64,000 bases of DNA, taken from Hydrotalea sp. (lineage in GTDB: Bacteria > Bacteroidota > Bacteroidia > Chitinophagales > Chitinophagaceae). Numbering within the stretch: the stretch's first letter is position 1; every line of letters begins with the position of its first letter. The notes under the pieces were generated by a model that searched no databases, was not told the origin of the DNA, and saw only the letters and a list, made by a program, of their open reading frames with translations. A program made the position numbers and the translations under genes. The stretch spans positions 62,001-126,000 of the forward strand of contig DAHXOT010000045.1 of NCBI GenBank assembly GCA_027364735.1. The letters are read 5' to 3'. This document shows positions 1 to 64,000 of this stretch, piece after piece.

Positions 1-180
1 GATAAAACAGGAAGTATCGAAAAAGGAAAAGATGCAAACATAATTATTACTGATGGTGATATTTTAGATATGAAAACCAGTAATGTGCAGTTTGCTTTTA
101 TTCAGGGCCGTGAGGTAAGTTTAGAAAACAAACAAACACAACTTTATAATAGATACCAATATAAATACCATATCAAATAA
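1..180 (+). CDS. Amidohydrolase family protein, C-terminal end (cut by window edge)
   Basis: Frame 1 is open from the first base to a TAA at 178-180 and gives 59 residues. The start GSIEKGKDANIIITDGD followed by FIQGREV is the typical closing beta-strand region of imidazolonepropionase-like and other metal-dependent amidohydrolases, where the small beta-sandwich domain is completed after the TIM barrel. The metal ligands and active site lie upstream of the window, so substrate and exact family cannot be judged. The gene runs in the same direction as polA, with 53 bases between them. Confidence 0.75.
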   Translation, partial: DKTGSIEKGKDANIIITDGDILDMKTSNVQFAFIQGREVSLENKQTQLYNRYQYKYHIK

Positions 181-233
181 GCACATTCCGATTATTTTAA
201 GCGGTTATTCGGTTTTCTCTCTATCTTAGTTAA

Positions 234-3068
234 ATGCAAAAGAAACTTTTTTTGTTAGATGCCTTTGCTCTAATTTTTAGAGCTTATTATGCATTAATTA
301 AAAATCCAAGAATTACTTCTTCCGGAAAAAATACCAATGCTCAATTTGGGTTTACCAATACCTTATTCGAGTTAATTAATAAAGAAAAACCAACTCATTT
401 AGCCGTTTGCTTCGATGTTGCTGGTCCAACCGAACGGCATACCGATTTTGCAGATTACAAAGCCAATCGCCAAGAAGCACCTGAAGATTTATTAGCCGCC
501 ATTCCTGATATTAAAAGAATTATCGAGGGTTTCAATATTCCTGTTATTGGTGCCGAAGGTTTTGAAGCCGATGACGTAATAGGTACATTAGCTTGGCAAG
601 CCCATGATGCAGGTTATGAAGTTTTTATGGTAACGCCCGATAAAGACTATGGTCAGCTCGTTCGAGAGGGTATTTATATTTATAAACCCGCTTATCAGGG
701 TGGTGATGTTGAAATAATGGGACCAAAAGAAGTTTGTGAAAAATGGAATATCGAAAACGTTAATCAGGTAATTGATATTTTAGGTTTAATGGGCGATGTG
801 GTAGATAATATTCCGGGAATTGCCGGCGTTGGCGAAAAAACTGCAGCCAAACTATTGAAAGAGTTTGGCTCATTAGAAAATGTTTTGGCCAATGCAACAA
901 CCATAAAAGGAGTTTTGGGAGAAAAAATAAGAGCCGGAAAAGAGAATGCTATTTTAAGCAAAAAGTTGGCAACAATTATAACTGCTGTTCCCGTAAGTTT
1001 TCATGAGGAAAGTTTTAAATTAAAAGAATGGAACAAAGAATCGCTCGAAAAAGTTTTTTCTGAATTAGAGTTTAAAACATTAGGGAACCGCATTCTTGGA
1101 GAATCTTTTAATATGCCTCTACGGTTTACTTCTGGTAAAAATATACAAACCGATCTTTTTGGAAATATTATATTGCCCGATACGGGTAACAAAAAACCGG
1201 AAGATAATAAAGGCATAAACGAGCCTTTCGCCGATTCTTCTACTATACATAATATATCCACTGTACAACACCAATATTATTTAACATTAGGAGAAGAAAA
1301 AATAACCGCTTTGTATGATCTTCTCAAAAACCACAAAGAAATTTGTTTCGATACAGAAACAACCGGTTTAGACGCCAATCGAGCAGATTTGGTTGGATTA
1401 AGTTTTGCCGTTGTTCCTCACGAAGCATATTATGTTCCTCTTCCACCCAATAAAACAGAAACCTTACAAATACTCAGCTTTTTTAAACCTCTTTTTGACG
1501 ATGAAACAATTACATGGATTGGTCAAAATATTAAATTCGATCTTCTGATCTTAAAATCATACGATTACGACCTTAAAGGAAATATTTATGATACCATGTT
1601 GGCGCATTATGTAATTGAACCCGAAGGAAAAAGAAGCATGGATTTATTAAGCACACAATACTTGCAATATCAACCTATTTCAATTGAAGAACTAATAGGC
1701 AAAAAGGGTAAAACACAGGGCAACATGCGTGATGTTGATATTGAAAAAATAAAAGAATATGCTGCAGAAGATGCCGATATAACTTTACAACTTAAACACG
1801 TATTACACCCTCTATTAAAAGAAAAAGAGGTTGAAAAGGTATTTTATGAAATTGAAAATCCTTTGGCCAAAGTGCTTACGGATATGGAATATGAAGGTGT
1901 TAAAATTGACGAAGCCTTTTTAAAAGCTTACAGCAAAATTTTAGACCAAGATGCTAAAACAGCAGAAGCCTTAGTGTATAAAGAAGCCGGTGTTCGATTT
2001 AATCTTGCCTCGCCCAAACAATTGGGTGAGGTTTTGTTTGATAAACTACAGCTCGACCCATCGGCTAAAAAAACAAAAACAGGGCAATATCAAACCGGCG
2101 AAGATGTTTTACAAAAACTTGCTATCCGCGGACATTCTATTGCCGATAATATTTTAACCTTTCGTGAGCTTACCAAGTTAAAATCAACCTATGTTGATTC
2201 TTTACCGGAAATGATTAATCCAAAAACAGGAAGGGTACACACATCCTATGCACAAGCGGTTGCTGTTACGGGCAGGCTTTCGAGCAACAATCCGAATCTT
2301 CAAAATATTCCGGTTAGAACAGATCGAGGTAAAGAAATTAGAAAGGCTTTTATTCCAAGAGAACCCAACAGGCTGCTTATTAGTGCCGATTATTCGCAAA
2401 TAGAATTACGCATTGTTGCAGCAATTAGTGGCGATATTAATATGTGTGATGCTTTTTTACAAGGAAAAGATATTCATACGGCCACTGCCGCAAAAGTGTA
2501 TAACATTCCGGAAACAGAGGTTACTAAAGAAATGCGATACAAAGCCAAAAGTGTAAATTTTGGTATTATTTATGGACAAGGTGCTTTTGGTTTGGCAGAT
2601 AACCTTGGAATTTCAAGAACGGAAGCAAAAGAAATAATAGACAACTATAAAAAAGAGTTTTCGGGCATTACAAAATATATGGAAAACACTATATCTTTTG
2701 CGAAGGAACATGGCTATGTTAAAACCCTTATGGGAAGAAAGCGCTGGCTTAGAGATATCAACTCTTCGAATTTTACAGTCCGCAGTTTTGCCGAACGCAA
2801 CGCCATTAATTCTCCTATTCAAGGAACAGCTGCCGATATGATAAAGTTGGCAATGATAAAAATACATTCGGCTATTAAAAAAGAAGGGCTTGAAAGTAAA
2901 ATGATTTTACAAGTGCACGATGAATTAATTTTTGATGCTGTTGAAGGAGAGTTAGATATATTAAAACCTTTAATCTTAGAAAATATGCGTACTGCGTTAA
3001 TTTTACCCAATAATGTTCCTGTAGAGGCGGAACTGGGTTTTGGTAAAAATTGGTTAGAGGCACATTAA
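234..3068 (+). CDS. polA: DNA polymerase I
   Basis: Full-length (944 aa) family A DNA polymerase that fills gaps and removes RNA primers during lagging-strand synthesis and repair. The N-terminal 290 residues form the 5'-3' exonuclease (FEADDVIGTLA, LMGDVVDNIPGI with metal-binding aspartates). A 3'-5' proofreading domain follows and looks active: Exo I is FDTETTGLD near residue 371 and Exo III is YAAEDAD near 510. The polymerase domain has motif A DYSQIELRI (about 718), motif B KSVNFGIIYGQG (about 771) and motif C QVHDELIFD (about 893). The ATG at 234 is preceded by TATCTTAG at 222-229, a weak match to the Bacteroidota -7 element. The gene is monocistronic and converges on the DUF2480 gene. 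Confidence 0.98.
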   Translation: MQKKLFLLDAFALIFRAYYALIKNPRITSSGKNTNAQFGFTNTLFELINKEKPTHLAVCFDVAGPTERHTDFADYKANRQEAPEDLLAAIPDIKRIIEGFNIPVIGAEGFEADDVIGTLAWQAHDAGYEVFMVTPDKDYGQLVREGIYIYKPAYQGGDVEIMGPKEVCEKWNIENVNQVIDILGLMGDVVDNIPGIAGVGEKTAAKLLKEFGSLENVLANATTIKGVLGEKIRAGKENAILSKKLATIITAVPVSFHEESFKLKEWNKESLEKVFSELEFKTLGNRILGESFNMPLRFTSGKNIQTDLFGNIILPDTGNKKPEDNKGINEPFADSSTIHNISTVQHQYYLTLGEEKITALYDLLKNHKEICFDTETTGLDANRADLVGLSFAVVPHEAYYVPLPPNKTETLQILSFFKPLFDDETITWIGQNIKFDLLILKSYDYDLKGNIYDTMLAHYVIEPEGKRSMDLLSTQYLQYQPISIEELIGKKGKTQGNMRDVDIEKIKEYAAEDADITLQLKHVLHPLLKEKEVEKVFYEIENPLAKVLTDMEYEGVKIDEAFLKAYSKILDQDAKTAEALVYKEAGVRFNLASPKQLGEVLFDKLQLDPSAKKTKTGQYQTGEDVLQKLAIRGHSIADNILTFRELTKLKSTYVDSLPEMINPKTGRVHTSYAQAVAVTGRLSSNNPNLQNIPVRTDRGKEIRKAFIPREPNRLLISADYSQIELRIVAAISGDINMCDAFLQGKDIHTATAAKVYNIPETEVTKEMRYKAKSVNFGIIYGQGAFGLADNLGISRTEAKEIIDNYKKEFSGITKYMENTISFAKEHGYVKTLMGRKRWLRDINSSNFTVRSFAERNAINSPIQGTAADMIKLAMIKIHSAIKKEGLESKMILQVHDELIFDAVEGELDILKPLILENMRTALILPNNVPVEAELGFGKNWLEAH

Positions 3069-3105
3069 CAATCAACAAATTTTCCCGTTGCTTCTGAAAC
3101 GATGC

Positions 3106-3612
3106 TTACTTTTTCTTAAAAATAGGAACCGTACTACATGGTTCTCCATACATAATACTTTTTACAACAGGCCGTAAACGATTTGTTATTTCCACGTATG
3201 CGGTTTCGGGAATAGAAACATCGCCACAACCCTTTACTACAATGCGCTTATCTGTATATTCGTCCAAATTCAGGGTTGCAATATTTTTCAATAATACTGT
3301 TTCTATTAGTTTCTTTTCATCTCCAAACGCAAGATCTTTGGCTACCGGTTGTAAATAGCTTACAGCAAGCATATTTGCCCACATGGGAATTACGGCATCT
3401 GCCGAACACATAATAGCAACATATTTATCTCGGTAAACCTCCCAATCTGTTGTTAATAGTGCTGCCCGATAATCTTTTTCTTTTAGAATTAAACCCATGT
3501 ATAAAAAATCTTTTAAATCAAATGTTTTTATTTCTCCTTTTGGATAAAAGTCTTCGAGGTTTAAGCTAATAATTCCGCTTTCGGCAACTTTATTAATTAA
3601 TATATCGCTCAT
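3106..3612 (-). CDS. DUF2480 family protein
   Basis: A 168-residue soluble protein of the DUF2480 family, which is largely confined to Bacteroidota and has no assigned function. Recognisable family segments are the acidic N-terminus with SLNLEDFYP, then LKDFLYMGLILKEKDYR, and the cysteine-containing YVAIMCSADAVIPMWA. No signal peptide or membrane segment is visible. It converges on polA with 37 bases between the stop codons. It appears to have its own promoter, with a -7 element seven bases before the ATG. Confidence 0.8.
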   Translation of the reverse strand: MSDILINKVAESGIISLNLEDFYPKGEIKTFDLKDFLYMGLILKEKDYRAALLTTDWEVYRDKYVAIMCSADAVIPMWANMLAVSYLQPVAKDLAFGDEKKLIETVLLKNIATLNLDEYTDKRIVVKGCGDVSIPETAYVEITNRLRPVVKSIMYGEPCSTVPIFKKK

Positions 3613-3619
3613 ATACTAT

Positions 3620-3627
3620 CAAAATTA
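3620..3627 (-). promoter_or_regulatory. Bacteroidota -7 promoter element, near-leaderless
   Basis: On the minus strand TAATTTTG matches TAnnTTTG and ends seven bases before the ATG of the DUF2480 gene at 3612. Transcription would start at or within a couple of bases of the start codon. No clear -33 TTG is seen. Confidence 0.45.
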
Positions 3628-3661
3628 TAAAACGGTTTTCGTTTTTCTTTTCGGTAAGCGT

Positions 3662-3692
3662 AAAAAGAAACGCCTCAATATTTGAGGCGTTT
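3662..3692 (-). terminator. Rho-independent terminator of the PpiD-like gene
   Basis: A perfect 11-bp stem (AAACGCCTCAA at 3668-3678 with TTGAGGCGTTT at 3682-3692) and a 3-nt loop, followed on the minus strand by TTTCTTTTTA. It sits 18 bases beyond the stop codon of the leftward 696-aa gene. Confidence 0.85.
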
Positions 3693-3709
3693 TACTTTTA
3701 TCTTTTTCT

Positions 3710-5800
3710 TTAATAAAACTTACTTCTATAATCTTTTATAACGGCTGCTTTTCTTAAAGCTTCCGATCCTCTATAAAAAGCCATTCGTTCAGATTGTATA
3801 ATTCCACTTTTTATTGTTTCTATTGTTTCGTTAGATGGTTTTGATCCAAGATTTTCAACTCTAACAACAAAAACACCATTTGCTCCGGCAACCGGTTCTG
3901 ATATTTTTCCTTTTATTGAACTGTTAAACGCAGTTCCGGTAAATTTAGCATCTGTGCCAACACCTGGAATAAATGGGTTATTAAAAAGAATGGTATCTGC
4001 TTTTTGAACCGTTGTATTTACGGATGAAGCTATCGCTTCTAAGGTGTTTCCTTTAATTTTTGAATCAATTATTTGCTTTGCCTTTTTCTCGTTTTTAACA
4101 ATTGCCTCTATTTGTGGGCGAAGAACTTGTGCCGGCGGAAGGCCCGGTTTAATAATAGAAGTAACCATTGCCACAATATACTTATCTCCCACTCGGAATG
4201 TTTGATCGGACACATCGCCTACATTATGTTCGTATGCCCAACGAATTATTTGCCTACTAGATCCTAATCCCACAATATTAAAATCGTTTTCTTTTATTTC
4301 TCCGGAAGGGATTGCCTGCTTCCCAATTTTTGAAAGATTTTCATCAAACTGTTGTTTGTTTCTGCCGGTTGCTGCAAACTGAGAGGCTGCTGTGTTGGCA
4401 GCTGCATCGGTTTCGTTACTTACGTTAATTGGTTTTGCAAAATAGGCAATTTTATATGCCGGGCTTGAACCTTTCTGCCCCAAAACTTCTACATAATGAT
4501 ACCCATAATCGGTTTTTATTACACCTTTTGAACCAACCGGTTTTTCAAAACTAAACTCATTAAATTCAGGAACCATTCTTGCGGTTGTAAAATAATTATA
4601 TACACCTCCGTTTGCCTTATTTCCATCATCAGAATATTTTAAACAAACTGAATCAAAACTTTTACCGCTTTTCAATTCCATTTCAACAGTATCCATTATT
4701 TTTTTTGCGGCACTATCTTCTCTAACTTGAACCAATGCCCCAGATTGTTGATCGGGTTGGTGTGTAGCAACTAAAATATGCCGAACTTTTGCAGAATCGG
4801 GCATTTGTTTAACACCAATAAGCTTTGCTAATACATAGCTGTTTCCATCTAAATATGGTCCATAAACTCCACCTACTGGCAACTTCGTTATTGAATCAAT
4901 ACTCTTTTGCTTTATTTCTTTTCTACTAACATACCCGTTGTAAAAAGGCGATTCGGTTGTGTTTTTTGAAAAGAACTCCTTCATATTTGTTGCTGTTGCA
5001 AAATCATTTCTTTGAGAAATAAGTAGATTTTTTGTTGCAGCAGAATCTGCAGAACTTGCTGAAGCATCAAATGAAACAAATGAAATGGTTCTGGTTTCTT
5101 CGTCTCTTTTATATTCACTTTTGTGTTTAGCAGCATACGCCATAATTTCTTCATCGCCTACTTTCGCCATTGTATCGCTAATTGTTGTGTAAGGCACATA
5201 CACAAAAGAGGCGCTGGATACTTGATTATTATCGGATAATTGTTTTTCTGCCATCCATTTCGGAACATATAATGCATGTTCTAAAAGGCTTTGATATTTT
5301 TGTTGTTTTGCTTGTTGAACAGACGGATTAATATATCCGTCTGTTATCATTTGTAGTTGTTCGGTATTTTTAGACTTTTTAATTTGTGCTAATGCCGCTC
5401 TTAATTTTTCTATATCAAAAACTCCTGTTTGAGGATCTGTAAATTCTCTTTTAAATGGCGAGTTTTGTCCGTATAAAATATCCGATAATTCTCTTTGCCC
5501 AATTACAATACCTAATTTATTATATTCATCATCCATTACAGCGTTAGTAACTTCCTGATTCCACAATTGAGTTATTAATTGTTCTCTATCTACACCATTT
5601 CGGCTATACATAGAAATTTTTTGCTCAAAATCTACTCGTTCTATTTTTTTACCATTCACTTTTCCCAAAACAGTGTTGTTTGAAAAAATTCCTCCTCCCC
5701 TACGAACACCATCTTGTAAAATAAAAGCAATTAAGGCAAGCGCAATTACACCAAATACAATCCACGCTCCTTTATCTCTAATTCTTTGAATAACAGACAT
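3710..5800 (-). CDS. PpiD/SurA-type periplasmic peptidylprolyl isomerase
   Basis: A 696-residue membrane-anchored folding factor. After a short cytoplasmic start (MSVIQRIRDKGAW) a single membrane helix covers about residues 14-30. A SurA_N-type chaperone region follows, then a parvulin domain (PpiC/rotamase) at about residues 337-445 beginning AKVRHILV and ending DYGYHYVEVLG. The C-terminal 250 residues form further SurA-like helical and parvulin-like segments. The architecture is that of PpiD, which chaperones outer-membrane and secreted proteins emerging from the Sec translocon. The gene is monocistronic with a strong terminator behind it. Naming it ppiD is by architecture; sequence identity to the enterobacterial protein is probably low. 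Confidence 0.88.
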   Translation of the reverse strand: MSVIQRIRDKGAWIVFGVIALALIAFILQDGVRRGGGIFSNNTVLGKVNGKKIERVDFEQKISMYSRNGVDREQLITQLWNQEVTNAVMDDEYNKLGIVIGQRELSDILYGQNSPFKREFTDPQTGVFDIEKLRAALAQIKKSKNTEQLQMITDGYINPSVQQAKQQKYQSLLEHALYVPKWMAEKQLSDNNQVSSASFVYVPYTTISDTMAKVGDEEIMAYAAKHKSEYKRDEETRTISFVSFDASASSADSAATKNLLISQRNDFATATNMKEFFSKNTTESPFYNGYVSRKEIKQKSIDSITKLPVGGVYGPYLDGNSYVLAKLIGVKQMPDSAKVRHILVATHQPDQQSGALVQVREDSAAKKIMDTVEMELKSGKSFDSVCLKYSDDGNKANGGVYNYFTTARMVPEFNEFSFEKPVGSKGVIKTDYGYHYVEVLGQKGSSPAYKIAYFAKPINVSNETDAAANTAASQFAATGRNKQQFDENLSKIGKQAIPSGEIKENDFNIVGLGSSRQIIRWAYEHNVGDVSDQTFRVGDKYIVAMVTSIIKPGLPPAQVLRPQIEAIVKNEKKAKQIIDSKIKGNTLEAIASSVNTTVQKADTILFNNPFIPGVGTDAKFTGTAFNSSIKGKISEPVAGANGVFVVRVENLGSKPSNETIETIKSGIIQSERMAFYRGSEALRKAAVIKDYRSKFY

Positions 5801-5835
5801 ACAATAGTTTTAATAGTACAATATTTAAAAGATGG

Positions 5836-5843
5836 CAAATTTA
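5836..5843 (-). promoter_or_regulatory. -7 promoter element of the PpiD-like gene
   Basis: Minus-strand TAAATTTG followed by CC fits TAnnTTTG. It predicts a transcript start about 30 bases upstream of the ATG at 5800. No TTG is seen at the -33 distance. Confidence 0.45.
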
Positions 5844-6384
5844 GGGGAAACTATTAATAGAAAAAATTGTGGAAAAATATCTCAAATCCAATTGTTATAG
5901 ATAAATCTTCTGTGGACATCTTTTCTTTTGGTGCTAGAAAAAAGGAGAGTAATAAAAAATCTTTCTTTTTTGTGGAACATAAATTAACACTGTTTCGTTA
6001 ATAAGCATTCTTTTCTGTTGGTTTTTATTCTTTTCGTTTCCTTTTGTGTTAAAAGAAAACGAATATGTTTTACTGTTTTATTTATTCTTCGCTTTTTTTA
6101 TAATTAAATAACAAATTACTTAACGTTAATTAACTGTGTGTTTCCGGTGAACTATATTTTGGTGATAATTAAGTAAAATAAATAAACAGTGTTTATAAAT
6201 AACCCATCTCTTTATATAAGCTACATCATACGTATATTTCTTTTGTGAATTACTGTGTATAACCCTTTCATTATTAACTTTGCTTTATGTTAGTAATTTA
6301 GTTATTAAGAAATTAACAGGCATAATAATAGTATTGATTTTATATAAATAAGTATTATTAAATAATACTACAACAGATATACAC
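5844..6384 (+). other. AT-rich intergenic region between divergent genes
   Basis: About 540 bases with no credible gene on either strand. It contains several TGTGGA words (5868, 5911, 5971), one exact relaxed DnaA-box match TGTGTATAA at 6254-6262, and the palindrome TTAACGTTAA at 6120-6129. The right part should carry the nadA promoter. Whether the repeated words mean anything is discussed under findings. Confidence 0.5.
6253..6282 (+). promoter_or_regulatory. Candidate nadA promoter
   Basis: TAACTTTG at 6275-6282 matches the TAnnTTTG -7 element. A weak -33 (CTG at 6253-6255) lies 19 bases upstream. The predicted leader is about 95 nt. Confidence 0.35.
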
Positions 6385-7368
6385 ATGGACTTAAAAAAAG
6401 GATTTTTAGATATACCAATAGATCCGCAGCTTGATATTTTTGAAGAAATAGCAAAATTAAAGAAAGAAAAAAAAGCTGTTGTTTTGGCGCATTATTATCA
6501 AGAGCCGGATATTCAGGATATTGCGGATTATATTGGCGATAGTTTAGGTCTTGCTCAAAAAGCAGCTACTACAGATGCAGAGATGATTGTTTTTGCGGGC
6601 GTTCATTTTATGGCAGAAACCGCAAAAATTTTAAATCCTGCTAAAAAAGTAGTTCTTCCAGATTTAAATGCAGGATGTTCTTTAGCGGATAGTGCTCCTA
6701 CCGATTTATTTGCTACTTTTAAGGCAAAACATCCTAATCATGTAATTGTATCATACATTAATTGTTCAGCCGAAATTAAAGCACTAAGCGATATTATTTG
6801 CACATCTGGCAATGCAGAAAAAATTATTGAAAGCATTCCCGAAAAACAAGCGATTCTTTTTGCTCCGGATAAAAATTTAGGAAGGTATTTAAATAAAAAA
6901 ACGGGAAGAAATATGTTATTATGGGATGGGGCTTGTATGGTTCACGAAATATTTAGTGTAGAAAAAATTGTAAAACTAAAAATAAGGTATCCAAACGCAA
7001 AAGTATTAGCACATCCTGAGTGTGAAGAAGCTATTTTAAATATTGCAGATTTTATAGGTAGCACAACACAAATATTAAAATATTCGCAACAAGATAATTG
7101 TAAAGAGTATATTGTGGCAACTGAAACCGGAATTTTACACCAAATGCAGCAAAAAACGCCGCAAAAATTATTTATTCCGGCACCGCCAAATAATAATTGT
7201 GCCTGTAATGATTGTCCGCACATGAAATTAAATACATTGGAAAAAATATATTTATGTATGAAGTATGAACAACCGGAGATAAAAATAAATGAAGCATTAA
7301 GAATTGCAGCAAAAAAACCAATTGATAAAATGATGGAAATAAGTAGAGTTGCAGGATTAGTGATGTAA
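6385..7368 (+). CDS. nadA: Quinolinate synthase NadA
   Basis: A 327-residue [4Fe-4S] enzyme that condenses iminoaspartate with dihydroxyacetone phosphate to quinolinate in de novo NAD synthesis. Seen in the sequence are [26 protein letters not shown] near the start, the first cluster cysteine in [12 protein letters not shown], the second in [14 protein letters not shown], and the third in the C-terminal [18 protein letters not shown] region. Length and motif spacing are normal for the family. No nadB or nadC is adjacent. It converges on the chromate-type transporter with only four bases between the stops. Confidence 0.96.
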
Positions 7369-7372
7369 ATAG

Positions 7373-8632
7373 TTAAAAAATAAATCCTAAAATTAAACAA
7401 ATTAAAACAATAAAAGGAGCCGGAATTTTTGAAAAAACCAGGAGAAGAAAAGTTAATAGAATAACAGAAATATCTATATAACCGAGTATTTTAGTTTGCC
7501 AACTTTCATGTAAAAGAATATCTTTTATTAAATACAAACTTGCACCGCCTAAAATACCAACCACAGCAGCATTAATACCTTCTAAAGAACGATAAATAGC
7601 CGCATATTTTTTAAGATTTTGCCAAACAGGAAAAAAGAATAAAACCAATAAAAGACTTGGTAAAAAAATACCAACAGAACCTAAGACAGAACCTAAAAAA
7701 TGTAATGCAACATTATTTTCCGATCGCATTACCATTCCGCCCGTAAAAGAACCAATAGAAAAAACCGGACCGGGAATAGCACGAACCATTCCGGACCCTG
7801 TTAAAAAAGCATCTCTATTTATTCTTAAAACATCGCGTTTTTTTTTCAAAATATATTTTGTTTCCGGACGAACAACATATTGTTCATACATTATAGGAAT
7901 TAAAACATCGCCGCCACCAAAAACCAAACTTCCAAAACGATAAGAGTTTTCGAAAAGGTTGAATGCTTTTTTATTTGTCCAGTTTTCTCTTGTTGCTGTT
8001 TCCGATAAATATCCGGCAATACCAAACAGAGCAAGAAAAATTAAAAGATTTCCCCATTTTATTTGTTTTGGTTTTTCTTCTTTTTGCGGAATTCTTTTAT
8101 TACTAAAATTGGTAACAATACCCGATAAAAGCATTACTACCGGAAAAACCCAAGGCGTTTTAAATGCAAAAAAAGTAACAACCGAAGCAACTAAAACAAT
8201 AACTCGAGTAATAGTATTATGAACAGCAATTTTAAATAAACGAAAGGTAGAAAAGGTAATAAATCCAATAGCCATTGGTTTAATGAATTTAAAAGAACCA
8301 ACGCCTATGCCAAAATCATCAAAATAATCTAATAAAAAAGATAGCCCGCCCATAATAATACAAGCGGGAGTCATCCAAATAAGCAGGGTTAAAATAGCCA
8401 AATATATTCCACCTCGCTTATACCCAATTAAGGTTAATGTTTGGGTAGAAGAGGCGCCCGGTAACATATTACAAAAGCTCATAAAATCTAATAACTCAGC
8501 CTCTGAAATATCTTTTCTTTTTTGAACAAATGTTTTCAGCATCATACCAAAATGCCCTTGCGGTCCGCCAAAGGCAGAAATGCTGTAGAGAAAAACGGCT
8601 TTTAAAAAAGGAATGTGACGATATATCGCCAT
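7373..8632 (-). CDS. Chromate transporter (ChrA/CHR family), two-domain form
   Basis: A 419-residue polytopic membrane protein with two homologous CHR domains in tandem, the long form of the chromate ion transporter family. The first half carries [15 protein letters not shown] and [23 protein letters not shown]. The second half carries the matching [16 protein letters not shown] and [21 protein letters not shown]. Proven members expel chromate, perhaps in exchange for sulfate, but many genomic homologues have no demonstrated substrate, so the chromate role is only the family label. It stands alone, with nothing nearby suggesting metal resistance. Confidence 0.9.
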
Positions 8633-8727
8633 GGGAACAATGTATAGGAAACAATAAAGGAAGGAAAAATTTTTGAATTAAGAAAATGTTATGATGAGTA
8701 TATGCAAAAAAAGAGCAATTTTATACT

Positions 8728-9762
8728 ATGAAAAAAATAACTTTTTTTATTATATTTTGGTATTTATTAAGCTCGTGTAATTCGGGATATTACAAGCATA
8801 TAAAAGATTATACATTCAAATCAACCTCCGTACAACCCGATTATAGCAACTTAAATTATTGGGCAGCACACCCATTTAAGAAAAATACCTCTGATAGTGT
8901 TGCTAAACCACTTCGAAACGATTATGTTAAAGATTCTTCAGTAGATATATTTTTCATACACCCAACAACCTACACCAATAAAGAAAAACAATTTGGTTGG
9001 AATGCCCCAATTGATAATGACACGTTAAATGCAAAAACAGATTATACAACTATTTTATTTCAAGCCAGCGTATTTAATGCGGCAGGAAGAATTTTTGCAC
9101 CAAGATATAGGCAAGCACACTTATCTGCTTATTACCCCCAAACAAAAAACGATACACTGAACGCAACAAGAGCGTTTGATACGGCATATAACGATATTAA
9201 AATAGCATTTGAATATTATTTACAGCATTGGAACAACGGAAGGCCAATAATTATTGCCTCTCATAGCCAAGGAACAACCCATGCAAAAAGATTACTAAAA
9301 GAATATTTTGAAGGAAAACCATTACAACAAAAGCTGGTTGTTGCCTATATTGTTGGTATGGTTATAGAACCGAATTATTTCTCTAAAATAAAACCTTGTG
9401 AAAAGCCAAACCAAACAGGATGTTTTTGCGGATGGAGAACATTTCAGGAAAACTATATTCCACCATTTGTTAAAAAAGAGAAATTTATATCGGTAGTAAC
9501 CAACCCAATAAGTTGGGATATAGATAAACCCCAAATTCTTAGAGCAGAAAACAAAGGAAGTATTTTATTAAACTTTAATAAATATTATTTCAAAGTTGCT
9601 GATGCAAAAATTGAACAAGGGGTATTATGGACAAGAAAACCGCATTTTGTTGGCAATGTTTTTTACAAAAGCAAAAACTTTCATATAGCCGATTATAACC
9701 TCTATTATTATAATATTAGAGAAAATGTAGAAGAACGAAAAAAAGCATATTTTTTAAAATAA
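8728..9762 (+). CDS. DUF3089 family lipoprotein, alpha/beta-hydrolase fold
   Basis: 344 residues. It begins with a lipoprotein signal (MKKITFFIIFWYLLSSC) whose lipobox cysteine is at about residue 17, so it should be membrane-anchored outside the cytoplasm. The DUF3089 body contains DIFFIHPTTYTN, then IIIASHSQGTTHAKRL with the G/S-x-S-x-G-like nucleophile elbow of lipases and esterases, and a late histidine-rich end. No substrate is known for the family. It is transcribed alone, convergent with the small sorting-domain-like gene. Confidence 0.82.
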   Translation: MKKITFFIIFWYLLSSCNSGYYKHIKDYTFKSTSVQPDYSNLNYWAAHPFKKNTSDSVAKPLRNDYVKDSSVDIFFIHPTTYTNKEKQFGWNAPIDNDTLNAKTDYTTILFQASVFNAAGRIFAPRYRQAHLSAYYPQTKNDTLNATRAFDTAYNDIKIAFEYYLQHWNNGRPIIIASHSQGTTHAKRLLKEYFEGKPLQQKLVVAYIVGMVIEPNYFSKIKPCEKPNQTGCFCGWRTFQENYIPPFVKKEKFISVVTNPISWDIDKPQILRAENKGSILLNFNKYYFKVADAKIEQGVLWTRKPHFVGNVFYKSKNFHIADYNLYYYNIRENVEERKKAYFLK

Positions 9763-9785
9763 AAAGTCCTGCTAATGAGCAGGAC
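9754..9785 (-). terminator. Terminator of the small T9SS-tail-like gene
   Basis: An 8-bp perfect stem (GTCCTGCT at 9766-9773, AGCAGGAC at 9778-9785) with a 4-nt loop. On the minus strand the stem is followed by TTTTTATTTT, giving a U-tract for the leftward 84-aa gene. The rightward DUF3089 gene ends just before it and gets the hairpin without a U-tract. Confidence 0.75.
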
Positions 9786-9815
9786 ACAAAGTAAACATAT
9801 CCCCCCAATGAAAAA

Positions 9816-10070
9816 TTATTGCTTTATAAATTTTATAGATTTAATAAAGCCTTCTTCAAAAAAAGCATTTAATACATAATTACCTGAGCTTAAATCGCCC
9901 ACGTTAAAAGAAAGGTTTTGATAGCCGGGATGAACGATTGTTTCAAAAAGTTTGGCAATTTTTCCTTCTGTGCTAAATACTTTTAATTTTAAAGTAGTAT
10001 TCTTAACACACTCCACCTCTAATAATAAAGAGTTGTTGTAGTTGGATTGTTGTAATTGACGAATTTGCAT
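9816..10070 (-). CDS. Small orphan protein resembling a T9SS type A sorting domain
   Basis: 84 residues with no signal peptide. Almost the whole protein reads like the C-terminal beta-sandwich that targets Bacteroidota proteins to the type IX secretion system: a strand NNSLLLEVECVKNTTLKLKV, a central FSTEGKIAKLF, then the hallmark LSSGNYVLNAFFEEG and a closing basic strand IKSIKFIKQ. In ordinary T9SS substrates this module ends a much larger secreted protein with an N-terminal signal peptide. Here the ORF begins only a few residues before the fold. The terminator behind it and its isolation from neighbours suggest it is a real gene. Function unknown. Confidence 0.6.
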   Translation of the reverse strand: MQIRQLQQSNYNNSLLLEVECVKNTTLKLKVFSTEGKIAKLFETIVHPGYQNLSFNVGDLSSGNYVLNAFFEEGFIKSIKFIKQ

Positions 10071-10106
10071 TGCTTTTGTTTTACCTCTAAAGGAAATAAC
10101 AGCATA

Positions 10107-10133
10107 CTATTGACAAAAAAATTTTGCCAATAG
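10107..10133. repeat. 12-bp inverted repeat between hypE and the small T9SS-tail-like gene
   Basis: CTATTGACAAAA (10107-10118) and TTTTGCCAATAG (10122-10133) pair over 12 bp with one mismatch (G-U in RNA) and a 3-nt loop. It lies 73 bases beyond the hypE stop and 37 bases before the 84-aa gene. It could be a terminator of the hyp operon without a clean U-tract, or an operator. Confidence 0.4.
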
Positions 10134-10205
10134 CTGCGTCCAAAAAAGAGAATAACAAAAGAGTGGATGTGATAAAAACAAAATTGTTTATTAAACAAAA
10201 CAAGC

Positions 10206-11261
10206 TTAACAGATTCTTGGCAACTGTTCGCCGGTTAAGTAGTTTACAAAACGCCTACCGCCAATTCTGCTTTTTAAAATAACCTTACCCGTGTTTTCTG
10301 TAGTTACTTCACCAATAATTGCGGCATCTGCTCCATTAATATCTTTTTGTAAAAACAACAAAAAATCTGTTGCAATTTCTTTGGCTATAACGGCTATAAA
10401 CAAACCTTCATTAGCAACATACAACGGATCGAGTCCTAACATTTCACAAGCCCCTTCTACCTGATCGGAAATAGGAATTGATTTTTGATCAAGCGAAAAA
10501 CCTAATTGTGTTAATTCTGCAATTTCGTTTAATACAGAGGCAACGCCACCTCGTGTAGGGTCTCGAAGAAATTTTATATTGTTACCAAATTGTTCAATTA
10601 AAGAAAGAACTGTATTATTAAGGTTGGTCGTATCACTTTCTATACTTGTATCAAACTCTAAACCTTTTCGTAGGCTCATAATAGCAATTCCATGCGATGC
10701 AACATTTCCACTTACCACAATAACATCTCCGGCTTTAATATTTTTATGATGAATGTTTGCCGAGTGATGAACAATTCCGATACCCGAAGTATTAATAAAA
10801 AGCTTATCTCCTTTTCCACGTTCAACAACTTTTGTATCGCCCGTTACAATTTTAATATTTGCAGCATCAGCGGCATTTTTAATACTAACCAAAATACGCC
10901 AAAACTCATCCATCATAAATCCCTCTTCAATAATAAAACCAAGCGATAAATATTTTGCTTCGGCGCCACACATAGCCAAATCGTTTACAGTGCCGTTAAT
11001 TGCCAAATCGCCAATATTACCTCCCGGAAAGAAAAGGGGAGAAACAACATAACTATCTGTACTAAAAGCCAGGTTTCCGGATAATTGAAAACTGGCACCA
11101 TCGTGTTGTTGATTTAAGAAATCGTTTTTTAAAATATTAAATACACCACTTTCTAATAATCGGTGTGTTAATAAACCCCCGCTGCCATGGCCAAGCGTTA
11201 TTATATCAAAATCAAATTTTGGCATGGGGCAAGTAAGTTGCATTTTTATTTTTTCGCTCAT
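10206..11261 (-). CDS. hypE: Hydrogenase maturation factor HypE (carbamoyl dehydratase)
   Basis: A 351-residue cytoplasmic ATPase of the PurM/AIR synthase superfamily. It receives a carbamoyl group from HypF on its C-terminal cysteine and dehydrates it to thiocyanate, the source of the cyanide ligands of the NiFe site. Seen are ITLGHGSGG near the N-terminus, FSTDSYVVSPLFFPGGNIGDLA and LRDPTRGGVASVLNE. The strictly required C-terminal PRIC ends the protein, so it looks active. It is the last gene of the leftward hyp operon, 8 bases after hypD. Confidence 0.97.
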   Translation of the reverse strand: MSEKIKMQLTCPMPKFDFDIITLGHGSGGLLTHRLLESGVFNILKNDFLNQQHDGASFQLSGNLAFSTDSYVVSPLFFPGGNIGDLAINGTVNDLAMCGAEAKYLSLGFIIEEGFMMDEFWRILVSIKNAADAANIKIVTGDTKVVERGKGDKLFINTSGIGIVHHSANIHHKNIKAGDVIVVSGNVASHGIAIMSLRKGLEFDTSIESDTTNLNNTVLSLIEQFGNNIKFLRDPTRGGVASVLNEIAELTQLGFSLDQKSIPISDQVEGACEMLGLDPLYVANEGLFIAVIAKEIATDFLLFLQKDINGADAAIIGEVTTENTGKVILKSRIGGRRFVNYLTGEQLPRIC

Positions 11262-11269
11262 AAAAAAAT

Positions 11270-12364
11270 TTAAGAAATAACACTATTAGCATAATGATAA
11301 TATGCGGAACAGGCGCCCTCGCTGCTTACCATTGGCGCACCCAATGGATGCTCGGGTTTACAATTATTGCCAAAGTTTGGGCACTGTTTTGGTTTCTTCA
11401 AACCCTTCATAATATCGCCACTGATACAATCTTTATTTTCTTCCGCAAGCGGAATTTGTATATTAAATTTTAATCTGGCATTAAAATTTTTATACTTTTC
11501 GTTTACTTCATATCCGCTTTGTGGAATATTACCAATGCCTCGCCAAGTTCTATCGCTAATTTCAAAAACATCATAAATTGTTTTCATTGCAATTTGATTT
11601 CCTTCGCGTTGTACATAACGCGTATATTGATTTTCTACTTTACATTCTCCGTTTTCTAGTTGTGTAACAGCCATTAATATGCCTTGCAATAAATCAACCG
11701 GCTCGAAACCCGTAATAACAATGGGACATTTGTATTTTTCTGCAACGGGATAATATTCTTCCATACCCATAATTGTACAAACGTGCCCCGCAGCTAAGAA
11801 TGCGTCAATTTTATTATCACTATCGCTTAAAATAGCTTCCATTGCCGGAGGAACCAATACGTGCGAGGCTAAGATGCTATAATTATTAAGTTGAAGATGA
11901 GAAGCATGAATAACGCTTAATGCATTGGCCGGCGCTGTTGTTTCGAATCCTACGGCAAAAAAAACTATTTGCTTATCGGGGTTTTGTTTTGCCAATTGCA
12001 CCGCCTCTAAAGGTGAATATAAAATTCTAATATCGGCACCTTGGGCTTTGGCTTCTAACAAACTTTTTTTACTTCCCGGAACGCGTAGCATATCGCCAAA
12101 CGAACATAAAATTGTATTGGGCTGTTCAGATAGAAAAACAGCTTCGTCTATAACACTAACACTGGTAACGCAAACGGGGCAACCCGGGCCATGCACCATG
12201 GTTATGGTTTTTGGAAGCATCTCTAAAATTCCATTTTTTACCAAGCTGTGTGTTTGTCCGCCACAAATTTCCATCAATGTCCATGGTTTAGTATTAATAA
12301 GATGAATTTGTTTAATTAATTCATCCACCAATGCCGGATTTCTATATTCTGTTATATACTTCAT
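11270..12364 (-). CDS. hypD: Hydrogenase maturation factor HypD
   Basis: A 364-residue iron-sulfur protein that, with HypC, forms the scaffold on which the Fe(CN)2CO unit is assembled. Conserved signatures are present: MEICGGQTHSLVKNGI near residue 32, MVHGPGCPVCVTS with the redox cysteines, FAVGFETTAPANAL, and GFEPVDLLQG. The C-terminal cluster region has cysteines in CISGDIMKGLKKPKQCPNF, GNNCKPEHPLG and SEGACSAYY. It sits between hypC and hypE with short gaps, as in most hyp operons. Confidence 0.97.
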   Translation of the reverse strand: MKYITEYRNPALVDELIKQIHLINTKPWTLMEICGGQTHSLVKNGILEMLPKTITMVHGPGCPVCVTSVSVIDEAVFLSEQPNTILCSFGDMLRVPGSKKSLLEAKAQGADIRILYSPLEAVQLAKQNPDKQIVFFAVGFETTAPANALSVIHASHLQLNNYSILASHVLVPPAMEAILSDSDNKIDAFLAAGHVCTIMGMEEYYPVAEKYKCPIVITGFEPVDLLQGILMAVTQLENGECKVENQYTRYVQREGNQIAMKTIYDVFEISDRTWRGIGNIPQSGYEVNEKYKNFNARLKFNIQIPLAEENKDCISGDIMKGLKKPKQCPNFGNNCKPEHPLGAPMVSSEGACSAYYHYANSVIS

Positions 12365-12374
12365 AATAATAGTA

Positions 12375-12632
12375 TTAATTGGTAGGAGTATCTAATTCTT
12401 CCACTTCGCCCATTTCTTTTAAATAGTTAAAAACTTTTTTGGCTTCTTTTTCATCAACTTTACTAATAGCAACGCCAACATGCACTAAAATATAATCTCC
12501 AATGTTTGCCTCGGGCAGCATGCATAAGTTTACGTCTTTTGTAATACCACTAAAAGAAACTTTAGCTGTTCTAAAAGTTTCATCTAATTGAGCGGTTATT
12601 GAAATAATTTTTCCGGGAATTGCTAAACACAT
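12375..12632 (-). CDS. hypC: Hydrogenase maturation chaperone HypC
   Basis: 85 residues beginning MCLAIPGKI. Cys2, exposed after removal of Met1, is the iron ligand and the contact with HypD and the large-subunit precursor. The OB-fold-like body with ITKDVNLCMLPEANIGDYILVHVG is typical. It is the only HypC/HybG/HupF-type chaperone in the locus, so it probably serves the single hydrogenase encoded here. It lies between hypF (10 bases) and hypD (10 bases). Confidence 0.96.
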   Translation of the reverse strand: MCLAIPGKIISITAQLDETFRTAKVSFSGITKDVNLCMLPEANIGDYILVHVGVAISKVDEKEAKKVFNYLKEMGEVEELDTPTN

Positions 12633-12642
12633 AGTTTGAGTT

Positions 12643-14973
12643 TTAAGATAAAACGGATAAATAATTTTTAGATTCAGGTGTACTATTGTTAATAATAGAT
12701 TGTTTAATTTGATAATAGGCTAATTGGCCAAAGCCAATATTTTCGTCGTTTGGACTTAATTGTTGGTGAAAAAATAAATGCCGTTTATGAGATAATTGTT
12801 CAATTATTAAATCGGTTAATAGCGCATTTTGAAAAACGCCGCCACTAAATGTTATCTTATCAATAAAAAAGTGGCTGCTTAATTGAGCAATAGATTTTGC
12901 AAGCGAATAAAAAACCTTCCATGCCATTAAAGAAATATCTTCTTTTTGTTGCCAATCTTCCAAAAATTCTTGCATAAAAACACGCCAATCTAATTCGCCA
13001 TTGTGCAACGGTAATGAATAATAATCGTAAGGTTTGTAAGAGCAGCTTCTTGCCAAAGCCTCCATTTGCATTGCAGCTTCTCCTTCGTAAGTATTGTAAA
13101 TTCTAATTCCTAGAATACAAGCTAAACCGTCTAAAAATCTTCCCATTGAACAGGTTTGCAAAGGGGTTTTTTGTAATAATAGTTTTTGATAATATTGCCA
13201 TTCGGTTTTAGAAAAATACTTTTGAATACTGAAATATTTGGTAGGAAAATTATTTAATAAACTTAAAGCAGCCAAGCGAGGTTCTTTACTCATTTTGTCG
13301 CCCAATAATTGAGGAAAATATTTTAAATGAGCCACTCTGTTCATTTCGTGATTTTGAAAAATAAAAACTTCGCTTCCCCAAATTTGTCCATCATCTCCAT
13401 ACCCTGTTCCATCCCAAACAAAACCGAGAATGGGTTCTTGAAGTGATAATAATTTGTTTTCTGCTAAAACAGCACCAAAATGTGCTTTATGGTGTTGTAC
13501 TTCAAGAGGTGGTGTTATTTTATTTTTTACTGCTGTTTCTTTTGCAAGATGAGTAACAAAATAATCGGGGTGTTTATCGGAAATGAGTTTGGTTGGTTGT
13601 TTTTGTAAAAGCGTATTAAAATGTGAGAGCGTGTGTGTAAAACAGGTTTGAGCATCTATGGTTCCTTGATCGCCCAGGTATTGACTAATATATAAGTTTT
13701 TGTTTGTTAAAAAAGCAAAGGCACTTTTTAACTCTCCGCCTGTTGCTAAAACAGACTCGTTAAGTTTAGAAAAAGGATTGGGAAAATAATTAGGAGCCAA
13801 CCCTCTGCTTCTTCTTATAATTATTTTTTGACCTCTATCAGTAAACTGAATAACACTGTCGTCTTGCGGAGCTACAATATCTCTATCGTAAGTAACAATA
13901 AAATCGGCAACATCAAACATATAATTTAAAGCATCTTCATCTTTGTATAAAATTGGCGAACCGCTAATATTTGCGCTGGTTGCAATTAAGGGTTTTCCAA
14001 AATCGTTGGCCAAGATGCTAAGCAATGCGGTGTAGGGGAGCATTACACCAATTTTATCTAAATCGGGGGCTATATAATTTTTGCAAATGCCATTTCCTAA
14101 AAAGGGTTTTGCTTTACATAAAACAATAGGAGCAATTTTACTTTTTAAGGCGTCTATTTCGAATGAACGCAATTGAACATCGGCGCTTGCCATTTCAATA
14201 TCGGCATATAATATTGCGAAAGGTTTTGCCGGTCGTTGTTTGCGTTCGCGTAATAATAAAATAGCTGATTCATTGGTTGCATCGCAAAGCAATAAATAAC
14301 CGCCAACACCTTTAACACAAGCAATTTCTCCTTGATTTAATCGGGTTACTATATTTTCAATTAATTCAATATCCGAAAAGGGTTCTTCTTTTTGTTTTGA
14401 AGTATAAAAATGAAGAGGAATGGTGCAGGTTTTACAAGAGTTGGTTTGACTAAAATGTCTTCTATTGTGTATATCGGTGTATTCTGATATGCAAGAAGAA
14501 CACATTGGCAAATTTACCATCGTTGTATTAATTCTGTCGTATGGCAATAATTGTGTTATAGAATATCGGGGTCCACAATTTAAACAGGTAGTAAAAGGAT
14601 AACGATATCTTTTGTTGTTTGTATTATTAATATCCTGATAACAATTATTACATAAAGCAATATCGGGCGTAAGCAATAGGTTAGGTACTATATCCGATTG
14701 ACTTTCTTTAATGTAAAAAGACGAAAATATTTCAGTAGAAATTTCTTGAATAAGATGATCCGTAATTATTGCATTTTCGGGCGGATGTTGTGTTATTGTG
14801 GTATAAAATAAGGTAGCTGTTTCTGCAGAGGTGTTACATCGTATATGAAGACCATCATTACTATTACACACCCAACCATTGATATTCATTTCTTCGGCAA
14901 GGCGGCAAACAAATGGACGAAATCCTACCCCTTGTACCAAGCCGCTTACATGAATGTGATAAGTGTGTAGCAT
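12643..14973 (-). CDS. hypF: Carbamoyltransferase HypF
   Basis: A 776-residue multidomain enzyme that converts carbamoyl phosphate and ATP to carbamoyl adenylate and passes the carbamoyl group to HypE. Domains in order: acylphosphatase (VQGVGFRPFVCRLAEE, residues 1-90); two zinc fingers (CNNCYQD, TTCLNCGPRYS, CSSCISEY, NSCKTC; about 105-185); a YrdC-like domain (GVGGYLLLCDAT and RERKQRPAKPFAI; about 205-390); and a Kae1-like carbamoyltransferase domain (VQHHKAHFGAVLAEN, GFVWDGTGYGDDGQIWG, FSGGVFQNALL). All key motifs are intact and the length is normal. Confidence 0.97.
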   Translation of the reverse strand: MLHTYHIHVSGLVQGVGFRPFVCRLAEEMNINGWVCNSNDGLHIRCNTSAETATLFYTTITQHPPENAIITDHLIQEISTEIFSSFYIKESQSDIVPNLLLTPDIALCNNCYQDINNTNNKRYRYPFTTCLNCGPRYSITQLLPYDRINTTMVNLPMCSSCISEYTDIHNRRHFSQTNSCKTCTIPLHFYTSKQKEEPFSDIELIENIVTRLNQGEIACVKGVGGYLLLCDATNESAILLLRERKQRPAKPFAILYADIEMASADVQLRSFEIDALKSKIAPIVLCKAKPFLGNGICKNYIAPDLDKIGVMLPYTALLSILANDFGKPLIATSANISGSPILYKDEDALNYMFDVADFIVTYDRDIVAPQDDSVIQFTDRGQKIIIRRSRGLAPNYFPNPFSKLNESVLATGGELKSAFAFLTNKNLYISQYLGDQGTIDAQTCFTHTLSHFNTLLQKQPTKLISDKHPDYFVTHLAKETAVKNKITPPLEVQHHKAHFGAVLAENKLLSLQEPILGFVWDGTGYGDDGQIWGSEVFIFQNHEMNRVAHLKYFPQLLGDKMSKEPRLAALSLLNNFPTKYFSIQKYFSKTEWQYYQKLLLQKTPLQTCSMGRFLDGLACILGIRIYNTYEGEAAMQMEALARSCSYKPYDYYSLPLHNGELDWRVFMQEFLEDWQQKEDISLMAWKVFYSLAKSIAQLSSHFFIDKITFSGGVFQNALLTDLIIEQLSHKRHLFFHQQLSPNDENIGFGQLAYYQIKQSIINNSTPESKNYLSVLS

Positions 14974-15007
14974 GAATATTTTCTTTGTAATATAATAAGC
15001 TTTTCAT

Positions 15008-15760
15008 TTAAACGGTTTCTTCAATGAACACTTTAGATTTTAACCAATTATACCAAGTTTGTAAACCCTGGCCCGATGTGCAACTAAGCTCCATTATTTC
15101 TAAATGAGGATTTATTTTTTTTGCATTTTCTTTTACTTTATCTAAGCTAAATGGAACATAAGGAAGAAGGTCTATTTTATTAATAATACAAAGCGTAGAC
15201 GAATAAAACATATCCGGATATTTTAAAGGTTTATCATCGCCCTCTGTAACACTAATAATTACCACTCTTTCTTTTTCGCCCAAATCGAACATAGCCGGAC
15301 AAACCAAATTACCTACATTCTCAATAAATAAAACAGAATTTTCGCTTGGTTTCATTCCTTGTAAAGCGTGTAATATCATGTGCGAATCTAAATGACAACC
15401 TTTTCCCGTATTAATTTGAGTAACTTTTGTGCCCGTTGCATGAATTCTATCTGCATCGTTAGTGGTTTGTTGGTCTCCTTCAATTACGGCAAAAAGCAAT
15501 TCGTTTTTTAAGTCAACCAAAGTTTTTTCAAGTAAGGAAGTTTTTCCCGATCCGGGCGAACTAACTAAATTAAGTGCAAGAATATTTTTAGCTTCAAAAT
15601 ATCCTCTGTTTTTTTCTGCTAATAAATTATTTTGATATAATACATCTTTCTCAACATCAATCAACTTTTTTTCATGCGAATGATCATGGTTATGATCATG
15701 ATTTTCGTTGTGATGATGATGTTCATTATTGCCGGAGTCGCAGCCACAGGTTGCACACAT
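15008..15760 (-). CDS. hypB: Nickel GTPase HypB
   Basis: A 250-residue SIMIBI-class GTPase that delivers nickel to the hydrogenase large subunit together with HypA. The N-terminus has the CxxCGC high-affinity nickel motif (MCATCGC). It is followed by a histidine-rich stretch of about 15 His within residues 14-29, which can store nickel. The GTPase domain has the P-loop SSPGSGKTSLLE, the VIEGDQQT switch, metal-site residues in NTGKGCHLDSHM and ENVGNLVCPAMFDLGE, and the base-recognition INKIDLLPY. It combines storage and insertion functions. Confidence 0.97.
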   Translation of the reverse strand: MCATCGCDSGNNEHHHHNENHDHNHDHSHEKKLIDVEKDVLYQNNLLAEKNRGYFEAKNILALNLVSSPGSGKTSLLEKTLVDLKNELLFAVIEGDQQTTNDADRIHATGTKVTQINTGKGCHLDSHMILHALQGMKPSENSVLFIENVGNLVCPAMFDLGEKERVVIISVTEGDDKPLKYPDMFYSSTLCIINKIDLLPYVPFSLDKVKENAKKINPHLEIMELSCTSGQGLQTWYNWLKSKVFIEETV

Positions 15761-15801
15761 ACGATATTTTTTTATAAAAAAGTTATTTGATACTTACCGA
15801 A

Positions 15802-16143
15802 TTACGATACAATCAACGATTTAATTCTTAATTCTTTTCCTTTTAAAATTGTAATAAAATGTTCGCCGCAAACAGGGCAGGCATCATAATAATGCTGAAT
15901 ATTAAATTCGGCATTACAATCTAAACATTTTGCTTTTGCTTCTATGCGATTGATTTTTTTAGTAGCGTGTTCAAGAATGGTTTTTTTAATGCCTTGTTTC
16001 CAGGCAAATTCTAATGCATCCATTTCTATTCCGCATAAAGTGCCAATATCTAACTCAATCTCATCAATAGTCGAGGCATTTGCATCAAGAGCTTGTTGTT
16101 CAGCAATATTTACAATGCTCATTACAATTGATAATTCGTGCAT
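15802..16143 (-). CDS. hypA: Nickel metallochaperone HypA
   Basis: 113 residues beginning MHELSIVMSI; His2 is the nickel ligand. A zinc domain with paired CxxC motifs (AKCLDCNAEF and DACPVCGEHF) gives structure and relays to HypB. Length and layout are canonical. The ATG lies one base after the stop of the upstream 71-aa gene, so the two are very likely translationally coupled. Confidence 0.96.
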   Translation of the reverse strand: MHELSIVMSIVNIAEQQALDANASTIDEIELDIGTLCGIEMDALEFAWKQGIKKTILEHATKKINRIEAKAKCLDCNAEFNIQHYYDACPVCGEHFITILKGKELRIKSLIVS

Positions 16144-16144
16144 T

Positions 16145-16360
16145 TTATAAGTTTTTATTGGCCTTTGCCTTTTTTCGCATATTTCTTATATATAAAAAAG
16201 ATACAATTAATGCACTATAAGATACTACAGCGTGCATAGGCTCTACAAAATAATGTATAATACTGTATCCATCGGTTTCACCATGTCCGGGATGAGCCCA
16301 AGAAAAAAATGGAACTACCAACAAAAAAGAAAGTACAAATAAAAAGGCAAATTTTTTCAT
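16145..16360 (-). CDS. Small HupE/UreJ-like membrane protein preceding hypA
   Basis: 71 residues: a signal peptide (about 1-22, ending in SWA), then HPGHG immediately after the cleavage point. GYSIIHYFVEPMHAVVS and one membrane helix (about 46-60) follow, with a basic tail RNMRKKAKANK. The order HPGHG, glycine, paired aromatic/His, xP.xH recalls the first segment of HupE/UreJ nickel permeases (HxGHG then HPxxGxDH), but the remaining helices are absent. It is the first gene of the hyp operon and is separated from hypA by one base. A nickel-binding or nickel-entry role is inferred from motif and position only. Confidence 0.7.
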   Translation of the reverse strand: MKKFAFLFVLSFLLVVPFFSWAHPGHGETDGYSIIHYFVEPMHAVVSYSALIVSFLYIRNMRKKAKANKNL

Positions 16361-16410
16361 ATGAAAACATTTTATATAACCAATATTAAACTGAATGGGA
16401 AAAGTTAAAT

Positions 16411-16446
16411 ATGATTTTTATCATTTTTGAAAATGATAAAAATCAT
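16411..16446. promoter_or_regulatory. 36-bp perfect palindrome with two Fnr/Crp-type boxes
   Basis: The arms ATGATTTTTATCATTTT (16411-16427) and AAAATGATAAAAATCAT (16430-16446) are exact inverse complements around a TG. Each arm contains a TGAT-N4-ATCA box (16412-16423 and 16434-16445), the core of Fnr-family operators (TTGAT-N4-ATCAA). The box centres are 22 bp apart, two helical turns. It lies 51 bases before the first hyp-operon start codon and 63 bases before the hydrogenase small-subunit start codon, so one site could control both divergent operons. Confidence 0.75.
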
Positions 16447-16509
16447 GGTTTTATTTAATTTAAAAAAATATTTTCAATTTACATTATCACAACCCTTAAA
16501 ACAACCAGC

Positions 16510-17640
16510 ATGATTAACGATGCCTCCGTATTAAAACAACCTACCTATTATGAGGAGGTTGAACGAAAAGGATATTCCCGCCGTGATTTTATGAAGTTTG
16601 TAAGTATGATTACAGCCTTCATGGGACTCGAAAAATCAGCCATTGGACAAGTAGCCAAAGCATTAGAAACTAAACCGCGTATTCCGGTAATTTGGTTACA
16701 TTTTCAAGAATGTACTTGTTGCAGCGAAAGTTTTATTCGTTCTTCTCATCCTATTGTTGCAGATATTTTATTAGATAAAATATCACTCGATTACACAGAA
16801 ACCTTAATGGCCGCTTCGGGAACACAAGCAGAAGAAGCATTAAAAAATACCATGACCAAATACAAAGGTCAATATATTCTTTGTGTAGAAGGAAGCGTTC
16901 CGTTGGCAGCCGATGGCGTTTATTGCATGATAGGCGGAAAAACATCTATCCAAATATTAGAAGAAGCAGCCGAAGGAGCAGCAGCAATAATTGCATGGGG
17001 CAGTTGTGCCAGTAACGGTTGTGTTCAATCTGCAAAACCCAATCCAACTAAAGCAACGCCTATTCATAAATTAGTTAGTGGAAAACCGGTTATTAAAGTA
17101 CCAGGATGCCCTCCTATTGGAGAAGTAATGGCCGGCGTTATTGTTCATTATTTAGCTTTTGGAAAAATTCCTGAATTAGATAGACTGGGAAGACCAAAAG
17201 CTTTTTACAGCAAACGTGTACACGACTCTTGCTATCGTAGGCCATTTTATGATGCAGGATTGTTTGTGGAAACCTTCGATGACGAAAATGCTAAAAAAGG
17301 ATATTGTTTATATAAGGTTGGTTGCAAAGGGCCTTCAACATACAATGCATGCGGCGTAATGAAATGGAACAATGGAACAAGTTATCCTATTCAATCCGGT
17401 CACCCATGTATTGGTTGCAGCGAAGAAAATTATTGGGATAATGGAAGAATGTATGAAAGAGCCTCTGCATTTCCGGGATTTGGTATAGAAGCCAATGCCG
17501 ATACCTTAGGTAAAATTGCTTTAGGAGCAACGGCAGTTGCTATTGCAGGTCATGCTATTGCAACAAATATCGGTAAACATACAACCATTCATAATCTTGA
17601 AGAAGAAGGAAAGGAAAGTGAACACGAATTAAATGTTTAA
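16510..17640 (+). CDS. hyaA: [NiFe] hydrogenase small subunit, oxygen-tolerant type
   Basis: A 376-residue electron-transfer subunit. A Tat signal is present (SRRDFMKF at about 23-30), so the folded heterodimer is exported and faces the periplasm. The proximal cluster region reads ECTCCSES and the later segment [10 protein letters not shown]. These give the two supernumerary cysteines (six in all) that build the [4Fe-3S] cluster of O2-tolerant Hyd-1/MBH-type enzymes. Distal-cluster ligands are in RVHDSCYRR and [10 protein letters not shown], medial-cluster ligands in YNACG and [10 protein letters not shown]-terminal membrane anchor follows (about 336-358). It heads the structural operon and closely resembles E. 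coli HyaA from memory (group 1d). Confidence 0.97.
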
Positions 17641-17669
17641 TTAATTACTAAAATTCATCAATTAAAAAT

Positions 17670-19394
17670 ATGAGTAAAAGAATTGTTGTTGACCCAATAA
17701 CCAGAATTGAAGGTCATTTACGCGTAGAAGCCGACATAGAAAATGGCAAAATAAAAGACGCATACAGCAGCGGAACCATGATACGACTTTTAGAAGAAAT
17801 TTTAAAAGGAAGAGACCCAAGAGATGCGTGGGCTTTTGTTGGAAGAGTTTGTGGCGTTTGTACATCTATACACTCTTTAACCTCTGTTCGCTGTGTAGAA
17901 GATGCTTTAGATATTGTTATTCCGCCCAATGCAGAACTTGTTAGAAATATTATGTTTTGCACGCAATATATTCACGACCATGTAGTTCATTTTTATCATC
18001 TTCATGCAATGGATTGGGTAGATGTTGTAAATGCACTAAAAGCCGATCCTAAAAAAACCTCCGAATTGGCACAAAGCATTTCTAAATGGCCAAAAAGCTC
18101 TCCGGGATATTTTAGTGATATTCAAACAAGAATTAAAAAATTTGTTGAAAGCGGGCAATTGGGAATTTTTGCAAATGGATATTGGGGGCATCCCGCATAT
18201 AAACTTCCTGCCGAAGTAAACTTAATTGGCCTTGCTCATTATTTAGAAGCCTTAGAATGGCAAAAAGAAATTGTAAAAGTTCATGCAATATTTGGAGGAA
18301 AAAATCCACATCCCAATTATTTAGTTGGTGGTATGGCTTGTGCTATAAGTATTGATGATGTGAGCGGAATAAATGCAGAAAGATTAGCCTATGTGGGTCA
18401 ATTATTAAAAGACGGTAAAGAATTTATAGAGCAAGTATATATTCCCGATTTAATGGCAGTAGCTTCTTTTTATAAAGAATGGGCATCCATTGGTGGCGGA
18501 TTGGGCAATTATTTAGTGTATGGAGATTTACCAACTAATGGATATAGAGATTTATCGCACTATAAATTTCCGGCAGGTGCAATTTTAAATAAAGATGTAA
18601 GTAAAGTATATGATGTTGATTTAAAAAAAGAAGAGGAAGTACAAGAATTTGTTACCCACTCTTGGTACGAATATAAAGAGGGAAATGACAAGGGCTTGCA
18701 TCCATGGAAAGGCGAAAGTAAAATAAAATATACCGGTCCTAAACCACCGTTTGATCATTTAGATACTTCCAAAGAATATAGTTATTTAAAAACACCACGC
18801 TGGAAAGGAAACGCAATGGAGGTTGGTCCTTTGGCAAGAGTATTGGTGGGTTATGCAAGAGGAAGAGAAGATTTTAAAGCTGTTGTGGATAAAGCATTAA
18901 AGGATTTAAACGTTCCAATAACTGCATTGTTCTCTACTTTAGGACGAACTGCAGCCAGAGGATTAGAAACCATACTAACGGCACAATGGGGGTTAGAATT
19001 CTATGATCAGCTAATGACAAATATTAAGAATGGCGATACAAGAATGGCCGAGATGAGTAAGTTTGACCCAGCCACATGGCCAAAAACAGCATTGGGCGTT
19101 GGGCATACCGAAGCACCACGTGGTGCGTTAGCACATTGGATTAATATAGAAGATCAAAAAATTGCTAATTATCAGTTGGTAGTTCCCACAACATGGAATG
19201 CATCGCCAAGAGATAATAAAGGACAAATGTCGGCTTATGAAGCTGCATTGATAGACACTCCGGTGGCTAATGAAACACAGCCATTAGAAATTTTAAGAAC
19301 CATACACAGCTTCGATCCTTGTATGGCCTGCAGTGTACATTTATATGATGAAGATGGAAAAACAATTAGCCGAATTAGTGTAATAGGCGATTAA
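17670..19394 (+). CDS. hyaB: [NiFe] hydrogenase large (catalytic) subunit
   Basis: A 574-residue subunit carrying the NiFe(CN)2CO centre that splits H2. The L1 motif is RVCGVCTSIHS (about 61-71) and the L2 motif is DPCMACSVH near the C-terminus, together giving the four Ni-binding cysteines. The protein continues 17 residues past the final His (LYDEDGKTIS onward), the peptide removed by the maturation protease after nickel insertion. The gene starts 29 bases after hyaA. It has no signal of its own and travels with the small subunit through Tat. Confidence 0.98.
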   Translation: MSKRIVVDPITRIEGHLRVEADIENGKIKDAYSSGTMIRLLEEILKGRDPRDAWAFVGRVCGVCTSIHSLTSVRCVEDALDIVIPPNAELVRNIMFCTQYIHDHVVHFYHLHAMDWVDVVNALKADPKKTSELAQSISKWPKSSPGYFSDIQTRIKKFVESGQLGIFANGYWGHPAYKLPAEVNLIGLAHYLEALEWQKEIVKVHAIFGGKNPHPNYLVGGMACAISIDDVSGINAERLAYVGQLLKDGKEFIEQVYIPDLMAVASFYKEWASIGGGLGNYLVYGDLPTNGYRDLSHYKFPAGAILNKDVSKVYDVDLKKEEEVQEFVTHSWYEYKEGNDKGLHPWKGESKIKYTGPKPPFDHLDTSKEYSYLKTPRWKGNAMEVGPLARVLVGYARGREDFKAVVDKALKDLNVPITALFSTLGRTAARGLETILTAQWGLEFYDQLMTNIKNGDTRMAEMSKFDPATWPKTALGVGHTEAPRGALAHWINIEDQKIANYQLVVPTTWNASPRDNKGQMSAYEAALIDTPVANETQPLEILRTIHSFDPCMACSVHLYDEDGKTISRISVIGD

Positions 19395-19411
19395 TTTTTT
19401 AAATCTTATTT

Positions 19412-20152
19412 ATGTCAAAGAAATTGCATATTCAAAAATTGCGTAGAGTATATGTATGGGAGTTGCCGGTAAGAATGTATCATTGGCTAAACGTTTTGGT
19501 TTTAATTGCTTTAGTTGTTACCGGATTTTATATGTCGAACCCATTGGCTATTTTAAGTAAAAAAGAAGCAGTAAACAGTTATACAATGGGCTGGTTTAGA
19601 TATATTCATTTTGCGGCAGCATATCTTTTCTTTTTTAATTTTTTATTTAGATTATATTGGGGTTTTACGGGTAATAAATATGCCAACTGGAAACAATTTA
19701 TTCCTATCTCACGTAGGTTTTTAAAAGAAATGTGGATTGTATTTAAGATTGATATTTTAATGATGAAAGGAAAAAATGGTAAAAGCGAACACTTAAGTGT
19801 TGGTCATAATGCAATGGCTGGGTTTATTTACTTTTTAACCTTTATTGTTTTTCTAATACAATGCTTAACAGGCTTTGGCTTGTATGCACCTATGGCCAGT
19901 TGGTGGTTTCCCAAACTTTTTGCATGGGTTCCGGCGGTTTTTGGTGGCGATATTTTAACAAGAGTTATTCATCATTGGGCAATGTGGTTTTTTATTTTGT
20001 TTGCAATTGTTCATGTGTATTTAGTTTTTTATCACGATTATATTGAGGGCAGAGGAGAAATAAGCAGTATGGGCGGCGGATGGAAATTTATTGAAGATGA
20101 TGTGTTTGAAAAAAATAAACATACTACTCCTAATCCCGAATCAGCAAAATAA
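19412..20152 (+). CDS. hyaC: Ni/Fe-hydrogenase b-type cytochrome subunit
   Basis: A 246-residue diheme cytochrome b that anchors the hydrogenase and passes electrons to the quinone pool. It has four predicted membrane helices, with histidines placed as heme ligands (VRMYHWLNVLVLIALVVTG, RYIHFAAAYLFF, GHNAMAGFIYFL, RVIHHWAMWFFILFAIVHVYL). The conserved tail has YHDYIEGRGEISSM. It follows hyaB by 17 bases. Together hyaABC form a membrane-bound uptake hydrogenase feeding respiration. Confidence 0.96.
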   Translation: MSKKLHIQKLRRVYVWELPVRMYHWLNVLVLIALVVTGFYMSNPLAILSKKEAVNSYTMGWFRYIHFAAAYLFFFNFLFRLYWGFTGNKYANWKQFIPISRRFLKEMWIVFKIDILMMKGKNGKSEHLSVGHNAMAGFIYFLTFIVFLIQCLTGFGLYAPMASWWFPKLFAWVPAVFGGDILTRVIHHWAMWFFILFAIVHVYLVFYHDYIEGRGEISSMGGGWKFIEDDVFEKNKHTTPNPESAK

Positions 20153-20156
20153 AAAG

Positions 20157-20645
20157 ATGGCAACACCCAAAAAAACTTTAATTCTTGGAATTGGTAATTA
20201 TTTAATGGGCGATGAAGGCATTGGCGTGCATGTTGCCAATAAAATAAGCCTTGAAAAATTACCCAATAATGTTGATGTTGTAGATGGTGGTACCGGTGGA
20301 TTTTATTTATTAGAATACTTCGAAAAATATGATATTGTTATTTTAGTAGATGCCACATTAGATGCAAATCCGCCGGGAACCACGCGTCTTATTCAACCAA
20401 AATTTGCCAAAGATTTTCCTGCAGCAATGAGCACGCACGATATTGGATTAAAAGATTTGGTAAGTGCTTTACAACTATTAAATAAAATGCCACAAATAGA
20501 ACTATTTGTAGTAAGTATTAAAACCATACAGCAACAAGGAATAGAACTAACTCCCGAATTAGAAAAAGCCCTTCCATTGGTTATTGAAAAAATTAAAAAA
20601 TTGCTGGCAAAAATATACACAAAACCCGTTTCGTTTGCTATATAA
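20157..20645 (+). CDS. hyaD: Hydrogenase maturation protease
   Basis: A 162-residue endopeptidase of the HyaD/HybD (M52) family that clips the C-terminal peptide from the large subunit once nickel is in place. The start was set at the ATG at 20157, four bases after the hyaC stop, because the family begins with LILGIGNYLMGDEGIGVHV. An in-frame upstream ATG at 20091 would overlap hyaC and add unrelated residues. Nickel-sensing residues are visible: Glu in GDEGIG, Asp in ILVDATLD, and His in STHDIGLKD. It ends 10 bases before the convergent recQ stop. Confidence 0.95.
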   Translation: MATPKKTLILGIGNYLMGDEGIGVHVANKISLEKLPNNVDVVDGGTGGFYLLEYFEKYDIVILVDATLDANPPGTTRLIQPKFAKDFPAAMSTHDIGLKDLVSALQLLNKMPQIELFVVSIKTIQQQGIELTPELEKALPLVIEKIKKLLAKIYTKPVSFAI

Positions 20646-20655
20646 AAAGCAGTTA

Positions 20656-22947
20656 TTAATTACCAAAAACACTTAAAAACTTTATACGCATAATTTTTAA
20701 TTGCTCCCAAGTATAATTGTATTCGCTTAGTTCTTGTTGTGCTACTTGCAGGGAAGATGTTTGGCAGCCTTTAAAATATTCTATAATCTCCTCTTTATCT
20801 ATTTCATCCAGCCATTCGTCAATTGCATAATCTAAATGCAATTTAGTACCGCTGGCTGCAATGGTTTCCATTTCTTCTAAAAGTTCATCTAACTTTAATC
20901 CTTTATTTTTTGCAATGGTTTCTAAGGGTATTTTTTTGTCTATATTTTGAATAATATAAATTTTGTTGTTGCTTTTATTGGCAACGCTTTTCATAATAAA
21001 ATCATCGGGTTTTTCTATATTATTTTCTTCAACATATTTTGCAATTAATTCTACAAAAGGTTTACCGTATTTTATAGCTTTTCCTTTACTAACGCCCTGA
21101 CATTTTTCTAATTCCTCCAAAGTGGTAGGATATAATGTTGCCATATCTTGTAAAGAATTTTCAAGAAAAATTACAAAAGGAGGCAATGACTTTTTTTTGG
21201 CTTCTTTTTGCCGCATATCTTTCAGCATTTCAAATAACTTGTCATCGGCAGCGGCTCCGGTTTGTGCTTCGCCTTCATATTCTCCATCATCTTCATTAGC
21301 CTCTTCAAACAAATTATTTAATACAATTTTAAAAGAACTCGGTTTCTTTAAAAATTTTTCTCCTTTCTCGGTCATTTTTAATAAGCCATATTCTTCAATA
21401 TCTTTTCTAATAAAATTTTCTAAAAGCATTTGGCGTATTAAGCTGTTCCAATAATGTGTTTGATTTTGTTCTTTTCCTATTCCAAACGCTTCTAATTTTT
21501 CGTGCCTAAACATGGTAATTTGTGGGGTTAGGCGACCCATTATAATATTTACTACATATTCTGTAACAAATCGTTCATCAATAGCTTTAATAACTTTTAA
21601 AACCTTAACCGCTTCGTCTTTGGCTTCCACTTTTTCTTTTGGATGTTTACAGTTATCGCAATTGCCACAATTTTTTACTTCCCAATCTTCGCCAAAATAG
21701 TGCAACAAAATTTTCCTTCGGCAAACACTGCTTTCGGCATAAGAAACGGTTTCGTTAATTAATTGTGCACCAACTTCTCTTTCGCTTAAAGGTTTATCAC
21801 GCATTAAATGTTCCAGCTTCGATACATCTTTGTGCGAGTAGTATAAAATACAATTTCCTTCTAAACCATCACGCCCTGCCCTTCCGGTTTCTTGATAATA
21901 ATTTTCAATTGATTTGGGAATGTTGAAATGAATTACAAAGCGAATATCGGGCTTGTCTATACCCATTCCAAAAGCTATGGTGGCAACAATTACCTGTACA
22001 TCTTCATTTAAAAATTGATCTTGCCTATCTGCTCTTAATTTTTGATCCAATCCTGCATGATATGCAACTGCTTTAATATTATTAGCCATTAAAATTTCGG
22101 CAAGCTCTTCGGTAGTTTTTCTATTAAGTGTATAAATAATTCCGCTTTTACCTTTATGAAGTGTAATAAATTTTACAATACTTTTAATGGTTTGCTCTTT
22201 TTTAATTTTCGGTTGAATTTCGTAATAAAGATTTGAGCGATTAAAAGAGGAAATAAAAATGGTAGGATTGCGTAAGCCTAAGTTTTTTACAATATCGCTT
22301 TGTACTTTAGGTGTTGCGGTTGCCGTAAGTGCAATTACGGCAATATCGGGATTAATAATGTTCATCATTTCGCGTAAGCGGCGATATTCGGGACGGAAAT
22401 CGTGCCCCCATTCCGAAATACAGTGTGCCTCATCTACAGCAAAAAACGAAATATTTAAATCGGCAAAGAATTCTAAATTTTCTTGTTTGGTAAGTGTTTC
22501 GGGGGCTACATATAAAAGTTTGGTTTTACCGGCTAATAAATCATCCTTCACTTCTTTTATTTGCCCCTTATTGAGCGATGAATTTAAAAAATGAGCAACA
22601 TCGTCTTTTTCGCTGTAACCACGAACCAGATCTACCTGATTTTTCATTAAAGCAATTAACGGAGAAACAACAATTGCACATCCTGGTAAAATCATGGCGG
22701 GCAATTGATAGCACAAACTTTTTCCGCCTCCGGTGGGCATAATAACAAAAGTATCATTGCCGTTTAAAAGGCTGTTAATAGCATCTTCTTGTCGACCTTT
22801 AAAATCTTTAAAGCCAAAATATTTTTGTAATCCGGCATGAATATCATGTTTGGGCTCATTTTTTTTAGAAATAGGCGATACGGATTTAGCGGTCGTTTTG
22901 GTTTCTTCTGTTTTCTTAACAGAAACTTTTTTTGTACTTGCTGCCAT
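20656..22947 (-). CDS. recQ: ATP-dependent DNA helicase RecQ
   Basis: A 763-residue 3'-5' superfamily 2 helicase for recombination and fork repair. After a basic low-complexity start it shows motif 0/Q (FGRQEDAI-like GRQEDAINSLL), Walker A MPTGGGKSLCYQLP, Walker B AVDEAHCISEWGHDFRPEY, and motif VI QETGRAGRDG. A zinc-binding RecQ-C segment has cysteines in VCRRKIL and NCGNCDNCKHP, with a winged helix after it. An HRDC domain (LPTTLEELEKCQGVSKGKAIKYG-like region, about 610-670) follows. The last 90 residues are an extra helical C-terminal module common in Bacteroidota RecQ. Divergent from kdsD. Confidence 0.95.
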   Translation of the reverse strand: MAASTKKVSVKKTEETKTTAKSVSPISKKNEPKHDIHAGLQKYFGFKDFKGRQEDAINSLLNGNDTFVIMPTGGGKSLCYQLPAMILPGCAIVVSPLIALMKNQVDLVRGYSEKDDVAHFLNSSLNKGQIKEVKDDLLAGKTKLLYVAPETLTKQENLEFFADLNISFFAVDEAHCISEWGHDFRPEYRRLREMMNIINPDIAVIALTATATPKVQSDIVKNLGLRNPTIFISSFNRSNLYYEIQPKIKKEQTIKSIVKFITLHKGKSGIIYTLNRKTTEELAEILMANNIKAVAYHAGLDQKLRADRQDQFLNEDVQVIVATIAFGMGIDKPDIRFVIHFNIPKSIENYYQETGRAGRDGLEGNCILYYSHKDVSKLEHLMRDKPLSEREVGAQLINETVSYAESSVCRRKILLHYFGEDWEVKNCGNCDNCKHPKEKVEAKDEAVKVLKVIKAIDERFVTEYVVNIIMGRLTPQITMFRHEKLEAFGIGKEQNQTHYWNSLIRQMLLENFIRKDIEEYGLLKMTEKGEKFLKKPSSFKIVLNNLFEEANEDDGEYEGEAQTGAAADDKLFEMLKDMRQKEAKKKSLPPFVIFLENSLQDMATLYPTTLEELEKCQGVSKGKAIKYGKPFVELIAKYVEENNIEKPDDFIMKSVANKSNNKIYIIQNIDKKIPLETIAKNKGLKLDELLEEMETIAASGTKLHLDYAIDEWLDEIDKEEIIEYFKGCQTSSLQVAQQELSEYNYTWEQLKIMRIKFLSVFGN

Positions 22948-23149
22948 TGATAATTAATTTCTTTTCCTCAAACAATACTTAAAACGAAAAAATAAGTTAC
23001 TACTTTTTACCAAAACCGAGTAATTTATTTTCAATTCAATAAAGCGAATTGAGTTTTTCGGTGAGCGGTTTGCCTTAATAAATTTTTTTAAAAAGGGTAG
23101 CGAAGTTAATAAAGCAAAGCCGGAATGGCAAGTGATTGGTGTTAAAGTT

Positions 23150-23157
23150 TACCTTTG
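23150..23157 (+). promoter_or_regulatory. -7 promoter element giving a leaderless kdsD transcript
   Basis: TACCTTTG followed by C is an exact TAnnTTTG element and ends five bases before the ATG at 23163. The expected transcription start coincides with the start codon. It also argues against the longer TTG-initiated frame at 23136. Confidence 0.55.
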
Positions 23158-23162
23158 CAGCG

Positions 23163-24125
23163 ATGAATTTAATTATACATAAAGCAGCTACTAAAACCAT
23201 TGAGCTGGAAGCAGCATCTGTAAAGGATTTACAGGCTTTTATTAATGAAGCTTTTGAAAAAGCTATTGAAGCAATTCACCAAACAAAAGGCCACTTAGTA
23301 ATTAGCGGCATTGGTAAAAGTGCCATAGTTGCTCAAAAAATTGTTGCCACACTTAACTCCACCGGAACACCTGCATTGTTTATGCACGCAGCCGATGCTA
23401 TACACGGAGATTTAGGAATGATTCAAAAAGAAGATGTGGTAATGATTATAAGCAAAAGCGGAGAAAGCCCCGAGATTAAAGTACTAATACCCCTAATAAA
23501 AAATTTTGGTAATACTTTAATTGGAATGGTAGGAAATATGCATAGTTATTTAGCCGCCCACTCAAATATTGTTATTAATACAACGGTTTCAAAAGAAGCT
23601 TGTCCCAATAATTTAGCACCCACCAGTAGTACAACCGCTCAAATGGTAATGGGCGATGCAATGGCGGTTGCATTAATGGAATTAAATGGATTTAATGGAA
23701 ATGATTTTGCAAAATTTCATCCCGGAGGAAATTTAGGGAAACGATTGTATTTAAAAGTAGAAGATTTATACCTACATAACGAATCGCCTAAAGTATTGCC
23801 AACCGCTTCGCTAAAGGAGGTAATTGTTGAAATTACAGAAAAACGATTAGGAGTAACCGCCGTAGTGGATGAAAATAATTATGTAAACGGAATAATTACC
23901 GATGGCGATTTACGCCGTATGCTCGAAAAAAGTAATTCATTAATAAATATTACTGCAAAAGATATTTTATCTAACCATCCTAAAACAATTGAACCCACTG
24001 CATTGGCTGTTGAAGCTTTAGAAATAATGCGGCGATACGATATTAGTCAGCTTATTGTTCAGCGCCAGCAAAAATATTTAGGAGTTTTACATTTGCACGA
24101 TTTGGTAAAAGAAGGAATAATTTAA
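23163..24125 (+). CDS. kdsD: Arabinose-5-phosphate isomerase (KdsD/KpsF type)
   Basis: A 320-residue enzyme that interconverts ribulose-5-phosphate and arabinose-5-phosphate, the first step to Kdo for lipopolysaccharide. An SIS domain (about 30-190) contains GIGKSAIVAQKIVATLNSTGTPA, HGDLGMI and SKSGESPEI. Two CBS domains follow (about 200-320). The start at 23163 was chosen over an in-frame TTG at 23136, because the promoter element overlaps that extension and family members begin with a short NLI-type start. The next gene also makes a cell-surface sugar precursor. Confidence 0.94.
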   Translation: MNLIIHKAATKTIELEAASVKDLQAFINEAFEKAIEAIHQTKGHLVISGIGKSAIVAQKIVATLNSTGTPALFMHAADAIHGDLGMIQKEDVVMIISKSGESPEIKVLIPLIKNFGNTLIGMVGNMHSYLAAHSNIVINTTVSKEACPNNLAPTSSTTAQMVMGDAMAVALMELNGFNGNDFAKFHPGGNLGKRLYLKVEDLYLHNESPKVLPTASLKEVIVEITEKRLGVTAVVDENNYVNGIITDGDLRRMLEKSNSLINITAKDILSNHPKTIEPTALAVEALEIMRRYDISQLIVQRQQKYLGVLHLHDLVKEGII

Positions 24126-24186
24126 TTGTTATTTAAAATAATTATTTAATTGAAAGAACGTTATTCGTAAGTCATAAAAATAAAGT

Positions 24187-25269
24187 ATGAACAAACATCA
24201 TTATGTTGCCATCATGGCCGGAGGTATTGGAAGTAGATTTTGGCCCAAAAGCAGAACATCATATCCCAAGCAATTTCTCGATATTTTAAATTCGGGTAAA
24301 ACCCTTATTCAATGGACATTTGAGCGGTATGCAAAATTTATTCCTACAGAAAATATTTATGTAGTTACTTCAGACGAATATGTTTCAATTGTTGCAGAAC
24401 AATTACCCCAAATACCCGCAGAAAATATATTAGCCGAACCCAGCCGAAAAAATACAGCTCCCTGTGTAGCGTATATTTCTTTTAAATTATTACAACAAGA
24501 TCCGGAGGCGGCATTAATAGTTGCCCCCAGCGATCACATGATTTTGGATGCAGAAACGTTTCAATCCATTGCTATTAAGGCATTAAACTTTGTTCAATCG
24601 AAAGATGCATTTATTACATTAGGCATAAAACCAACACACCCCAATACAGGATATGGTTACATTCAATTCGATACATCTAACAATGAATCCGGAATTTATA
24701 AAGTAAAAACATTTACCGAAAAACCCAATTTAGAATTGGCTAAAACATTTGTTGCCAGCGGAGAGTTTTTATGGAATGGAGGAATATTTGTATGGAAAGT
24801 ATCAACAGTAATAAATGCTTTTGAAAAGTATCAGCCCGAAATGTTTGAATTGTTTGATACAGAAAAAGAATATTTTAATACAGCCAAAGAAAAAGAAGCA
24901 ATTAATAAAATATATCCGCAATGCACCAATGTTTCTATTGATTATGCCATTATGGAAAAAGCCAATAATGTGTTTGTAATTCCATCATCTTTTGGTTGGA
25001 GCGATTTAGGAACTTGGAATAGTGCGTATGATAATTTAGATAAAGATTATTTAGGCAATGCCGTTGCCGGAAATAATGTAATTATTATTGATGCCACCAA
25101 ATGTATGGTAAGTGCAGCTCACGATAAATTACTTGTTTTACAAGGATTGGATGATTTTATTGTAGTTGATACGAAAGATGCTTTATTAATTTGTAAAAAA
25201 GACAAAGAACAAGCCATTAAAGAATATGTTGCCGAAGTAAAAAGAAGTAAGGGCGATAAATATTTATAA
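24187..25269 (+). CDS. manC: Mannose-1-phosphate guanylyltransferase
   Basis: A 360-residue nucleotidyltransferase that makes GDP-mannose for surface polysaccharides. The N-terminal signature is AIMAGGIGSRFWPKSR with PKQFLDIL. Further family features are VAPSDHMILD, TGYGYIQFD, FLWNGGIFVWK and SIDYAIMEKANNVFVIP. It lacks the C-terminal phosphomannose isomerase domain of bifunctional forms, so it is the short monofunctional type. It lies 61 bases after kdsD in the same direction. Confidence 0.93.
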   Translation: MNKHHYVAIMAGGIGSRFWPKSRTSYPKQFLDILNSGKTLIQWTFERYAKFIPTENIYVVTSDEYVSIVAEQLPQIPAENILAEPSRKNTAPCVAYISFKLLQQDPEAALIVAPSDHMILDAETFQSIAIKALNFVQSKDAFITLGIKPTHPNTGYGYIQFDTSNNESGIYKVKTFTEKPNLELAKTFVASGEFLWNGGIFVWKVSTVINAFEKYQPEMFELFDTEKEYFNTAKEKEAINKIYPQCTNVSIDYAIMEKANNVFVIPSSFGWSDLGTWNSAYDNLDKDYLGNAVAGNNVIIIDATKCMVSAAHDKLLVLQGLDDFIVVDTKDALLICKKDKEQAIKEYVAEVKRSKGDKYL

Positions 25270-25333
25270 ACGACGCTATAATTTGGTTGATATTTTTATT
25301 AATTGATAATTCACTCGCTTTATTCTTGCTTTT

Positions 25334-26269
25334 ATGAGTAACCCTGTAATATGTATTGGTGCTGCATTGGTAGATGAATTATACCATGCCAATGGGCCGA
25401 TACTTTTAGCTACCACCAACGAAGGAAAAGTGCATCGCAGTGCCGGTGGTGTTAGTAGAAATATTGCACACCAATTGGCTTTATTAGGTGTTCCTATTCA
25501 ATTAATTAGTGTTTTTGGAAGCGATGGAGAAGGCGATTGGCTAAAAACAATTTGTCAATATGCGGGTATTAAATTAGATGCATCAATTACCAGCTCATCG
25601 CTTACCGGAAAATATACAGGAATTTTAAATGAAGATGGATCTTTGTTTACCGCATTTCTAACAAATCCTCCATTACATTTAATTACACCCGAACATTTTG
25701 AACAAAATAAGCAGCTTTTAGAAACAGCATCGGTTATTTTAGCAGATGCCAACATACCTGTTTTATCAACAGAATGGTTATTGAACTTTTGTAATAATAA
25801 TAAAATTCCATTAATAATTGAACCCGTTTCGGTTCCGCCTGCAGAAAAATATAGAAAGGCTAATTTAAAAGGATTGTTTTTAATTACACCTAATGAAGAT
25901 GAATTGCCGGTATTATGTAATACCAATGCTGTTACCGTTTTGCAACAAGTAAATGAATTATTAGAAAGAGGAGTACAATATATTTGGTTGCATAGAGGTT
26001 CGGAAGGGTCTTTATTTTTTAGTAAAGAAAAAACAATACAATTGGCTGCACCAGAAACGATAGTTAAAGATTGTACCGGTGCCGGAGATGGATCGGTAGC
26101 AGGCTTTATATTAGCTAAATATTTGCATAAAACAAATGAAGAAAGTTTACGCATTGCACATACTTTATCTGCAGAAATTTTGCAGGTAGATGGTGCAATA
26201 GCAACACATCTTAATCAAGAAGAATTATTACAATTGGTTTCTACCTATTATCCTGAAAAGAGTGAGTAA
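25334..26269 (+). CDS. psuK: PfkB-family kinase, probable pseudouridine kinase
   Basis: A 311-residue ribokinase-like sugar kinase. It has the N-terminal PfkB signature region (GGVSRNIAHQLALLG) and the C-terminal catalytic signature DCTGAGDGSVAGFILA with the base Asp. Placement 68 bases before psuG and the same orientation point to pseudouridine as substrate, phosphorylated at the 5' position before glycosidic cleavage. On sequence alone it could be another nucleoside or sugar kinase. Upstream, TATTCTTG at 25321-25328 is a one-mismatch -7 element five bases before the ATG. Confidence 0.85.
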   Translation: MSNPVICIGAALVDELYHANGPILLATTNEGKVHRSAGGVSRNIAHQLALLGVPIQLISVFGSDGEGDWLKTICQYAGIKLDASITSSSLTGKYTGILNEDGSLFTAFLTNPPLHLITPEHFEQNKQLLETASVILADANIPVLSTEWLLNFCNNNKIPLIIEPVSVPPAEKYRKANLKGLFLITPNEDELPVLCNTNAVTVLQQVNELLERGVQYIWLHRGSEGSLFFSKEKTIQLAAPETIVKDCTGAGDGSVAGFILAKYLHKTNEESLRIAHTLSAEILQVDGAIATHLNQEELLQLVSTYYPEKSE

Positions 26270-26337
26270 AGAAGTTTAAAAAACATCCAATTTTAAATTG
26301 TAAAAAGTTATCTACGCAGTAAAAATTACCTTTAGGT

Positions 26338-27255
26338 ATGCTTAATTCCTTTATTTATATTCATCCCGAAGTACAACAAGCAATAGTTGAAAACAAACCT
26401 GTTGTAGCGTTAGAATCTACCATTATTTCTCATGGCATGCCTTATCCCAAAAATGTAGAAACGGCATTGGCTGTTGAACAACTGGTGAGAGATAATGGTT
26501 CAATACCTGCAACAATTGCCATTATGGATGGGAAATGTTTTGTAGGATTATCTGCAAAGCAAATAGAATTTTTTGGAAAGGCTTCGAATGTTTGGAAAAC
26601 AAGTTTACGCGACATACCATTTGTTCTTTCTAAAAAATTATATGGTGCAACTACAGTTGCGGCAACCATGCGTATTGCCGCCATGGCCCAAATAAAAATA
26701 TTTGTAACAGGAGGTATTGGCGGCGTACATAGAGGTGCAGAAAAAACAATGGATATTTCTGCCGACTTAACCGAAATGGGAAATACTTCTGTTGCTGTAA
26801 TATCTGCAGGTGTAAAGTCTATTTTAGATATTGAACTTACGTTGGAGTATTTAGAAACCAAAGGAATTCCGGTTATTACTATTGGGCAAAATGAGTTTCC
26901 AAGTTTTTATTCACGCAACAGCGGAATAAATTCTCCTTTACGCGTAGATACGCCCGATGAAATTGCTGAAATGTTGAAAATAAAATGGGAAATAGGCTTG
27001 CAAGGTTCAGTTTTAATTGCTAACCCTATTCCGTTGGCACAAGAAGTAGCCGCAGAAGAAATGAAAACATATATTGATGCTGCCCTTAAAAACGCTGATG
27101 CCAATAATATAAAAGGGAAAGAAGTAACTCCCTTTTTATTAAATTGGATTGCACAACATACTCGAGGAGAAAGTTTAGAAGCGAATATTGCATTAATAAA
27201 AAACAATGCAATATTGGGTGCAGCAATTGCCAAATCGTTTTATCAAAAAAATTAA
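26338..27255 (+). CDS. psuG: Pseudouridine-5'-phosphate glycosidase
   Basis: A 305-residue enzyme that cleaves the C-C glycosidic bond of pseudouridine 5'-phosphate to uracil and ribose 5-phosphate. The family signature VVALESTIISHGMPYP with the catalytic Glu is near residue 25. RGAEKTMDISADL supplies the metal-binding Asp, and SAGVKSILDI the Schiff-base Lys. The end region SLEANIALIKNNA is also conserved. With psuK it forms a complete modified-nucleoside salvage route; no dedicated transporter is adjacent. A TACCTTTA element ends three bases before the ATG. The stop overlaps the convergent gene by four bases. Confidence 0.95.
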   Translation: MLNSFIYIHPEVQQAIVENKPVVALESTIISHGMPYPKNVETALAVEQLVRDNGSIPATIAIMDGKCFVGLSAKQIEFFGKASNVWKTSLRDIPFVLSKKLYGATTVAATMRIAAMAQIKIFVTGGIGGVHRGAEKTMDISADLTEMGNTSVAVISAGVKSILDIELTLEYLETKGIPVITIGQNEFPSFYSRNSGINSPLRVDTPDEIAEMLKIKWEIGLQGSVLIANPIPLAQEVAAEEMKTYIDAALKNADANNIKGKEVTPFLLNWIAQHTRGESLEANIALIKNNAILGAAIAKSFYQKN

Positions 27256-28151
27256 TTATTTACTACCAATAATTCGGGTTCATCGTTATTAAAATCTTCG
27301 GTTTGTAATTCAATGCGGCGAGTAATATCGTTTAAAGCCGCTAACCGCTGCACGGTATAGGGAACGGTATCTAAACCGGTTACGAATTTTAAAATGTAAT
27401 TATAAATGCCAATTAAATCGCCGGCTACAATTACGGTTCCCGAAATTTTATTGGTTACCAATAAAGAAAACCCAATAACAAGCATTACCAATATTTCCAT
27501 TGCACCAAAACTCCAAGCCTCTTGATCGGATATTTTAATTTGCCATTCTCTTAGTTTGTGGTAATGCCTTCTTATAGCCAAATGATTTCCTGTAGAAATA
27601 ATATCTACTTGTTGTTCTAATTCATCATTCTTTGCTTTATTTAAGCGGTTCATTTTTTTACCATAGAAATAGCTGATAGCGGCCACAGGTATTAAAATAC
27701 TTAAACAAATAAATACAACCTTAGTATCGTAAAAATATAATAAAATTAAAGAGCCAAGTATATTATAAAAAGCTTCCATTACATACACCAAATCGAATTC
27801 TAAGAAATCAACAAATTCTCTTGCTAAAGTGGAGTGAGCGCTTAGTTTAGAAATATCGTTAGAATGATATTTGCGAGCTAAAAATTTTGTTACTAATGAA
27901 GTATAAATAGATGAGTAGGTTCTTGTATCGTACCTATGGCGAATGGTACCAACTATTAACCAAGCAACATGTACAATGGAGAGAATAATAAGCCCTTTAT
28001 AAGAACCTTTCATTAAATCGTTTACGGCTTCTCCTAAAAAAAATGGACGCAATAATGATCCTACCATTTCTAAAGAAAATAATATATAGGTAAGCAACAA
28101 TTGTAATCGGTGCTTTTGAAAAATGGTTTTTAGTATGGTTAAATTTGGCAT
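27252..28151 (-). CDS. ABC transporter six-transmembrane-domain protein without ATPase
   Basis: A 299-residue protein made of a single ABC exporter-type membrane domain (ABC_membrane_3-like), with about five to six helices: LLLTYILFSLEMVGSLLRPFFLG, GLIILSIVHVAWLIVG, FYNILGSLILLYFYDT, VFICLSILIPVAAISYFYG and ILVMLVIGFSLLVTNKISG. There is no Walker A, signature or Walker B, and no ATPase gene lies nearby. Members of this family are usually annotated only by fold. It follows the ATP-grasp/SET operon by 137 bases in the same direction and may be part of it or start from its own promoter. Transport substrate unknown. Confidence 0.75.
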   Translation of the reverse strand: MPNLTILKTIFQKHRLQLLLTYILFSLEMVGSLLRPFFLGEAVNDLMKGSYKGLIILSIVHVAWLIVGTIRHRYDTRTYSSIYTSLVTKFLARKYHSNDISKLSAHSTLAREFVDFLEFDLVYVMEAFYNILGSLILLYFYDTKVVFICLSILIPVAAISYFYGKKMNRLNKAKNDELEQQVDIISTGNHLAIRRHYHKLREWQIKISDQEAWSFGAMEILVMLVIGFSLLVTNKISGTVIVAGDLIGIYNYILKFVTGLDTVPYTVQRLAALNDITRRIELQTEDFNNDEPELLVVNN

Positions 28152-28262
28152 ATCCTTTCTTTAGGTTTATTAGTGGTTTTCTCTTAAATAAAAGGTAGTT
28201 TACAAGTATAGTATAGACTTTTGTAAAAGACCGAAGTTTAGATGAGATAGTAAGTAGGATGG

Positions 28263-28270
28263 CAAATGTA
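28263..28270 (-). promoter_or_regulatory. Candidate -7 element for the six-helix membrane protein gene
   Basis: Minus-strand TACATTTG followed by CC is an exact TAnnTTTG match. It lies between the ATP-grasp/SET gene and the membrane protein gene and predicts a leader of about 105 nt. If used, the membrane protein is at least partly independent of the upstream operon. No -33 TTG is evident. Confidence 0.35.
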
Positions 28271-28288
28271 AGAATCGAAAAGAAATTA

Positions 28289-29701
28289 TTAGCCTGAAGT
28301 CTTGTCAGCATTGAGGTTTTTGCCGGTAATGACACCGCGACAGTTTGCAGAACCACATTGACAATCAAATGATTGTGCATGCTCGTTTAAAAATGTTGCA
28401 TAATCTAAGGTTAGTTCAGCGTCTTTGTTAATTTTTTGCAAAGCCACAACATTTAAGCCTTGATAGCCGGTATTTGGATTACATGAGTGATTTTGCGGTG
28501 CCCAGTCTGAAGGGTTGTTCGACCATAAAATATACACTTCGTAGCTTATTGGATAGGCGTATTTGCTAAAAATTTCTTTCTGTTCTTCGTTCCAATTTTC
28601 ATCCACATATTTTTTGGTAACAATGCGTTGAGCCAATTCTTCTCCTTGAAAAATAATTTCTCCGGCTTCTATGTTTTTTGTAGCATAAATTCCATAACCC
28701 GAAATGGAGTTACCTTTTACCACATATTTTTTTTGTAATCGGCCATGCCGGGCAATACCTTCTTCTATAATATGTTGTAAAAAGCCCGAAGCACCAATGG
28801 TATCGTACTTTAAAATATAATCGGCAGAACCTTCGTAGCCGCTGGTATAAAAAACCGAACAGGTAAAATTAATTTCTAAAAAATATAAATTACCCGATGC
28901 GTCCATCCTAAAATCTAATCGGGCATAACCAACGCCATTAAATGAACGAAAAATACGTTGAGCCGCATTACGCAACTGTTGATTGATGTTTTTATCGGTA
29001 ACCGGAATATTGGCGTTAGGGTGTAATTCGGATGTTTTTAAGGCATAGGTTTTAAAACTATTTCCTTCGGGAAAAATAAACTCAATGGGCTGAAATGCTG
29101 TTGAAGTTTTTCCATCAGAATTGGCAGCAACAAGAATTGTAAACTCTCTTCCATCAATATATTCTTCTATTAAAAGTTCGTTATACGTTTCAATTATTTC
29201 GGCAACTTTTTGTGTTAGTTCAAGTTCGGTAAATACTAAAGAATGTTTATCAATTCCTAAACTATCACCGGCTTTGGCCGGTTTTACAAATAAAGGAAAT
29301 TGCAATTGTGTTATAACCTTAGGAATATCTGTAAGCGATTGTATTAAAACGTAGGCCGGTGTTTTTATATTTTCGCAGTAGGCAACATACTTCATTAATT
29401 CTTTAGGTGGATCGTATAATGTGGATGAAGGTCCGGTGTAAGGAAGATTGAGTAATTCTAAAGTATAAATAACGTCAATGGAAGGAACTTCCCATTCTAA
29501 ATATCCTTCACAAAGATTTACAAAAACATCGTAATTTTTTTTACTTAAATTTTTCAGTTGTTTATAAGTAGTAAGCTTATTTAAAAAAACGTTTTCAACG
29601 GTTGCTTCCGGAAGTAAAGGAGCTAAATTTCTGGGAGGATCGTAATATTGATAATCCACAGCAGAGGTTGAATAATCGGGTTGCAAAACACAAATTTTCA
29701 T
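28289..29701 (-). CDS. ATP-grasp ligase fused to a SET-domain methyltransferase
   Basis: A 470-residue fusion. Residues 1-320 are an ATP-grasp enzyme of the D-Ala-D-Ala ligase group: glycine-rich loop region LFVKPAKAGDSLGIDKHSL, LLIEEYIDGREFTI, and the metal-binding end YARLDFRMDASGNL with FLEINFTCSV. Residues about 335-465 are a complete SET domain: GNSISGYGIYATKNIEAGE, the substrate/SAM motif NHSCNPN, ELTLDY, and a post-SET zinc motif CQCGSANCRG. SET domains transfer methyl groups from SAM to lysine. Its ATG overlaps the stop of the upstream ATP-grasp gene by one base. The combination suggests ligation plus methylation of an amino acid or peptide; substrate unknown. Confidence 0.85.
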   Translation of the reverse strand: MKICVLQPDYSTSAVDYQYYDPPRNLAPLLPEATVENVFLNKLTTYKQLKNLSKKNYDVFVNLCEGYLEWEVPSIDVIYTLELLNLPYTGPSSTLYDPPKELMKYVAYCENIKTPAYVLIQSLTDIPKVITQLQFPLFVKPAKAGDSLGIDKHSLVFTELELTQKVAEIIETYNELLIEEYIDGREFTILVAANSDGKTSTAFQPIEFIFPEGNSFKTYALKTSELHPNANIPVTDKNINQQLRNAAQRIFRSFNGVGYARLDFRMDASGNLYFLEINFTCSVFYTSGYEGSADYILKYDTIGASGFLQHIIEEGIARHGRLQKKYVVKGNSISGYGIYATKNIEAGEIIFQGEELAQRIVTKKYVDENWNEEQKEIFSKYAYPISYEVYILWSNNPSDWAPQNHSCNPNTGYQGLNVVALQKINKDAELTLDYATFLNEHAQSFDCQCGSANCRGVITGKNLNADKTSG

Positions 29702-30813
29702 CAGGCATTCACTTTTCTTGCATAAGCATTTTGTAATATTTCTGCTATTAACTGAGCGAAAGTAGTATTACTTAATCGTAAAATGGCTCCTATTGAAGTA
29801 TAATTTTCATCTTCGCTTAAGCCGCATTGAGCATTTACTTCTAATACATAAATATTGCCTGTACGGGCATTCATTCTTAAATCAACTCTCGAATAGCCCT
29901 GACCCTTCACTGCACAATAAGCATCCCAACTTATTTTTTTAATTGTTTCGTGTAAGGAGGCATGGGGTGTTGTGTATTCATAAAAATTTTCATTTTTGGG
30001 CATAGGCGTTTCATCTTCATATATTTCCCATAACCGATCGAATGATAAAAACTTTTCATTATCTGGAAGTGAAGGATGAAAAACTCTTTCAACAGGAGGA
30101 TAAATAACCGCTTCTTCAGGTCTATCATAAGATCCTACAATTAATGTCGTAAATTCAGGTCCAACAATAAACTCTTCTGCAACTATTCCATCTACGGTTA
30201 ATTTCCAGCCCCTATAACCTTCAAATAATTTATTTACCTGTTCATTTAATTCAGTATTATTTGTAACTACATTTTTTATTCCAACGCCCATGCTTCCACC
30301 CGAAACGGCCGGTTTAACAATTATTGGGAAACCCAATTTTCTGAGGCTTCCATTTAATTGCTGATTTTTTTGTTGAATTGAAATCCATTTGGCATGCGAT
30401 ACACCGTATTCATCAAACGCTTTTTTCATCGATACTTTAGAGGTAGTTATATCGTAAAAATATTCGTCGGCTCCGGTATAAATTAAATCTTTTTCTTCCA
30501 GATATTTTAGAACAGAAATGCCGGGAGTTCCATTAACTTCATCTCCATCGCATAAATTTAAAATAATAGCAGTATAGTGCTCATTGTTTTTTTCGGTAAT
30601 GATGGAATCAATGATTGATTGATAATTATTTAAAGTAACTGCTTGCCATTTCCATGGCAAACCCAATATGGTAAAAGCTTTGGTATATTCTAAAATACTT
30701 TGAGAAAAATCGTAGTAATAATCAATATTAGGATCGTTAGTAATAAGGTAAGGAGCTAATACCCAAACCTTTACCGTTTCTTCTGTGAATTGATTTTTAA
30801 AAAATGTGTTCAT
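29701..30813 (-). CDS. D-Ala-D-Ala-ligase-like ATP-grasp protein
   Basis: A 370-residue stand-alone ATP-grasp enzyme related to the preceding fusion partner but clearly diverged. Visible motifs are FPIIVKPAVSGGSMGVGIKNV (ATP-binding loop region), VAEEFIVGPEFTTLIVG, and a C-terminal metal site YSRVDLRMNARTGNIYVLEVNAQCGLS. In true D-Ala-D-Ala ligases the last motif reads E-[IV]-N-T-x-P-G; here N is followed by AQCG, arguing for another amino or carboxylate substrate. It sits 7 bases after the small SET gene and overlaps the next gene by one base, in a tight three-gene operon. Confidence 0.82.
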   Translation of the reverse strand: MNTFFKNQFTEETVKVWVLAPYLITNDPNIDYYYDFSQSILEYTKAFTILGLPWKWQAVTLNNYQSIIDSIITEKNNEHYTAIILNLCDGDEVNGTPGISVLKYLEEKDLIYTGADEYFYDITTSKVSMKKAFDEYGVSHAKWISIQQKNQQLNGSLRKLGFPIIVKPAVSGGSMGVGIKNVVTNNTELNEQVNKLFEGYRGWKLTVDGIVAEEFIVGPEFTTLIVGSYDRPEEAVIYPPVERVFHPSLPDNEKFLSFDRLWEIYEDETPMPKNENFYEYTTPHASLHETIKKISWDAYCAVKGQGYSRVDLRMNARTGNIYVLEVNAQCGLSEDENYTSIGAILRLSNTTFAQLIAEILQNAYARKVNA

Positions 30814-30820
30814 TGTATAA

Positions 30821-31360
30821 TTATAGTGAGCTTCTTTTTTTTAATTGATGTTGAATAAAATCGGTTAATAAATAATGCGATAAAATTTTTTTTGGAAGAT
30901 GGGCTGCCCCTTTTATAGTTTGTAAGCAGTTTTTGGAGTTACAATAACAAATAAAAGGTTGTGCCATATTCCATTCGGTTGATGGATAAAAAAAAGTTAT
31001 TTCATCTCCAATATTTAAATTTTTTAAAGCAATTATTTCGAAAGTTGTTGTATTAAAAAAAACGCTGGGAGAACAACTATGATTAGTGTATTGCAAAAAC
31101 TCGGGTTGAAGTGTAATGTGATGCTGTTCATTAACCTGAATGGTAAGATAAGTTGCTTGCGTTAAAGTTAAGCCGGCACTAAACAAACAAATAATTTCTC
31201 CTTTATAAAATTTTTGTGCGGCATGCAACGATTTTTGCTTGGTTACAACATTTTCTACCACATCGGCAAAACCATGTTTGCTAATAATTTTAAATGATGG
31301 GTTAGTAAATGTATAAAGCATACTATTAATGGGTAATAGCAAGTTAATATGAAATGGCAT
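30821..31360 (-). CDS. Small stand-alone SET-domain protein
   Basis: 179 residues forming one SET domain: an N-terminal strand FKIISKHGFADVV, then YTNHSCSPSVFFN (NHSCxP motif), LNIGDEITFFYPSTEW (the G-D-E-x-T-x-x-Y motif) and a post-SET CYCNSKNC cluster. The last Asn of the usual NHSCNPN is replaced by Ser. The start is uncertain: a second Met at residue 14 (31321) immediately precedes the conserved fold and may be the true start. It is first in the operon with the two ATP-grasp genes and divergent from the FIST gene. Predicted lysine methyltransferase; target unknown. Confidence 0.78.
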   Translation of the reverse strand: MPFHINLLLPINSMLYTFTNPSFKIISKHGFADVVENVVTKQKSLHAAQKFYKGEIICLFSAGLTLTQATYLTIQVNEQHHITLQPEFLQYTNHSCSPSVFFNTTTFEIIALKNLNIGDEITFFYPSTEWNMAQPFICYCNSKNCLQTIKGAAHLPKKILSHYLLTDFIQHQLKKRSSL

Positions 31361-31462
31361 AAATAAAAAACATAATTGTAGGGCAGTATATTAATGTTAA
31401 TAATATAGTGGTTTATTAACAAAATAGAATTGTATAAGAAGGGTTTATTTTTTGTAAAAACT

Positions 31463-31482
31463 ATTGGCTATTTATAGCCAAT
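31463..31482. promoter_or_regulatory. 20-bp palindrome between the SET/ATP-grasp operon and the FIST gene
   Basis: ATTGGCTA (31463-31470) and TAGCCAAT (31475-31482) are perfect inverse complements around TTTA. It lies 102 bases before the SET gene start and 65 bases before the FIST gene start, in a divergent intergenic region. There is no U-tract, so an operator is more likely than a terminator. Confidence 0.45.
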
Positions 31483-31497
31483 GCACCAAAATAAAAA

Positions 31498-31528
31498 TTG
31501 GAAATTATTTTAAAATTGTATACATTGA
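31498..31528 (+). promoter_or_regulatory. Candidate promoter of the FIST gene
   Basis: TTG at 31498-31500, a 20-base spacer and TACATTGA at 31521-31528 (six of the eight positions of TAnnTTTG, counting the two free ones). The expected start is about 15 bases before the ATG. Confidence 0.3.
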
Positions 31529-31547
31529 GTAACAATCCTGTACAACT

Positions 31548-32690
31548 ATGAAAACACAACAACTTTCATACAAAAACTCCCTGTGGTCTGTTTATCAAAC
31601 AACGCCTAATTTTCAAAGCAATCAATGTCAGTTAGTATTTATTTTTGGTGCAAATGAAATTGTTTCAGACCCCACAATATATAATCATGTTTATTCGCAA
31701 TATCCCAATGCCAATATCGTTTCTGCCTCTACAGCAGGAGAAATAATAGATAAAAATGTTTTTGATAATACAGCGGTAGTAACAGCAATAGAATTTAACT
31801 CAACTCAAATTCGATGCGTTAAAAAAAATATAACAGAACATGCCAGTAGCGAAGCTGCAGGTAAATTTTTAATGAATCAATTTCCGGAAGATGGTTTAAA
31901 ATCTGTATTTATTATTTCTGATGGAACCAAAATAAATGGCAGTGAGCTTGTTTTAGGAATTAATGCCAACACGCCTAAAGGCATATCTGTAAGTGGTGGA
32001 TTAGCAGGCGATGCAGCCAGATTTTTACAAACAAGTACCGGACTTAATAGCGTAGCATCCGAAGGCAATTTAATTGCTATTGGTTTTTATGGCAATAATA
32101 TTAAAGTTGGTCATGGTTCTTTTGGAGGCTGGGATGAATTTGGAAAAGAAAGAAAAATTACCAAAGCCAATAAAAATGTTTTATACGAAATTGATGGAAA
32201 AAGTGCATTGAGTTTATATAAAGAATATTTAGGACCCTTTGCCGATGAATTACCCGGATCGGCATTATTATTTCCTTTATCACTTAAATTAGAAAATTCG
32301 GAAAAAAATTTAGTAAGAACTATTTTATCTATTGATGAAAAAGAACAATCAATGACGTTTGCCGGGAATATGCCCGAAGGAAGCACCGTTCGATTAATGA
32401 AAGCTAATTTTCAAAAATTAGTAGAAGGAGCTTCTTCTGCAGCTAATTATGCCATACAAAACATGGTTACACAACCGCCACAATTAGCCATATTAATTAG
32501 TTGTGTAGGAAGAAAATTGGTTTTACAAAGCAAAACATTTGAAGAAGTAGAAGCGGCAAAAAATATTATTGGCAAAAACGCAACCATTACAGGGTTTTAT
32601 TCATACGGCGAAATATCTCCCATGCACTCTTATTTAAATTGCGATTTACACAACCAAACCATGACAATTACCACTTTTACTGAATTTTAA
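31548..32690 (+). CDS. FIST N/C-domain sensor protein
   Basis: A 380-residue soluble protein with a FIST N-terminal domain (about 20-220: LVFIFGANEIVSDP, ASTAGEIIDKNVFDNTAVV, GISVSGGLAGDAARF) and a FIST_C domain (about 225-360: GNMPEGSTVRLMKAN, PQLAILISCVGRKLVLQ, GFYSYGEISPM). FIST proteins are small-ligand sensors that sit next to signalling enzymes. One characterised group, NosP, binds heme and nitric oxide and controls a partner histidine kinase. The next gene, 25 bases on, is a hybrid histidine kinase, matching that arrangement. The ligand cannot be told from sequence. Confidence 0.88.
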   Translation: MKTQQLSYKNSLWSVYQTTPNFQSNQCQLVFIFGANEIVSDPTIYNHVYSQYPNANIVSASTAGEIIDKNVFDNTAVVTAIEFNSTQIRCVKKNITEHASSEAAGKFLMNQFPEDGLKSVFIISDGTKINGSELVLGINANTPKGISVSGGLAGDAARFLQTSTGLNSVASEGNLIAIGFYGNNIKVGHGSFGGWDEFGKERKITKANKNVLYEIDGKSALSLYKEYLGPFADELPGSALLFPLSLKLENSEKNLVRTILSIDEKEQSMTFAGNMPEGSTVRLMKANFQKLVEGASSAANYAIQNMVTQPPQLAILISCVGRKLVLQSKTFEEVEAAKNIIGKNATITGFYSYGEISPMHSYLNCDLHNQTMTITTFTEF

Positions 32691-32715
32691 TTTCCTAACC
32701 TTATTTTTTCTATTT

Positions 32716-34227
32716 ATGCTCCTGCATCCTACACTACAAAAGCAAGTTGAAAAATTTCTTTCAGAAGAAACAATAAATAATTTTTCTGTACAACAATTTT
32801 TAGAGGAAGTAAATAATTATTATATAACTTTTGATAGAGACAGAAAACTTACCGAACATGCATTTCAAATAAGCGAAAGCGAATATCAAAAAGCCAATCA
32901 AGAACTACAAACTCAAATTGAACTTAAAAAAGAATCTATTTTAAAACTAAAAGATGCAATAAAAACACTCGATAAAACAGCAGCACCTTTTACCGATAAT
33001 ACAGATGATAATTTGATAGAAACGATTGCCTATTTAAAAGAACAAATTCAAAAAGCAAAACAATTAGAAACTGACTTAATTAGTGCAACAGAATTAGCCG
33101 AAAAAGGCGTTGAAGCAAAAACTGAATTTCTTTCGGTAATGAGCCACGAAATAAGAACACCGCTTAATGCTATTATTGGAACCATTTTATTATTAAAATC
33201 TAGAGATCCACTTCCATCGCAACAAGAATTAATACGCGTTTTAGAAATTTCATCCGAAAATTTATTAAGCTTAATTAACGATGTATTAGATTTTACCAAA
33301 TTAGAAGAAGGCAAAATAATATTTGCCGAAAGAGATATAGAACTTTTGCATTTACTTAAAAATGTAAAATTAGCCTACAGGGTTAAAGCCGAAGAAAAAG
33401 GAAATCAAATAAAAATAATTTACGATGATGATATTCCTGAATTTGTAAAAGGAGATGATATTCGCTTAGGGCAAATTATTAATAACCTAATTTCTAATGC
33501 CATTAAATTTACTAAAAACGGCACAATTACCATACGTGTTGCTTTGGAAGAAAAAACAGAAAAAGAGGTGCTTATTTATTTTGCTGTTGAAGATACCGGC
33601 ATTGGCATACCGGAAGAAAAGCAACAAATGATATTTGAACGATTTACACAAGCAAATGCCAATATTACCAGAGAATTTGGCGGATCGGGTTTGGGATTAA
33701 CGATTATTAGACGGTTATTAAAATTGCAAGACAGCGATATTTATGTGCAAAGCAAACACGGCGTTGGTTCTACATTTTATTTTAAACTTAAATTTAAAAA
33801 AAGCAACACTGTGGTAAAAGAAGAAACAGTAAATAATTTTGATAACCAAGATTTAAAAGGATTAAAAGTTTTATTGGTAGAAGATGTTTTATTTAATGTT
33901 ATGGTGGCAGAGGGAATGTTACAAAATTGGAATGCAATTGCCGATGTTGCCGAAAATGGTAAAGTGGCTGTTGAAAAAGTTAAAGAGAATGAGTATGATG
34001 TTATTTTAATGGATATTCAAATGCCTATTATGGATGGCTACACCGCAACCGAAGAAATAAGAAAATTTAATATAGAAACACCTATTATTGCTTTAACCGC
34101 ATCGCTTTCTATCGATATTCAAGATAAAGCTACTGCTGCGGGTATGAATGGCTTTGTAACCAAACCATTTAATCCTAACGATTTGTTTTTAGCATTGTAT
34201 AGAAATACCATTGGGAAGAATATGTAA
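32716..34227 (+). CDS. Hybrid histidine kinase/response regulator partner of the FIST protein
   Basis: 503 residues with no membrane segment. The N-terminal region is helical and coiled-coil-prone (about 1-130). Then come HisKA (FLSVMSHEIRTPLNAIIG, phospho-His about residue 144), an HATPase_c domain (N box NNLISNAIKF, G boxes DTGIGIP and GGSGLGLTI) and a C-terminal receiver (LLVEDVLFNVMVAEGML, phospho-Asp about 433 in ILMDIQMPIMDGY, Lys in VTKPF). There is no output domain, so phosphate probably passes to another regulator or an Hpt protein. It lacks its own sensor domain, which fits the FIST protein as sensory subunit. Convergent with the porin, four bases apart. Confidence 0.93.
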   Translation: MLLHPTLQKQVEKFLSEETINNFSVQQFLEEVNNYYITFDRDRKLTEHAFQISESEYQKANQELQTQIELKKESILKLKDAIKTLDKTAAPFTDNTDDNLIETIAYLKEQIQKAKQLETDLISATELAEKGVEAKTEFLSVMSHEIRTPLNAIIGTILLLKSRDPLPSQQELIRVLEISSENLLSLINDVLDFTKLEEGKIIFAERDIELLHLLKNVKLAYRVKAEEKGNQIKIIYDDDIPEFVKGDDIRLGQIINNLISNAIKFTKNGTITIRVALEEKTEKEVLIYFAVEDTGIGIPEEKQQMIFERFTQANANITREFGGSGLGLTIIRRLLKLQDSDIYVQSKHGVGSTFYFKLKFKKSNTVVKEETVNNFDNQDLKGLKVLLVEDVLFNVMVAEGMLQNWNAIADVAENGKVAVEKVKENEYDVILMDIQMPIMDGYTATEEIRKFNIETPIIALTASLSIDIQDKATAAGMNGFVTKPFNPNDLFLALYRNTIGKNM

Positions 34228-34231
34228 TTAA

Positions 34232-35608
34232 TTACCACTCAAAATGTAATCGAACAGAAGGAATATGTACCGGTCCTGTTCTATCTGTATTATAAGCAGG
34301 ATTAACCACCAGCTGATAATCTACCGATACACTTGCAAATGAAGTTAAATGCCATCTGTAATAAGTTTCGAAAATTGCTTCATTACCATAATTTAATTTT
34401 CCATCACCAATGATAAATCCATAACCACCGGCTTGTAAATATTTTTTATGATCGGGCGATAAGCCATTAATCACTATTGCAATACCTAAAGCATCATCAC
34501 TTTTATTTTTAGAAAGTCCCCTTATTTCAAAACCCGTTTGAAAGCTTCTATCAATTTCTGTAAATGCCCATGAGGCCGATGTTCCATTGTTCCAACTATA
34601 TCTTGCAAACCAACCCAAATTATTATTTAAAGCCTGTTCAGCATTTATTCCAAAACCATATTTTAGACCTCCATAATAAGTAGGAGCTTCGGCTTCGCCG
34701 CTAATGATATAATTTAAACTACTATCTCCATTAGCCATTTTTGTAATAGCATCTTTATACAGCGGAGCTTTAGAAAAAGTTGTAAAGAAGGTAGTTCTTA
34801 TGGTTCCATTTAAGTTATTTATTTTCCAATGATGCTCGTATTCTATTGTTTCGGAATTTGCTTTTGATAAATTCCAATCCATTGGTAAACCATTGGCTAT
34901 TCGAGGAACACGAACAGAAGAAAATCGTAATGCCCATGTGGGGTGAATTAATTCTATAACAATACCTGTAGTATAACCTCTTACATCTGCCGGAAAATCC
35001 CAAGCACCTTGTGCCATTAAACTCCAATTTAAAAATTGAGAACGAGCATCATGGTTATAGGTATTATCATCAAAAAAATCTGAAATACAAAATTTACCAA
35101 CGGTAATTACTATTCTGCGAGAAGGAATTTTACCATCGAACTGATTAATGTCGGAAGATTGTTTGGCAGAATGCTCGCCCAATGGAATAATTTGTTGCAA
35201 ATAAGCACGTGCAATAAAAGGGGTTAATGCCGAAGAGCCTACTCTATATATTTCTCCATTAGAAAAACCGGCCAAACCTTTTGTTTTACTTAACCCATTA
35301 CCACCGGTTAATTCGGGGTTAAAATAAAAAGCGGCATTCTTCCATAATTTTCTTCCAATAAATAAGGTGGTTGTATTAGATGTTGCCGATTCTTGAGAAT
35401 TATCTAAACTATTTAATCCGGCATATTTTGCTTTAAATGCCGGATGTGTTTGAAAAACGGTAGTGTTTTGAAAGTGCACTGTCCAATCGGCTAAAGAATC
35501 GCTCGATCTATTTTCATTTACATTAAAATCTTTAAACTGCCCATTAACGGAAGAATAAATAATTATGGAAAATGTTAGTAAAATATTTGCTTTTTTATGT
35601 AAAACCAT
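34232..35608 (-). CDS. OprB-like carbohydrate-selective porin
   Basis: A predicted 458-residue outer-membrane beta-barrel. The start was placed at the ATG at 35608 (MVLHKKANILLTFSIIIYSSVNG), which gives a clean signal peptide; an in-frame upstream ATG at 35674 would add 22 residues before it. Family features include FFDDNTYNHDARSQFLNWSLMAQGAWDFPAD in the middle and repeated amphipathic strands. The protein ends ...VRLHFEW, an aromatic-terminated last strand as recognised by the BAM complex. OprB-family porins pass sugars, but the true solute here is unknown. Confidence 0.82.
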   Translation of the reverse strand: MVLHKKANILLTFSIIIYSSVNGQFKDFNVNENRSSDSLADWTVHFQNTTVFQTHPAFKAKYAGLNSLDNSQESATSNTTTLFIGRKLWKNAAFYFNPELTGGNGLSKTKGLAGFSNGEIYRVGSSALTPFIARAYLQQIIPLGEHSAKQSSDINQFDGKIPSRRIVITVGKFCISDFFDDNTYNHDARSQFLNWSLMAQGAWDFPADVRGYTTGIVIELIHPTWALRFSSVRVPRIANGLPMDWNLSKANSETIEYEHHWKINNLNGTIRTTFFTTFSKAPLYKDAITKMANGDSSLNYIISGEAEAPTYYGGLKYGFGINAEQALNNNLGWFARYSWNNGTSASWAFTEIDRSFQTGFEIRGLSKNKSDDALGIAIVINGLSPDHKKYLQAGGYGFIIGDGKLNYGNEAIFETYYRWHLTSFASVSVDYQLVVNPAYNTDRTGPVHIPSVRLHFEW

Positions 35609-35730
35609 ACTTGCCTGTTTCGGGTATAAAAAAATAATTTTCAAGGGCAAAAGAATTAAGTAATTAAAAACCAATTCCTTTCAATTGGGAAAAAGTATTT
35701 ACGCAATTAGAAAAATACAATCAACTATTT

Positions 35731-38445
35731 TTATAGCCAGCTATCGAACTTTTTTAAATACCATGTTTTAATTAATTGAGTTAATAAACAATAACCAATT
35801 AATATTGCTGCGAGCCATGGAAAATAAGATAAAGGAAGTGATTGTAATTTTAAAACAGCCGCAAATGAGGTGAAAGGAATAATAATTCCAATAGCCATAA
35901 TTGCGGTGGTTAATGCCAAAACCGGTGCGGTTGCCCAGCTTTGAATAAAAGGAATTTTTCGTGTACGAATCATGTGAACAATTAATGTTTGTGATAATAA
36001 ACCTTCGATAAACCATCCACTTTGAAATAAGCTTTGATGTTCTGCCGAATTGGCTTTGAAAACAAAAAATAAAACAGCAAATGTTGCATAATCGAAAACA
36101 GAGCTAATTGGACCGATAAATAGCATAAATTTTGCAAGGTTACCGGTTTCCCATTTGCGAGGCTGTTCAATATATTCGGCATCCATTTTATCCCAAGGAA
36201 TAGAAATTTGAGAAATATCGTAAAGTAAATTTTGAACCAATAATTGAACGGGCATCATGGGTAAAAAAGGTAAAAATGCGCTGGCACCCAACATGCTGAA
36301 CATATTACCAAAGTTGCTGCTGGCTGTCATTTTAATATACTTAATAATATTGCCGAAAGTTCTTCTGCCATAAATTACGCCTTTGCGTAAAACCATTAAA
36401 TCTTTCTCTAATAAAATTATATCGGCACTTTCTTTGGCAATATCTACAGCTGTATCAACCGAAATGCCCACATCTGCATCTCGTAAAGCTGCAGCATCAT
36501 TAATTCCATCGCCCATAAAACCAACGGTATGGCCTTTGGCTTGTAATACTTTTACAACACGGCTTTTTTGAACCGGACTCAATTTGGCAAAAATGCTAAT
36601 ATCATCAATTCTTTCTTTTAATTCATCGTCGTTAATTTTTTCTAAATCGTTTCCTAATAAAATATTATTTATAGGAATGCCTACATCGCGGCATATTTTT
36701 TTTGTAACAATATCATTATCGCCGGTTAAAACTTTTAAGGTAACGCCTAATTTTTGTAAAGCTTCTATAGATGGTTTGGCCGATGGTTTGGCCGGATCTA
36801 AAAAGCCAATAAAACCGGTAAGTACCATATTGCTTTCGTCGGCAACAGAATAAGTAAGTGGGCGTTCATCGTATTCTTTTATAGCTACCAATAAAACGCG
36901 CAAACCTTCTTTATTTAATTTTTTTGAGAGTTGAAGAATGTTGTTGTTAATGGTTTCGTCGATAGGAACAATACGATCTTGTTCAATATGCAATTGCCTA
37001 TCTTCTCCGGGATCAAAGGCGTGAGAGCACAATCCTAATATTTCTTCAACAGCGCCTTTACAAATTAATAGGTGTTTGTGATTGGTTTGTTCAAGAATAA
37101 CCGACATTCTGCGGCGTTGAAAATCGAAGGGAATTTCGTCTATCTTTTTAAACTGTTCTTCTACTTTTAAATAATCTTTTATTTCAACGTGATCGAGAAT
37201 GGCAACATCCAATAAATTCTTTAATCCTGTTTGATGATAACTGTTTAAATATGCCCATTTTAATACTTCATCATCTTCTACACCATCTACATTTAAGTGC
37301 CTTTCTAAAACAATTTTATCTAATGTAAGCGTGCCTGTTTTATCGGTACATAAAACATCCATTGCACCAATATTTTGAATGGCATTTAATCTTTTTACAA
37401 TTACTTTTCTTTTGCTCATAGTTACGGCACCTTTGGCAAGATTAGCGGTAACTATCATGGGCAACATTTCGGGAGTTAAGCCAACCGCAACCGCAATTGC
37501 AAATAATAAAGCCTCGAGCCAATTGCCTTTGGTAAGACCATTAATTACAAAAACTAATGGAACCATAATAAGCATGAAACGAATAAGTAGCCAGCTAACG
37601 CTATTAACACCTTTATCGAAACTTGTTTCGGCTCGTTTGCCAGAGATAGATTTACTGATAGAGCCAAAATACGTTTGATTACCTGTTGTAACAATTACTG
37701 CATGAGCCTGACCACTTTCTACGTTAGTGCCCATAAAACAAATATTTTCTAATTCAAGTGGAGTTTTATTTTTGGCATCGATAATAATGGATTCTTTTTT
37801 TTCAACGGGCAATGCTTCGCCGGTTAGGGTAGATTGATTTAGGAATAAATCTTTTGATTGAATAATTCTGCAATCGGCAGGAATCATATCGCCGGCAGAT
37901 AAAAAAATGATATCACCGGGAACCAGTTCTTTAATATCTATTTCTTTTTTGCCTTCATCTTTTCTAATTACGGTAGCGGTGGTTTTAACCATGCTTTTTA
38001 GCTTTTCGGCAGCCACATTACTTCTAAACTCTTGCCAAAAGCGAATAATAGAACTTAATAAAACCATTACACCTACTACTATTACTGTTTTATAATCTCT
38101 ATCGGCGGGCGAGGCTAAAATAACATCTATAACAAAAGAGGTTAAAGCAATTAAAATTAATACCGCATTAAATGGGGTAAGAAAAGCCTGAAATAATTGA
38201 ATATACCAAGCCGGTGCTTTTTCATGAACAACCTCGTTAGAACCAAATTGTGTTTGCCTATCTTCTACCTGTTCAATACTTAAGCCTTCATCAGAAGTTT
38301 CTAATGTAGAATATACCAATATCTTATCTATTGCTGCACATTGTTTTAATTTGCCTGCAGCAATATTTTCAAAATTGTTTGAAGTATTGTTGTTTTGGAA
38401 GGGGTTATGAGATTTTATTTTTTCTCTTACGCTTGCTATGGTCAT
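35731..38445 (-). CDS. mgtA: Magnesium-translocating P-type ATPase
   Basis: A 904-residue P3B-type ATPase that imports Mg2+. A long N-terminal cytoplasmic region precedes about ten helices. The A-domain loop has STLTGEALPVEK, the phosphorylation site is CTDKTGTLT (Asp about residue 367), the nucleotide-binding region has FDFQRRRMSV and ICKGAVEE, and the hinge is GFMGDGINDAAALRDADVGISVDTAVDIAKESADIIL. It has an AGGAGG Shine-Dalgarno nine bases before the ATG, rare in this phylum, and a predicted leader of about 380 nt with a short ORF. Divergent from an OmpR-type two-component system that may regulate it. Confidence 0.95.
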   Translation of the reverse strand: MTIASVREKIKSHNPFQNNNTSNNFENIAAGKLKQCAAIDKILVYSTLETSDEGLSIEQVEDRQTQFGSNEVVHEKAPAWYIQLFQAFLTPFNAVLILIALTSFVIDVILASPADRDYKTVIVVGVMVLLSSIIRFWQEFRSNVAAEKLKSMVKTTATVIRKDEGKKEIDIKELVPGDIIFLSAGDMIPADCRIIQSKDLFLNQSTLTGEALPVEKKESIIIDAKNKTPLELENICFMGTNVESGQAHAVIVTTGNQTYFGSISKSISGKRAETSFDKGVNSVSWLLIRFMLIMVPLVFVINGLTKGNWLEALLFAIAVAVGLTPEMLPMIVTANLAKGAVTMSKRKVIVKRLNAIQNIGAMDVLCTDKTGTLTLDKIVLERHLNVDGVEDDEVLKWAYLNSYHQTGLKNLLDVAILDHVEIKDYLKVEEQFKKIDEIPFDFQRRRMSVILEQTNHKHLLICKGAVEEILGLCSHAFDPGEDRQLHIEQDRIVPIDETINNNILQLSKKLNKEGLRVLLVAIKEYDERPLTYSVADESNMVLTGFIGFLDPAKPSAKPSIEALQKLGVTLKVLTGDNDIVTKKICRDVGIPINNILLGNDLEKINDDELKERIDDISIFAKLSPVQKSRVVKVLQAKGHTVGFMGDGINDAAALRDADVGISVDTAVDIAKESADIILLEKDLMVLRKGVIYGRRTFGNIIKYIKMTASSNFGNMFSMLGASAFLPFLPMMPVQLLVQNLLYDISQISIPWDKMDAEYIEQPRKWETGNLAKFMLFIGPISSVFDYATFAVLFFVFKANSAEHQSLFQSGWFIEGLLSQTLIVHMIRTRKIPFIQSWATAPVLALTTAIMAIGIIIPFTSFAAVLKLQSLPLSYFPWLAAILIGYCLLTQLIKTWYLKKFDSWL

Positions 38446-38454
38446 GTATAATGC

Positions 38455-38460
38455 CCTCCT
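38455..38460 (-). promoter_or_regulatory. Strong Shine-Dalgarno sequence of mgtA
   Basis: Minus-strand AGGAGG, nine bases before the ATG at 38445. Most genes in this window lack any such sequence, as expected for Bacteroidota, so a perfect six-base match stands out. Confidence 0.65.
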
Positions 38461-38522
38461 AAAAATTTTCTGTGAATGTTTTTTTCAATTACTCGATATC
38501 AATGAAATGGTTAAAAATTTAA

Positions 38523-38675
38523 TTATTGTTGGACGACAGGATGCTTGGGTTTAAGCAAAGGAGGTATTAAAAAGTATACATTAGTTGTAGAAAAAACACA
38601 GTAATTCAATTGGTTTTTTATGAAAAAAAGAAAACCAATATTAAATAAACTAAGAAGTAAAATAAATTGAATCAT
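38523..38675 (-). CDS. Putative 50-residue leader peptide upstream of mgtA
   Basis: The ATG at 38675 opens a 50-codon frame closed by TAA at 38523-38525. The predicted peptide is hydrophobic at first (MIQFILLLSLFNIGFLFF) and proline-containing near its end (LIPPLLKPKHPVVQQ). The Pro38-Pro39 codons CCTCCT are the exact complement of the mgtA AGGAGG. It ends 77 bases before the mgtA ATG. It resembles no known protein I can name. The idea that translation of this peptide controls mgtA is an inference from layout, analogous to the proline-rich MgtL leader of enterobacterial mgtA. Confidence 0.4.
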   Translation of the reverse strand: MIQFILLLSLFNIGFLFFIKNQLNYCVFSTTNVYFLIPPLLKPKHPVVQQ

Positions 38676-38831
38676 GTTGGCTGATTTTAGCGTTTGGCAA
38701 TATTTCTCTTAATTACCAACAGCCTAAAATAGCTATCGGGTATATTAAAGAGAGATGATAATTTTGTTTCTACTCGGACCCGAATCCATGAAAATTGTTT
38801 TAAATGAAAAATATATCTGTTTAAGACGCGG

Positions 38832-38861
38832 CAAAGGTAAATCCATACGGTTTTGCAGCAA
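38832..38861 (-). promoter_or_regulatory. mgtA promoter with both Bacteroidota elements
   Basis: On the minus strand TTG (38861-38859), a 19-base spacer and TACCTTTG (38839-38832) match the TTG-N19-TAnnTTTG consensus exactly. This is the best complete promoter seen in the window. It places the transcript start near 38826. The remaining 112 bases up to the response-regulator gene show nothing recognisable. Confidence 0.65.
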
Positions 38862-38973
38862 AATAAAATTTATGTTACTTTTAAAATGATGTTTGTACTA
38901 TATTTTAACATACTAAAGGTTTAATAAAAGGCTTTATTTAATTTCATTTTACGCAGCTAAACAAAAATAAAAA

Positions 38974-39672
38974 ATGGATGATATACACATTCTTATTGTG
39001 GAAGATGAAACTAAAATTGCCAACACCTTAAAAAAAGGATTGGAAGAGAACGGATATAGTGTACAAATTGCTTACGATGGTATAATTGGTCAACGCTTAT
39101 TTCTTACCCACAACTATCATATTATTATTTTAGACATCAACATTCCTGTTATTAATGGATATGATTTATGCAAATTTATTAGAAGCCGAAACAAGCATAT
39201 ACCCATTATAATGCTTACGGCCATGAATACTATTGATGATAAGTTAGAAGGATTTGATGTTGGTGCCGATGATTATATTATTAAACCTTTTGAATTTAAA
39301 GAATTATTGGTTCGTATAAAAGCGTTATTAAAACGAAGCGGCACTCAACAAATAACCATAGGAAATATATTACGATTTGCTGATTTAGAAATGAATTTAG
39401 AAAGTAAAGAAGTTAAAAGAGCCGATACAAAAATTATTTTAACGTCTAAAGAATTTCAATTGTTAGAGTACTTCGTTAAAAATAAAAATAAGGTTTTATC
39501 TAGAGCCGATATTGCAGTTAATGTATGGGAAATTGATTTTGATACTCATACCAATGTAATAGATGTGTATGTTAATTATTTAAGAAGAAAAATTGATAAA
39601 GGGTTTTCAACCAAACTTATTCATACACAAATAGGAATGGGATATATTTTAAAAGAAGTAAATGAAGCTTAA
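38974..39672 (+). CDS. OmpR/PhoB-type response regulator
   Basis: 232 residues. The receiver domain (1-120) has the acidic pair VEDETKI, phospho-Asp about residue 52 in IIILDINIPVINGYD, and Lys in YIIKPFEFKELL. The C-terminal winged-helix domain (about 135-230) has ILTSKEFQLLEYFVKNKNKVLSR, VDVYVNYLRRKID-type recognition helix residues and IGMGYIL. It overlaps the kinase gene by 11 bases. The position opposite mgtA suggests control of Mg2+ uptake or envelope functions, as for PhoP in enteric bacteria, but no binding-site repeat was identified. Confidence 0.95.
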   Translation: MDDIHILIVEDETKIANTLKKGLEENGYSVQIAYDGIIGQRLFLTHNYHIIILDINIPVINGYDLCKFIRSRNKHIPIIMLTAMNTIDDKLEGFDVGADDYIIKPFEFKELLVRIKALLKRSGTQQITIGNILRFADLEMNLESKEVKRADTKIILTSKEFQLLEYFVKNKNKVLSRADIAVNVWEIDFDTHTNVIDVYVNYLRRKIDKGFSTKLIHTQIGMGYILKEVNEA

Positions 39673-41053
39673 ATATAGAATTACCATATTATTTACTGTT
39701 TTAGTTTCTACCATTTTATTGTTAGTGTGTATATCTGTATACTATTTTTCGAGCTTAAGCCGGCAAAACGAATTTAGAACCCGAATTAAAAACAGAGCAC
39801 TAACTACCATACGATTATTAAAAAAAGTACCGGGTATTAATGAAAATTTATTGCGGCAAATTGACGAAAAAACACTCGTTTCATTAGAACAAAAAAGTGT
39901 TGTAATTTATAATGGTTCGGGAAAAATAATTTATGCTTATACCGATGAGCATACCCAACCTGTTTTAGCTAACGATAAAATAATTGATAAAGCTATTAGT
40001 AAAAAAGAATATTATTTTTCGGTAGATAAAAAAGATGCCGTTGCAATAAGTTTATCCGATGCAAAAAATACCACCATAATAGTTTCGGCAGCATTAGACC
40101 AAATTGGATATAGTAAATTATACGAGTTGCAACTTATATTGTTTTTAAGTTTTATTGTTAGTGTTTTAATTACCTTTTTTTCGGGTTTATTATTTTCAAT
40201 TCAAATTGTTAATCCAATAAAAAAAGTTACCAAAGAAGTAAATGAAATTTCATCCCTACAACTATCTCGCCGAATAGAAGTAACAACTACGAAAGACGAA
40301 CTGAATGAACTGATACATACCATTAATAACCTAATGAATAGGTTACAAGAATCTTTTGAAATTCAAAAACGATTTATTACTAATGCTTCTCACGAATTAT
40401 CTACACCCTTAACTGCTATTTTAAACCAATTAGAAATTACTTTGCAAAATGAGCGTAACGATGAAGAATATAAAACAGTAATACTCTCTGTTTATGAAGA
40501 TGTAAAAAATATGGCACAACTTACGCGTAGTTTATTAGAAATTGCAAAAGCAAGTGGTACAAGCTATGGCATAGAACTTAATTTAATTAGAATTGATGAA
40601 TTGCTTATTAATATGCCATTATTAATAAAAAAAATAAATGCCAATTATATTGTAGAATTAAACTTTAGTTCTTTTCCCGAAAATGAAGATTTAATGATGA
40701 TTTTTGGCAATAGCGATTTATTAATTAGTGCCATTAAAAATATTATTTTAAATGCTTGTAAATATTCGAACAATAATCAGGCTAATGTCAGTCTATCGTT
40801 TACCAACGAAGTAATACAAATAGAAATAAAAGACAGTGGTTCGGGTATTAATGAAGAAGATATACCATATATATTTCAACCATTTTTTAGGGGCAAAAAC
40901 GTATTAGGAAAACATGGTTCGGGTTTAGGTTTACCACTCTCTTTACGAATAATTAATATGCACAAAGGTTCTATTGAATTTAAAAATTTACAACCATCGG
41001 GTTCTTCCTTTTTAATTACACTTCCTATAGCCAAACAATTTCATAAATTGTAA
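39662..41053 (+). CDS. Membrane sensor histidine kinase
   Basis: 463 residues. The first membrane helix is at about 9-29 (ITILFTVLVSTILLLVCISVYYF) and an extracytoplasmic sensor region of about 130 residues follows. The second helix is at about 160-182, then HAMP (NPIKKVTKEVNEISS), HisKA (FITNASHELSTPLTAIL, phospho-His about residue 244) and HATPase_c (NIILNACKYSNNN, DSGSGINEEDIPYIFQPFF, GSGLGLPLS). The architecture and partner regulator are those of the EnvZ/PhoQ class. The signal is unknown. Translation is coupled to the regulator by the 11-base overlap. Confidence 0.95.
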   Translation: MKLKYRITILFTVLVSTILLLVCISVYYFSSLSRQNEFRTRIKNRALTTIRLLKKVPGINENLLRQIDEKTLVSLEQKSVVIYNGSGKIIYAYTDEHTQPVLANDKIIDKAISKKEYYFSVDKKDAVAISLSDAKNTTIIVSAALDQIGYSKLYELQLILFLSFIVSVLITFFSGLLFSIQIVNPIKKVTKEVNEISSLQLSRRIEVTTTKDELNELIHTINNLMNRLQESFEIQKRFITNASHELSTPLTAILNQLEITLQNERNDEEYKTVILSVYEDVKNMAQLTRSLLEIAKASGTSYGIELNLIRIDELLINMPLLIKKINANYIVELNFSSFPENEDLMMIFGNSDLLISAIKNIILNACKYSNNNQANVSLSFTNEVIQIEIKDSGSGINEEDIPYIFQPFFRGKNVLGKHGSGLGLPLSLRIINMHKGSIEFKNLQPSGSSFLITLPIAKQFHKL

Positions 41054-41145
41054 ATTCTAATGCTATTCTAATCTATTACTAATACCGTATTAATGTTGTT
41101 GGCAGATATTGCATCATTATAATTTAAAAAGAATAGATAAGTAGT

Positions 41146-42027
41146 ATGAAAAAAAGTTTATGGGTTATTCCGGTATCCTTGGTAATGTTTTCGTGTACAG
41201 CCAATAAAAAAATTCAGCAATCAGAAGAAAAATATCGTCAGTTAGATTCGGCCTATGTACAAATGCAAGCCAAACTTCGCGATTGCGAAAAAAGCAATAC
41301 AGAACAAAATGCAGTTCAAAAAAAATCTGATGCCAATGAACAATCATTGTTATCCGAAATTGCAAGTTTAAAAAAGATGAATGCATTTTTGAAAGAAAAT
41401 AATAATGCAGCACTCAATCAATTAAGAGATCTTTCTGTTATTTCAAATGCACAAGCCGAAAGTATAAAGGAATCTCTTGATCATATTGGTGCAAGCGACG
41501 TATATATTAGAAGTTTACAATCTACCATTGCTCGTAAAGATTCTTTAACAATGGCATTGGTAAATAATTTAAAAAGCGCTTTAACCGATATTAACGATCA
41601 GGATATAAATATAAAAGTTGATAAAGGAGTTGTTTATGTAGATATATCAGACAAAATGTTATTCAACAGTGGCAGTTATGATGTTACCGCAAAAGCTAAA
41701 GCAGTTTTAGGTAAAGTTGCTAAAGTATTAAATGCACATCCCGAAATTGAATTTATGATTGAAGGCAATACCGATTCGAAACCGTTTAAATATGGCGATT
41801 TGGTAGATAACTGGGATTTAAGTGTAAAACGTGCTACATCTGTAACAAGAATTTTGCAAAAAAATTATGGATTAGATCCTAAGCGAATTACAGCAGCCGG
41901 AAGAGGTGAATATTTGCCTGTTGCCCCTAATACAACTGCAGAAGGCAGAGCATTAAACAGAAGAACACGTATTGTTATTTTGCCTCAGTTAGATCAATTT
42001 TTTAAATTATTAGAAACAAAAAAATAA
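41146..42027 (+). CDS. OmpA-family peptidoglycan-associated lipoprotein
   Basis: 293 residues. The lipoprotein signal MKKSLWVIPVSLVMFSC has its lipobox cysteine at about 17. A coiled-coil stalk covers about 22-130 (repeated SEEKYRQLDSAYVQMQAKL-type heptads). The C-terminal OmpA domain (about 155-285) has IEGNTDSKPFKYGD, NWDLSVKRATSVTRIL and GRGEYLPVAPN, carrying the Asp and Arg that hold diaminopimelate of peptidoglycan. It probably tethers the outer membrane to the wall. It lies 92 bases after the kinase and ends at a clear terminator. Confidence 0.9.
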   Translation: MKKSLWVIPVSLVMFSCTANKKIQQSEEKYRQLDSAYVQMQAKLRDCEKSNTEQNAVQKKSDANEQSLLSEIASLKKMNAFLKENNNAALNQLRDLSVISNAQAESIKESLDHIGASDVYIRSLQSTIARKDSLTMALVNNLKSALTDINDQDINIKVDKGVVYVDISDKMLFNSGSYDVTAKAKAVLGKVAKVLNAHPEIEFMIEGNTDSKPFKYGDLVDNWDLSVKRATSVTRILQKNYGLDPKRITAAGRGEYLPVAPNTTAEGRALNRRTRIVILPQLDQFFKLLETKK

Positions 42028-42056
42028 GTTTTTTCAGTAGGTTTTAGATTTGGTTT

Positions 42057-42108
42057 AAAGCCCGGCAACTTTTAAAATAGTTTTTTAAAATGATTGTCGG
42101 GCTTTTTT
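42057..42108 (+). terminator. Rho-independent terminator after the OmpA-family gene
   Basis: AAAGCCCGGCAA (42057-42068) pairs with TTGTCGGGCTTT (42094-42105) over 12 bp with one G-T pair, followed by TTT. The loop is long (25 nt). It begins 29 bases after the stop codon. Confidence 0.75.
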
Positions 42109-42137
42109 GTTAAAATTATTTTAGTGAAGTAAATAAT

Positions 42138-42944
42138 ATGGTGGGTTTTAAAAACATAGTAATTCCATTATTTAGTGAAAACAATTTCGAATTACCTTTT
42201 TCAAAAGTAGTAGAGTTGGTTAATGGCGGAGAAACTGTTATACATTTAATCATTTTATCGTATAAATACGATGAGAAAAATTCTCTTCAAATTGGTTTAG
42301 AAAGGGCGAAACAACTAAAATACGCCAACGAAATTCTATCTGATAAAATTAAAATAATTGCCAACGCTTTTTACGACGATAATGATAATACCAACTTAAA
42401 AAAATATATAGTTGATAATAAAATTGACTTACTTATTCTTCTCAAAAAAAAGTCAAATAATATATTTTCTCTGCATAATTGGTTTCGAAATCACTCCATT
42501 AATATAAACAATATGCAATGCAAAATTTTGTTTATAACAAAAAGTTGCATTAAACATACTATAAAAACCATTTTAATACCGGTAAACAAATCTAATTGCA
42601 CTAAAGCCAATCTCGACTTTTTTATTTCGGTTGCCGCCCAATATAAAGCTCAAATACATTTGGTAGCCATGTTCGAGAGGGATAAAAAAAACAATAACGT
42701 GTTAGATAGGTTTTATCAAACCTATAAACTAATGTTGCTTTATGGGTTAGATGTACATTATCAAGTTATTCCTTTTGCATTTGGCAAACAATATATTTTG
42801 CGTTATGCCTATAAGCATAAAATTGATTTATTAATAATGGATCAGGAAAGAAAAACTTTTTTTTCTGAATTTTTCGATAAACCAATGCAAGACTTTATAA
42901 ATCCATTTTCAAATTATCCCTTACATCTATTACTTACACAATAA
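42138..42944 (+). CDS. Universal stress (UspA-like) protein, two degenerate domains
   Basis: 268 residues containing two Usp-fold repeats: KNIVIPLFSENNFELPFSKVVELV at the start and IKTILIPVNKSNCTKANLDFFISVAA from about residue 140, the latter ending KHKIDLLIMDQER. The ATP-binding G-x2-G-x9-G-S/T motif of UspA proteins is not visible in either half, so it is probably the non-nucleotide-binding type. Role unknown beyond the family's link to stress and envelope signalling. It lies 11 bases before the TPR gene and is probably cotranscribed with it. Confidence 0.72.
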   Translation: MVGFKNIVIPLFSENNFELPFSKVVELVNGGETVIHLIILSYKYDEKNSLQIGLERAKQLKYANEILSDKIKIIANAFYDDNDNTNLKKYIVDNKIDLLILLKKKSNNIFSLHNWFRNHSININNMQCKILFITKSCIKHTIKTILIPVNKSNCTKANLDFFISVAAQYKAQIHLVAMFERDKKNNNVLDRFYQTYKLMLLYGLDVHYQVIPFAFGKQYILRYAYKHKIDLLIMDQERKTFFSEFFDKPMQDFINPFSNYPLHLLLTQ

Positions 42945-42955
42945 AAATTTACAAA

Positions 42956-43693
42956 ATGAAATCAATTGCTTTAACACTTGGAGGCGTGCTATGTTTTTCT
43001 TTCTTTGTACAGGCAAAAAATAAAATAGAAAGAGTTGAGTTGGGAAAACAACTGTCCGATACAGGAATCATTTCTACAGATTATGCAGCAACTGCTAAAA
43101 AGTATATGGATATGAAGCGAGAAGATAGTGCTATGATATTTTTTGAAAAAGCATTTGCTATAGAAAAAGCCGATGCTAAAAAATTGGAATACGCTCAAAA
43201 ATTAGCTGCATATTATAAAGAGAAAAAGAATTATTTGCCCGAGTCTAAATGGTTAGGCGAAATATATAAATATAAAAAAGATGCTAATAATGTTGATTTG
43301 TTTAATTGGGGCGTAGCTTGTTTTAATGGACATGATTTTGTAAATGCCGATACTGCATTTTCGATGTACGAACGCAAATATCCAACACAAACTTATGGCT
43401 ATTATTGGGCAGCTAAATCGTGCGGAGCTATTGATAATACTATGGAAAGTGGTATTGCAATTCCTCACTACGAAAAACTGATTGAAATTGCTTCAAAAGA
43501 TACAGCTAACAAAACCAATCGTACATGGTTAGCTACTGCCTATAGTTATATTGCTGCTTATAAAGCTAATAAGTTTAAAGATTATAAAGCTGCCTTAGAT
43601 TTATACGATAAAGTATTATTGTTAGAACCGGCTAATGCCGATGCAATTAAATACAAACAAATTTTAGAAAAAATGATAGAAGAAAAAAAATAG
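42956..43693 (+). CDS. Exported TPR-repeat protein
   Basis: 245 residues with a signal peptide (MKSIALTLGGVLCFSFFVQA). Several tetratricopeptide-like helical pairs are visible: YMDMKREDSAMIFFEKAFAIEKADA, LFNWGVACFNGHDFVNADTAF and the last repeat YKAALDLYDKVLLLEPANADAIKYK. It is probably periplasmic and scaffolds protein contacts. Partner unknown. It is followed by a strong bidirectional terminator. Confidence 0.8.
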   Translation: MKSIALTLGGVLCFSFFVQAKNKIERVELGKQLSDTGIISTDYAATAKKYMDMKREDSAMIFFEKAFAIEKADAKKLEYAQKLAAYYKEKKNYLPESKWLGEIYKYKKDANNVDLFNWGVACFNGHDFVNADTAFSMYERKYPTQTYGYYWAAKSCGAIDNTMESGIAIPHYEKLIEIASKDTANKTNRTWLATAYSYIAAYKANKFKDYKAALDLYDKVLLLEPANADAIKYKQILEKMIEEKK

Positions 43694-43715
43694 AAAATAT
43701 ATAAGTTGGCAAAAT

Positions 43716-43746
43716 AAAAAAGTAGGATTTTATTCCTACTTTTTTT
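43716..43746. terminator. Bidirectional terminator between the TPR gene and the RND pump gene
   Basis: AAAAAAGTAGGA (43716-43727) pairs with TCCTACTTTTTT (43734-43745) as a perfect 12-bp stem with a 6-nt loop. The A and T runs on either side give a U-tract in both directions, so it can end both convergent operons. Confidence 0.85.
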
Positions 43747-43772
43747 ATGCGTAAGCAAATGGGTATAACAAG

Positions 43773-46700
43773 TTATACTTCGTCCTGAGGCATATCTTTT
43801 ATTTCATCAATGGTATTAGCTTTTAATGTAGCCAATTCTTTTTTACTATAAACCAGTTTTGTAATAGTTACAAATAATACAGGAACAATAAATATGGCTA
43901 ATAATGTTGCGGCCAACATTCCTCCAAAAACTGTAAAGCCAATAGTTGAACGTGCAACCGCACCTGCACCTTCTGCAAAAGCCAATGGCAATACTCCCAG
44001 TATAAATGCCATAGACGTCATTATAATTGGTCGTAATCTTAATTTAACGGCTTGTAATGTTGCTGGAACAATATCCATTCCCGAGTCAACTCTTTCCTTA
44101 GCAAATTCAACAATTAAAATTGCATTTTTAGCAGCCAATCCTATAAGTGTAACCAATCCTATTTGGGCATAAATATTATTACTTAATGCCGGAATAAAAG
44201 TTAAAGTAAGTATGGCACCAAAAGCACCGGTAGGTACAGCAAGAAGAACAGAAAAAGGAACCGACCAGCTTTCATATAATGCGGCCAAAAACAAGAAAAC
44301 GAATAATACCGATAATGCAAAAATATAAATGGCACTTGATCCGGCATTTACTTCTTCTCGAGTTAATCCCGAAAATTCATAGCCATATCCGCTTGGTAAA
44401 ACCGATGCTGCTGTTTCTTTTAGTGCATCAATTGCCTGCCCACTACTATAGCCCGATTTAGGTGTACCATTAATTTCGGCAGTTCTAAATAAATTATAAT
44501 GTGTAATTAATGGAGCATTTTCAACTAGGGTATAACTAATTAAAGTTCCTAAAGGCAATAATTGTCCCGCTTGGTTTTTTACATAGTATTGTTCAACATT
44601 TTTAATATCACCCCTAAATAAAGTATCTGCTTGGGCAACCACATGAAAGTTGCGGCCATAAATAGTAAAATCGTTTACATACCTGCTGCCCAATAATGTT
44701 TGAAGTGTATTATATACGTCTGAAAGAGATACGCCTAATTTTTTACATTTTTCTCTATCAACAGTTAGTTGATAACCTGGTGTTTTTGCTGTAAAATACG
44801 AAAAGGCGCTTCCTATTTCCGGTCTTTTATTTAGTGCAGCAACAAAATTATTTACAACCTTTTCAAACGTTTTAATATCATCTCTGCTTTCTCTTTGTTC
44901 TAATTCAAAAGTAAAACCTGCAGTTTGCCCTAAACCCTGAATTGCCGGCGGCTGAATTACACGAATACTTGCTTCTTTAATTGCAGCAAACCGTTTTTGA
45001 AGCTCGGCAATAGTTGCCTGAATTTGTAATGCCTTATCGGTACGCTGTGCCCAAGGTTTTAATTGGCAGAAGATAGTTCCGCTATTAGATTTGGTGGCAA
45101 AAGTTACTACGTTTAGCCCTCCCAATGCAGCAAAATGGCCAACAGCTGGAGTAGATTTAGTAATTGCCATTATTTTGTTTAATACATCTAAACTTCGTGT
45201 TGTAGATGAGGCTTCGGGTAATTCATAAGTAATAAATAATCTTCCTTCATCTTCCGTTGGAATAAATCCCGTTGGTTTGTGGTTGAATAATAATCCGGTG
45301 CCTAAAAAAATACATCCTAACAAAATTAATGCTAATGGTGCCAATTTAATGGCTTTAGTAACCCCATTTGTATACGATGAGGTGGTACGTTGAAACCATT
45401 CGTTAAATACAAAAAAGAATTTATTAATGCCCGATGACTTTTTGTTTAACCTCATGGGTTTTAACATTAAAGAGCATAAAGCTGGCGTTAAGGATAATGC
45501 AATAAAGGCAGAAATAAGTACCGATATAGCAATAGTTATGGCAAATTGTTGATAAAGTCGGCCTACAATACCGGGAATAAATCCAACGGGAATAAACACC
45601 GCAGCTAAAATTAAAGCAATAGCTACTACCGGTCCCGAAATATCTTTCATGGCTTTAAATGTTGCTTCTTTAGCCGATAATTTTTCATGATCGATATTGT
45701 GTTGAACAGCTTCTACCACAACAATTGCATCATCCACTACAATACCAATTGCCAATACAAAACCAAACATGGTTAATGTATTAATTGTAAAACCCAATGG
45801 AACAAAAAATGCAAAAGTGCCAATAATAGAAACAGGAATAGCTAAAACCGGTATTAATGTGGCACGCCAACTTTGTAAGAATAAAAACACTACAATAATT
45901 ACTAAACTTAAGGCTTCTAATAAAGTTTTTACAACTTCATCAATAGAAACTTTTACAACAGAAACAGACTCAAAAGGAACAATATAATCTACATCTTTTG
46001 GGAAAGATTTTTTTAATTGATCCATTGCTTGATATACGCCTTTAGCAGTTTCTAAAGCATTACTGCCCGGTGCTTGATACACCAATAAATACGAAGCTCT
46101 TTTGCCATCTACAAAAGAATTGCTGGCATAACTAAATTTACCCAATTGAGCACGGGCAACATCTTTTAAATAAACAATAGAACCGTTTTGGGAGTTGGTT
46201 CTAATAATTATATTATTGAATTGCTCTTCCGAACTTAATCGGCTATTGGTTAATACAGAATATTCAAAAGCTTGCGTATTATTTTGTGGTGGAGCACCAA
46301 CTGAGCCTGCAGCAATTTGAATATTTTGTTCTTGCAATGCAGCAATAACATCGTTGGTGGTTAGGCCTAATTGAGCCAGTTTATCGGGTTGCAGCCAAAT
46401 ACGCATACTAAAATCATCGGCACGAGAAAAAATATCACCAACGCCTTTAACGCGTAATAATACATCTCGTACAAAAATATTGGCGTAATTATCTAAGAAT
46501 GGAACTGAATGAGAACCGGTAGGCGAATAAATAGCTACCAACATTAAAATACTTGGATTACGTTTACGGGTAATAACGCCCAAGCGTTTTACATCGTCGG
46601 GTAGTTGCGGTGTTGCAATGCCTACACGGTTTTGAACGTCTAAAGCACCATTATTTACATCGGCTCCAACATTATACGTAACGGTTACAGTTGTTCTTCC

Positions 46701-46958
46701 ATCACTGGTGCTGTTACTTTGCATATAGGCCATACCCGGGGTGCCGTTTACTTGTGTTTCTATGGGTGTAGTAACGGTTTGCTCTACCGTTTGTGCATCG
46801 GCACCGTTAAAAGCTCCGGTAATTTGAACAGTGGAAGGGGTAATTTCGGGATATTGACTAACCGGTAAATTTGTTAATGCCAATATGCCTAATAATACAA
46901 TTACTAAAGAAATAACTATTGCTGTTACAGGGCGTTTTATAAATGTATTTGCAATCAT
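43773..46958 (-). CDS. RND multidrug efflux pump, HAE1 (AcrB-like) subunit
   Basis: A 1061-residue inner-membrane proton antiporter. It has the typical start MIANTFIKRPVTAIVISLVIVLLGILAL, two large periplasmic loops and twelve membrane helices. The proton-relay Asp pair is in VVDDAIVVVEAVQHN, and a conserved Lys lies in the later AAKNAILIVEFAKE helix. It is the last gene of a three-gene tripartite efflux operon with the fusion protein 18 bases upstream and a TolC-like channel. HAE1 members expel hydrophobic drugs, bile acids or dyes; the particular substrate cannot be read here. Confidence 0.96.
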   Translation of the reverse strand: MIANTFIKRPVTAIVISLVIVLLGILALTNLPVSQYPEITPSTVQITGAFNGADAQTVEQTVTTPIETQVNGTPGMAYMQSNSTSDGRTTVTVTYNVGADVNNGALDVQNRVGIATPQLPDDVKRLGVITRKRNPSILMLVAIYSPTGSHSVPFLDNYANIFVRDVLLRVKGVGDIFSRADDFSMRIWLQPDKLAQLGLTTNDVIAALQEQNIQIAAGSVGAPPQNNTQAFEYSVLTNSRLSSEEQFNNIIIRTNSQNGSIVYLKDVARAQLGKFSYASNSFVDGKRASYLLVYQAPGSNALETAKGVYQAMDQLKKSFPKDVDYIVPFESVSVVKVSIDEVVKTLLEALSLVIIVVFLFLQSWRATLIPVLAIPVSIIGTFAFFVPLGFTINTLTMFGFVLAIGIVVDDAIVVVEAVQHNIDHEKLSAKEATFKAMKDISGPVVAIALILAAVFIPVGFIPGIVGRLYQQFAITIAISVLISAFIALSLTPALCSLMLKPMRLNKKSSGINKFFFVFNEWFQRTTSSYTNGVTKAIKLAPLALILLGCIFLGTGLLFNHKPTGFIPTEDEGRLFITYELPEASSTTRSLDVLNKIMAITKSTPAVGHFAALGGLNVVTFATKSNSGTIFCQLKPWAQRTDKALQIQATIAELQKRFAAIKEASIRVIQPPAIQGLGQTAGFTFELEQRESRDDIKTFEKVVNNFVAALNKRPEIGSAFSYFTAKTPGYQLTVDREKCKKLGVSLSDVYNTLQTLLGSRYVNDFTIYGRNFHVVAQADTLFRGDIKNVEQYYVKNQAGQLLPLGTLISYTLVENAPLITHYNLFRTAEINGTPKSGYSSGQAIDALKETAASVLPSGYGYEFSGLTREEVNAGSSAIYIFALSVLFVFLFLAALYESWSVPFSVLLAVPTGAFGAILTLTFIPALSNNIYAQIGLVTLIGLAAKNAILIVEFAKERVDSGMDIVPATLQAVKLRLRPIIMTSMAFILGVLPLAFAEGAGAVARSTIGFTVFGGMLAATLLAIFIVPVLFVTITKLVYSKKELATLKANTIDEIKDMPQDEV

Positions 46959-46976
46959 ATTTTTTTGAGGTTGTGC

Positions 46977-48095
46977 TTATTTTTCTTTTACCGATGCTTG
47001 TATAATGCTTGCTCCATCTTTTAATTTTTGAATACCGTCGGTTACTATTTTTTCACCTTCGGTTAAGCCATTAGTTATAATTACTTTATCGTTCAATTTT
47101 TTTCCTAATTCAACTTTTTGTTGAGCCACTTTGCTGCTATCTTTTACTACAAATACAAAATATTCTCCCATTTGCTCTACAACAGCTTTATAGGGAGCTA
47201 GTATAAAAAGTTGTTGTGTTGTATTGTTTTTAATACGCACATTGCAATTCATTCCTTCTTTTAAAAATTTTTTATTGTTTGGAAAAATTAATCGCGTTTT
47301 AATGGTTGATGTTTGAGGGTCTATAGCTCGATCTATAAAACTAATTTTACCCGGATTGGTGTAAATAGAGTTATCGGATAATTGTAATGTAAAAACTGAA
47401 TCGGATTCTTTTGCAGGATGTTCGAGAAGTTGTGTAAATCTGGGAATTTCTTTTTGGCTAATGGCAATATCAACCGCCATTGGATTATCGGATGAAATAG
47501 TATTTAATAAAGTTTGATTAGCTGTAACTAATGCACCTATTTTAACTTGCGAAATACCTATAGTTCCATCGAATGGGGCATAAATAACCGAATATTTTAC
47601 TTCGGTTTCAATTCTTGCAGCATTGGCTTTTGCTGCGGCAACCTGCATTTTAGCCGATTGTAAATCAGCCAGTGCATGATCAACAATTTGTTTGGCAATT
47701 GCATCTTGTTTTAACAAGTCATTATATCGGTCGGCATCTTGTTGTGCTTTATTTAAAGTAGCTTTTGCAACATTTAAATTAGCAATTGCTTGTTCGTAAT
47801 TGGCTTGATATTGTTGCCTGTCTATATCATATAATTTTTGTCCCTTATTAATATGCTGGCCATCTTTAAAATAAATTCCTGTAATGTATCCGGTAACTTG
47901 AGCACGTAAATCAACTCTATCAAGCGATATAACGGTTGCCGGATATTCATCAAAATATACAGCGGGTTCTTTTTTAATTTGATACACATTTACGGGAGTT
48001 GCAGAATTGGTAAATGGTTGTGGAGTTTTATTTTGGCATGCAGGTAGTAAAGAAACAAGTATAAAACTAATGGGTACAAAAAGTGTATGTTTCAT
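46977..48095 (-). CDS. Efflux periplasmic adaptor (membrane fusion protein)
   Basis: A 372-residue HlyD/AcrA-type adaptor linking the RND pump to its outer-membrane channel. The lipoprotein signal ends LVSLLPAC (Cys about 20). Split lipoyl halves (VDLRAQVTGYITGIYFKDGQHINKGQKLY and SVIYAPFDGTIGISQVKIGALV) flank a coiled-coil hairpin of about 70 residues. The beta-barrel and membrane-proximal domains complete it. It sits between the channel gene (27 bases) and the pump gene (18 bases). Confidence 0.95.
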   Translation of the reverse strand: MKHTLFVPISFILVSLLPACQNKTPQPFTNSATPVNVYQIKKEPAVYFDEYPATVISLDRVDLRAQVTGYITGIYFKDGQHINKGQKLYDIDRQQYQANYEQAIANLNVAKATLNKAQQDADRYNDLLKQDAIAKQIVDHALADLQSAKMQVAAAKANAARIETEVKYSVIYAPFDGTIGISQVKIGALVTANQTLLNTISSDNPMAVDIAISQKEIPRFTQLLEHPAKESDSVFTLQLSDNSIYTNPGKISFIDRAIDPQTSTIKTRLIFPNNKKFLKEGMNCNVRIKNNTTQQLFILAPYKAVVEQMGEYFVFVVKDSSKVAQQKVELGKKLNDKVIITNGLTEGEKIVTDGIQKLKDGASIIQASVKEK

Positions 48096-48122
48096 TTCGA
48101 AATAAAGTTTTCGGGTTACTAA

Positions 48123-49442
48123 TTAGTATGGAATATTTCCTAATGCTTTTTCAACATCTATTTTACTTTCTAATAATTGGTATAAAGCAGTATAAAAGTT
48201 TAATTGAGCAGTGCGTAAATCACTTTCGGCAATAATTACGTCTAAATAAGTTTTAATGCCCGAATTGTATTGCAAACGAATAGTAGTATACACATCATTG
48301 GCAAGTGCCACATTATCTTTTAATGCAGCATAATTGGCAAGATTTCCTTTGTAGGCAGCCATTGCTTGTGCATATTCTGTATTTACTTTATTTTTTAAAG
48401 CAATCATATCCCAATCTATTCTTTCCAATTGTAATTGAGATTGCTTTATTTGAAATACTCTTTTATTGCCCTGAAAAATGGGAAGTGATACTTGCAGACC
48501 TAAAAACGAGTTGGCAAAAGATTGTGCATATAACTTTCCGAAATTATTACTTAAATAGCTGTAATTATAATTACCCAAAGCAGATACAGTAGGAAAATAA
48601 CTCCATTTATTATACTGAATAGTTGCTTTCTGTAATTTTTGTTGTGTTAGTAAAGTTTGATATTCAATTCTATTTTGAATATTTATTGCAATAGAGGTAT
48701 CTAATAAAGCTTCTTGCTCCATTAAAGTTGTATCGAAATTAAGCCGTAAATTATTGTTTTCCGGGTAACCCATTAATTGCTTCAGATACACATTTTTTGC
48801 GTGTAAAGCTTCTTCAATTTGTTGGCGTTCTGCCTTTGCATTATTTAAAGAAATGGTAGCACGTTTATAATCTGTTTTATCTACTATGCCACTTTGGTAT
48901 TGGTGATAGGCATCTTGCAAACTTTTATCTAATCTAATTATATCTTCATTCAATACGCTTATTTGTTTTTGTGTAAGTAACACATCGTAAAAGGCTTTAC
49001 TTACGCCAACAGCAATAGATATTTTATTGGCAATAACAGATTGTTTCATTTGCTTATTTACATCGGTCGATGTTTTTTTGGCAAACAAAAGATCTCTGGT
49101 AAAAATATTTTGTGTTAATGATAAACCAAGTGTTGATGTATTATATGTTCCTGTTCGTACATAAACACCTGCAAAATAAAAAACGGGTAATTTAAAATAA
49201 TTTTGATAATTGTAATTAAAATTTAGTTGCGGATACCAATCTGCCAATTTCGATTGAATGGTTTTGTTGGTAATATCTTCATCAATTAGCGATTGCCGAA
49301 TTAATGGCTGATGTTTAAATGCATATTGTACACAGTTAGATAATGTTGCATTAGATAATGCAGTATCAGTACTATTTTGCGATAGTACTTCATTGCAATG
49401 TATAGTACAAAAAGCAATGATAATTGAAAAGTAAAATTTCAT
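48123..49442 (-). CDS. TolC-family outer-membrane efflux channel
   Basis: 439 residues with a signal peptide (about 1-21) and two OEP repeats of long periplasmic helices and paired beta-strands. Repeat features include SNCVQYAFKHQPLIRQSLIDE, LGLSLTQNIFT, LGLQVSLPIFQGNKRVFQI and the closing YNSGIKTYLDVIIAESDLRTAQLN. It is the first gene of the efflux operon. There is no regulator gene next to the operon, so control is not evident. Confidence 0.94.
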   Translation of the reverse strand: MKFYFSIIIAFCTIHCNEVLSQNSTDTALSNATLSNCVQYAFKHQPLIRQSLIDEDITNKTIQSKLADWYPQLNFNYNYQNYFKLPVFYFAGVYVRTGTYNTSTLGLSLTQNIFTRDLLFAKKTSTDVNKQMKQSVIANKISIAVGVSKAFYDVLLTQKQISVLNEDIIRLDKSLQDAYHQYQSGIVDKTDYKRATISLNNAKAERQQIEEALHAKNVYLKQLMGYPENNNLRLNFDTTLMEQEALLDTSIAINIQNRIEYQTLLTQQKLQKATIQYNKWSYFPTVSALGNYNYSYLSNNFGKLYAQSFANSFLGLQVSLPIFQGNKRVFQIKQSQLQLERIDWDMIALKNKVNTEYAQAMAAYKGNLANYAALKDNVALANDVYTTIRLQYNSGIKTYLDVIIAESDLRTAQLNFYTALYQLLESKIDVEKALGNIPY

Positions 49443-49610
49443 ATTTATTATACGGTATCGAAATATATTAAAGGCAATAAATAAAACAATTATGGCAGTA
49501 CAGATAATACTATAATTGTTATATAGGCTACGTGTAGCAAATATATATGTTTATACATTGTTTTTATAATGATTTATACAAACGGGTAAATAGGCGTTTA
49601 CAAATGCCGT

Positions 49611-50579
49611 TTATATTAATTTAATTATTACCCATAAAGCTGTTGATGAAATAAACAGCCAAATAATTACACCAAGAAGCATAGGTTTTACGCCAACCGA
49701 TTGAAGTATTTTTTTCGATAATCCACTCCCTATTAAAAATAAAGTAAGTGTTAAGCCGGATTGAGCAAAAGATACAATGGTATTGCCTATAGTATGCACT
49801 AAAGGGAAAAAAGTATTTAGCAACATGGCTATAATAAACAAGCCAATGAAATAAGGTATTTTAATTTTACTCCGGCTATTTTTAAAAAAAACAGTACTAA
49901 GAAAAGCTACAGGAATAATCCATAATGCTCTTGCTAATTTTACTGTTGTTGCAATAGCTAAAGCATTGGCTCCATATTTACTCGATGCTCCTACAACCGA
50001 ACTGGTATCGTGTATTGCAATAGCAGCCCATAAGCCAAATTGTGTTTGGGTTAAATGCAGCCAATGACCAATAATTGGAAATAAAAATAAAGCAACAGAG
50101 TTTAAAATAAATACAGTACCTAAAGCAACAGAAATTTGTTTTTCTTCGGCTTTAATGATAGGAGAAATAGCCGCAATGGCACTTCCACCACAAATAGCAG
50201 TACCCACCGATACAAGGTAAGAGGTTTGCTTGTTTACACGTAATAATTTACCTAAAAAAAATCCTAATACCAATGTGCTAAAAATAGATACAATTGTAAA
50301 TAAAAATCCGCTTTTTCCTTCATGAATTGCTTGGTTAATGTTCATTCCAAATCCCAATCCTACCACAGAAACTTGTAATAAAATATGCGTTGCTTTATGG
50401 TTAAGCTGTAAATAAGGATGCCCAATAAACTGGGCTACAATTAAACCCATAATTAATGCAAAAGGAGGTGTTATTAGTGGCGAGGTACAAGCAATGGCAA
50501 ATAATATAAAAATAATTTCTCTTGTAGTTATTTTTAGGTTTAATAAATTATTAGTAGCCAACAATAATCTTTTCTTCAT
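49611..50579 (-). CDS. YeiH/UPF0324 family transporter (putative sulfate exporter family)
   Basis: 322 residues with about ten membrane helices. Family signatures are PPFALIMGLIVAQFIG, LLQVSVVGLGFGMNI, TAICGGSAIAAISPIIKA and IAIHDTSSVVGASSKYG. Members are annotated as putative sulfate exporters, but the transported ion is not firmly established. The LysR regulator gene lies 71 bases upstream in the same direction, the same partnership as yeiE-yeiH in E. coli, though there the two are divergent. Confidence 0.9.
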   Translation of the reverse strand: MKKRLLLATNNLLNLKITTREIIFILFAIACTSPLITPPFALIMGLIVAQFIGHPYLQLNHKATHILLQVSVVGLGFGMNINQAIHEGKSGFLFTIVSIFSTLVLGFFLGKLLRVNKQTSYLVSVGTAICGGSAIAAISPIIKAEEKQISVALGTVFILNSVALFLFPIIGHWLHLTQTQFGLWAAIAIHDTSSVVGASSKYGANALAIATTVKLARALWIIPVAFLSTVFFKNSRSKIKIPYFIGLFIIAMLLNTFFPLVHTIGNTIVSFAQSGLTLTLFLIGSGLSKKILQSVGVKPMLLGVIIWLFISSTALWVIIKLI

Positions 50580-50650
50580 AGATAAAAACTTTAGCTTACA
50601 AAACTGACACGAAGCAGAAGAAAAGCAAAATTGTTATTGATAATAAAGGA

Positions 50651-51547
50651 TTACTTAAAGTTATAGTGAGAAGCAAATTTCATAAATAATTCGGGTAGTT
50701 TTTCGTTTTGGCCTTGCAATTGAATAAAGTAGAAATACCTTTCTATGTTTAATCCTTTTATATCAATTATAGTAAACTCTTTATGCTGTAATTCTTTTAA
50801 CACAGAATGAATGGAAAGAAATGCCAAAGCGGTAGAATGAACTAAATATAATTTCATACTTTCTGTACTACCCAGTTGCATTTCATTCTTTAATTGCGAT
50901 AATTTAATTTCATGTGGTTTTAATGCGTGTGCAATCACTTCTAATGTTCCCGAGCCGGGTTCTCGTAGCAAAAGAGGAATTTTTTTTAAATCTTTCGGGT
51001 AGATATATTGTTTTTTTGCTAATGGATGTTCTATACCCGAAACCAACACAATTTCATCTTTAATAAATTCGGTATATTTTATAGAAGATTTTTTCGATTG
51101 GCCTTCAATAATGCCCAGATCTATTTGTTTGTTTTCTAAATATTGCTCTATTTGTTCTGTATTGCTGATGGTTAAACTAACTTTTATCTCTTTAAATCTT
51201 TTATGAAAAGCCGCCAATATTGGCGGTAAAACATATTGTGCTACAGTGGTACTGGCACCAATTTTAAGTTTACCGCTATTTCTTTCGGCAAGCGTATTCA
51301 TTTCAAATTCCATTTTTCGGTATACCGAAAAAACATCTTCAGCATACTGTAAAAAAATTTCACCGGCGGGCGTTAGTTTAATTTTTGTGCCATTCCGTTC
51401 AAAAAATTTTATTTTAAAATGAAGTTCTATTTCTTGAATATGTTTGGTAACAGCAGGCTGCGTAATGCACAGTTCTTCTGCAGCTTTAGTAAAGCTAAGT
51501 CGCTTGGCAACGGTATAAAATACTTGTAATCGAAAATCGAATATCAT
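50651..51547 (-). CDS. LysR-type regulator next to the YeiH-like transporter
   Basis: 298 residues. The N-terminal helix-turn-helix is LSFTKAAEELCITQPAVTKHIQEIE (about 14-40). The effector domain of the CysB/YeiE group follows (IGASTTVAQYVLPPILAAFHKRF, LGIIEGQSKKSSIKY, LLLREPGSGT). The adjacent transporter is its most probable target. Related YeiE proteins respond to sulfite or similar sulfur oxyanions, which would fit a sulfur-linked transporter, but this is inferred. Confidence 0.92.
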   Translation of the reverse strand: MIFDFRLQVFYTVAKRLSFTKAAEELCITQPAVTKHIQEIELHFKIKFFERNGTKIKLTPAGEIFLQYAEDVFSVYRKMEFEMNTLAERNSGKLKIGASTTVAQYVLPPILAAFHKRFKEIKVSLTISNTEQIEQYLENKQIDLGIIEGQSKKSSIKYTEFIKDEIVLVSGIEHPLAKKQYIYPKDLKKIPLLLREPGSGTLEVIAHALKPHEIKLSQLKNEMQLGSTESMKLYLVHSTALAFLSIHSVLKELQHKEFTIIDIKGLNIERYFYFIQLQGQNEKLPELFMKFASHYNFK

Positions 51548-51611
51548 TTTCTAAAATTACTATAAGAACAATAAACAGATAAAAGAAAACGAAGGGCAAG
51601 CACAAAATGCA

Positions 51612-53111
51612 CTACATCATACTATAACTTACACTTCCATCTTTTTCATCTTTTAATTGAACGCCTAATTTTATCAGTTCATTTCTAATGGTATCGCTGG
51701 TTACAAAATCTTTTTTTGTTTTTGCCTCTTTACGAATTGTAATGAGCAATTGAAGAATTCCGTCTAATTGTTGATTTGTACTATTATCATTTTTCAATCC
51801 AAAAATATCTTCAATATAAATTGTAAATATGTTTTTAAGATGAAGAATGGTTTTTTCGTTTAGCGAATTTTGGGGTAGTTGTTTATTTTTAATGGCATTA
51901 ATAATAGGCACTACTTCAAACATGTTGGCCAATACTTTTGCCGTATTAAAATCATCGTTCATAAACTCTTCAAACTCGTTAGTTAGTTTAACTATTTTTT
52001 CTTCTAATTCTATATCATTCGATACTTCATTTTTTATATCTAATTTTTGTAAATTTTCATACGCTTCCCATAAACGTTTTAAACCTTTTTCGGCAGCTTG
52101 CAATGCTTCGTTGCTAAAATCTAAGGTAGATCGGTAATGCGTTTGAAGGATAAAAAAGCGAATGGTCATTGGATGAAATGCTTGTGTAAGAATAGGATGA
52201 TTACCTGTAAACAATTCGCTTAGTTTAATTACATTATTATAGCTTTTGCCCATTTTTTTGCCATTGATGGTTATCATATTATTATGCAACCAATAGCGTG
52301 CGGGTGTTATATTATTGCAAACAGTACTTTGTGCAATTTCGCATTCGTGGTGTGGAAATTGTAAATCCATTCCGCCACCATGAATATCAAATTCTTCTCC
52401 CAAATATTTTGTACTCATGGCAGAGCATTCTATATGCCAACCCGGGAAACCTTCTCCCCATGGGCTTTTCCAGCGCATTATATGTTCTGGAGGTGCATTT
52501 TTCCACAAAGCAAAATCGTTTTTATTTCTTTTTTCATCCTGATTATCTAAATCTCTTGTTGTTTCTAGTTGTTCTTCAATATTTCTTCCACTTAATATGC
52601 CATAGGGTAGTCCTTTTGTAGAAAAATTAGTATGATATTTTTCTACATCAAAATAAACAGAGCCATTGGTAACATAGGCATAGCCATCGGCAATAATTTG
52701 TTCAATCATGTTTATTTGTTCTACAATATGCCCTGTTGCGGTTGGTTCAATGCTTGGGGGCATATTATTAAACTGTAGCATGGCCCAATGAAATAGGTTG
52801 GTATATTTTTGTACCAATTCCATGGGTTCTAATTTTTCTAATACAGCTTTAGAGCTTATTTTATCTACCGCTTCGCGGCCTTCTTCTTCAAAATGTCCGG
52901 CATCGGTAATATTTCTTACATAGCGAACGGAATATCCGAGGAATAATAAATAGCGATAAATTACATCGAAAGTAATAAATGGTCGAGCATGACCTAAATG
53001 GCTTTCGCCGCTTACGGTTGGGCCGCATACATACATACCCACACGGCCGGCAATGATTGAATTAAATGGTTCTTTTTTTCTGGTTAATGAATTATATACT
53101 TTAAGCGGCAT
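51612..53111 (-). CDS. cysS: Cysteinyl-tRNA synthetase
   Basis: A 499-residue class I synthetase. Zinc ligands and HIGH-type motif are in [20 protein letters not shown]. The zinc site continues in WHIECSAMS and [11 protein letters not shown]. The KMSKS loop is present as [14 protein letters not shown]-type helical C-terminal domain follows. All elements for charging tRNA-Cys are present and the length is usual. Transcribed leftward, 113 bases downstream of where the EEP gene ends on the other side. Confidence 0.97.
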
Positions 53112-53224
53112 AATTGATTATACTTATTTAATGAAATGGTTATTGGTTTAGTAATATTAAAGTTGCATTAGCAACAACAGTAACAACAATATAGGTGAAG
53201 GTGTTTCATTGCCGCTAAGGTAAT

Positions 53225-54340
53225 TTATTTTTTTAATCGTAAATCTGCAACTAATAAAATATGATCGCTTAAATCTTCATCAACCATATCAAATTGAAGT
53301 GTTTCAAAATTTTTATCCGGTAAAATATAATCAATTCGTAAAGTAGATGCAAGCGAAATAAATGTTCGGCCAATGCCAAATCCTTTTTCTTGAAAAACAT
53401 CTTGTCTATCTTGTTTAATATGAAAATAAGTATAGCTATTTGGAACATCATTAAAATCGCCGCAAATGACGGATGGATAAGGGTTTTGTTGCAATGCTTC
53501 CTTAACAATATTTGCTTGAAGGCCCCTTCTTTTAAATGCCAATCTCATTTTTTGAAATAAGTTTTTTGAGTTAATAATGGCATCTTCGTCTTGGTCTTTT
53601 ATTTTATCAATTTCAGTATAATCTTGTTTATTAAATTTAAACGATTGAAGGTGCGTAGTAAAAATGCTAAAAGTATCAGTTCCTTTTACTATGGTGGCGT
53701 GTATTAAACTTTCGGCAGGCTTATATTTCACTTTTCCCGTATCGATAATAGGATTTTTTGAAAAAATAATACAACCCGATTGATATAGTCCTTTTTTACT
53801 TGTATAATCTTTTGAAAAATAGTAATAAGGATATTTTTTATTGAATAAGGATATGTTATTGGTTTCAGCTAACGCATTGGCAATGGTATTAAATTCTTGT
53901 AAACAAACAACATCGGCATCTAGCCGCATAATAGTTGAGGCAATATCTTCTCTGGTATGTTTTTTAATTGCTTTATTATTCGATAGGCCATTAAAGCTTC
54001 TTATATTCCAATCAACAATTCTAATAGATTTATCTTGTTGTATAAGAGAAAAATTATCTCCTCCATGAAATGCAAAGAATACACTAATTTGTTTCCATCC
54101 AATTAATAAAGCAATGGCCGGAATTAATGCCAGCTTAGGTTTTACAATAAGCCAGAAAATGAAAGATATAATTAATAAAAAACTGCTAAACGGAAATAAT
54201 AAACCAATAAACCCAGTAGAAGGATAAACAGAAGGGTTAATCCATGGCAATAAAGAGGCAGATAAGAATAAGCCAACAACTATAATATTTAAAAAAATAA
54301 AAAATAGAGTAAAAACTTTTTTTGTGCTGCTTTTTGCCAT
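53225..54340 (-). CDS. Endonuclease/exonuclease/phosphatase-fold membrane protein
   Basis: 371 residues. The N-terminal 100 residues have about three membrane helices, and a DNase I-like (EEP) domain follows outside or at the membrane. Catalytic elements are intact: RIVDWNIRSFN, VVCLQEFN (metal-binding Glu), FTTHLQS, VICGDFNDVPNSY and RIDYILPD ending LSDHILLVADLRL. The family covers nucleases, sphingomyelinases and inositol phosphatases, so substrate is open. It has a tandem paralogue directly upstream, 21 bases away. Confidence 0.87.
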   Translation of the reverse strand: MAKSSTKKVFTLFFIFLNIIVVGLFLSASLLPWINPSVYPSTGFIGLLFPFSSFLLIISFIFWLIVKPKLALIPAIALLIGWKQISVFFAFHGGDNFSLIQQDKSIRIVDWNIRSFNGLSNNKAIKKHTREDIASTIMRLDADVVCLQEFNTIANALAETNNISLFNKKYPYYYFSKDYTSKKGLYQSGCIIFSKNPIIDTGKVKYKPAESLIHATIVKGTDTFSIFTTHLQSFKFNKQDYTEIDKIKDQDEDAIINSKNLFQKMRLAFKRRGLQANIVKEALQQNPYPSVICGDFNDVPNSYTYFHIKQDRQDVFQEKGFGIGRTFISLASTLRIDYILPDKNFETLQFDMVDEDLSDHILLVADLRLKK

Positions 54341-54361
54341 AGTATAAATGTAGCAAATAGT

Positions 54362-55492
54362 TTATTGAAATTTTAAATCTACTACATTTGGAAGATGATC
54401 GGAAAGGTGTAATCGAGGCGTATAAAATTGAGTAGCATGTATTTGTTTATTCATTAAAACTACATCAATACGCAAGGTTGGAGAAAGGCTGTCATACGTT
54501 CTTCCAAAGCCACTGCCATTAGCAAGAAATGCATCATTTAAATTTTTACTTAAAGTAGCATAAACATAAGAAGAAGGAACAGCGTTAATATCTCCGCAAA
54601 AAACAAAAGGTTGACGAGAGGTATCGAGCGATTTTCGAATAAGTTTTGCTTGTTCAATATGCACTTTATCAAAATATTTTAATTTCCTAAAAGTGTTAGA
54701 GTGAAGTATTAAAGCAGTATCGGCTTTTAAAAAACCGGTTTCATTTTCATTAAATTTTTGTGCATGTAATTGCATAGAACGCAAATGTGCCGTGTAAAAG
54801 CGAATGGATTTACCTAAAAAATTAATATCGGCATATCCAAAATTTTCAGAAGCCACATCGCCTACAAACCATATTCTTGCAGTATCTGTTATGGGGTATC
54901 GAGAAAAAAATACTACACCATATTTTTCAGGAGCCCAACTTTGATTATATACAAAAGCAATAGGAAAATAAGTATAAGGATAGTGTAAAGAATCTCTAAT
55001 ATATTCTAAATTAGGATAAAATAATTTTGGGTTATAAAAACTGGAAAAATCTTGAAAACATAAAACATCAGCATTGGTTTTTTTTATAAACTCGAACATT
55101 TTTCTTCGAGGATTATTGGGTGTATCATTTTTTATCTGGCAGTCTAAAAAATAATTCACATTCCACGAAAGAAGTCGCAAAGTATTGGGTTGCTTTTCCC
55201 AAACGAATTCTTTTTTAGGATGAAAGCCAAAAGTTGATGTAATGTTTTTAAATCCGAGCAGTAAAATACATACAAAAATCCAGCTATACTTTCTGTAAAT
55301 AAAAAAATGCATGATAATAAGTAACAGCATACCAAATAATAAAAATGGGAAGCCAAGTGATAAAAAAACCAGAGGAAAAAAGTGTATGGGATTAATATAA
55401 GGTGTAAAACAAGCTATAACATAAATAGCGCTGTAAAAAAAACTGATAACGAAAAATAGTTTTTTTAGGATATGGATGATTGATTTAGGCAT
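54362..55492 (-). CDS. Second endonuclease/exonuclease/phosphatase-fold membrane protein
   Basis: A 376-residue tandem paralogue of the next gene with the same layout: N-terminal helices (about 7-95) then an EEP domain. RLLSWNVNYF, FYTAHLRSMQ, PFVFCGDINAVPSSY and LRIDVVLMNK with LSDHLPNVVDLKF are in place. The metal-binding position that is Glu in the paralogue (CLQEF) reads CFQDF here, a conservative Glu-to-Asp change that could reduce or alter activity. It starts three bases after the upstream rhomboid stop, so it belongs to the rhomboid operon. Confidence 0.86.
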   Translation of the reverse strand: MPKSIIHILKKLFFVISFFYSAIYVIACFTPYINPIHFFPLVFLSLGFPFLLFGMLLLIIMHFFIYRKYSWIFVCILLLGFKNITSTFGFHPKKEFVWEKQPNTLRLLSWNVNYFLDCQIKNDTPNNPRRKMFEFIKKTNADVLCFQDFSSFYNPKLFYPNLEYIRDSLHYPYTYFPIAFVYNQSWAPEKYGVVFFSRYPITDTARIWFVGDVASENFGYADINFLGKSIRFYTAHLRSMQLHAQKFNENETGFLKADTALILHSNTFRKLKYFDKVHIEQAKLIRKSLDTSRQPFVFCGDINAVPSSYVYATLSKNLNDAFLANGSGFGRTYDSLSPTLRIDVVLMNKQIHATQFYTPRLHLSDHLPNVVDLKFQ

Positions 55493-55495
55493 AAT

Positions 55496-56416
55496 TTATA
55501 ATTCTTCTTTGCTGGCTTTCTTTAAAAAATCTTTTTCATCTTTAGAAAGAGTATGATAACCGCTGGTATTAATTTTATCTAAAATTTCATCTAATTTTTG
55601 TTGAGTAATGGTATAGTTTTTTTGCGGTAATGTTGAAGTGGAATTTTTATTATTATGTAAAACTTGGTTTTTATCTGGATTGAATAAATTATTAAACCAA
55701 TCTACCAAATTATTCATCCAAATACTCCAATCATTTCCCTTTCTTAATTGTTGAATAAAAATAAAACCAACTACTCCGCCCGCTAAGTGAGCAATAGCAA
55801 CACATCCATTACTTTCTGCAATACTTGCATAATCAATTGCCACAAAAATTACGGTTAATACCCATAAAGGAATACCGCCATTAATTAAGGGAAATAATCT
55901 ATAATCGGGGGCTAAAGTAGTTGTAGCAACAGCAATGGCCATAACCGCAGCGCCACCGCCAAGTAAGTTAGGCATTGATGTAATATTTTGATAAAAAGCA
56001 GGAAATAAATTGGCACTTAAGAAAAATAAAACAGCACCTGCAAAGCCACCGTATATATAAATAGGAAATATTTTTTTGTATCCGGTAAGATCTTGTAAAA
56101 TATAGCCAAAAGCCCAGAGCCAAAGCGAAGTACTTATTATTCCCAATATGCTAATATTGGTAAACATATAGGTAAAGAGTGTCCATGGTTTGTACAATAA
56201 TTTTTCTCCTAAAGGAGGTAGGGTAAACCAATTTAATATTTGTTTTTGAAAAAAATTGTTAGCAGTAATTGCATCATCGTAAGAGAGAAAATAAACAATT
56301 TTTAAAAAATTAAGTATAATAAAAATAAGTGCATTAATTACTATAAGCATTACTAATGCATTATTATTTTGGCCCAATAATGGTTGTTTTTTAGCATGAA
56401 AATTTTTAACATTCAT
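55496..56416 (-). CDS. Rhomboid-family pseudoprotease with C-terminal extension
   Basis: A 306-residue six-helix rhomboid-fold protein. The helix that should carry the catalytic GxSG reads NLLGGGAAVMAI, so the nucleophilic Ser is replaced by Gly. The histidine helix AIAHLAGGVVGFIF keeps its His. Without the Ser it cannot be a serine protease. A soluble tail of about 75 residues ends in a helical module (ITQQKLDEILDKINTSGYHTLSK) also seen after other Bacteroidota rhomboids. It is immediately downstream of an intact rhomboid (35 bases). Confidence 0.85.
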   Translation of the reverse strand: MNVKNFHAKKQPLLGQNNNALVMLIVINALIFIILNFLKIVYFLSYDDAITANNFFQKQILNWFTLPPLGEKLLYKPWTLFTYMFTNISILGIISTSLWLWAFGYILQDLTGYKKIFPIYIYGGFAGAVLFFLSANLFPAFYQNITSMPNLLGGGAAVMAIAVATTTLAPDYRLFPLINGGIPLWVLTVIFVAIDYASIAESNGCVAIAHLAGGVVGFIFIQQLRKGNDWSIWMNNLVDWFNNLFNPDKNQVLHNNKNSTSTLPQKNYTITQQKLDEILDKINTSGYHTLSKDEKDFLKKASKEEL

Positions 56417-56451
56417 GCCATAAAGGTAAGATTATCAAAATAAAAGAAATA

Positions 56452-57153
56452 CTAATAAAAGTTCCTTCTATTTTTTTTGTTCCAGAAATAAACCAATAAA
56501 AATCCTACTAATGCACCGCCCAAATGTGCAACATGTGCCACACTATCTCCGGCAGAATTTTGTAGGGCACTATAAAGTTCAATTGCTGTATAGCCTAAAA
56601 CAACCCATTTGGCTTTAATGGGTACTAAAAAATAAAAATATACGTATGTATTGGGAAACAAATAACCAAAAGCAGCTAAACAACCAAATACAGCACCAGA
56701 TGCACCAATAGTTGCTTCATTAAGTTTTTCGTAAAATTGAAGTTTAACAGATTGTTGCATAACGGGGTCTAATGCATTGAACTGTGTAATTAAGGTTTGA
56801 TTTTCGTAAAATAATACAATCATGTGAGCTAAAGCAGCACCTAATCCGCAGGCCAAATAAAAAGTAAGAAATCTTTTGGGCCCCCATAAATTTTCTAAAA
56901 CCGATCCAAACATCCATAAAGCAAGCATATTAAAAAATATATGATCGAGGCCGCCATGCATAAACATGTGTGTAATAAATTGCCAAGGTTTAAATAGCGG
57001 ACTTTGCCAGGTATGTAATGCAAATAAAGCATCCATATCAATCCATTCTTTTCCAATAGTATTTTGGGCTAAAAAGAAAAGTCCGTTAAGAATCAAAAGG
57101 TTTTTGATAATAACCGGTAATATCTGAAATCTGCTGGGTCTAAACTCTGTCAT
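56452..57153 (-). CDS. Rhomboid intramembrane serine protease
   Basis: A 233-residue six-helix intramembrane protease. It has the start MFMHGGLDHIFFNMLALWMFG (oxyanion and L1 loop motif), catalytic Ser in TIGASGAVFGCLA and catalytic His in SVAHVAHLGGALVGF. Size and motifs fit an active bacterial rhomboid that cuts single-pass membrane proteins. It leads the operon with the inactive paralogue and the two EEP proteins. Confidence 0.95.
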   Translation of the reverse strand: MTEFRPSRFQILPVIIKNLLILNGLFFLAQNTIGKEWIDMDALFALHTWQSPLFKPWQFITHMFMHGGLDHIFFNMLALWMFGSVLENLWGPKRFLTFYLACGLGAALAHMIVLFYENQTLITQFNALDPVMQQSVKLQFYEKLNEATIGASGAVFGCLAAFGYLFPNTYVYFYFLVPIKAKWVVLGYTAIELYSALQNSAGDSVAHVAHLGGALVGFLLVYFWNKKNRRNFY

Positions 57154-57249
57154 ATATACTGTATAATAATTTTTAAATTTAAAGCAATAAATAAGGTATA
57201 AAACTAAAACAACGATTTATTATTAAAATAGCATTACTGTTAAAGTTTA

Positions 57250-58677
57250 CTACTTATTTTTTAATTTTAATTGCATTACGTTTTCTATATGGTGTGTATG
57301 CGGAAACATATCTACCGGTTGAATTTTAGTTACTTCATATTTTTCATCCAATAATGCTATATCTCTTGCTTGTGTTGCCGGATTGCAACTAACATACACA
57401 ATAATAGGTGCTGCAATATCTAATAATTTTTTTATTAATTTTTCATGCATACCTGCACGCGGAGGGTCTGTAATTACTACATCGGGTTTACCATTTTGGT
57501 TAAAAAAAGTATCATCACATACATCAATTACATCTCCTGCCACAAATACAGAGTCTAAAATATTATTTAATGCTGCATTTTCTTTGGCATCTGCAATAGC
57601 ATCTGCAACAACTTCTACCCCCACTATTTTTTTTGCTTGTTTACTTACAAAAATTCCAATGCTTCCTGTACCGCAATATAAATCGTAGACGATTTGTGAT
57701 GCATTTAATTCTGCAAAACTTCTAACTATTAAATATAGTTTCTCTGCCTGAAGTGTATTGGTTTGAAAAAAAGATTTAGGACTAATTTTAAATTTAAAAT
57801 CTTCCAAACAATCAATAATATAGCCTTTTCCAAAAAAAGTAATAGGATTTAAATCTGAAATACTATCATTCCATTTGGTATTGATGGTATATAAAAGTGA
57901 TGTAATGGCAGGAAATGAATGTTGAATGTAGTTTAATAAACTAATTCGTTTTTCTTCATCTTCATATCCAAAAACAATATTTGCCATCCATTCTCCGGTA
58001 GAAGCTATTCTAATTATTACATTTCTCAAAAATCCCTGATGCAATTTAATGTCGTAAAACGAATAGTTATTTTTTATGGCAAAATCAACAATGGCAGTAC
58101 GTAGTAAATTAGTTGGCTCTTCTTGTAAATAGCAAGTATCTATTGCAACTATTTTATCAAAAACGCCTTTGGCATGAAATCCGCCAAATTGGCCAAAAGA
58201 ATGGGGGTTAATACCTTGTTCTTTTAAATTTTTAAATTCGGACAATGGTATAAAGCGTTTATTACAAAAAGTATATTCTATTTTATTTCGATAAAATTTT
58301 GTTTTATTGGCGCCAATTATTGGGAGCATTGGTGGCAATGGCACTTTAGCAATTCTGCTTAAATTATCGGCTACTTGTTTTTGTTTGTATAACAGTTGTT
58401 TTTCGTATGGCAACATTTGCCATTGGCAACCGCCACAAACTCCAAAATGTGTACAAAATGGATTAACTCTTTCTTTTGAGTAAGTAATAAATTTTATTGG
58501 AAATGCTTCAGCCCAATCTTTTTTATTTTTAGTAAGTTGAATGTTTACAACATCGCCCGGAACACAATTTTCAATAAAAATAACTTTACCATCTATTTTC
58601 GATAAAGATTTTCCTTCGGCTGCATAATCTTGCACCAAAACATTTTCTATAATAATTTGTTTTTTTTGTTTTCTCAC
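57250..58677 (-). CDS. rlmD: 23S rRNA (uracil-C5)-methyltransferase, RlmD/RumA type
   Basis: A 475-residue SAM-dependent RNA methyltransferase. It has an N-terminal TRAM domain (about 8-65) and a [4Fe-4S] motif CTHFGVCGGCQWQ (C-x5-C-x2-C). The SAM-binding motif is VYDLYCGTGSIGIFVS, then TDPPRAGMH, and the catalytic cysteine is in VYVSCNPATQARD. It starts with GTG at 58677; no ATG offers a better start and the -7 element lies five bases upstream. The exact target uridine (1939 or 747) is not determinable here. Confidence 0.93.
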   Translation of the reverse strand: MRKQKKQIIIENVLVQDYAAEGKSLSKIDGKVIFIENCVPGDVVNIQLTKNKKDWAEAFPIKFITYSKERVNPFCTHFGVCGGCQWQMLPYEKQLLYKQKQVADNLSRIAKVPLPPMLPIIGANKTKFYRNKIEYTFCNKRFIPLSEFKNLKEQGINPHSFGQFGGFHAKGVFDKIVAIDTCYLQEEPTNLLRTAIVDFAIKNNYSFYDIKLHQGFLRNVIIRIASTGEWMANIVFGYEDEEKRISLLNYIQHSFPAITSLLYTINTKWNDSISDLNPITFFGKGYIIDCLEDFKFKISPKSFFQTNTLQAEKLYLIVRSFAELNASQIVYDLYCGTGSIGIFVSKQAKKIVGVEVVADAIADAKENAALNNILDSVFVAGDVIDVCDDTFFNQNGKPDVVITDPPRAGMHEKLIKKLLDIAAPIIVYVSCNPATQARDIALLDEKYEVTKIQPVDMFPHTHHIENVMQLKLKNK

Positions 58678-58682
58678 GTTGG

Positions 58683-58690
58683 CAAAAATA
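58683..58690 (-). promoter_or_regulatory. -7 promoter element giving a leaderless rlmD transcript
   Basis: Minus-strand TATTTTTG followed by CC matches TAnnTTTG and ends five bases before the GTG start at 58677. No TTG at the -33 distance was found. Confidence 0.5.
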
Positions 58691-58782
58691 ACGGCTAAGT
58701 CAATACGTTTTATTTTGCAAATGATTAACCATTGCCTATTGGGTTTTACTTATTTTTACAAAAGCACTAAATTGGATATTTA

Positions 58783-60252
58783 ATGAAGAAATGTATATTG
58801 GCCATTTATTTACTAATTTTTTCGGAAGCAATAATAATTGCACAAATAAAAAAAGCACCTGCTACGCAAGAATTTTCTAAGCAAATTTCAATAAAATATA
58901 CTCCTTTTAAAAACACATGGATTTATTTAGGAAGTTATTATGGAAGAGGAAAAACATTAAACGATTCTGCTTGGCTAAACGATAAAAGTGAAGGGGTATT
59001 TAAAGGGAAAGAAAAATTAACCGGCGGAATTTATTTTATAGTTTCTCCGCAATACACTATTCAATTCGAATTATTAATAGGCAATAACCAGCACTTTTCA
59101 ATTGTAGGAGATTCATCTCAAAAAAACAATGTATCAATCATCGGATCTTCCGATAATACCATTTTTAAAGAATACACAAAAATTACCGGCGATAAAGGAA
59201 AAGCCATTGAATTACTAAATCAAAAATTAGCAAATACTAAGTCGCCAATTGATTCGGCTACTATTAAGCAATTATTAATACAAAAAAATAAAGAACTGCA
59301 AGTATATCGAGAATCGGTAATAAAAAAATATCCCAATTCGTTGTTGGCGGCTTTATTAAATACCATGAAAAGGCCCGATATGCCTGCAATTCCTATTATA
59401 AAAGGCAAACCCGACTCAACATATCCGTATCGATTTATCAAACAACATTATTGGGATGAAGTTTCTTTTAATGATGATAGAATTTTGCACACACCCTTTT
59501 TTGAGCCGAAGTTGGATGATTACTTTAAATATTATGTTGCCCCCGATGCCGATTCTATTATTCCTGAGATGAATTATATTTTATTATCGGCCCGAACAGG
59601 AAAAGAAATGTACCCGTATTTGTTAATGAAGTTTACCAATAAATATATTAATCCTGAGTATATGGGACAGGATAAAGTTTTTCTGTATTTATTCGAAAAC
59701 TTTTATGCCAAAGGCGATACAAGTTTTTTAAATGCACAATCGCGTAAAATTATATTCGATAGAGCTTATAGCCTTATGGCTAATCAATTGGGTAATCCTG
59801 CTCCAACACTAAATTTAACCGATACTTCAGGCAAAAAGCAATCATTACAAGCAGTGCAAAGTAATTTTATTATTGTGGCTTTCTGGGATCCAACCTGTGG
59901 GCATTGTAAAGAAGAAATTCCTCGCTTAGATTCTTTATACAAGGCAAAATGGAAAGATTTACATGTAAAAATATATAGTGTAAATGTGAACGATAATGCA
60001 ATTGAAGAGTTTAAGCACTTTATTAAAGAAAAAAATTTAAGCAGCGATTGGATAAACGTGTATCAACCAAAAGCAGAAAAAGAAGCAGATATTGCAGCGG
60101 GTAAAGCTAATTTTAGACAGTTATACGATGTGTTTAAAACGCCAACCTATTACTTGTTAGATGCACAAAAAAATATTATTGCCAAGCAGTTAACCTTAGA
60201 ACAATTTGATGAGTTAATAGCCGTGAAAATGCAAATGCTGAAAAAAAATTAA
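58783..60252 (+). CDS. TlpA-like thioredoxin-fold protein (DUF4369/DUF5106 type)
   Basis: A 489-residue exported thiol-disulfide protein. It has a signal peptide (about 1-20). The N-terminal beta-rich DUF4369-like domain includes GGIYFIVSPQYTIQFELLIG, a helical middle domain follows, and the C-terminal thioredoxin domain (about 340-485) has the active site DPTCGHCKEEIPRL (CGHC) and a cis-proline region KTPTYYLLD. Such proteins are abundant in Bacteroidota and keep periplasmic cysteines reduced or assist cytochrome c maturation. Convergent with metF, two bases between stops. Confidence 0.9.
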   Translation: MKKCILAIYLLIFSEAIIIAQIKKAPATQEFSKQISIKYTPFKNTWIYLGSYYGRGKTLNDSAWLNDKSEGVFKGKEKLTGGIYFIVSPQYTIQFELLIGNNQHFSIVGDSSQKNNVSIIGSSDNTIFKEYTKITGDKGKAIELLNQKLANTKSPIDSATIKQLLIQKNKELQVYRESVIKKYPNSLLAALLNTMKRPDMPAIPIIKGKPDSTYPYRFIKQHYWDEVSFNDDRILHTPFFEPKLDDYFKYYVAPDADSIIPEMNYILLSARTGKEMYPYLLMKFTNKYINPEYMGQDKVFLYLFENFYAKGDTSFLNAQSRKIIFDRAYSLMANQLGNPAPTLNLTDTSGKKQSLQAVQSNFIIVAFWDPTCGHCKEEIPRLDSLYKAKWKDLHVKIYSVNVNDNAIEEFKHFIKEKNLSSDWINVYQPKAEKEADIAAGKANFRQLYDVFKTPTYYLLDAQKNIIAKQLTLEQFDELIAVKMQMLKKN

Positions 60253-60254
60253 AA

Positions 60255-61208
60255 TTATACCACACTCTTTACCACGTTGTGAATGATTTTTGGTTTACCT
60301 AAAGTATAATAATGTAAAACAGGAACGCCAAACGATTTTAATTCTTTGCTTTGGTTAATTAACCAGTTGGTTCCAACGGTTTCAACCTCTACATCGGTTT
60401 TACATTTCATTACTTCATTAGAAAGTTCGGTAGGAATATCTACATGAAATATTCTTGGCAAAACCGATAATTGTTTTTTAGACGTAATAGGCTTTAATCC
60501 GGGAATGATGGGAATGGTAATATCTAATGCACGGCAGGCATTAACAAACTCGAAAAATTTTTGATTATCAAAAAACATTTGTGTCATAATAAATTCGGCA
60601 CCGGCATCTACTTTTTGTTTTAAATATTTTAAATCAATTTCTAAATTAGGTGCTTCAAAATGTTTTTCCGGATATCCTGCAATGCCCATACAAAAATTTG
60701 TTTTGCCTCCATTTTGAATATCTTTATCTAAATAAATACCATTATTTAAATCTCCCACTTGTTTTAAAAGATCAATTGCATAAGAGTTACCATTCATTTC
60801 TGGTTCAAAAGAAGCTTCATTTTTTGCAGCATCTCCGCGTAATACCAATACGTTATCAATTCCTAAAAAATTTAAATCAATTAAAGCATCTTCTGTTTCG
60901 CGTTTAGTAAATCCGCCACAAATTAAATGAGGTACTGCATCAATTTTATAATGATTCATAATTGCAGCACAAATGCCAACAGTACCGGGCCTTTTGCGTA
61001 CTTCAACTTTTTCGAAAGTGCCATCGGTTTTCTTTTTAAACATAGTTTCGCTTCTATGATACGTTACATTAATCCACGAGGGTTTAAATTCCATTAATGG
61101 ATTTAAATGATCATATAACGAAGAAATAGTTTTACCTTTTAAAGGAGGTAAAACTTCAAATGATATTAATGTTTTTTTTGCCTGTGTAATATGTTCCGTT
61201 ACTTTCAT
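60255..61208 (-). CDS. metF: 5,10-methylenetetrahydrofolate reductase
   Basis: A 317-residue FAD enzyme producing 5-methyltetrahydrofolate for methionine synthesis. It has the N-terminal TLISFEVLPP (the FEFFPP-type motif with the catalytic Glu) and INVTYHRSET. NVLVLRGD, FCMGIAGYPEKHFE and AEFIMTQMFFDN also mark the TIM-barrel active site. Length matches the short bacterial NADH-dependent form. No other methionine gene is adjacent. Confidence 0.95.
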   Translation of the reverse strand: MKVTEHITQAKKTLISFEVLPPLKGKTISSLYDHLNPLMEFKPSWINVTYHRSETMFKKKTDGTFEKVEVRKRPGTVGICAAIMNHYKIDAVPHLICGGFTKRETEDALIDLNFLGIDNVLVLRGDAAKNEASFEPEMNGNSYAIDLLKQVGDLNNGIYLDKDIQNGGKTNFCMGIAGYPEKHFEAPNLEIDLKYLKQKVDAGAEFIMTQMFFDNQKFFEFVNACRALDITIPIIPGLKPITSKKQLSVLPRIFHVDIPTELSNEVMKCKTDVEVETVGTNWLINQSKELKSFGVPVLHYYTLGKPKIIHNVVKSVV

Positions 61209-61325
61209 TGCTTAAAAAATTGTTGCAATATACATAACAACCCGATTAATATAAGCATTTGTTAAGCTGTAACTGAATATGTGCCGGCAATTAGATAAGT
61301 TTTATTTTTACAAAAATATTTTGCA

Positions 61326-62141
61326 TTGAATTTAACTATACATACCAAAAACCTTGTAAAAAGCTATAAAGGCCGCACCGTTGTAAACCATGTTAGCGTA
61401 GATGTTAAGCAAGGAGAAATTGTAGGTTTATTAGGTCCTAATGGAGCAGGAAAAACTACTACATTTTACATGGTTGTAGGTCTTATTAAACCCGATGAGG
61501 GAGATGTTTTTTTAGATGATTTAAATATTACCAAATTGCCCATGTATAAAAGGGCTCAAATGGGTATTGGATATTTACCGCAAGAAGCAAGTGTTTTTAG
61601 AAAATTAAGTGTAGAAGATAATATTATGGCTGTATTGGAAATGACAAAACTTTCAAAGCAAGAAAGATTAGATAAATTAGAATTATTGTTATCGGAATTT
61701 AATTTACATCATGTTCGTAAAAATAATGGCGATAGTTTAAGTGGTGGTGAAAGAAGAAGAACCGAAATAGCCCGTGCATTATCGGTTGATCCAAAATTTA
61801 TTTTATTAGATGAACCATTTGCCGGTGTTGATCCAATAGCCGTAGAAGATATTCAGGCAGTTGTTGCAAGATTAAAATATAAAAATATTGGTATTTTAAT
61901 TACCGATCATAATGTAAACGAAACCTTATCTATTTGCGACCGTGCTTACTTATTAATTGAAGGAAAAATATTTAAACACGGAACCGCCGAAGAGCTGGCA
62001 GAAAATGAACAAGTAAGGCGATTATATTTAGGAACCAACTTTGAATTAAAAAGAAAAGATTGGATTATTGATATGGAAAGAGATAATGCCTTATTAAGAG
62101 ATAACGATATTGTTCGGCAAAATAATTATATACAAGAATAA
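61326..62141 (+). CDS. lptB: Lipopolysaccharide export ATPase LptB
   Basis: 271-residue ABC ATPase of the Lpt machine that powers LPS extraction from the inner membrane. Walker A is [11 protein letters not shown], the signature is [15 protein letters not shown], Walker B is [13 protein letters not shown] and the switch His is in [10 protein letters not shown]. The start was taken as TTG at 61326 because homologues begin directly with the strand before [12 protein letters not shown] and there is no ATG in range. About 25 residues beyond the usual end ([17 protein letters not shown]) form an acidic-basic tail. Lpt partners are not in the window. Confidence 0.94.
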
Positions 62142-62190
62142 TTCTTTCCTATTTCATTTTCATTGCTTATTTTGCTGCATTCAACTACAA

Positions 62191-63702
62191 ATGAAACTGC
62201 TTAGCCCTGCAATATCAAGATTGGTACGATTGCGACTTTGGCGCATTGAACAATGGATGCAAAATCCGCTTGCAGCTCAAAGAGAAGTTTTACAAGATTT
62301 AATTACACATGGCCAATATTCCGAAATTGGAAGAAAATATGGCATGAATGGTTTATTCTCAATTAGTGAATTTAAAAAAGCTGTTCCTATTCATGAATAT
62401 GATGATATAAAACCGTTCATAGAAAGAATAATGAATGGAGAACAAAACTTACTTTGGGATACACCGGTTAATTGGTTTGCCAAAAGCAGCGGAACCACCA
62501 ACGATAAAAGTAAATTTATTCCTATTACCCAAGAAAGTTTAGAAGATTGCCATTATCAGGGAGCTAAAGATGTATTATCCTTATATTATAATCATCATCC
62601 GGACAGTGATTTGCTTACCGGAAAAGGATTAGTTATTGGCGGTAGCCATCAAATTAATACTGTAAATGAAGAAGTGCATTATGGCGATTTAAGTGCCGTA
62701 TTATTGCAAAATACACCTATTTGGGCTTCGTGGATTAGAACACCGGAATTATCTATTGCATTATTAAATGAATGGGAAACTAAAATTGAACAATTAGCAC
62801 AAAACACCATTCAAGAAAATGTAACATCTGTGTCCGGCGTACCAACCTGGACATTGGTTTTGTTTAAACGCATTTTAGAAATTACCGGAAAAAATACAAT
62901 TAAAGAAGTATGGCCCAATTTAGAATTATATATACATGGCGGCGTTTCTTTTATTCCTTATAAAGAGCAATTTCAAAAAATTGTTGGCACAGAAATACAT
63001 TATTTAGAAATGTACAATGCCAGTGAAGGTTTTTTTGCAGCACAAGATAATCCCGATGAAAATGGTATGCTGTTATTCTTGCATCATGGTGTTTTTTATG
63101 AGTTTATGCCCATTGAAGAATATGGGAAAAAAAATCCGCATACTATTGGTTTAAATAAAGTTCAATTAAATAAAAACTATGCATTAGTGATATCAACCAA
63201 TGGCGGTTTATGGCGTTATTTAATTGGCGATACCATTCAATTTACATCGTTAAATCCGTTTAAAATTAAAGTAAGTGGCCGGTTAAAACATTATATAAAT
63301 GCATTTGGAGAAGAAATAATAATTGATAATACCGATAAAGCAATAGCTATTGCATCTGAAAAAACAAATGCTGTTGTAAATGATTATACCGCTGCACCAA
63401 TATACTTTAGCAACGAAGGAAATGGCGCCCATGAATGGCTAATTGAATTTGAACAACCACCTTTAAACCTTAGCGAATTTACTTATGAGTTAGATGCAGC
63501 ATTACAATCTTTAAATAGCGATTACGAAGCAAAACGGTATAAAAATATAGCATTACGTATGCCACTAATTCATTCTTTACAAAAAGGAATATTTACCAAA
63601 TGGCTTCGTAATAAAAACAAACTTGGTGGGCAACATAAAGTACCTCGGTTAAGTAATGATAGAAAAAATGTAGAAGAAATTTTATTATTACTGAGCGAGT
63701 AA
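62191..63702 (+). CDS. GH3 auxin-responsive-promoter-family protein
   Basis: 503 residues from the ATG at 62191; the longer frame from 62110 overlaps lptB and has a low-complexity start, so it was not used. GH3 proteins are adenylate-forming enzymes that, in plants, join amino acids to jasmonate or auxin. Bacterial members are of unknown role. The ATP loop reads FAKSSGTTNDKSKFIP, with later family features YIHGGVSFIPY, EMYNASEGFFAAQD and YALVISTNGGLWRYLIGDT. It lies 49 bases after lptB in the same direction, as commonly seen in this phylum. Confidence 0.88.
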   Translation: MKLLSPAISRLVRLRLWRIEQWMQNPLAAQREVLQDLITHGQYSEIGRKYGMNGLFSISEFKKAVPIHEYDDIKPFIERIMNGEQNLLWDTPVNWFAKSSGTTNDKSKFIPITQESLEDCHYQGAKDVLSLYYNHHPDSDLLTGKGLVIGGSHQINTVNEEVHYGDLSAVLLQNTPIWASWIRTPELSIALLNEWETKIEQLAQNTIQENVTSVSGVPTWTLVLFKRILEITGKNTIKEVWPNLELYIHGGVSFIPYKEQFQKIVGTEIHYLEMYNASEGFFAAQDNPDENGMLLFLHHGVFYEFMPIEEYGKKNPHTIGLNKVQLNKNYALVISTNGGLWRYLIGDTIQFTSLNPFKIKVSGRLKHYINAFGEEIIIDNTDKAIAIASEKTNAVVNDYTAAPIYFSNEGNGAHEWLIEFEQPPLNLSEFTYELDAALQSLNSDYEAKRYKNIALRMPLIHSLQKGIFTKWLRNKNKLGGQHKVPRLSNDRKNVEEILLLLSE

Positions 63703-63749
63703 AATAGCAGATAACCCTAAACTGCTACCAAAGCTTATTTCAATAATAG

Positions 63750-63757
63750 TACATTTG
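63750..63757 (+). promoter_or_regulatory. -7 promoter element of the fabG-like gene
   Basis: TACATTTG matches TAnnTTTG, 20 bases before the ATG at 63778, predicting a leader of roughly 15 nt. No good -33 element. Confidence 0.4.
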
Positions 63758-63777
63758 TAAACAATAAAATAACTTGT

Positions 63778-64000
63778 ATGAAACTTCTTGAAGGAAAAGT
63801 ATCTATTATAACCGGAGCCGCACGTGGTATTGGTGCTGCAATTGCCATAAAGTTAGCAGAACACGGATCGAATATTGCGTTTACCTACATAAGCGATAGC
63901 AGTGCAGAAAAGGCGGCTGCTTTAGAAACTCAATTACAATCTCTTGGAGTAAAAGCAAAAGCATTTAAAAGCAATGCGGCAGATTTTACCCAATGCGAAT
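63778..64000 (+). CDS. FabG-like short-chain dehydrogenase/reductase (cut by window edge)
   Basis: The first 74 residues of an NAD(P)-dependent Rossmann enzyme: LLEGKVSIITGAARGIGAAI carries the TGxxxGIG cofactor motif, followed by the second strand NIAFTYISDSS with residues favouring NADPH. This is the usual beginning of 3-oxoacyl-ACP reductase FabG, the ketoreductase of fatty-acid synthesis. The catalytic Ser-Tyr-Lys triad lies beyond the window, so the specific reaction remains provisional. Confidence 0.85.
   Translation, partial: MKLLEGKVSIITGAARGIGAAIAIKLAEHGSNIAFTYISDSSAEKAAALETQLQSLGVKAKAFKSNAADFTQCE

Follow-up and report, generated by a model that had tools for sequence, protein, structure and literature searches.

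A Hydrotalea operon that ties SET domains to Ddl-like ATP-grasp ligases: a candidate pathway for a methylated peptide-like metabolite

INTRODUCTION

SET enzymes are best known as histone markers, and their usual target is a protein lysine. RimK and the tubulin tyrosine ligases add amino acids to protein tails.

BurB, a SET enzyme of small-molecule biosynthesis, converts free methionine to S-methylmethionine (PMC12542666). It is a compact SET domain with a C-terminal Cys cluster (PDB 9l4t/9l4v), features that it shares with P3, the stand-alone SET-domain protein of the locus analyzed here; however, BurB operates alongside DMSP enzymes and an assembly line of the polyketide type (PMC7496086), not with ATP-grasp ligases. 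The eukaryotic protein TTLL12, like the fusion protein of this locus (FUS), has a SET-like domain and an ATP-grasp-type ligase domain in one protein. According to PMC3520985, the ligase domain of TTLL12 is of the TTL type with the SET-like domain N-terminal to it, so that the order in FUS is reversed, and TTLL12 is described there as lacking critical residues, with no in vitro activity found.

Here, we analyzed the operon for P3, FUS, and the ATP-grasp protein P2 in a 64,000-nucleotide stretch of a Hydrotalea sp. contig (DAHXOT010000045.1; family Chitinophagaceae), which we refer to as the window. In the open-licence papers searched, we found no description of a bacterial ATP-grasp/SET system, while earlier mention elsewhere is possible. 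The initial annotation of this DNA had left room for a homologous operon that was already characterized, and none was found in that literature.

RESULTS

The genes for P3, P2, and FUS are all on the minus strand, with a spacing of 7 nt between P3 and P2 and a 1-nt overlap between P2 and FUS (Table 1), exactly as initially annotated for three leftward genes encoding a SET protein, an ATP-grasp protein, and an ATP-grasp/SET fusion. That annotation overlooked the adjacent gene, which follows FUS after a gap of 137 nt and encodes an ABC-type transmembrane protein of PF13748 without a nucleotide-binding domain; this gene is probably the fourth member of the operon set. Because the majority of 33 aligned relatives of P3 begin near Met14 of the window protein, the real start of P3 may be at 31321.

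Table 1. Genes of the operon and the adjacent membrane protein gene in the window
Feature	Coordinates	Strand	Length and evidence
P3, stand-alone compact SET-domain protein	30821..31360	-	179 aa; Pfam SET 4.9e-7
P2, Ddl-like ATP-grasp ligase	29701..30813	-	370 aa; Pfam Dala_Dala_lig_C 2.4e-18
FUS, ATP-grasp/SET fusion	28289..29701	-	470 aa; Pfam, structure model, intact frame in relatives
ABC_membrane_3 (PF13748) transmembrane protein	27252..28151	-	299 aa; Pfam 3.9e-43

FUS matches Dala_Dala_lig_C at residues 127-279 (5.1e-24) and SET at residues 335-434 (4.2e-11) in Pfam, and its architecture comprises a Ddl-like ATP-grasp domain at about 1-322 followed by a SET domain and post-SET Cys cluster at about 326-460. 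The predicted structure of FUS (pLDDT 83.5) matches the Ddl fold with a Z score of 28.3 over 295 residues (rmsd 2.8); by Pfam and among the fold matches listed, the ligase domain of FUS is Ddl-like. The initial annotation had allowed that the fusion might be a frameshift artefact. This possibility is ruled out by the recurrence of FUS as an uninterrupted frame of full length, which is present in 21 of the 60 Chitinophagaceae genomes, 20 of them other than that of the window, by the invariant active-site residues described below, and by dN/dS values of 0.04-0.14 across four pairs of loci, which point to purifying selection on FUS.

All four motifs quoted in the initial annotation were found in place. 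In the ATP-grasp domains, these are EINFTCS (FUS 276-282) and EVNAQCG (P2 325-331), in which E276, N278, F279, T280, C281, and S282 of FUS and E325, N327, A328, Q329, C330, and G331 of P2 show no variation across the 33 rows of each alignment; both motifs are family traits. Equally invariant in the 33-row alignments are K140, E179, E186, R261, D263, E276, and N278 of FUS, which we take to be the ATP/Mg positions of ATP-grasp enzymes, and K167, E213, E220, R309, D311, E325, and N327 of P2, which are presumably the positions for ATP, Mg, and catalysis. FUS, by Pfam, the structure model, and invariant residues, and P2, by Pfam and invariant residues, have an ATP-grasp fold with the ATP/Mg residues, and they share both with the Ddl family.

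FUS and P2 differ from the Ddl family in the D-Ala binding motifs and in their scores against the curated NCBIfam Ddl model TIGR01205, where both fall far below the cut-off of 245.65 bits (FUS, 95.3 bits; P2, 78.5 bits). We take the D-Ala site of Ddl to consist of the N-terminal Glu, His-Gly, KP..GSS, the K-Y lid, and E-x-N-T-x-P-G. In one alignment of FUS and P2 with four Ddl from FUS-bearing genomes, the four Ddl carry all of these motifs, whereas FUS and P2 lack them except for the lid Lys in FUS. A true Ddl with all motifs is encoded elsewhere in the window's genome. The earlier proposal that FUS and P2 are not D-Ala-D-Ala ligases is therefore borne out by the missed cut-offs and the absent motifs, which the genome's own Ddl keeps, and cell-wall Ddl activity as the main role was rejected on the same two grounds. 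In a tree, P2 and FUS form sister clades separate from four Ddl, with a support of 99/93 for the ATP-grasp sister relationship. The Pfam match of P2 to RimK is poor (E 0.09; 12.8 bits versus a cut-off of 21).

A related ATP-grasp protein (30% identity, 1e-23) is a free-standing Ddl-like ligase encoded on a plasmid of Thioflavicoccus mobilis. It shares Asn-Leu-Ala-Glu-Gly at the position of the His-Gly of Ddl, but its operon differs in that it has no annotated SET gene and that the genes on its strand serve diaminopropionate-type synthesis. A KamA-family gene adjoins this ATP-grasp gene on the opposite strand.

In phmmer searches, P3 matched BurB (PDB 9l4t) over residues 6-159 at 2e-13, and the best histone enzyme gave 1.9e-5. 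The structure model of P3 (pLDDT 92.5) had BurB as its top fold match (Z 15.4, 129 residues, rmsd 3.4), with the best histone enzyme at Z 11.5 (120 residues, rmsd 2.6). These data support that, among solved proteins, P3 is nearest to BurB by sequence and predicted fold. Using the Met- and SAM-site residues given in PMC12542666 and a comparison by hand from the phmmer alignment, we found that P3 retains T73, H93, and Y124 of BurB, all three without variation across 33 rows, while 9 of the 12 named residues (R42, A44, R70, H72, S88, V130, M132, R133, and H138) differ. FFYP and Glu-Trp are invariant in P3 at positions where BurB has DYA and Glu-Asp. P3 and a SET protein of Eleftheria are 28% identical, while the latter matches BurB at 1.7e-73, so that P3 is, by sequence, only distantly related to the true orthologues of BurB.

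For the SET domain of FUS, the search of PDB sequences gave KMT2A as the best match (1.6e-8) and BurB as a weaker one (1.4e-5), so that a protein lysine is a possible target of this domain. Considering both proteins, methylation of either a thioether or an amine is conceivable, and the target may also be a protein. The assumption in the initial annotation that a SET domain implies lysine lacks support in this form, given that the nearest solved relative of P3 makes S-methylmethionine, while KMT2A is the best match of the FUS SET domain; the guess of a methylated-lysine product is neither supported nor excluded.

The Asn-His pair, the Cys, and the Tyr of the SET domain and the post-SET Cys are invariant in P3 and FUS (33 rows each), whereas TTLL12 lacks critical residues. 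NHSCNPN is at FUS 404-410 and NHSCSPS at P3 93-99. Of the 33 rows, 30 have Asn at the last position of the latter, the window and one other have Ser, and one has Thr; the "altered" form is thus found in 3 of 33 relatives and is not a family trait.

FUS, P2, and P3 are present in the identical 21 of 60 family genomes, and this co-occurrence holds when P3 is distant (1.7 Mb off on one contig in G022; on another contig in G053). Carriers of the operon include strains of Sediminibacterium and Lacibacter. At one locus (L075), a reverse-order fusion, P3::P2, is encoded in a single frame. The shared genomes and this second fusion substantiate the earlier claim that the two activities act together. 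FUS is found without P2 and P3 in two genomes (G303 and G428). In green sulfur bacteria, as judged from the presumed lineage, the gene order is P3, FUS, a complete ABC exporter, and another small SET protein, with no P2. In the tree, the SET domains of P3 and those of FUS fall into two distinct clades, each flanked by other bacterial SETs, the deep branches being weakly supported and several rows long, and the two SET/ligase pairs are likely of separate origin.

Mobile or viral spread was rejected: none of the 478 plasmid records matching FUS covered 80% of it in one place, none of the 6 plasmid records matching P3 exceeded 80%, and pattern scans of IMG/VR contigs yielded no relative of FUS or P3. 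A role in anti-phage defence was likewise rejected, as PADLOC gave one marginal match alone (P3, 0.0083).

Of 79 related loci, 51 have a PF13748 relative immediately downstream of FUS and in the same orientation; another gene occupies this place in 24, and the contig ends in 4. Nine of the 60 family genomes gave strong PF13748 matches, and each of the nine has FUS, while 12 of the 21 FUS-positive genomes have no strong match. The exporter in the operon of the presumed green sulfur bacteria (f38) is of a family other than that of the PF13748 gene, and the transporter linkage holds in two distant lineages. For the remaining neighbors, we surveyed the 20 commonest clusters, scanning one representative of each with Pfam (one cluster had no Pfam match). 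The other common neighbors (RecQ, MnmG, SSB, YbeY, CorA, PfkB, indigoidine-synthase-A-like, and similar) have no constant position, a pattern that resembles inherited gene order more than an operon. Among these 20 clusters, we saw no genes for unusual amino-acid synthesis, recognized no candidate protein substrate, and found no Mur or Van-type genes and no decarboxylase, transaminase, or dehydrogenase of the DMSP route. The divergent genes in the window are not conserved partners, since, of 80 loci, 1 has FIST and 3 have the kinase.

In the single genome G303, FUS is near genes for a MATCAP-family carboxypeptidase, GGT, and glutathione-synthetase-like proteins, with gaps of 442-501 nt on each side of FUS, a neighborhood that we treat as no more than a lead. 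In G350, a GGT gene adjoins a gene for a P3-like SET protein.

DISCUSSION

We favor, with about even confidence, the reading that the operon is a dedicated module that makes and exports a small, methylated metabolite resembling a peptide. The ATP-grasp domain of FUS would activate a carboxylate with ATP, giving an acyl phosphate, and couple it to an amine by Ddl-type chemistry, and the SET domain, with SAM as methyl donor, would methylate either a substrate or the product. In Chitinophagaceae, a second ligase/SET pair, split between P2 and P3, would attach or modify a further unit, and the neighboring ABC-type protein would move the product across the membrane. The substrates would be small molecules rather than proteins; this, the order of the steps, and export are what we infer.

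This reading is based on the occurrence of FUS, P2, and P3 in the same genomes; on the joining of SET and ATP-grasp domains in both orders; on the ligase ATP/Mg residues kept in FUS and P2, the Ddl fold of FUS, and the absence of D-Ala motifs; on the proximity of P3 to an enzyme of free methionine; on the linkage of ABC-type genes in Chitinophagaceae and the f38 operon; on the place of a related ATP-grasp gene in a diaminopropionate-type operon; and on the dN/dS values. Counting against it are the proximity of the FUS SET domain to KMT2A and the named BurB residues that differ in P3; the loci where the PF13748 gene is not next, the FUS-positive genomes with no strong match to it, and the lack of an ATPase domain in the window's copy of it; and the lack of unusual-amino-acid genes in the commonest clusters and the genomes with FUS but neither P2 nor P3.

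Protein modification, which we consider unlikely, would have the ATP-grasp enzymes extend a protein tail with amino acids, while the SET domains would act on lysines in this protein or a different one. It agrees with the usual SET target, with KMT2A as the nearest PDB match of the FUS SET domain, and with the MATCAP-family carboxypeptidase gene near FUS in G303; moreover, TTLL12, with both domain types, is a member of the tubulin tyrosine ligase family (PMC3520985). However, the ATP-grasp domains are Ddl-like with a weak RimK match for P2, the closest solved relative of P3 uses a free amino acid as its substrate, the operon is linked to a transporter gene, no candidate protein substrate was recognized in the commonest clusters, and the MATCAP neighborhood is confined to one genome.

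Quite improbable, in our view, is a sulfonium pathway in which P3 would be a BurB-like methionine S-methyltransferase and the ligases would couple S-methylmethionine to amino acids, yielding a compatible solute or signal. The similarity of P3 to BurB with the three invariant residues kept is in line with this idea, as is the fact that BurB holds methionine via main-chain atoms (PMC12542666), but the nine differing residues, the replacement of DYA and Glu-Asp, the distance to the Eleftheria protein, a true BurB orthologue, and the absence of DMSP-route enzymes from the commonest clusters argue against it.

There is very little to recommend a cell-wall variant, in which the ligases would build an alternative peptidoglycan dipeptide methylated by the SET domains, because the Ddl fold of FUS and the Pfam Ddl family matches of FUS and P2 stand against a normal Ddl in the same genome, the absence of Mur/Van-type genes from the commonest clusters, and a patchy spread over 21 of 60 family genomes. 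A purely structural, non-catalytic role of the SET domains beside the ligases, of the kind suggested for TTLL12, a precedent for a SET/ligase protein that can be without both activities (PMC3520985), is just as improbable given the invariant Asn-His pair, Tyr, and SET/post-SET cysteines in FUS and P3.

Extending the biosynthesis-and-export reading, we tentatively suggest, with clearly less than even confidence, a natural-product pathway, spanning Bacteroidota and green sulfur bacteria, that physically couples SET tailoring enzymes to non-ribosomal Ddl-type ligases. Its product would be a di- or tripeptide of a new class, methylated on N or S (a quaternary ammonium or a sulfonium compound) and exported, and SET domain and ligase would have been joined at least twice, in opposite orders. 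The locus would then be an uncharacterized biosynthetic locus with a patchy distribution across Chitinophagaceae, found also in what are probably green sulfur bacteria. BurB, the closest relative of P3, is a bacterial SET enzyme solved with a small-molecule substrate, and an operon that ties SET domains to peptide-bond enzymes and a transporter provides a testable case of a SET branch that may act on metabolites.

Organization and conservation of the operon

The domain search resolved a leftward trio: the SET protein P3, the ATP-grasp protein P2, and FUS, which carries both domains. A 7-nt gap separates the first two genes and a 1-nt overlap joins the last two, with an ABC gene as the fourth gene. 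The genome carrying the window is 2.77 Mb. In 51 of the 79 related loci with a placeable FUS, a relative of the ABC gene directly followed FUS, each time with matching orientation; a different gene followed in 24, and the contig ended in 4.

Coordinates of the operon genes and other features discussed here
Feature	Sequence	Positions	Strand	Description
P3	Window	30821-31360	-	SET protein
P2	Window	29701-30813	-	Ddl-like ATP-grasp protein
FUS	Window	28289-29701	-	ATP-grasp/SET fusion
ABC gene	Window	27252-28151	-	ABC transmembrane region (PF13748) without ATPase domain
Open frame	Window	27997-28380	-	127 aa, across FUS end and ABC gene start
PfkB pair	Window	25334-27255	+	PfkB-family kinase, then indigoidine-synthase-A-like protein
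FIST pair	Window	31548-34227	+	FIST-domain sensory protein and hybrid histidine kinase, divergent from the operon
SET/polyamine fusion	L124 (G295:C65)	6465-8318	-	617 aa; SET, S-adenosylmethionine decarboxylase, and spermidine synthase
P3-like pair	L127 (G350:C25)	4237-6520	-	P3-like SET gene adjoining a gamma-glutamyltranspeptidase gene

The comparison set comprised the 80 top-ranked of 162 related loci on genome contigs. Their records carry the names Chitinophagaceae, Chitinophagales, Sphingobacteriales, Bacteroidota, or similar, as well as one "uncultured bacterium"; genera included Sediminibacterium, Lacibacter, Ferruginibacter, and Terrimonas. This range puts the window within Chitinophagaceae or close to it. 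Applying a score threshold, we found P3, P2, and FUS together in 64 of these 80 loci (counting L075, in which P3 and P2 form a single frame); of the remainder, several were broken by contig ends and some lacked P3 nearby. For four close locus pairs, dN/dS was 0.04 to 0.14 for the three genes. P3-P2-FUS is a real unit under selection. Across the 80 loci, relatives of the PfkB-family kinase (12 loci) and the indigoidine-synthase-A-like protein (11 loci), which we take to resemble a pseudouridine breakdown pair, occurred near the operon; the FIST protein was found in 1 locus and the hybrid histidine kinase in 3.

Full-length FUS, P2 (E ≤ 1e-60), and P3 (E < 1e-60) were each detected in 21 of the 60 genomes of the window's family, and the three genome lists match exactly; the chance of hitting one given 21-of-60 set is 1.3e-16, a figure that disregards kinship. 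The link between P3 and FUS/P2 persists despite physical separation: in G022, 1.7 Mb lies between them on one contig, and in G053 they are on different contigs, each kilobases from the contig ends. Nine of these 60 genomes, each of them FUS-positive, gave strong PF13748 matches (E < 1e-30); in G044 the match lies on a contig separate from FUS. The other 12 FUS-positive genomes had no match at this threshold. In six FUS-negative genomes the matches were weak (6e-9 to 6e-4) and fell within frames of ~600 aa. None of 39 genomes from the order's other families had a full-length FUS.

Distribution across the phylum

At E ≤ 1e-45, FUS was present in 17 of 395 phylum genomes, representing 9 genera and 5 families: 5 genomes from the window's family, 9 from f38, and 1 each from f44, f48, and f74. 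In a sample of 58 f44 genomes, one carried FUS. Family f38 probably represents green sulfur bacteria (Chlorobiaceae), because the Fenna-Matthews-Olson protein family was found in 4/4 f38 genomes tested vs 0/3 from f44, f48, and f74. The f38 operon has the order P3, FUS, complete ABC exporter (~600 aa, transmembrane plus ATPase, based on a Pfam run on two exporters), and second small SET (~120 aa); this order is complete in 7 of 9 loci, the other 2 being interrupted by contig ends. FUS is the constant member of the set, because P2 is missing from the nine FUS-bearing f38 genomes (the P2 profile at E ≤ 1e-25 recovered FUS alone), a P3-P2 pair with a 4-nt overlap lies away from FUS in G304 (f48), and FUS is present without P2 and P3 in G303 and G428.

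In G303 (C3, L125), FUS is flanked on one side by a gamma-glutamyltranspeptidase gene and on the other by N-formylglutamate amidohydrolase, MATCAP-family, and glutathione-synthetase-like genes, all on the same strand. Loci L129 and L130 have paired overlapping SET genes of ~200 aa each.

SET domains

The closest PDB protein to P3 (model pLDDT 92.5) is the methionine S-methyltransferase BurB (phmmer 2e-13, residues 6-159), followed by an H3K36-specific histone methyltransferase (7ea5; 1.9e-5). VIA-align matched P3 to the two entries of BurB, both one protein, with Z 15.4 over 129 residues (rmsd 3.4) and Z 14.8 over 128 residues (rmsd 3.5), and then to ASH1L with Z 11.5 over 120 residues (rmsd 2.6); Foldseek gave E 1.4e-10 for BurB vs 1.9e-6 for the next match. 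The FUS SET domain matched KMT2A at 1.6e-8 vs BurB at 1.4e-5, which counts against a metabolite role for FUS. We consider protein modification by the set unlikely.

According to PMC12542666 and PMC7496086, BurB is a SET protein that acts on free Met but leaves two other thioethers unmethylated, and Met is held by main-chain atoms (PMC12542666). We compared the 12 BurB residues named in PMC12542666 by hand from the phmmer alignment: P3 keeps T73, H93, and Y124, invariant in 33 alignment rows, and differs at R42, A44, R70, H72, S88, V130, M132, R133, and H138. Because 9 of 12 differ, the P3 pocket differs from that of BurB, and Met is no more than a candidate P3 substrate; a sulfonium pathway appears improbable. 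That the SET domains are non-catalytic is very hard to credit: neither P3 nor FUS varies at the Asn-His pair, the Tyr, or the post-SET cysteines.

An evident BurB orthologue (1.7e-73) on an Eleftheria plasmid adjoins polyketide synthase, aminotransferase, and gamma-aminobutyraldehyde dehydrogenase genes. This context and the SET/polyamine-enzyme fusion of G295 are compatible with small-molecule work by bacterial SET proteins, and the fusion hints at action on small amines. Next to the fusion is another SET protein (483 aa), whose C-terminal part is unassigned.

ATP-grasp ligases and their coupling to SET domains

The FUS model (pLDDT 83.5) matched Ddl structures over 295 residues (Z 28.3, rmsd 2.8). 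FUS and P2 both retain the positions that we take to be the ATP and Mg sites. Compared with four Ddl proteins from FUS-bearing genomes, both lack the N-terminal Glu motif, His-Gly, GSS, lid Tyr, and N-T-x-P-G, presumably the D-Ala binding elements. The curated Ddl cut-off is 245.65 bits, whereas FUS scores 95.3 and P2 78.5 bits, and the window's own genome encodes an ordinary Ddl (G000:C28); a cell-wall variant thus seems highly implausible. The top-ranked plasmid match of FUS belongs to a Thioflavicoccus operon that also encodes 2,3-diaminopropionate-type enzymes and is followed on the opposite strand by a KamA-family gene; neighbors of two rhizobial relatives were uninformative.

In a tree, the ATP-grasp domains of P2 and FUS formed sister clades (99/93) separate from the four Ddl proteins. 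P3 and the FUS SET domain formed one clade each (SH-aLRT 98 and 98), with other bacterial SETs beside each; the tree has weakly supported deep branches, and several of its branches are long. These relationships favor, without proving, that SET and ligase were united twice, separately. In L075, P3 and P2, in that order, share a 556-aa open frame with no Met between the domains, a single MAG instance that may be an assembly error.

The component parts are already known; a search of open-licence papers turned up no report of the combined bacterial SET/ATP-grasp system. The published protein found to unite both domain types is eukaryotic TTLL12, described in PMC3520985 as inactive in vitro for both reactions.

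The analysis shows the anatomy of the set, its modeled folds, its conservation, and its co-occurrence. That the set produces a small, methylated, peptide-like compound and moves it out of the cell has, in our judgment, an even chance of being correct, because of the ligase chemistry, the action of the nearest solved relative of P3 on a free amino acid, the pairing and fusion of SET and ligase, and the linked transporter, which is of a different kind in each of two lineages. The proposed pathway, whose substrates, step order, and export direction we infer, would make and export such a compound.
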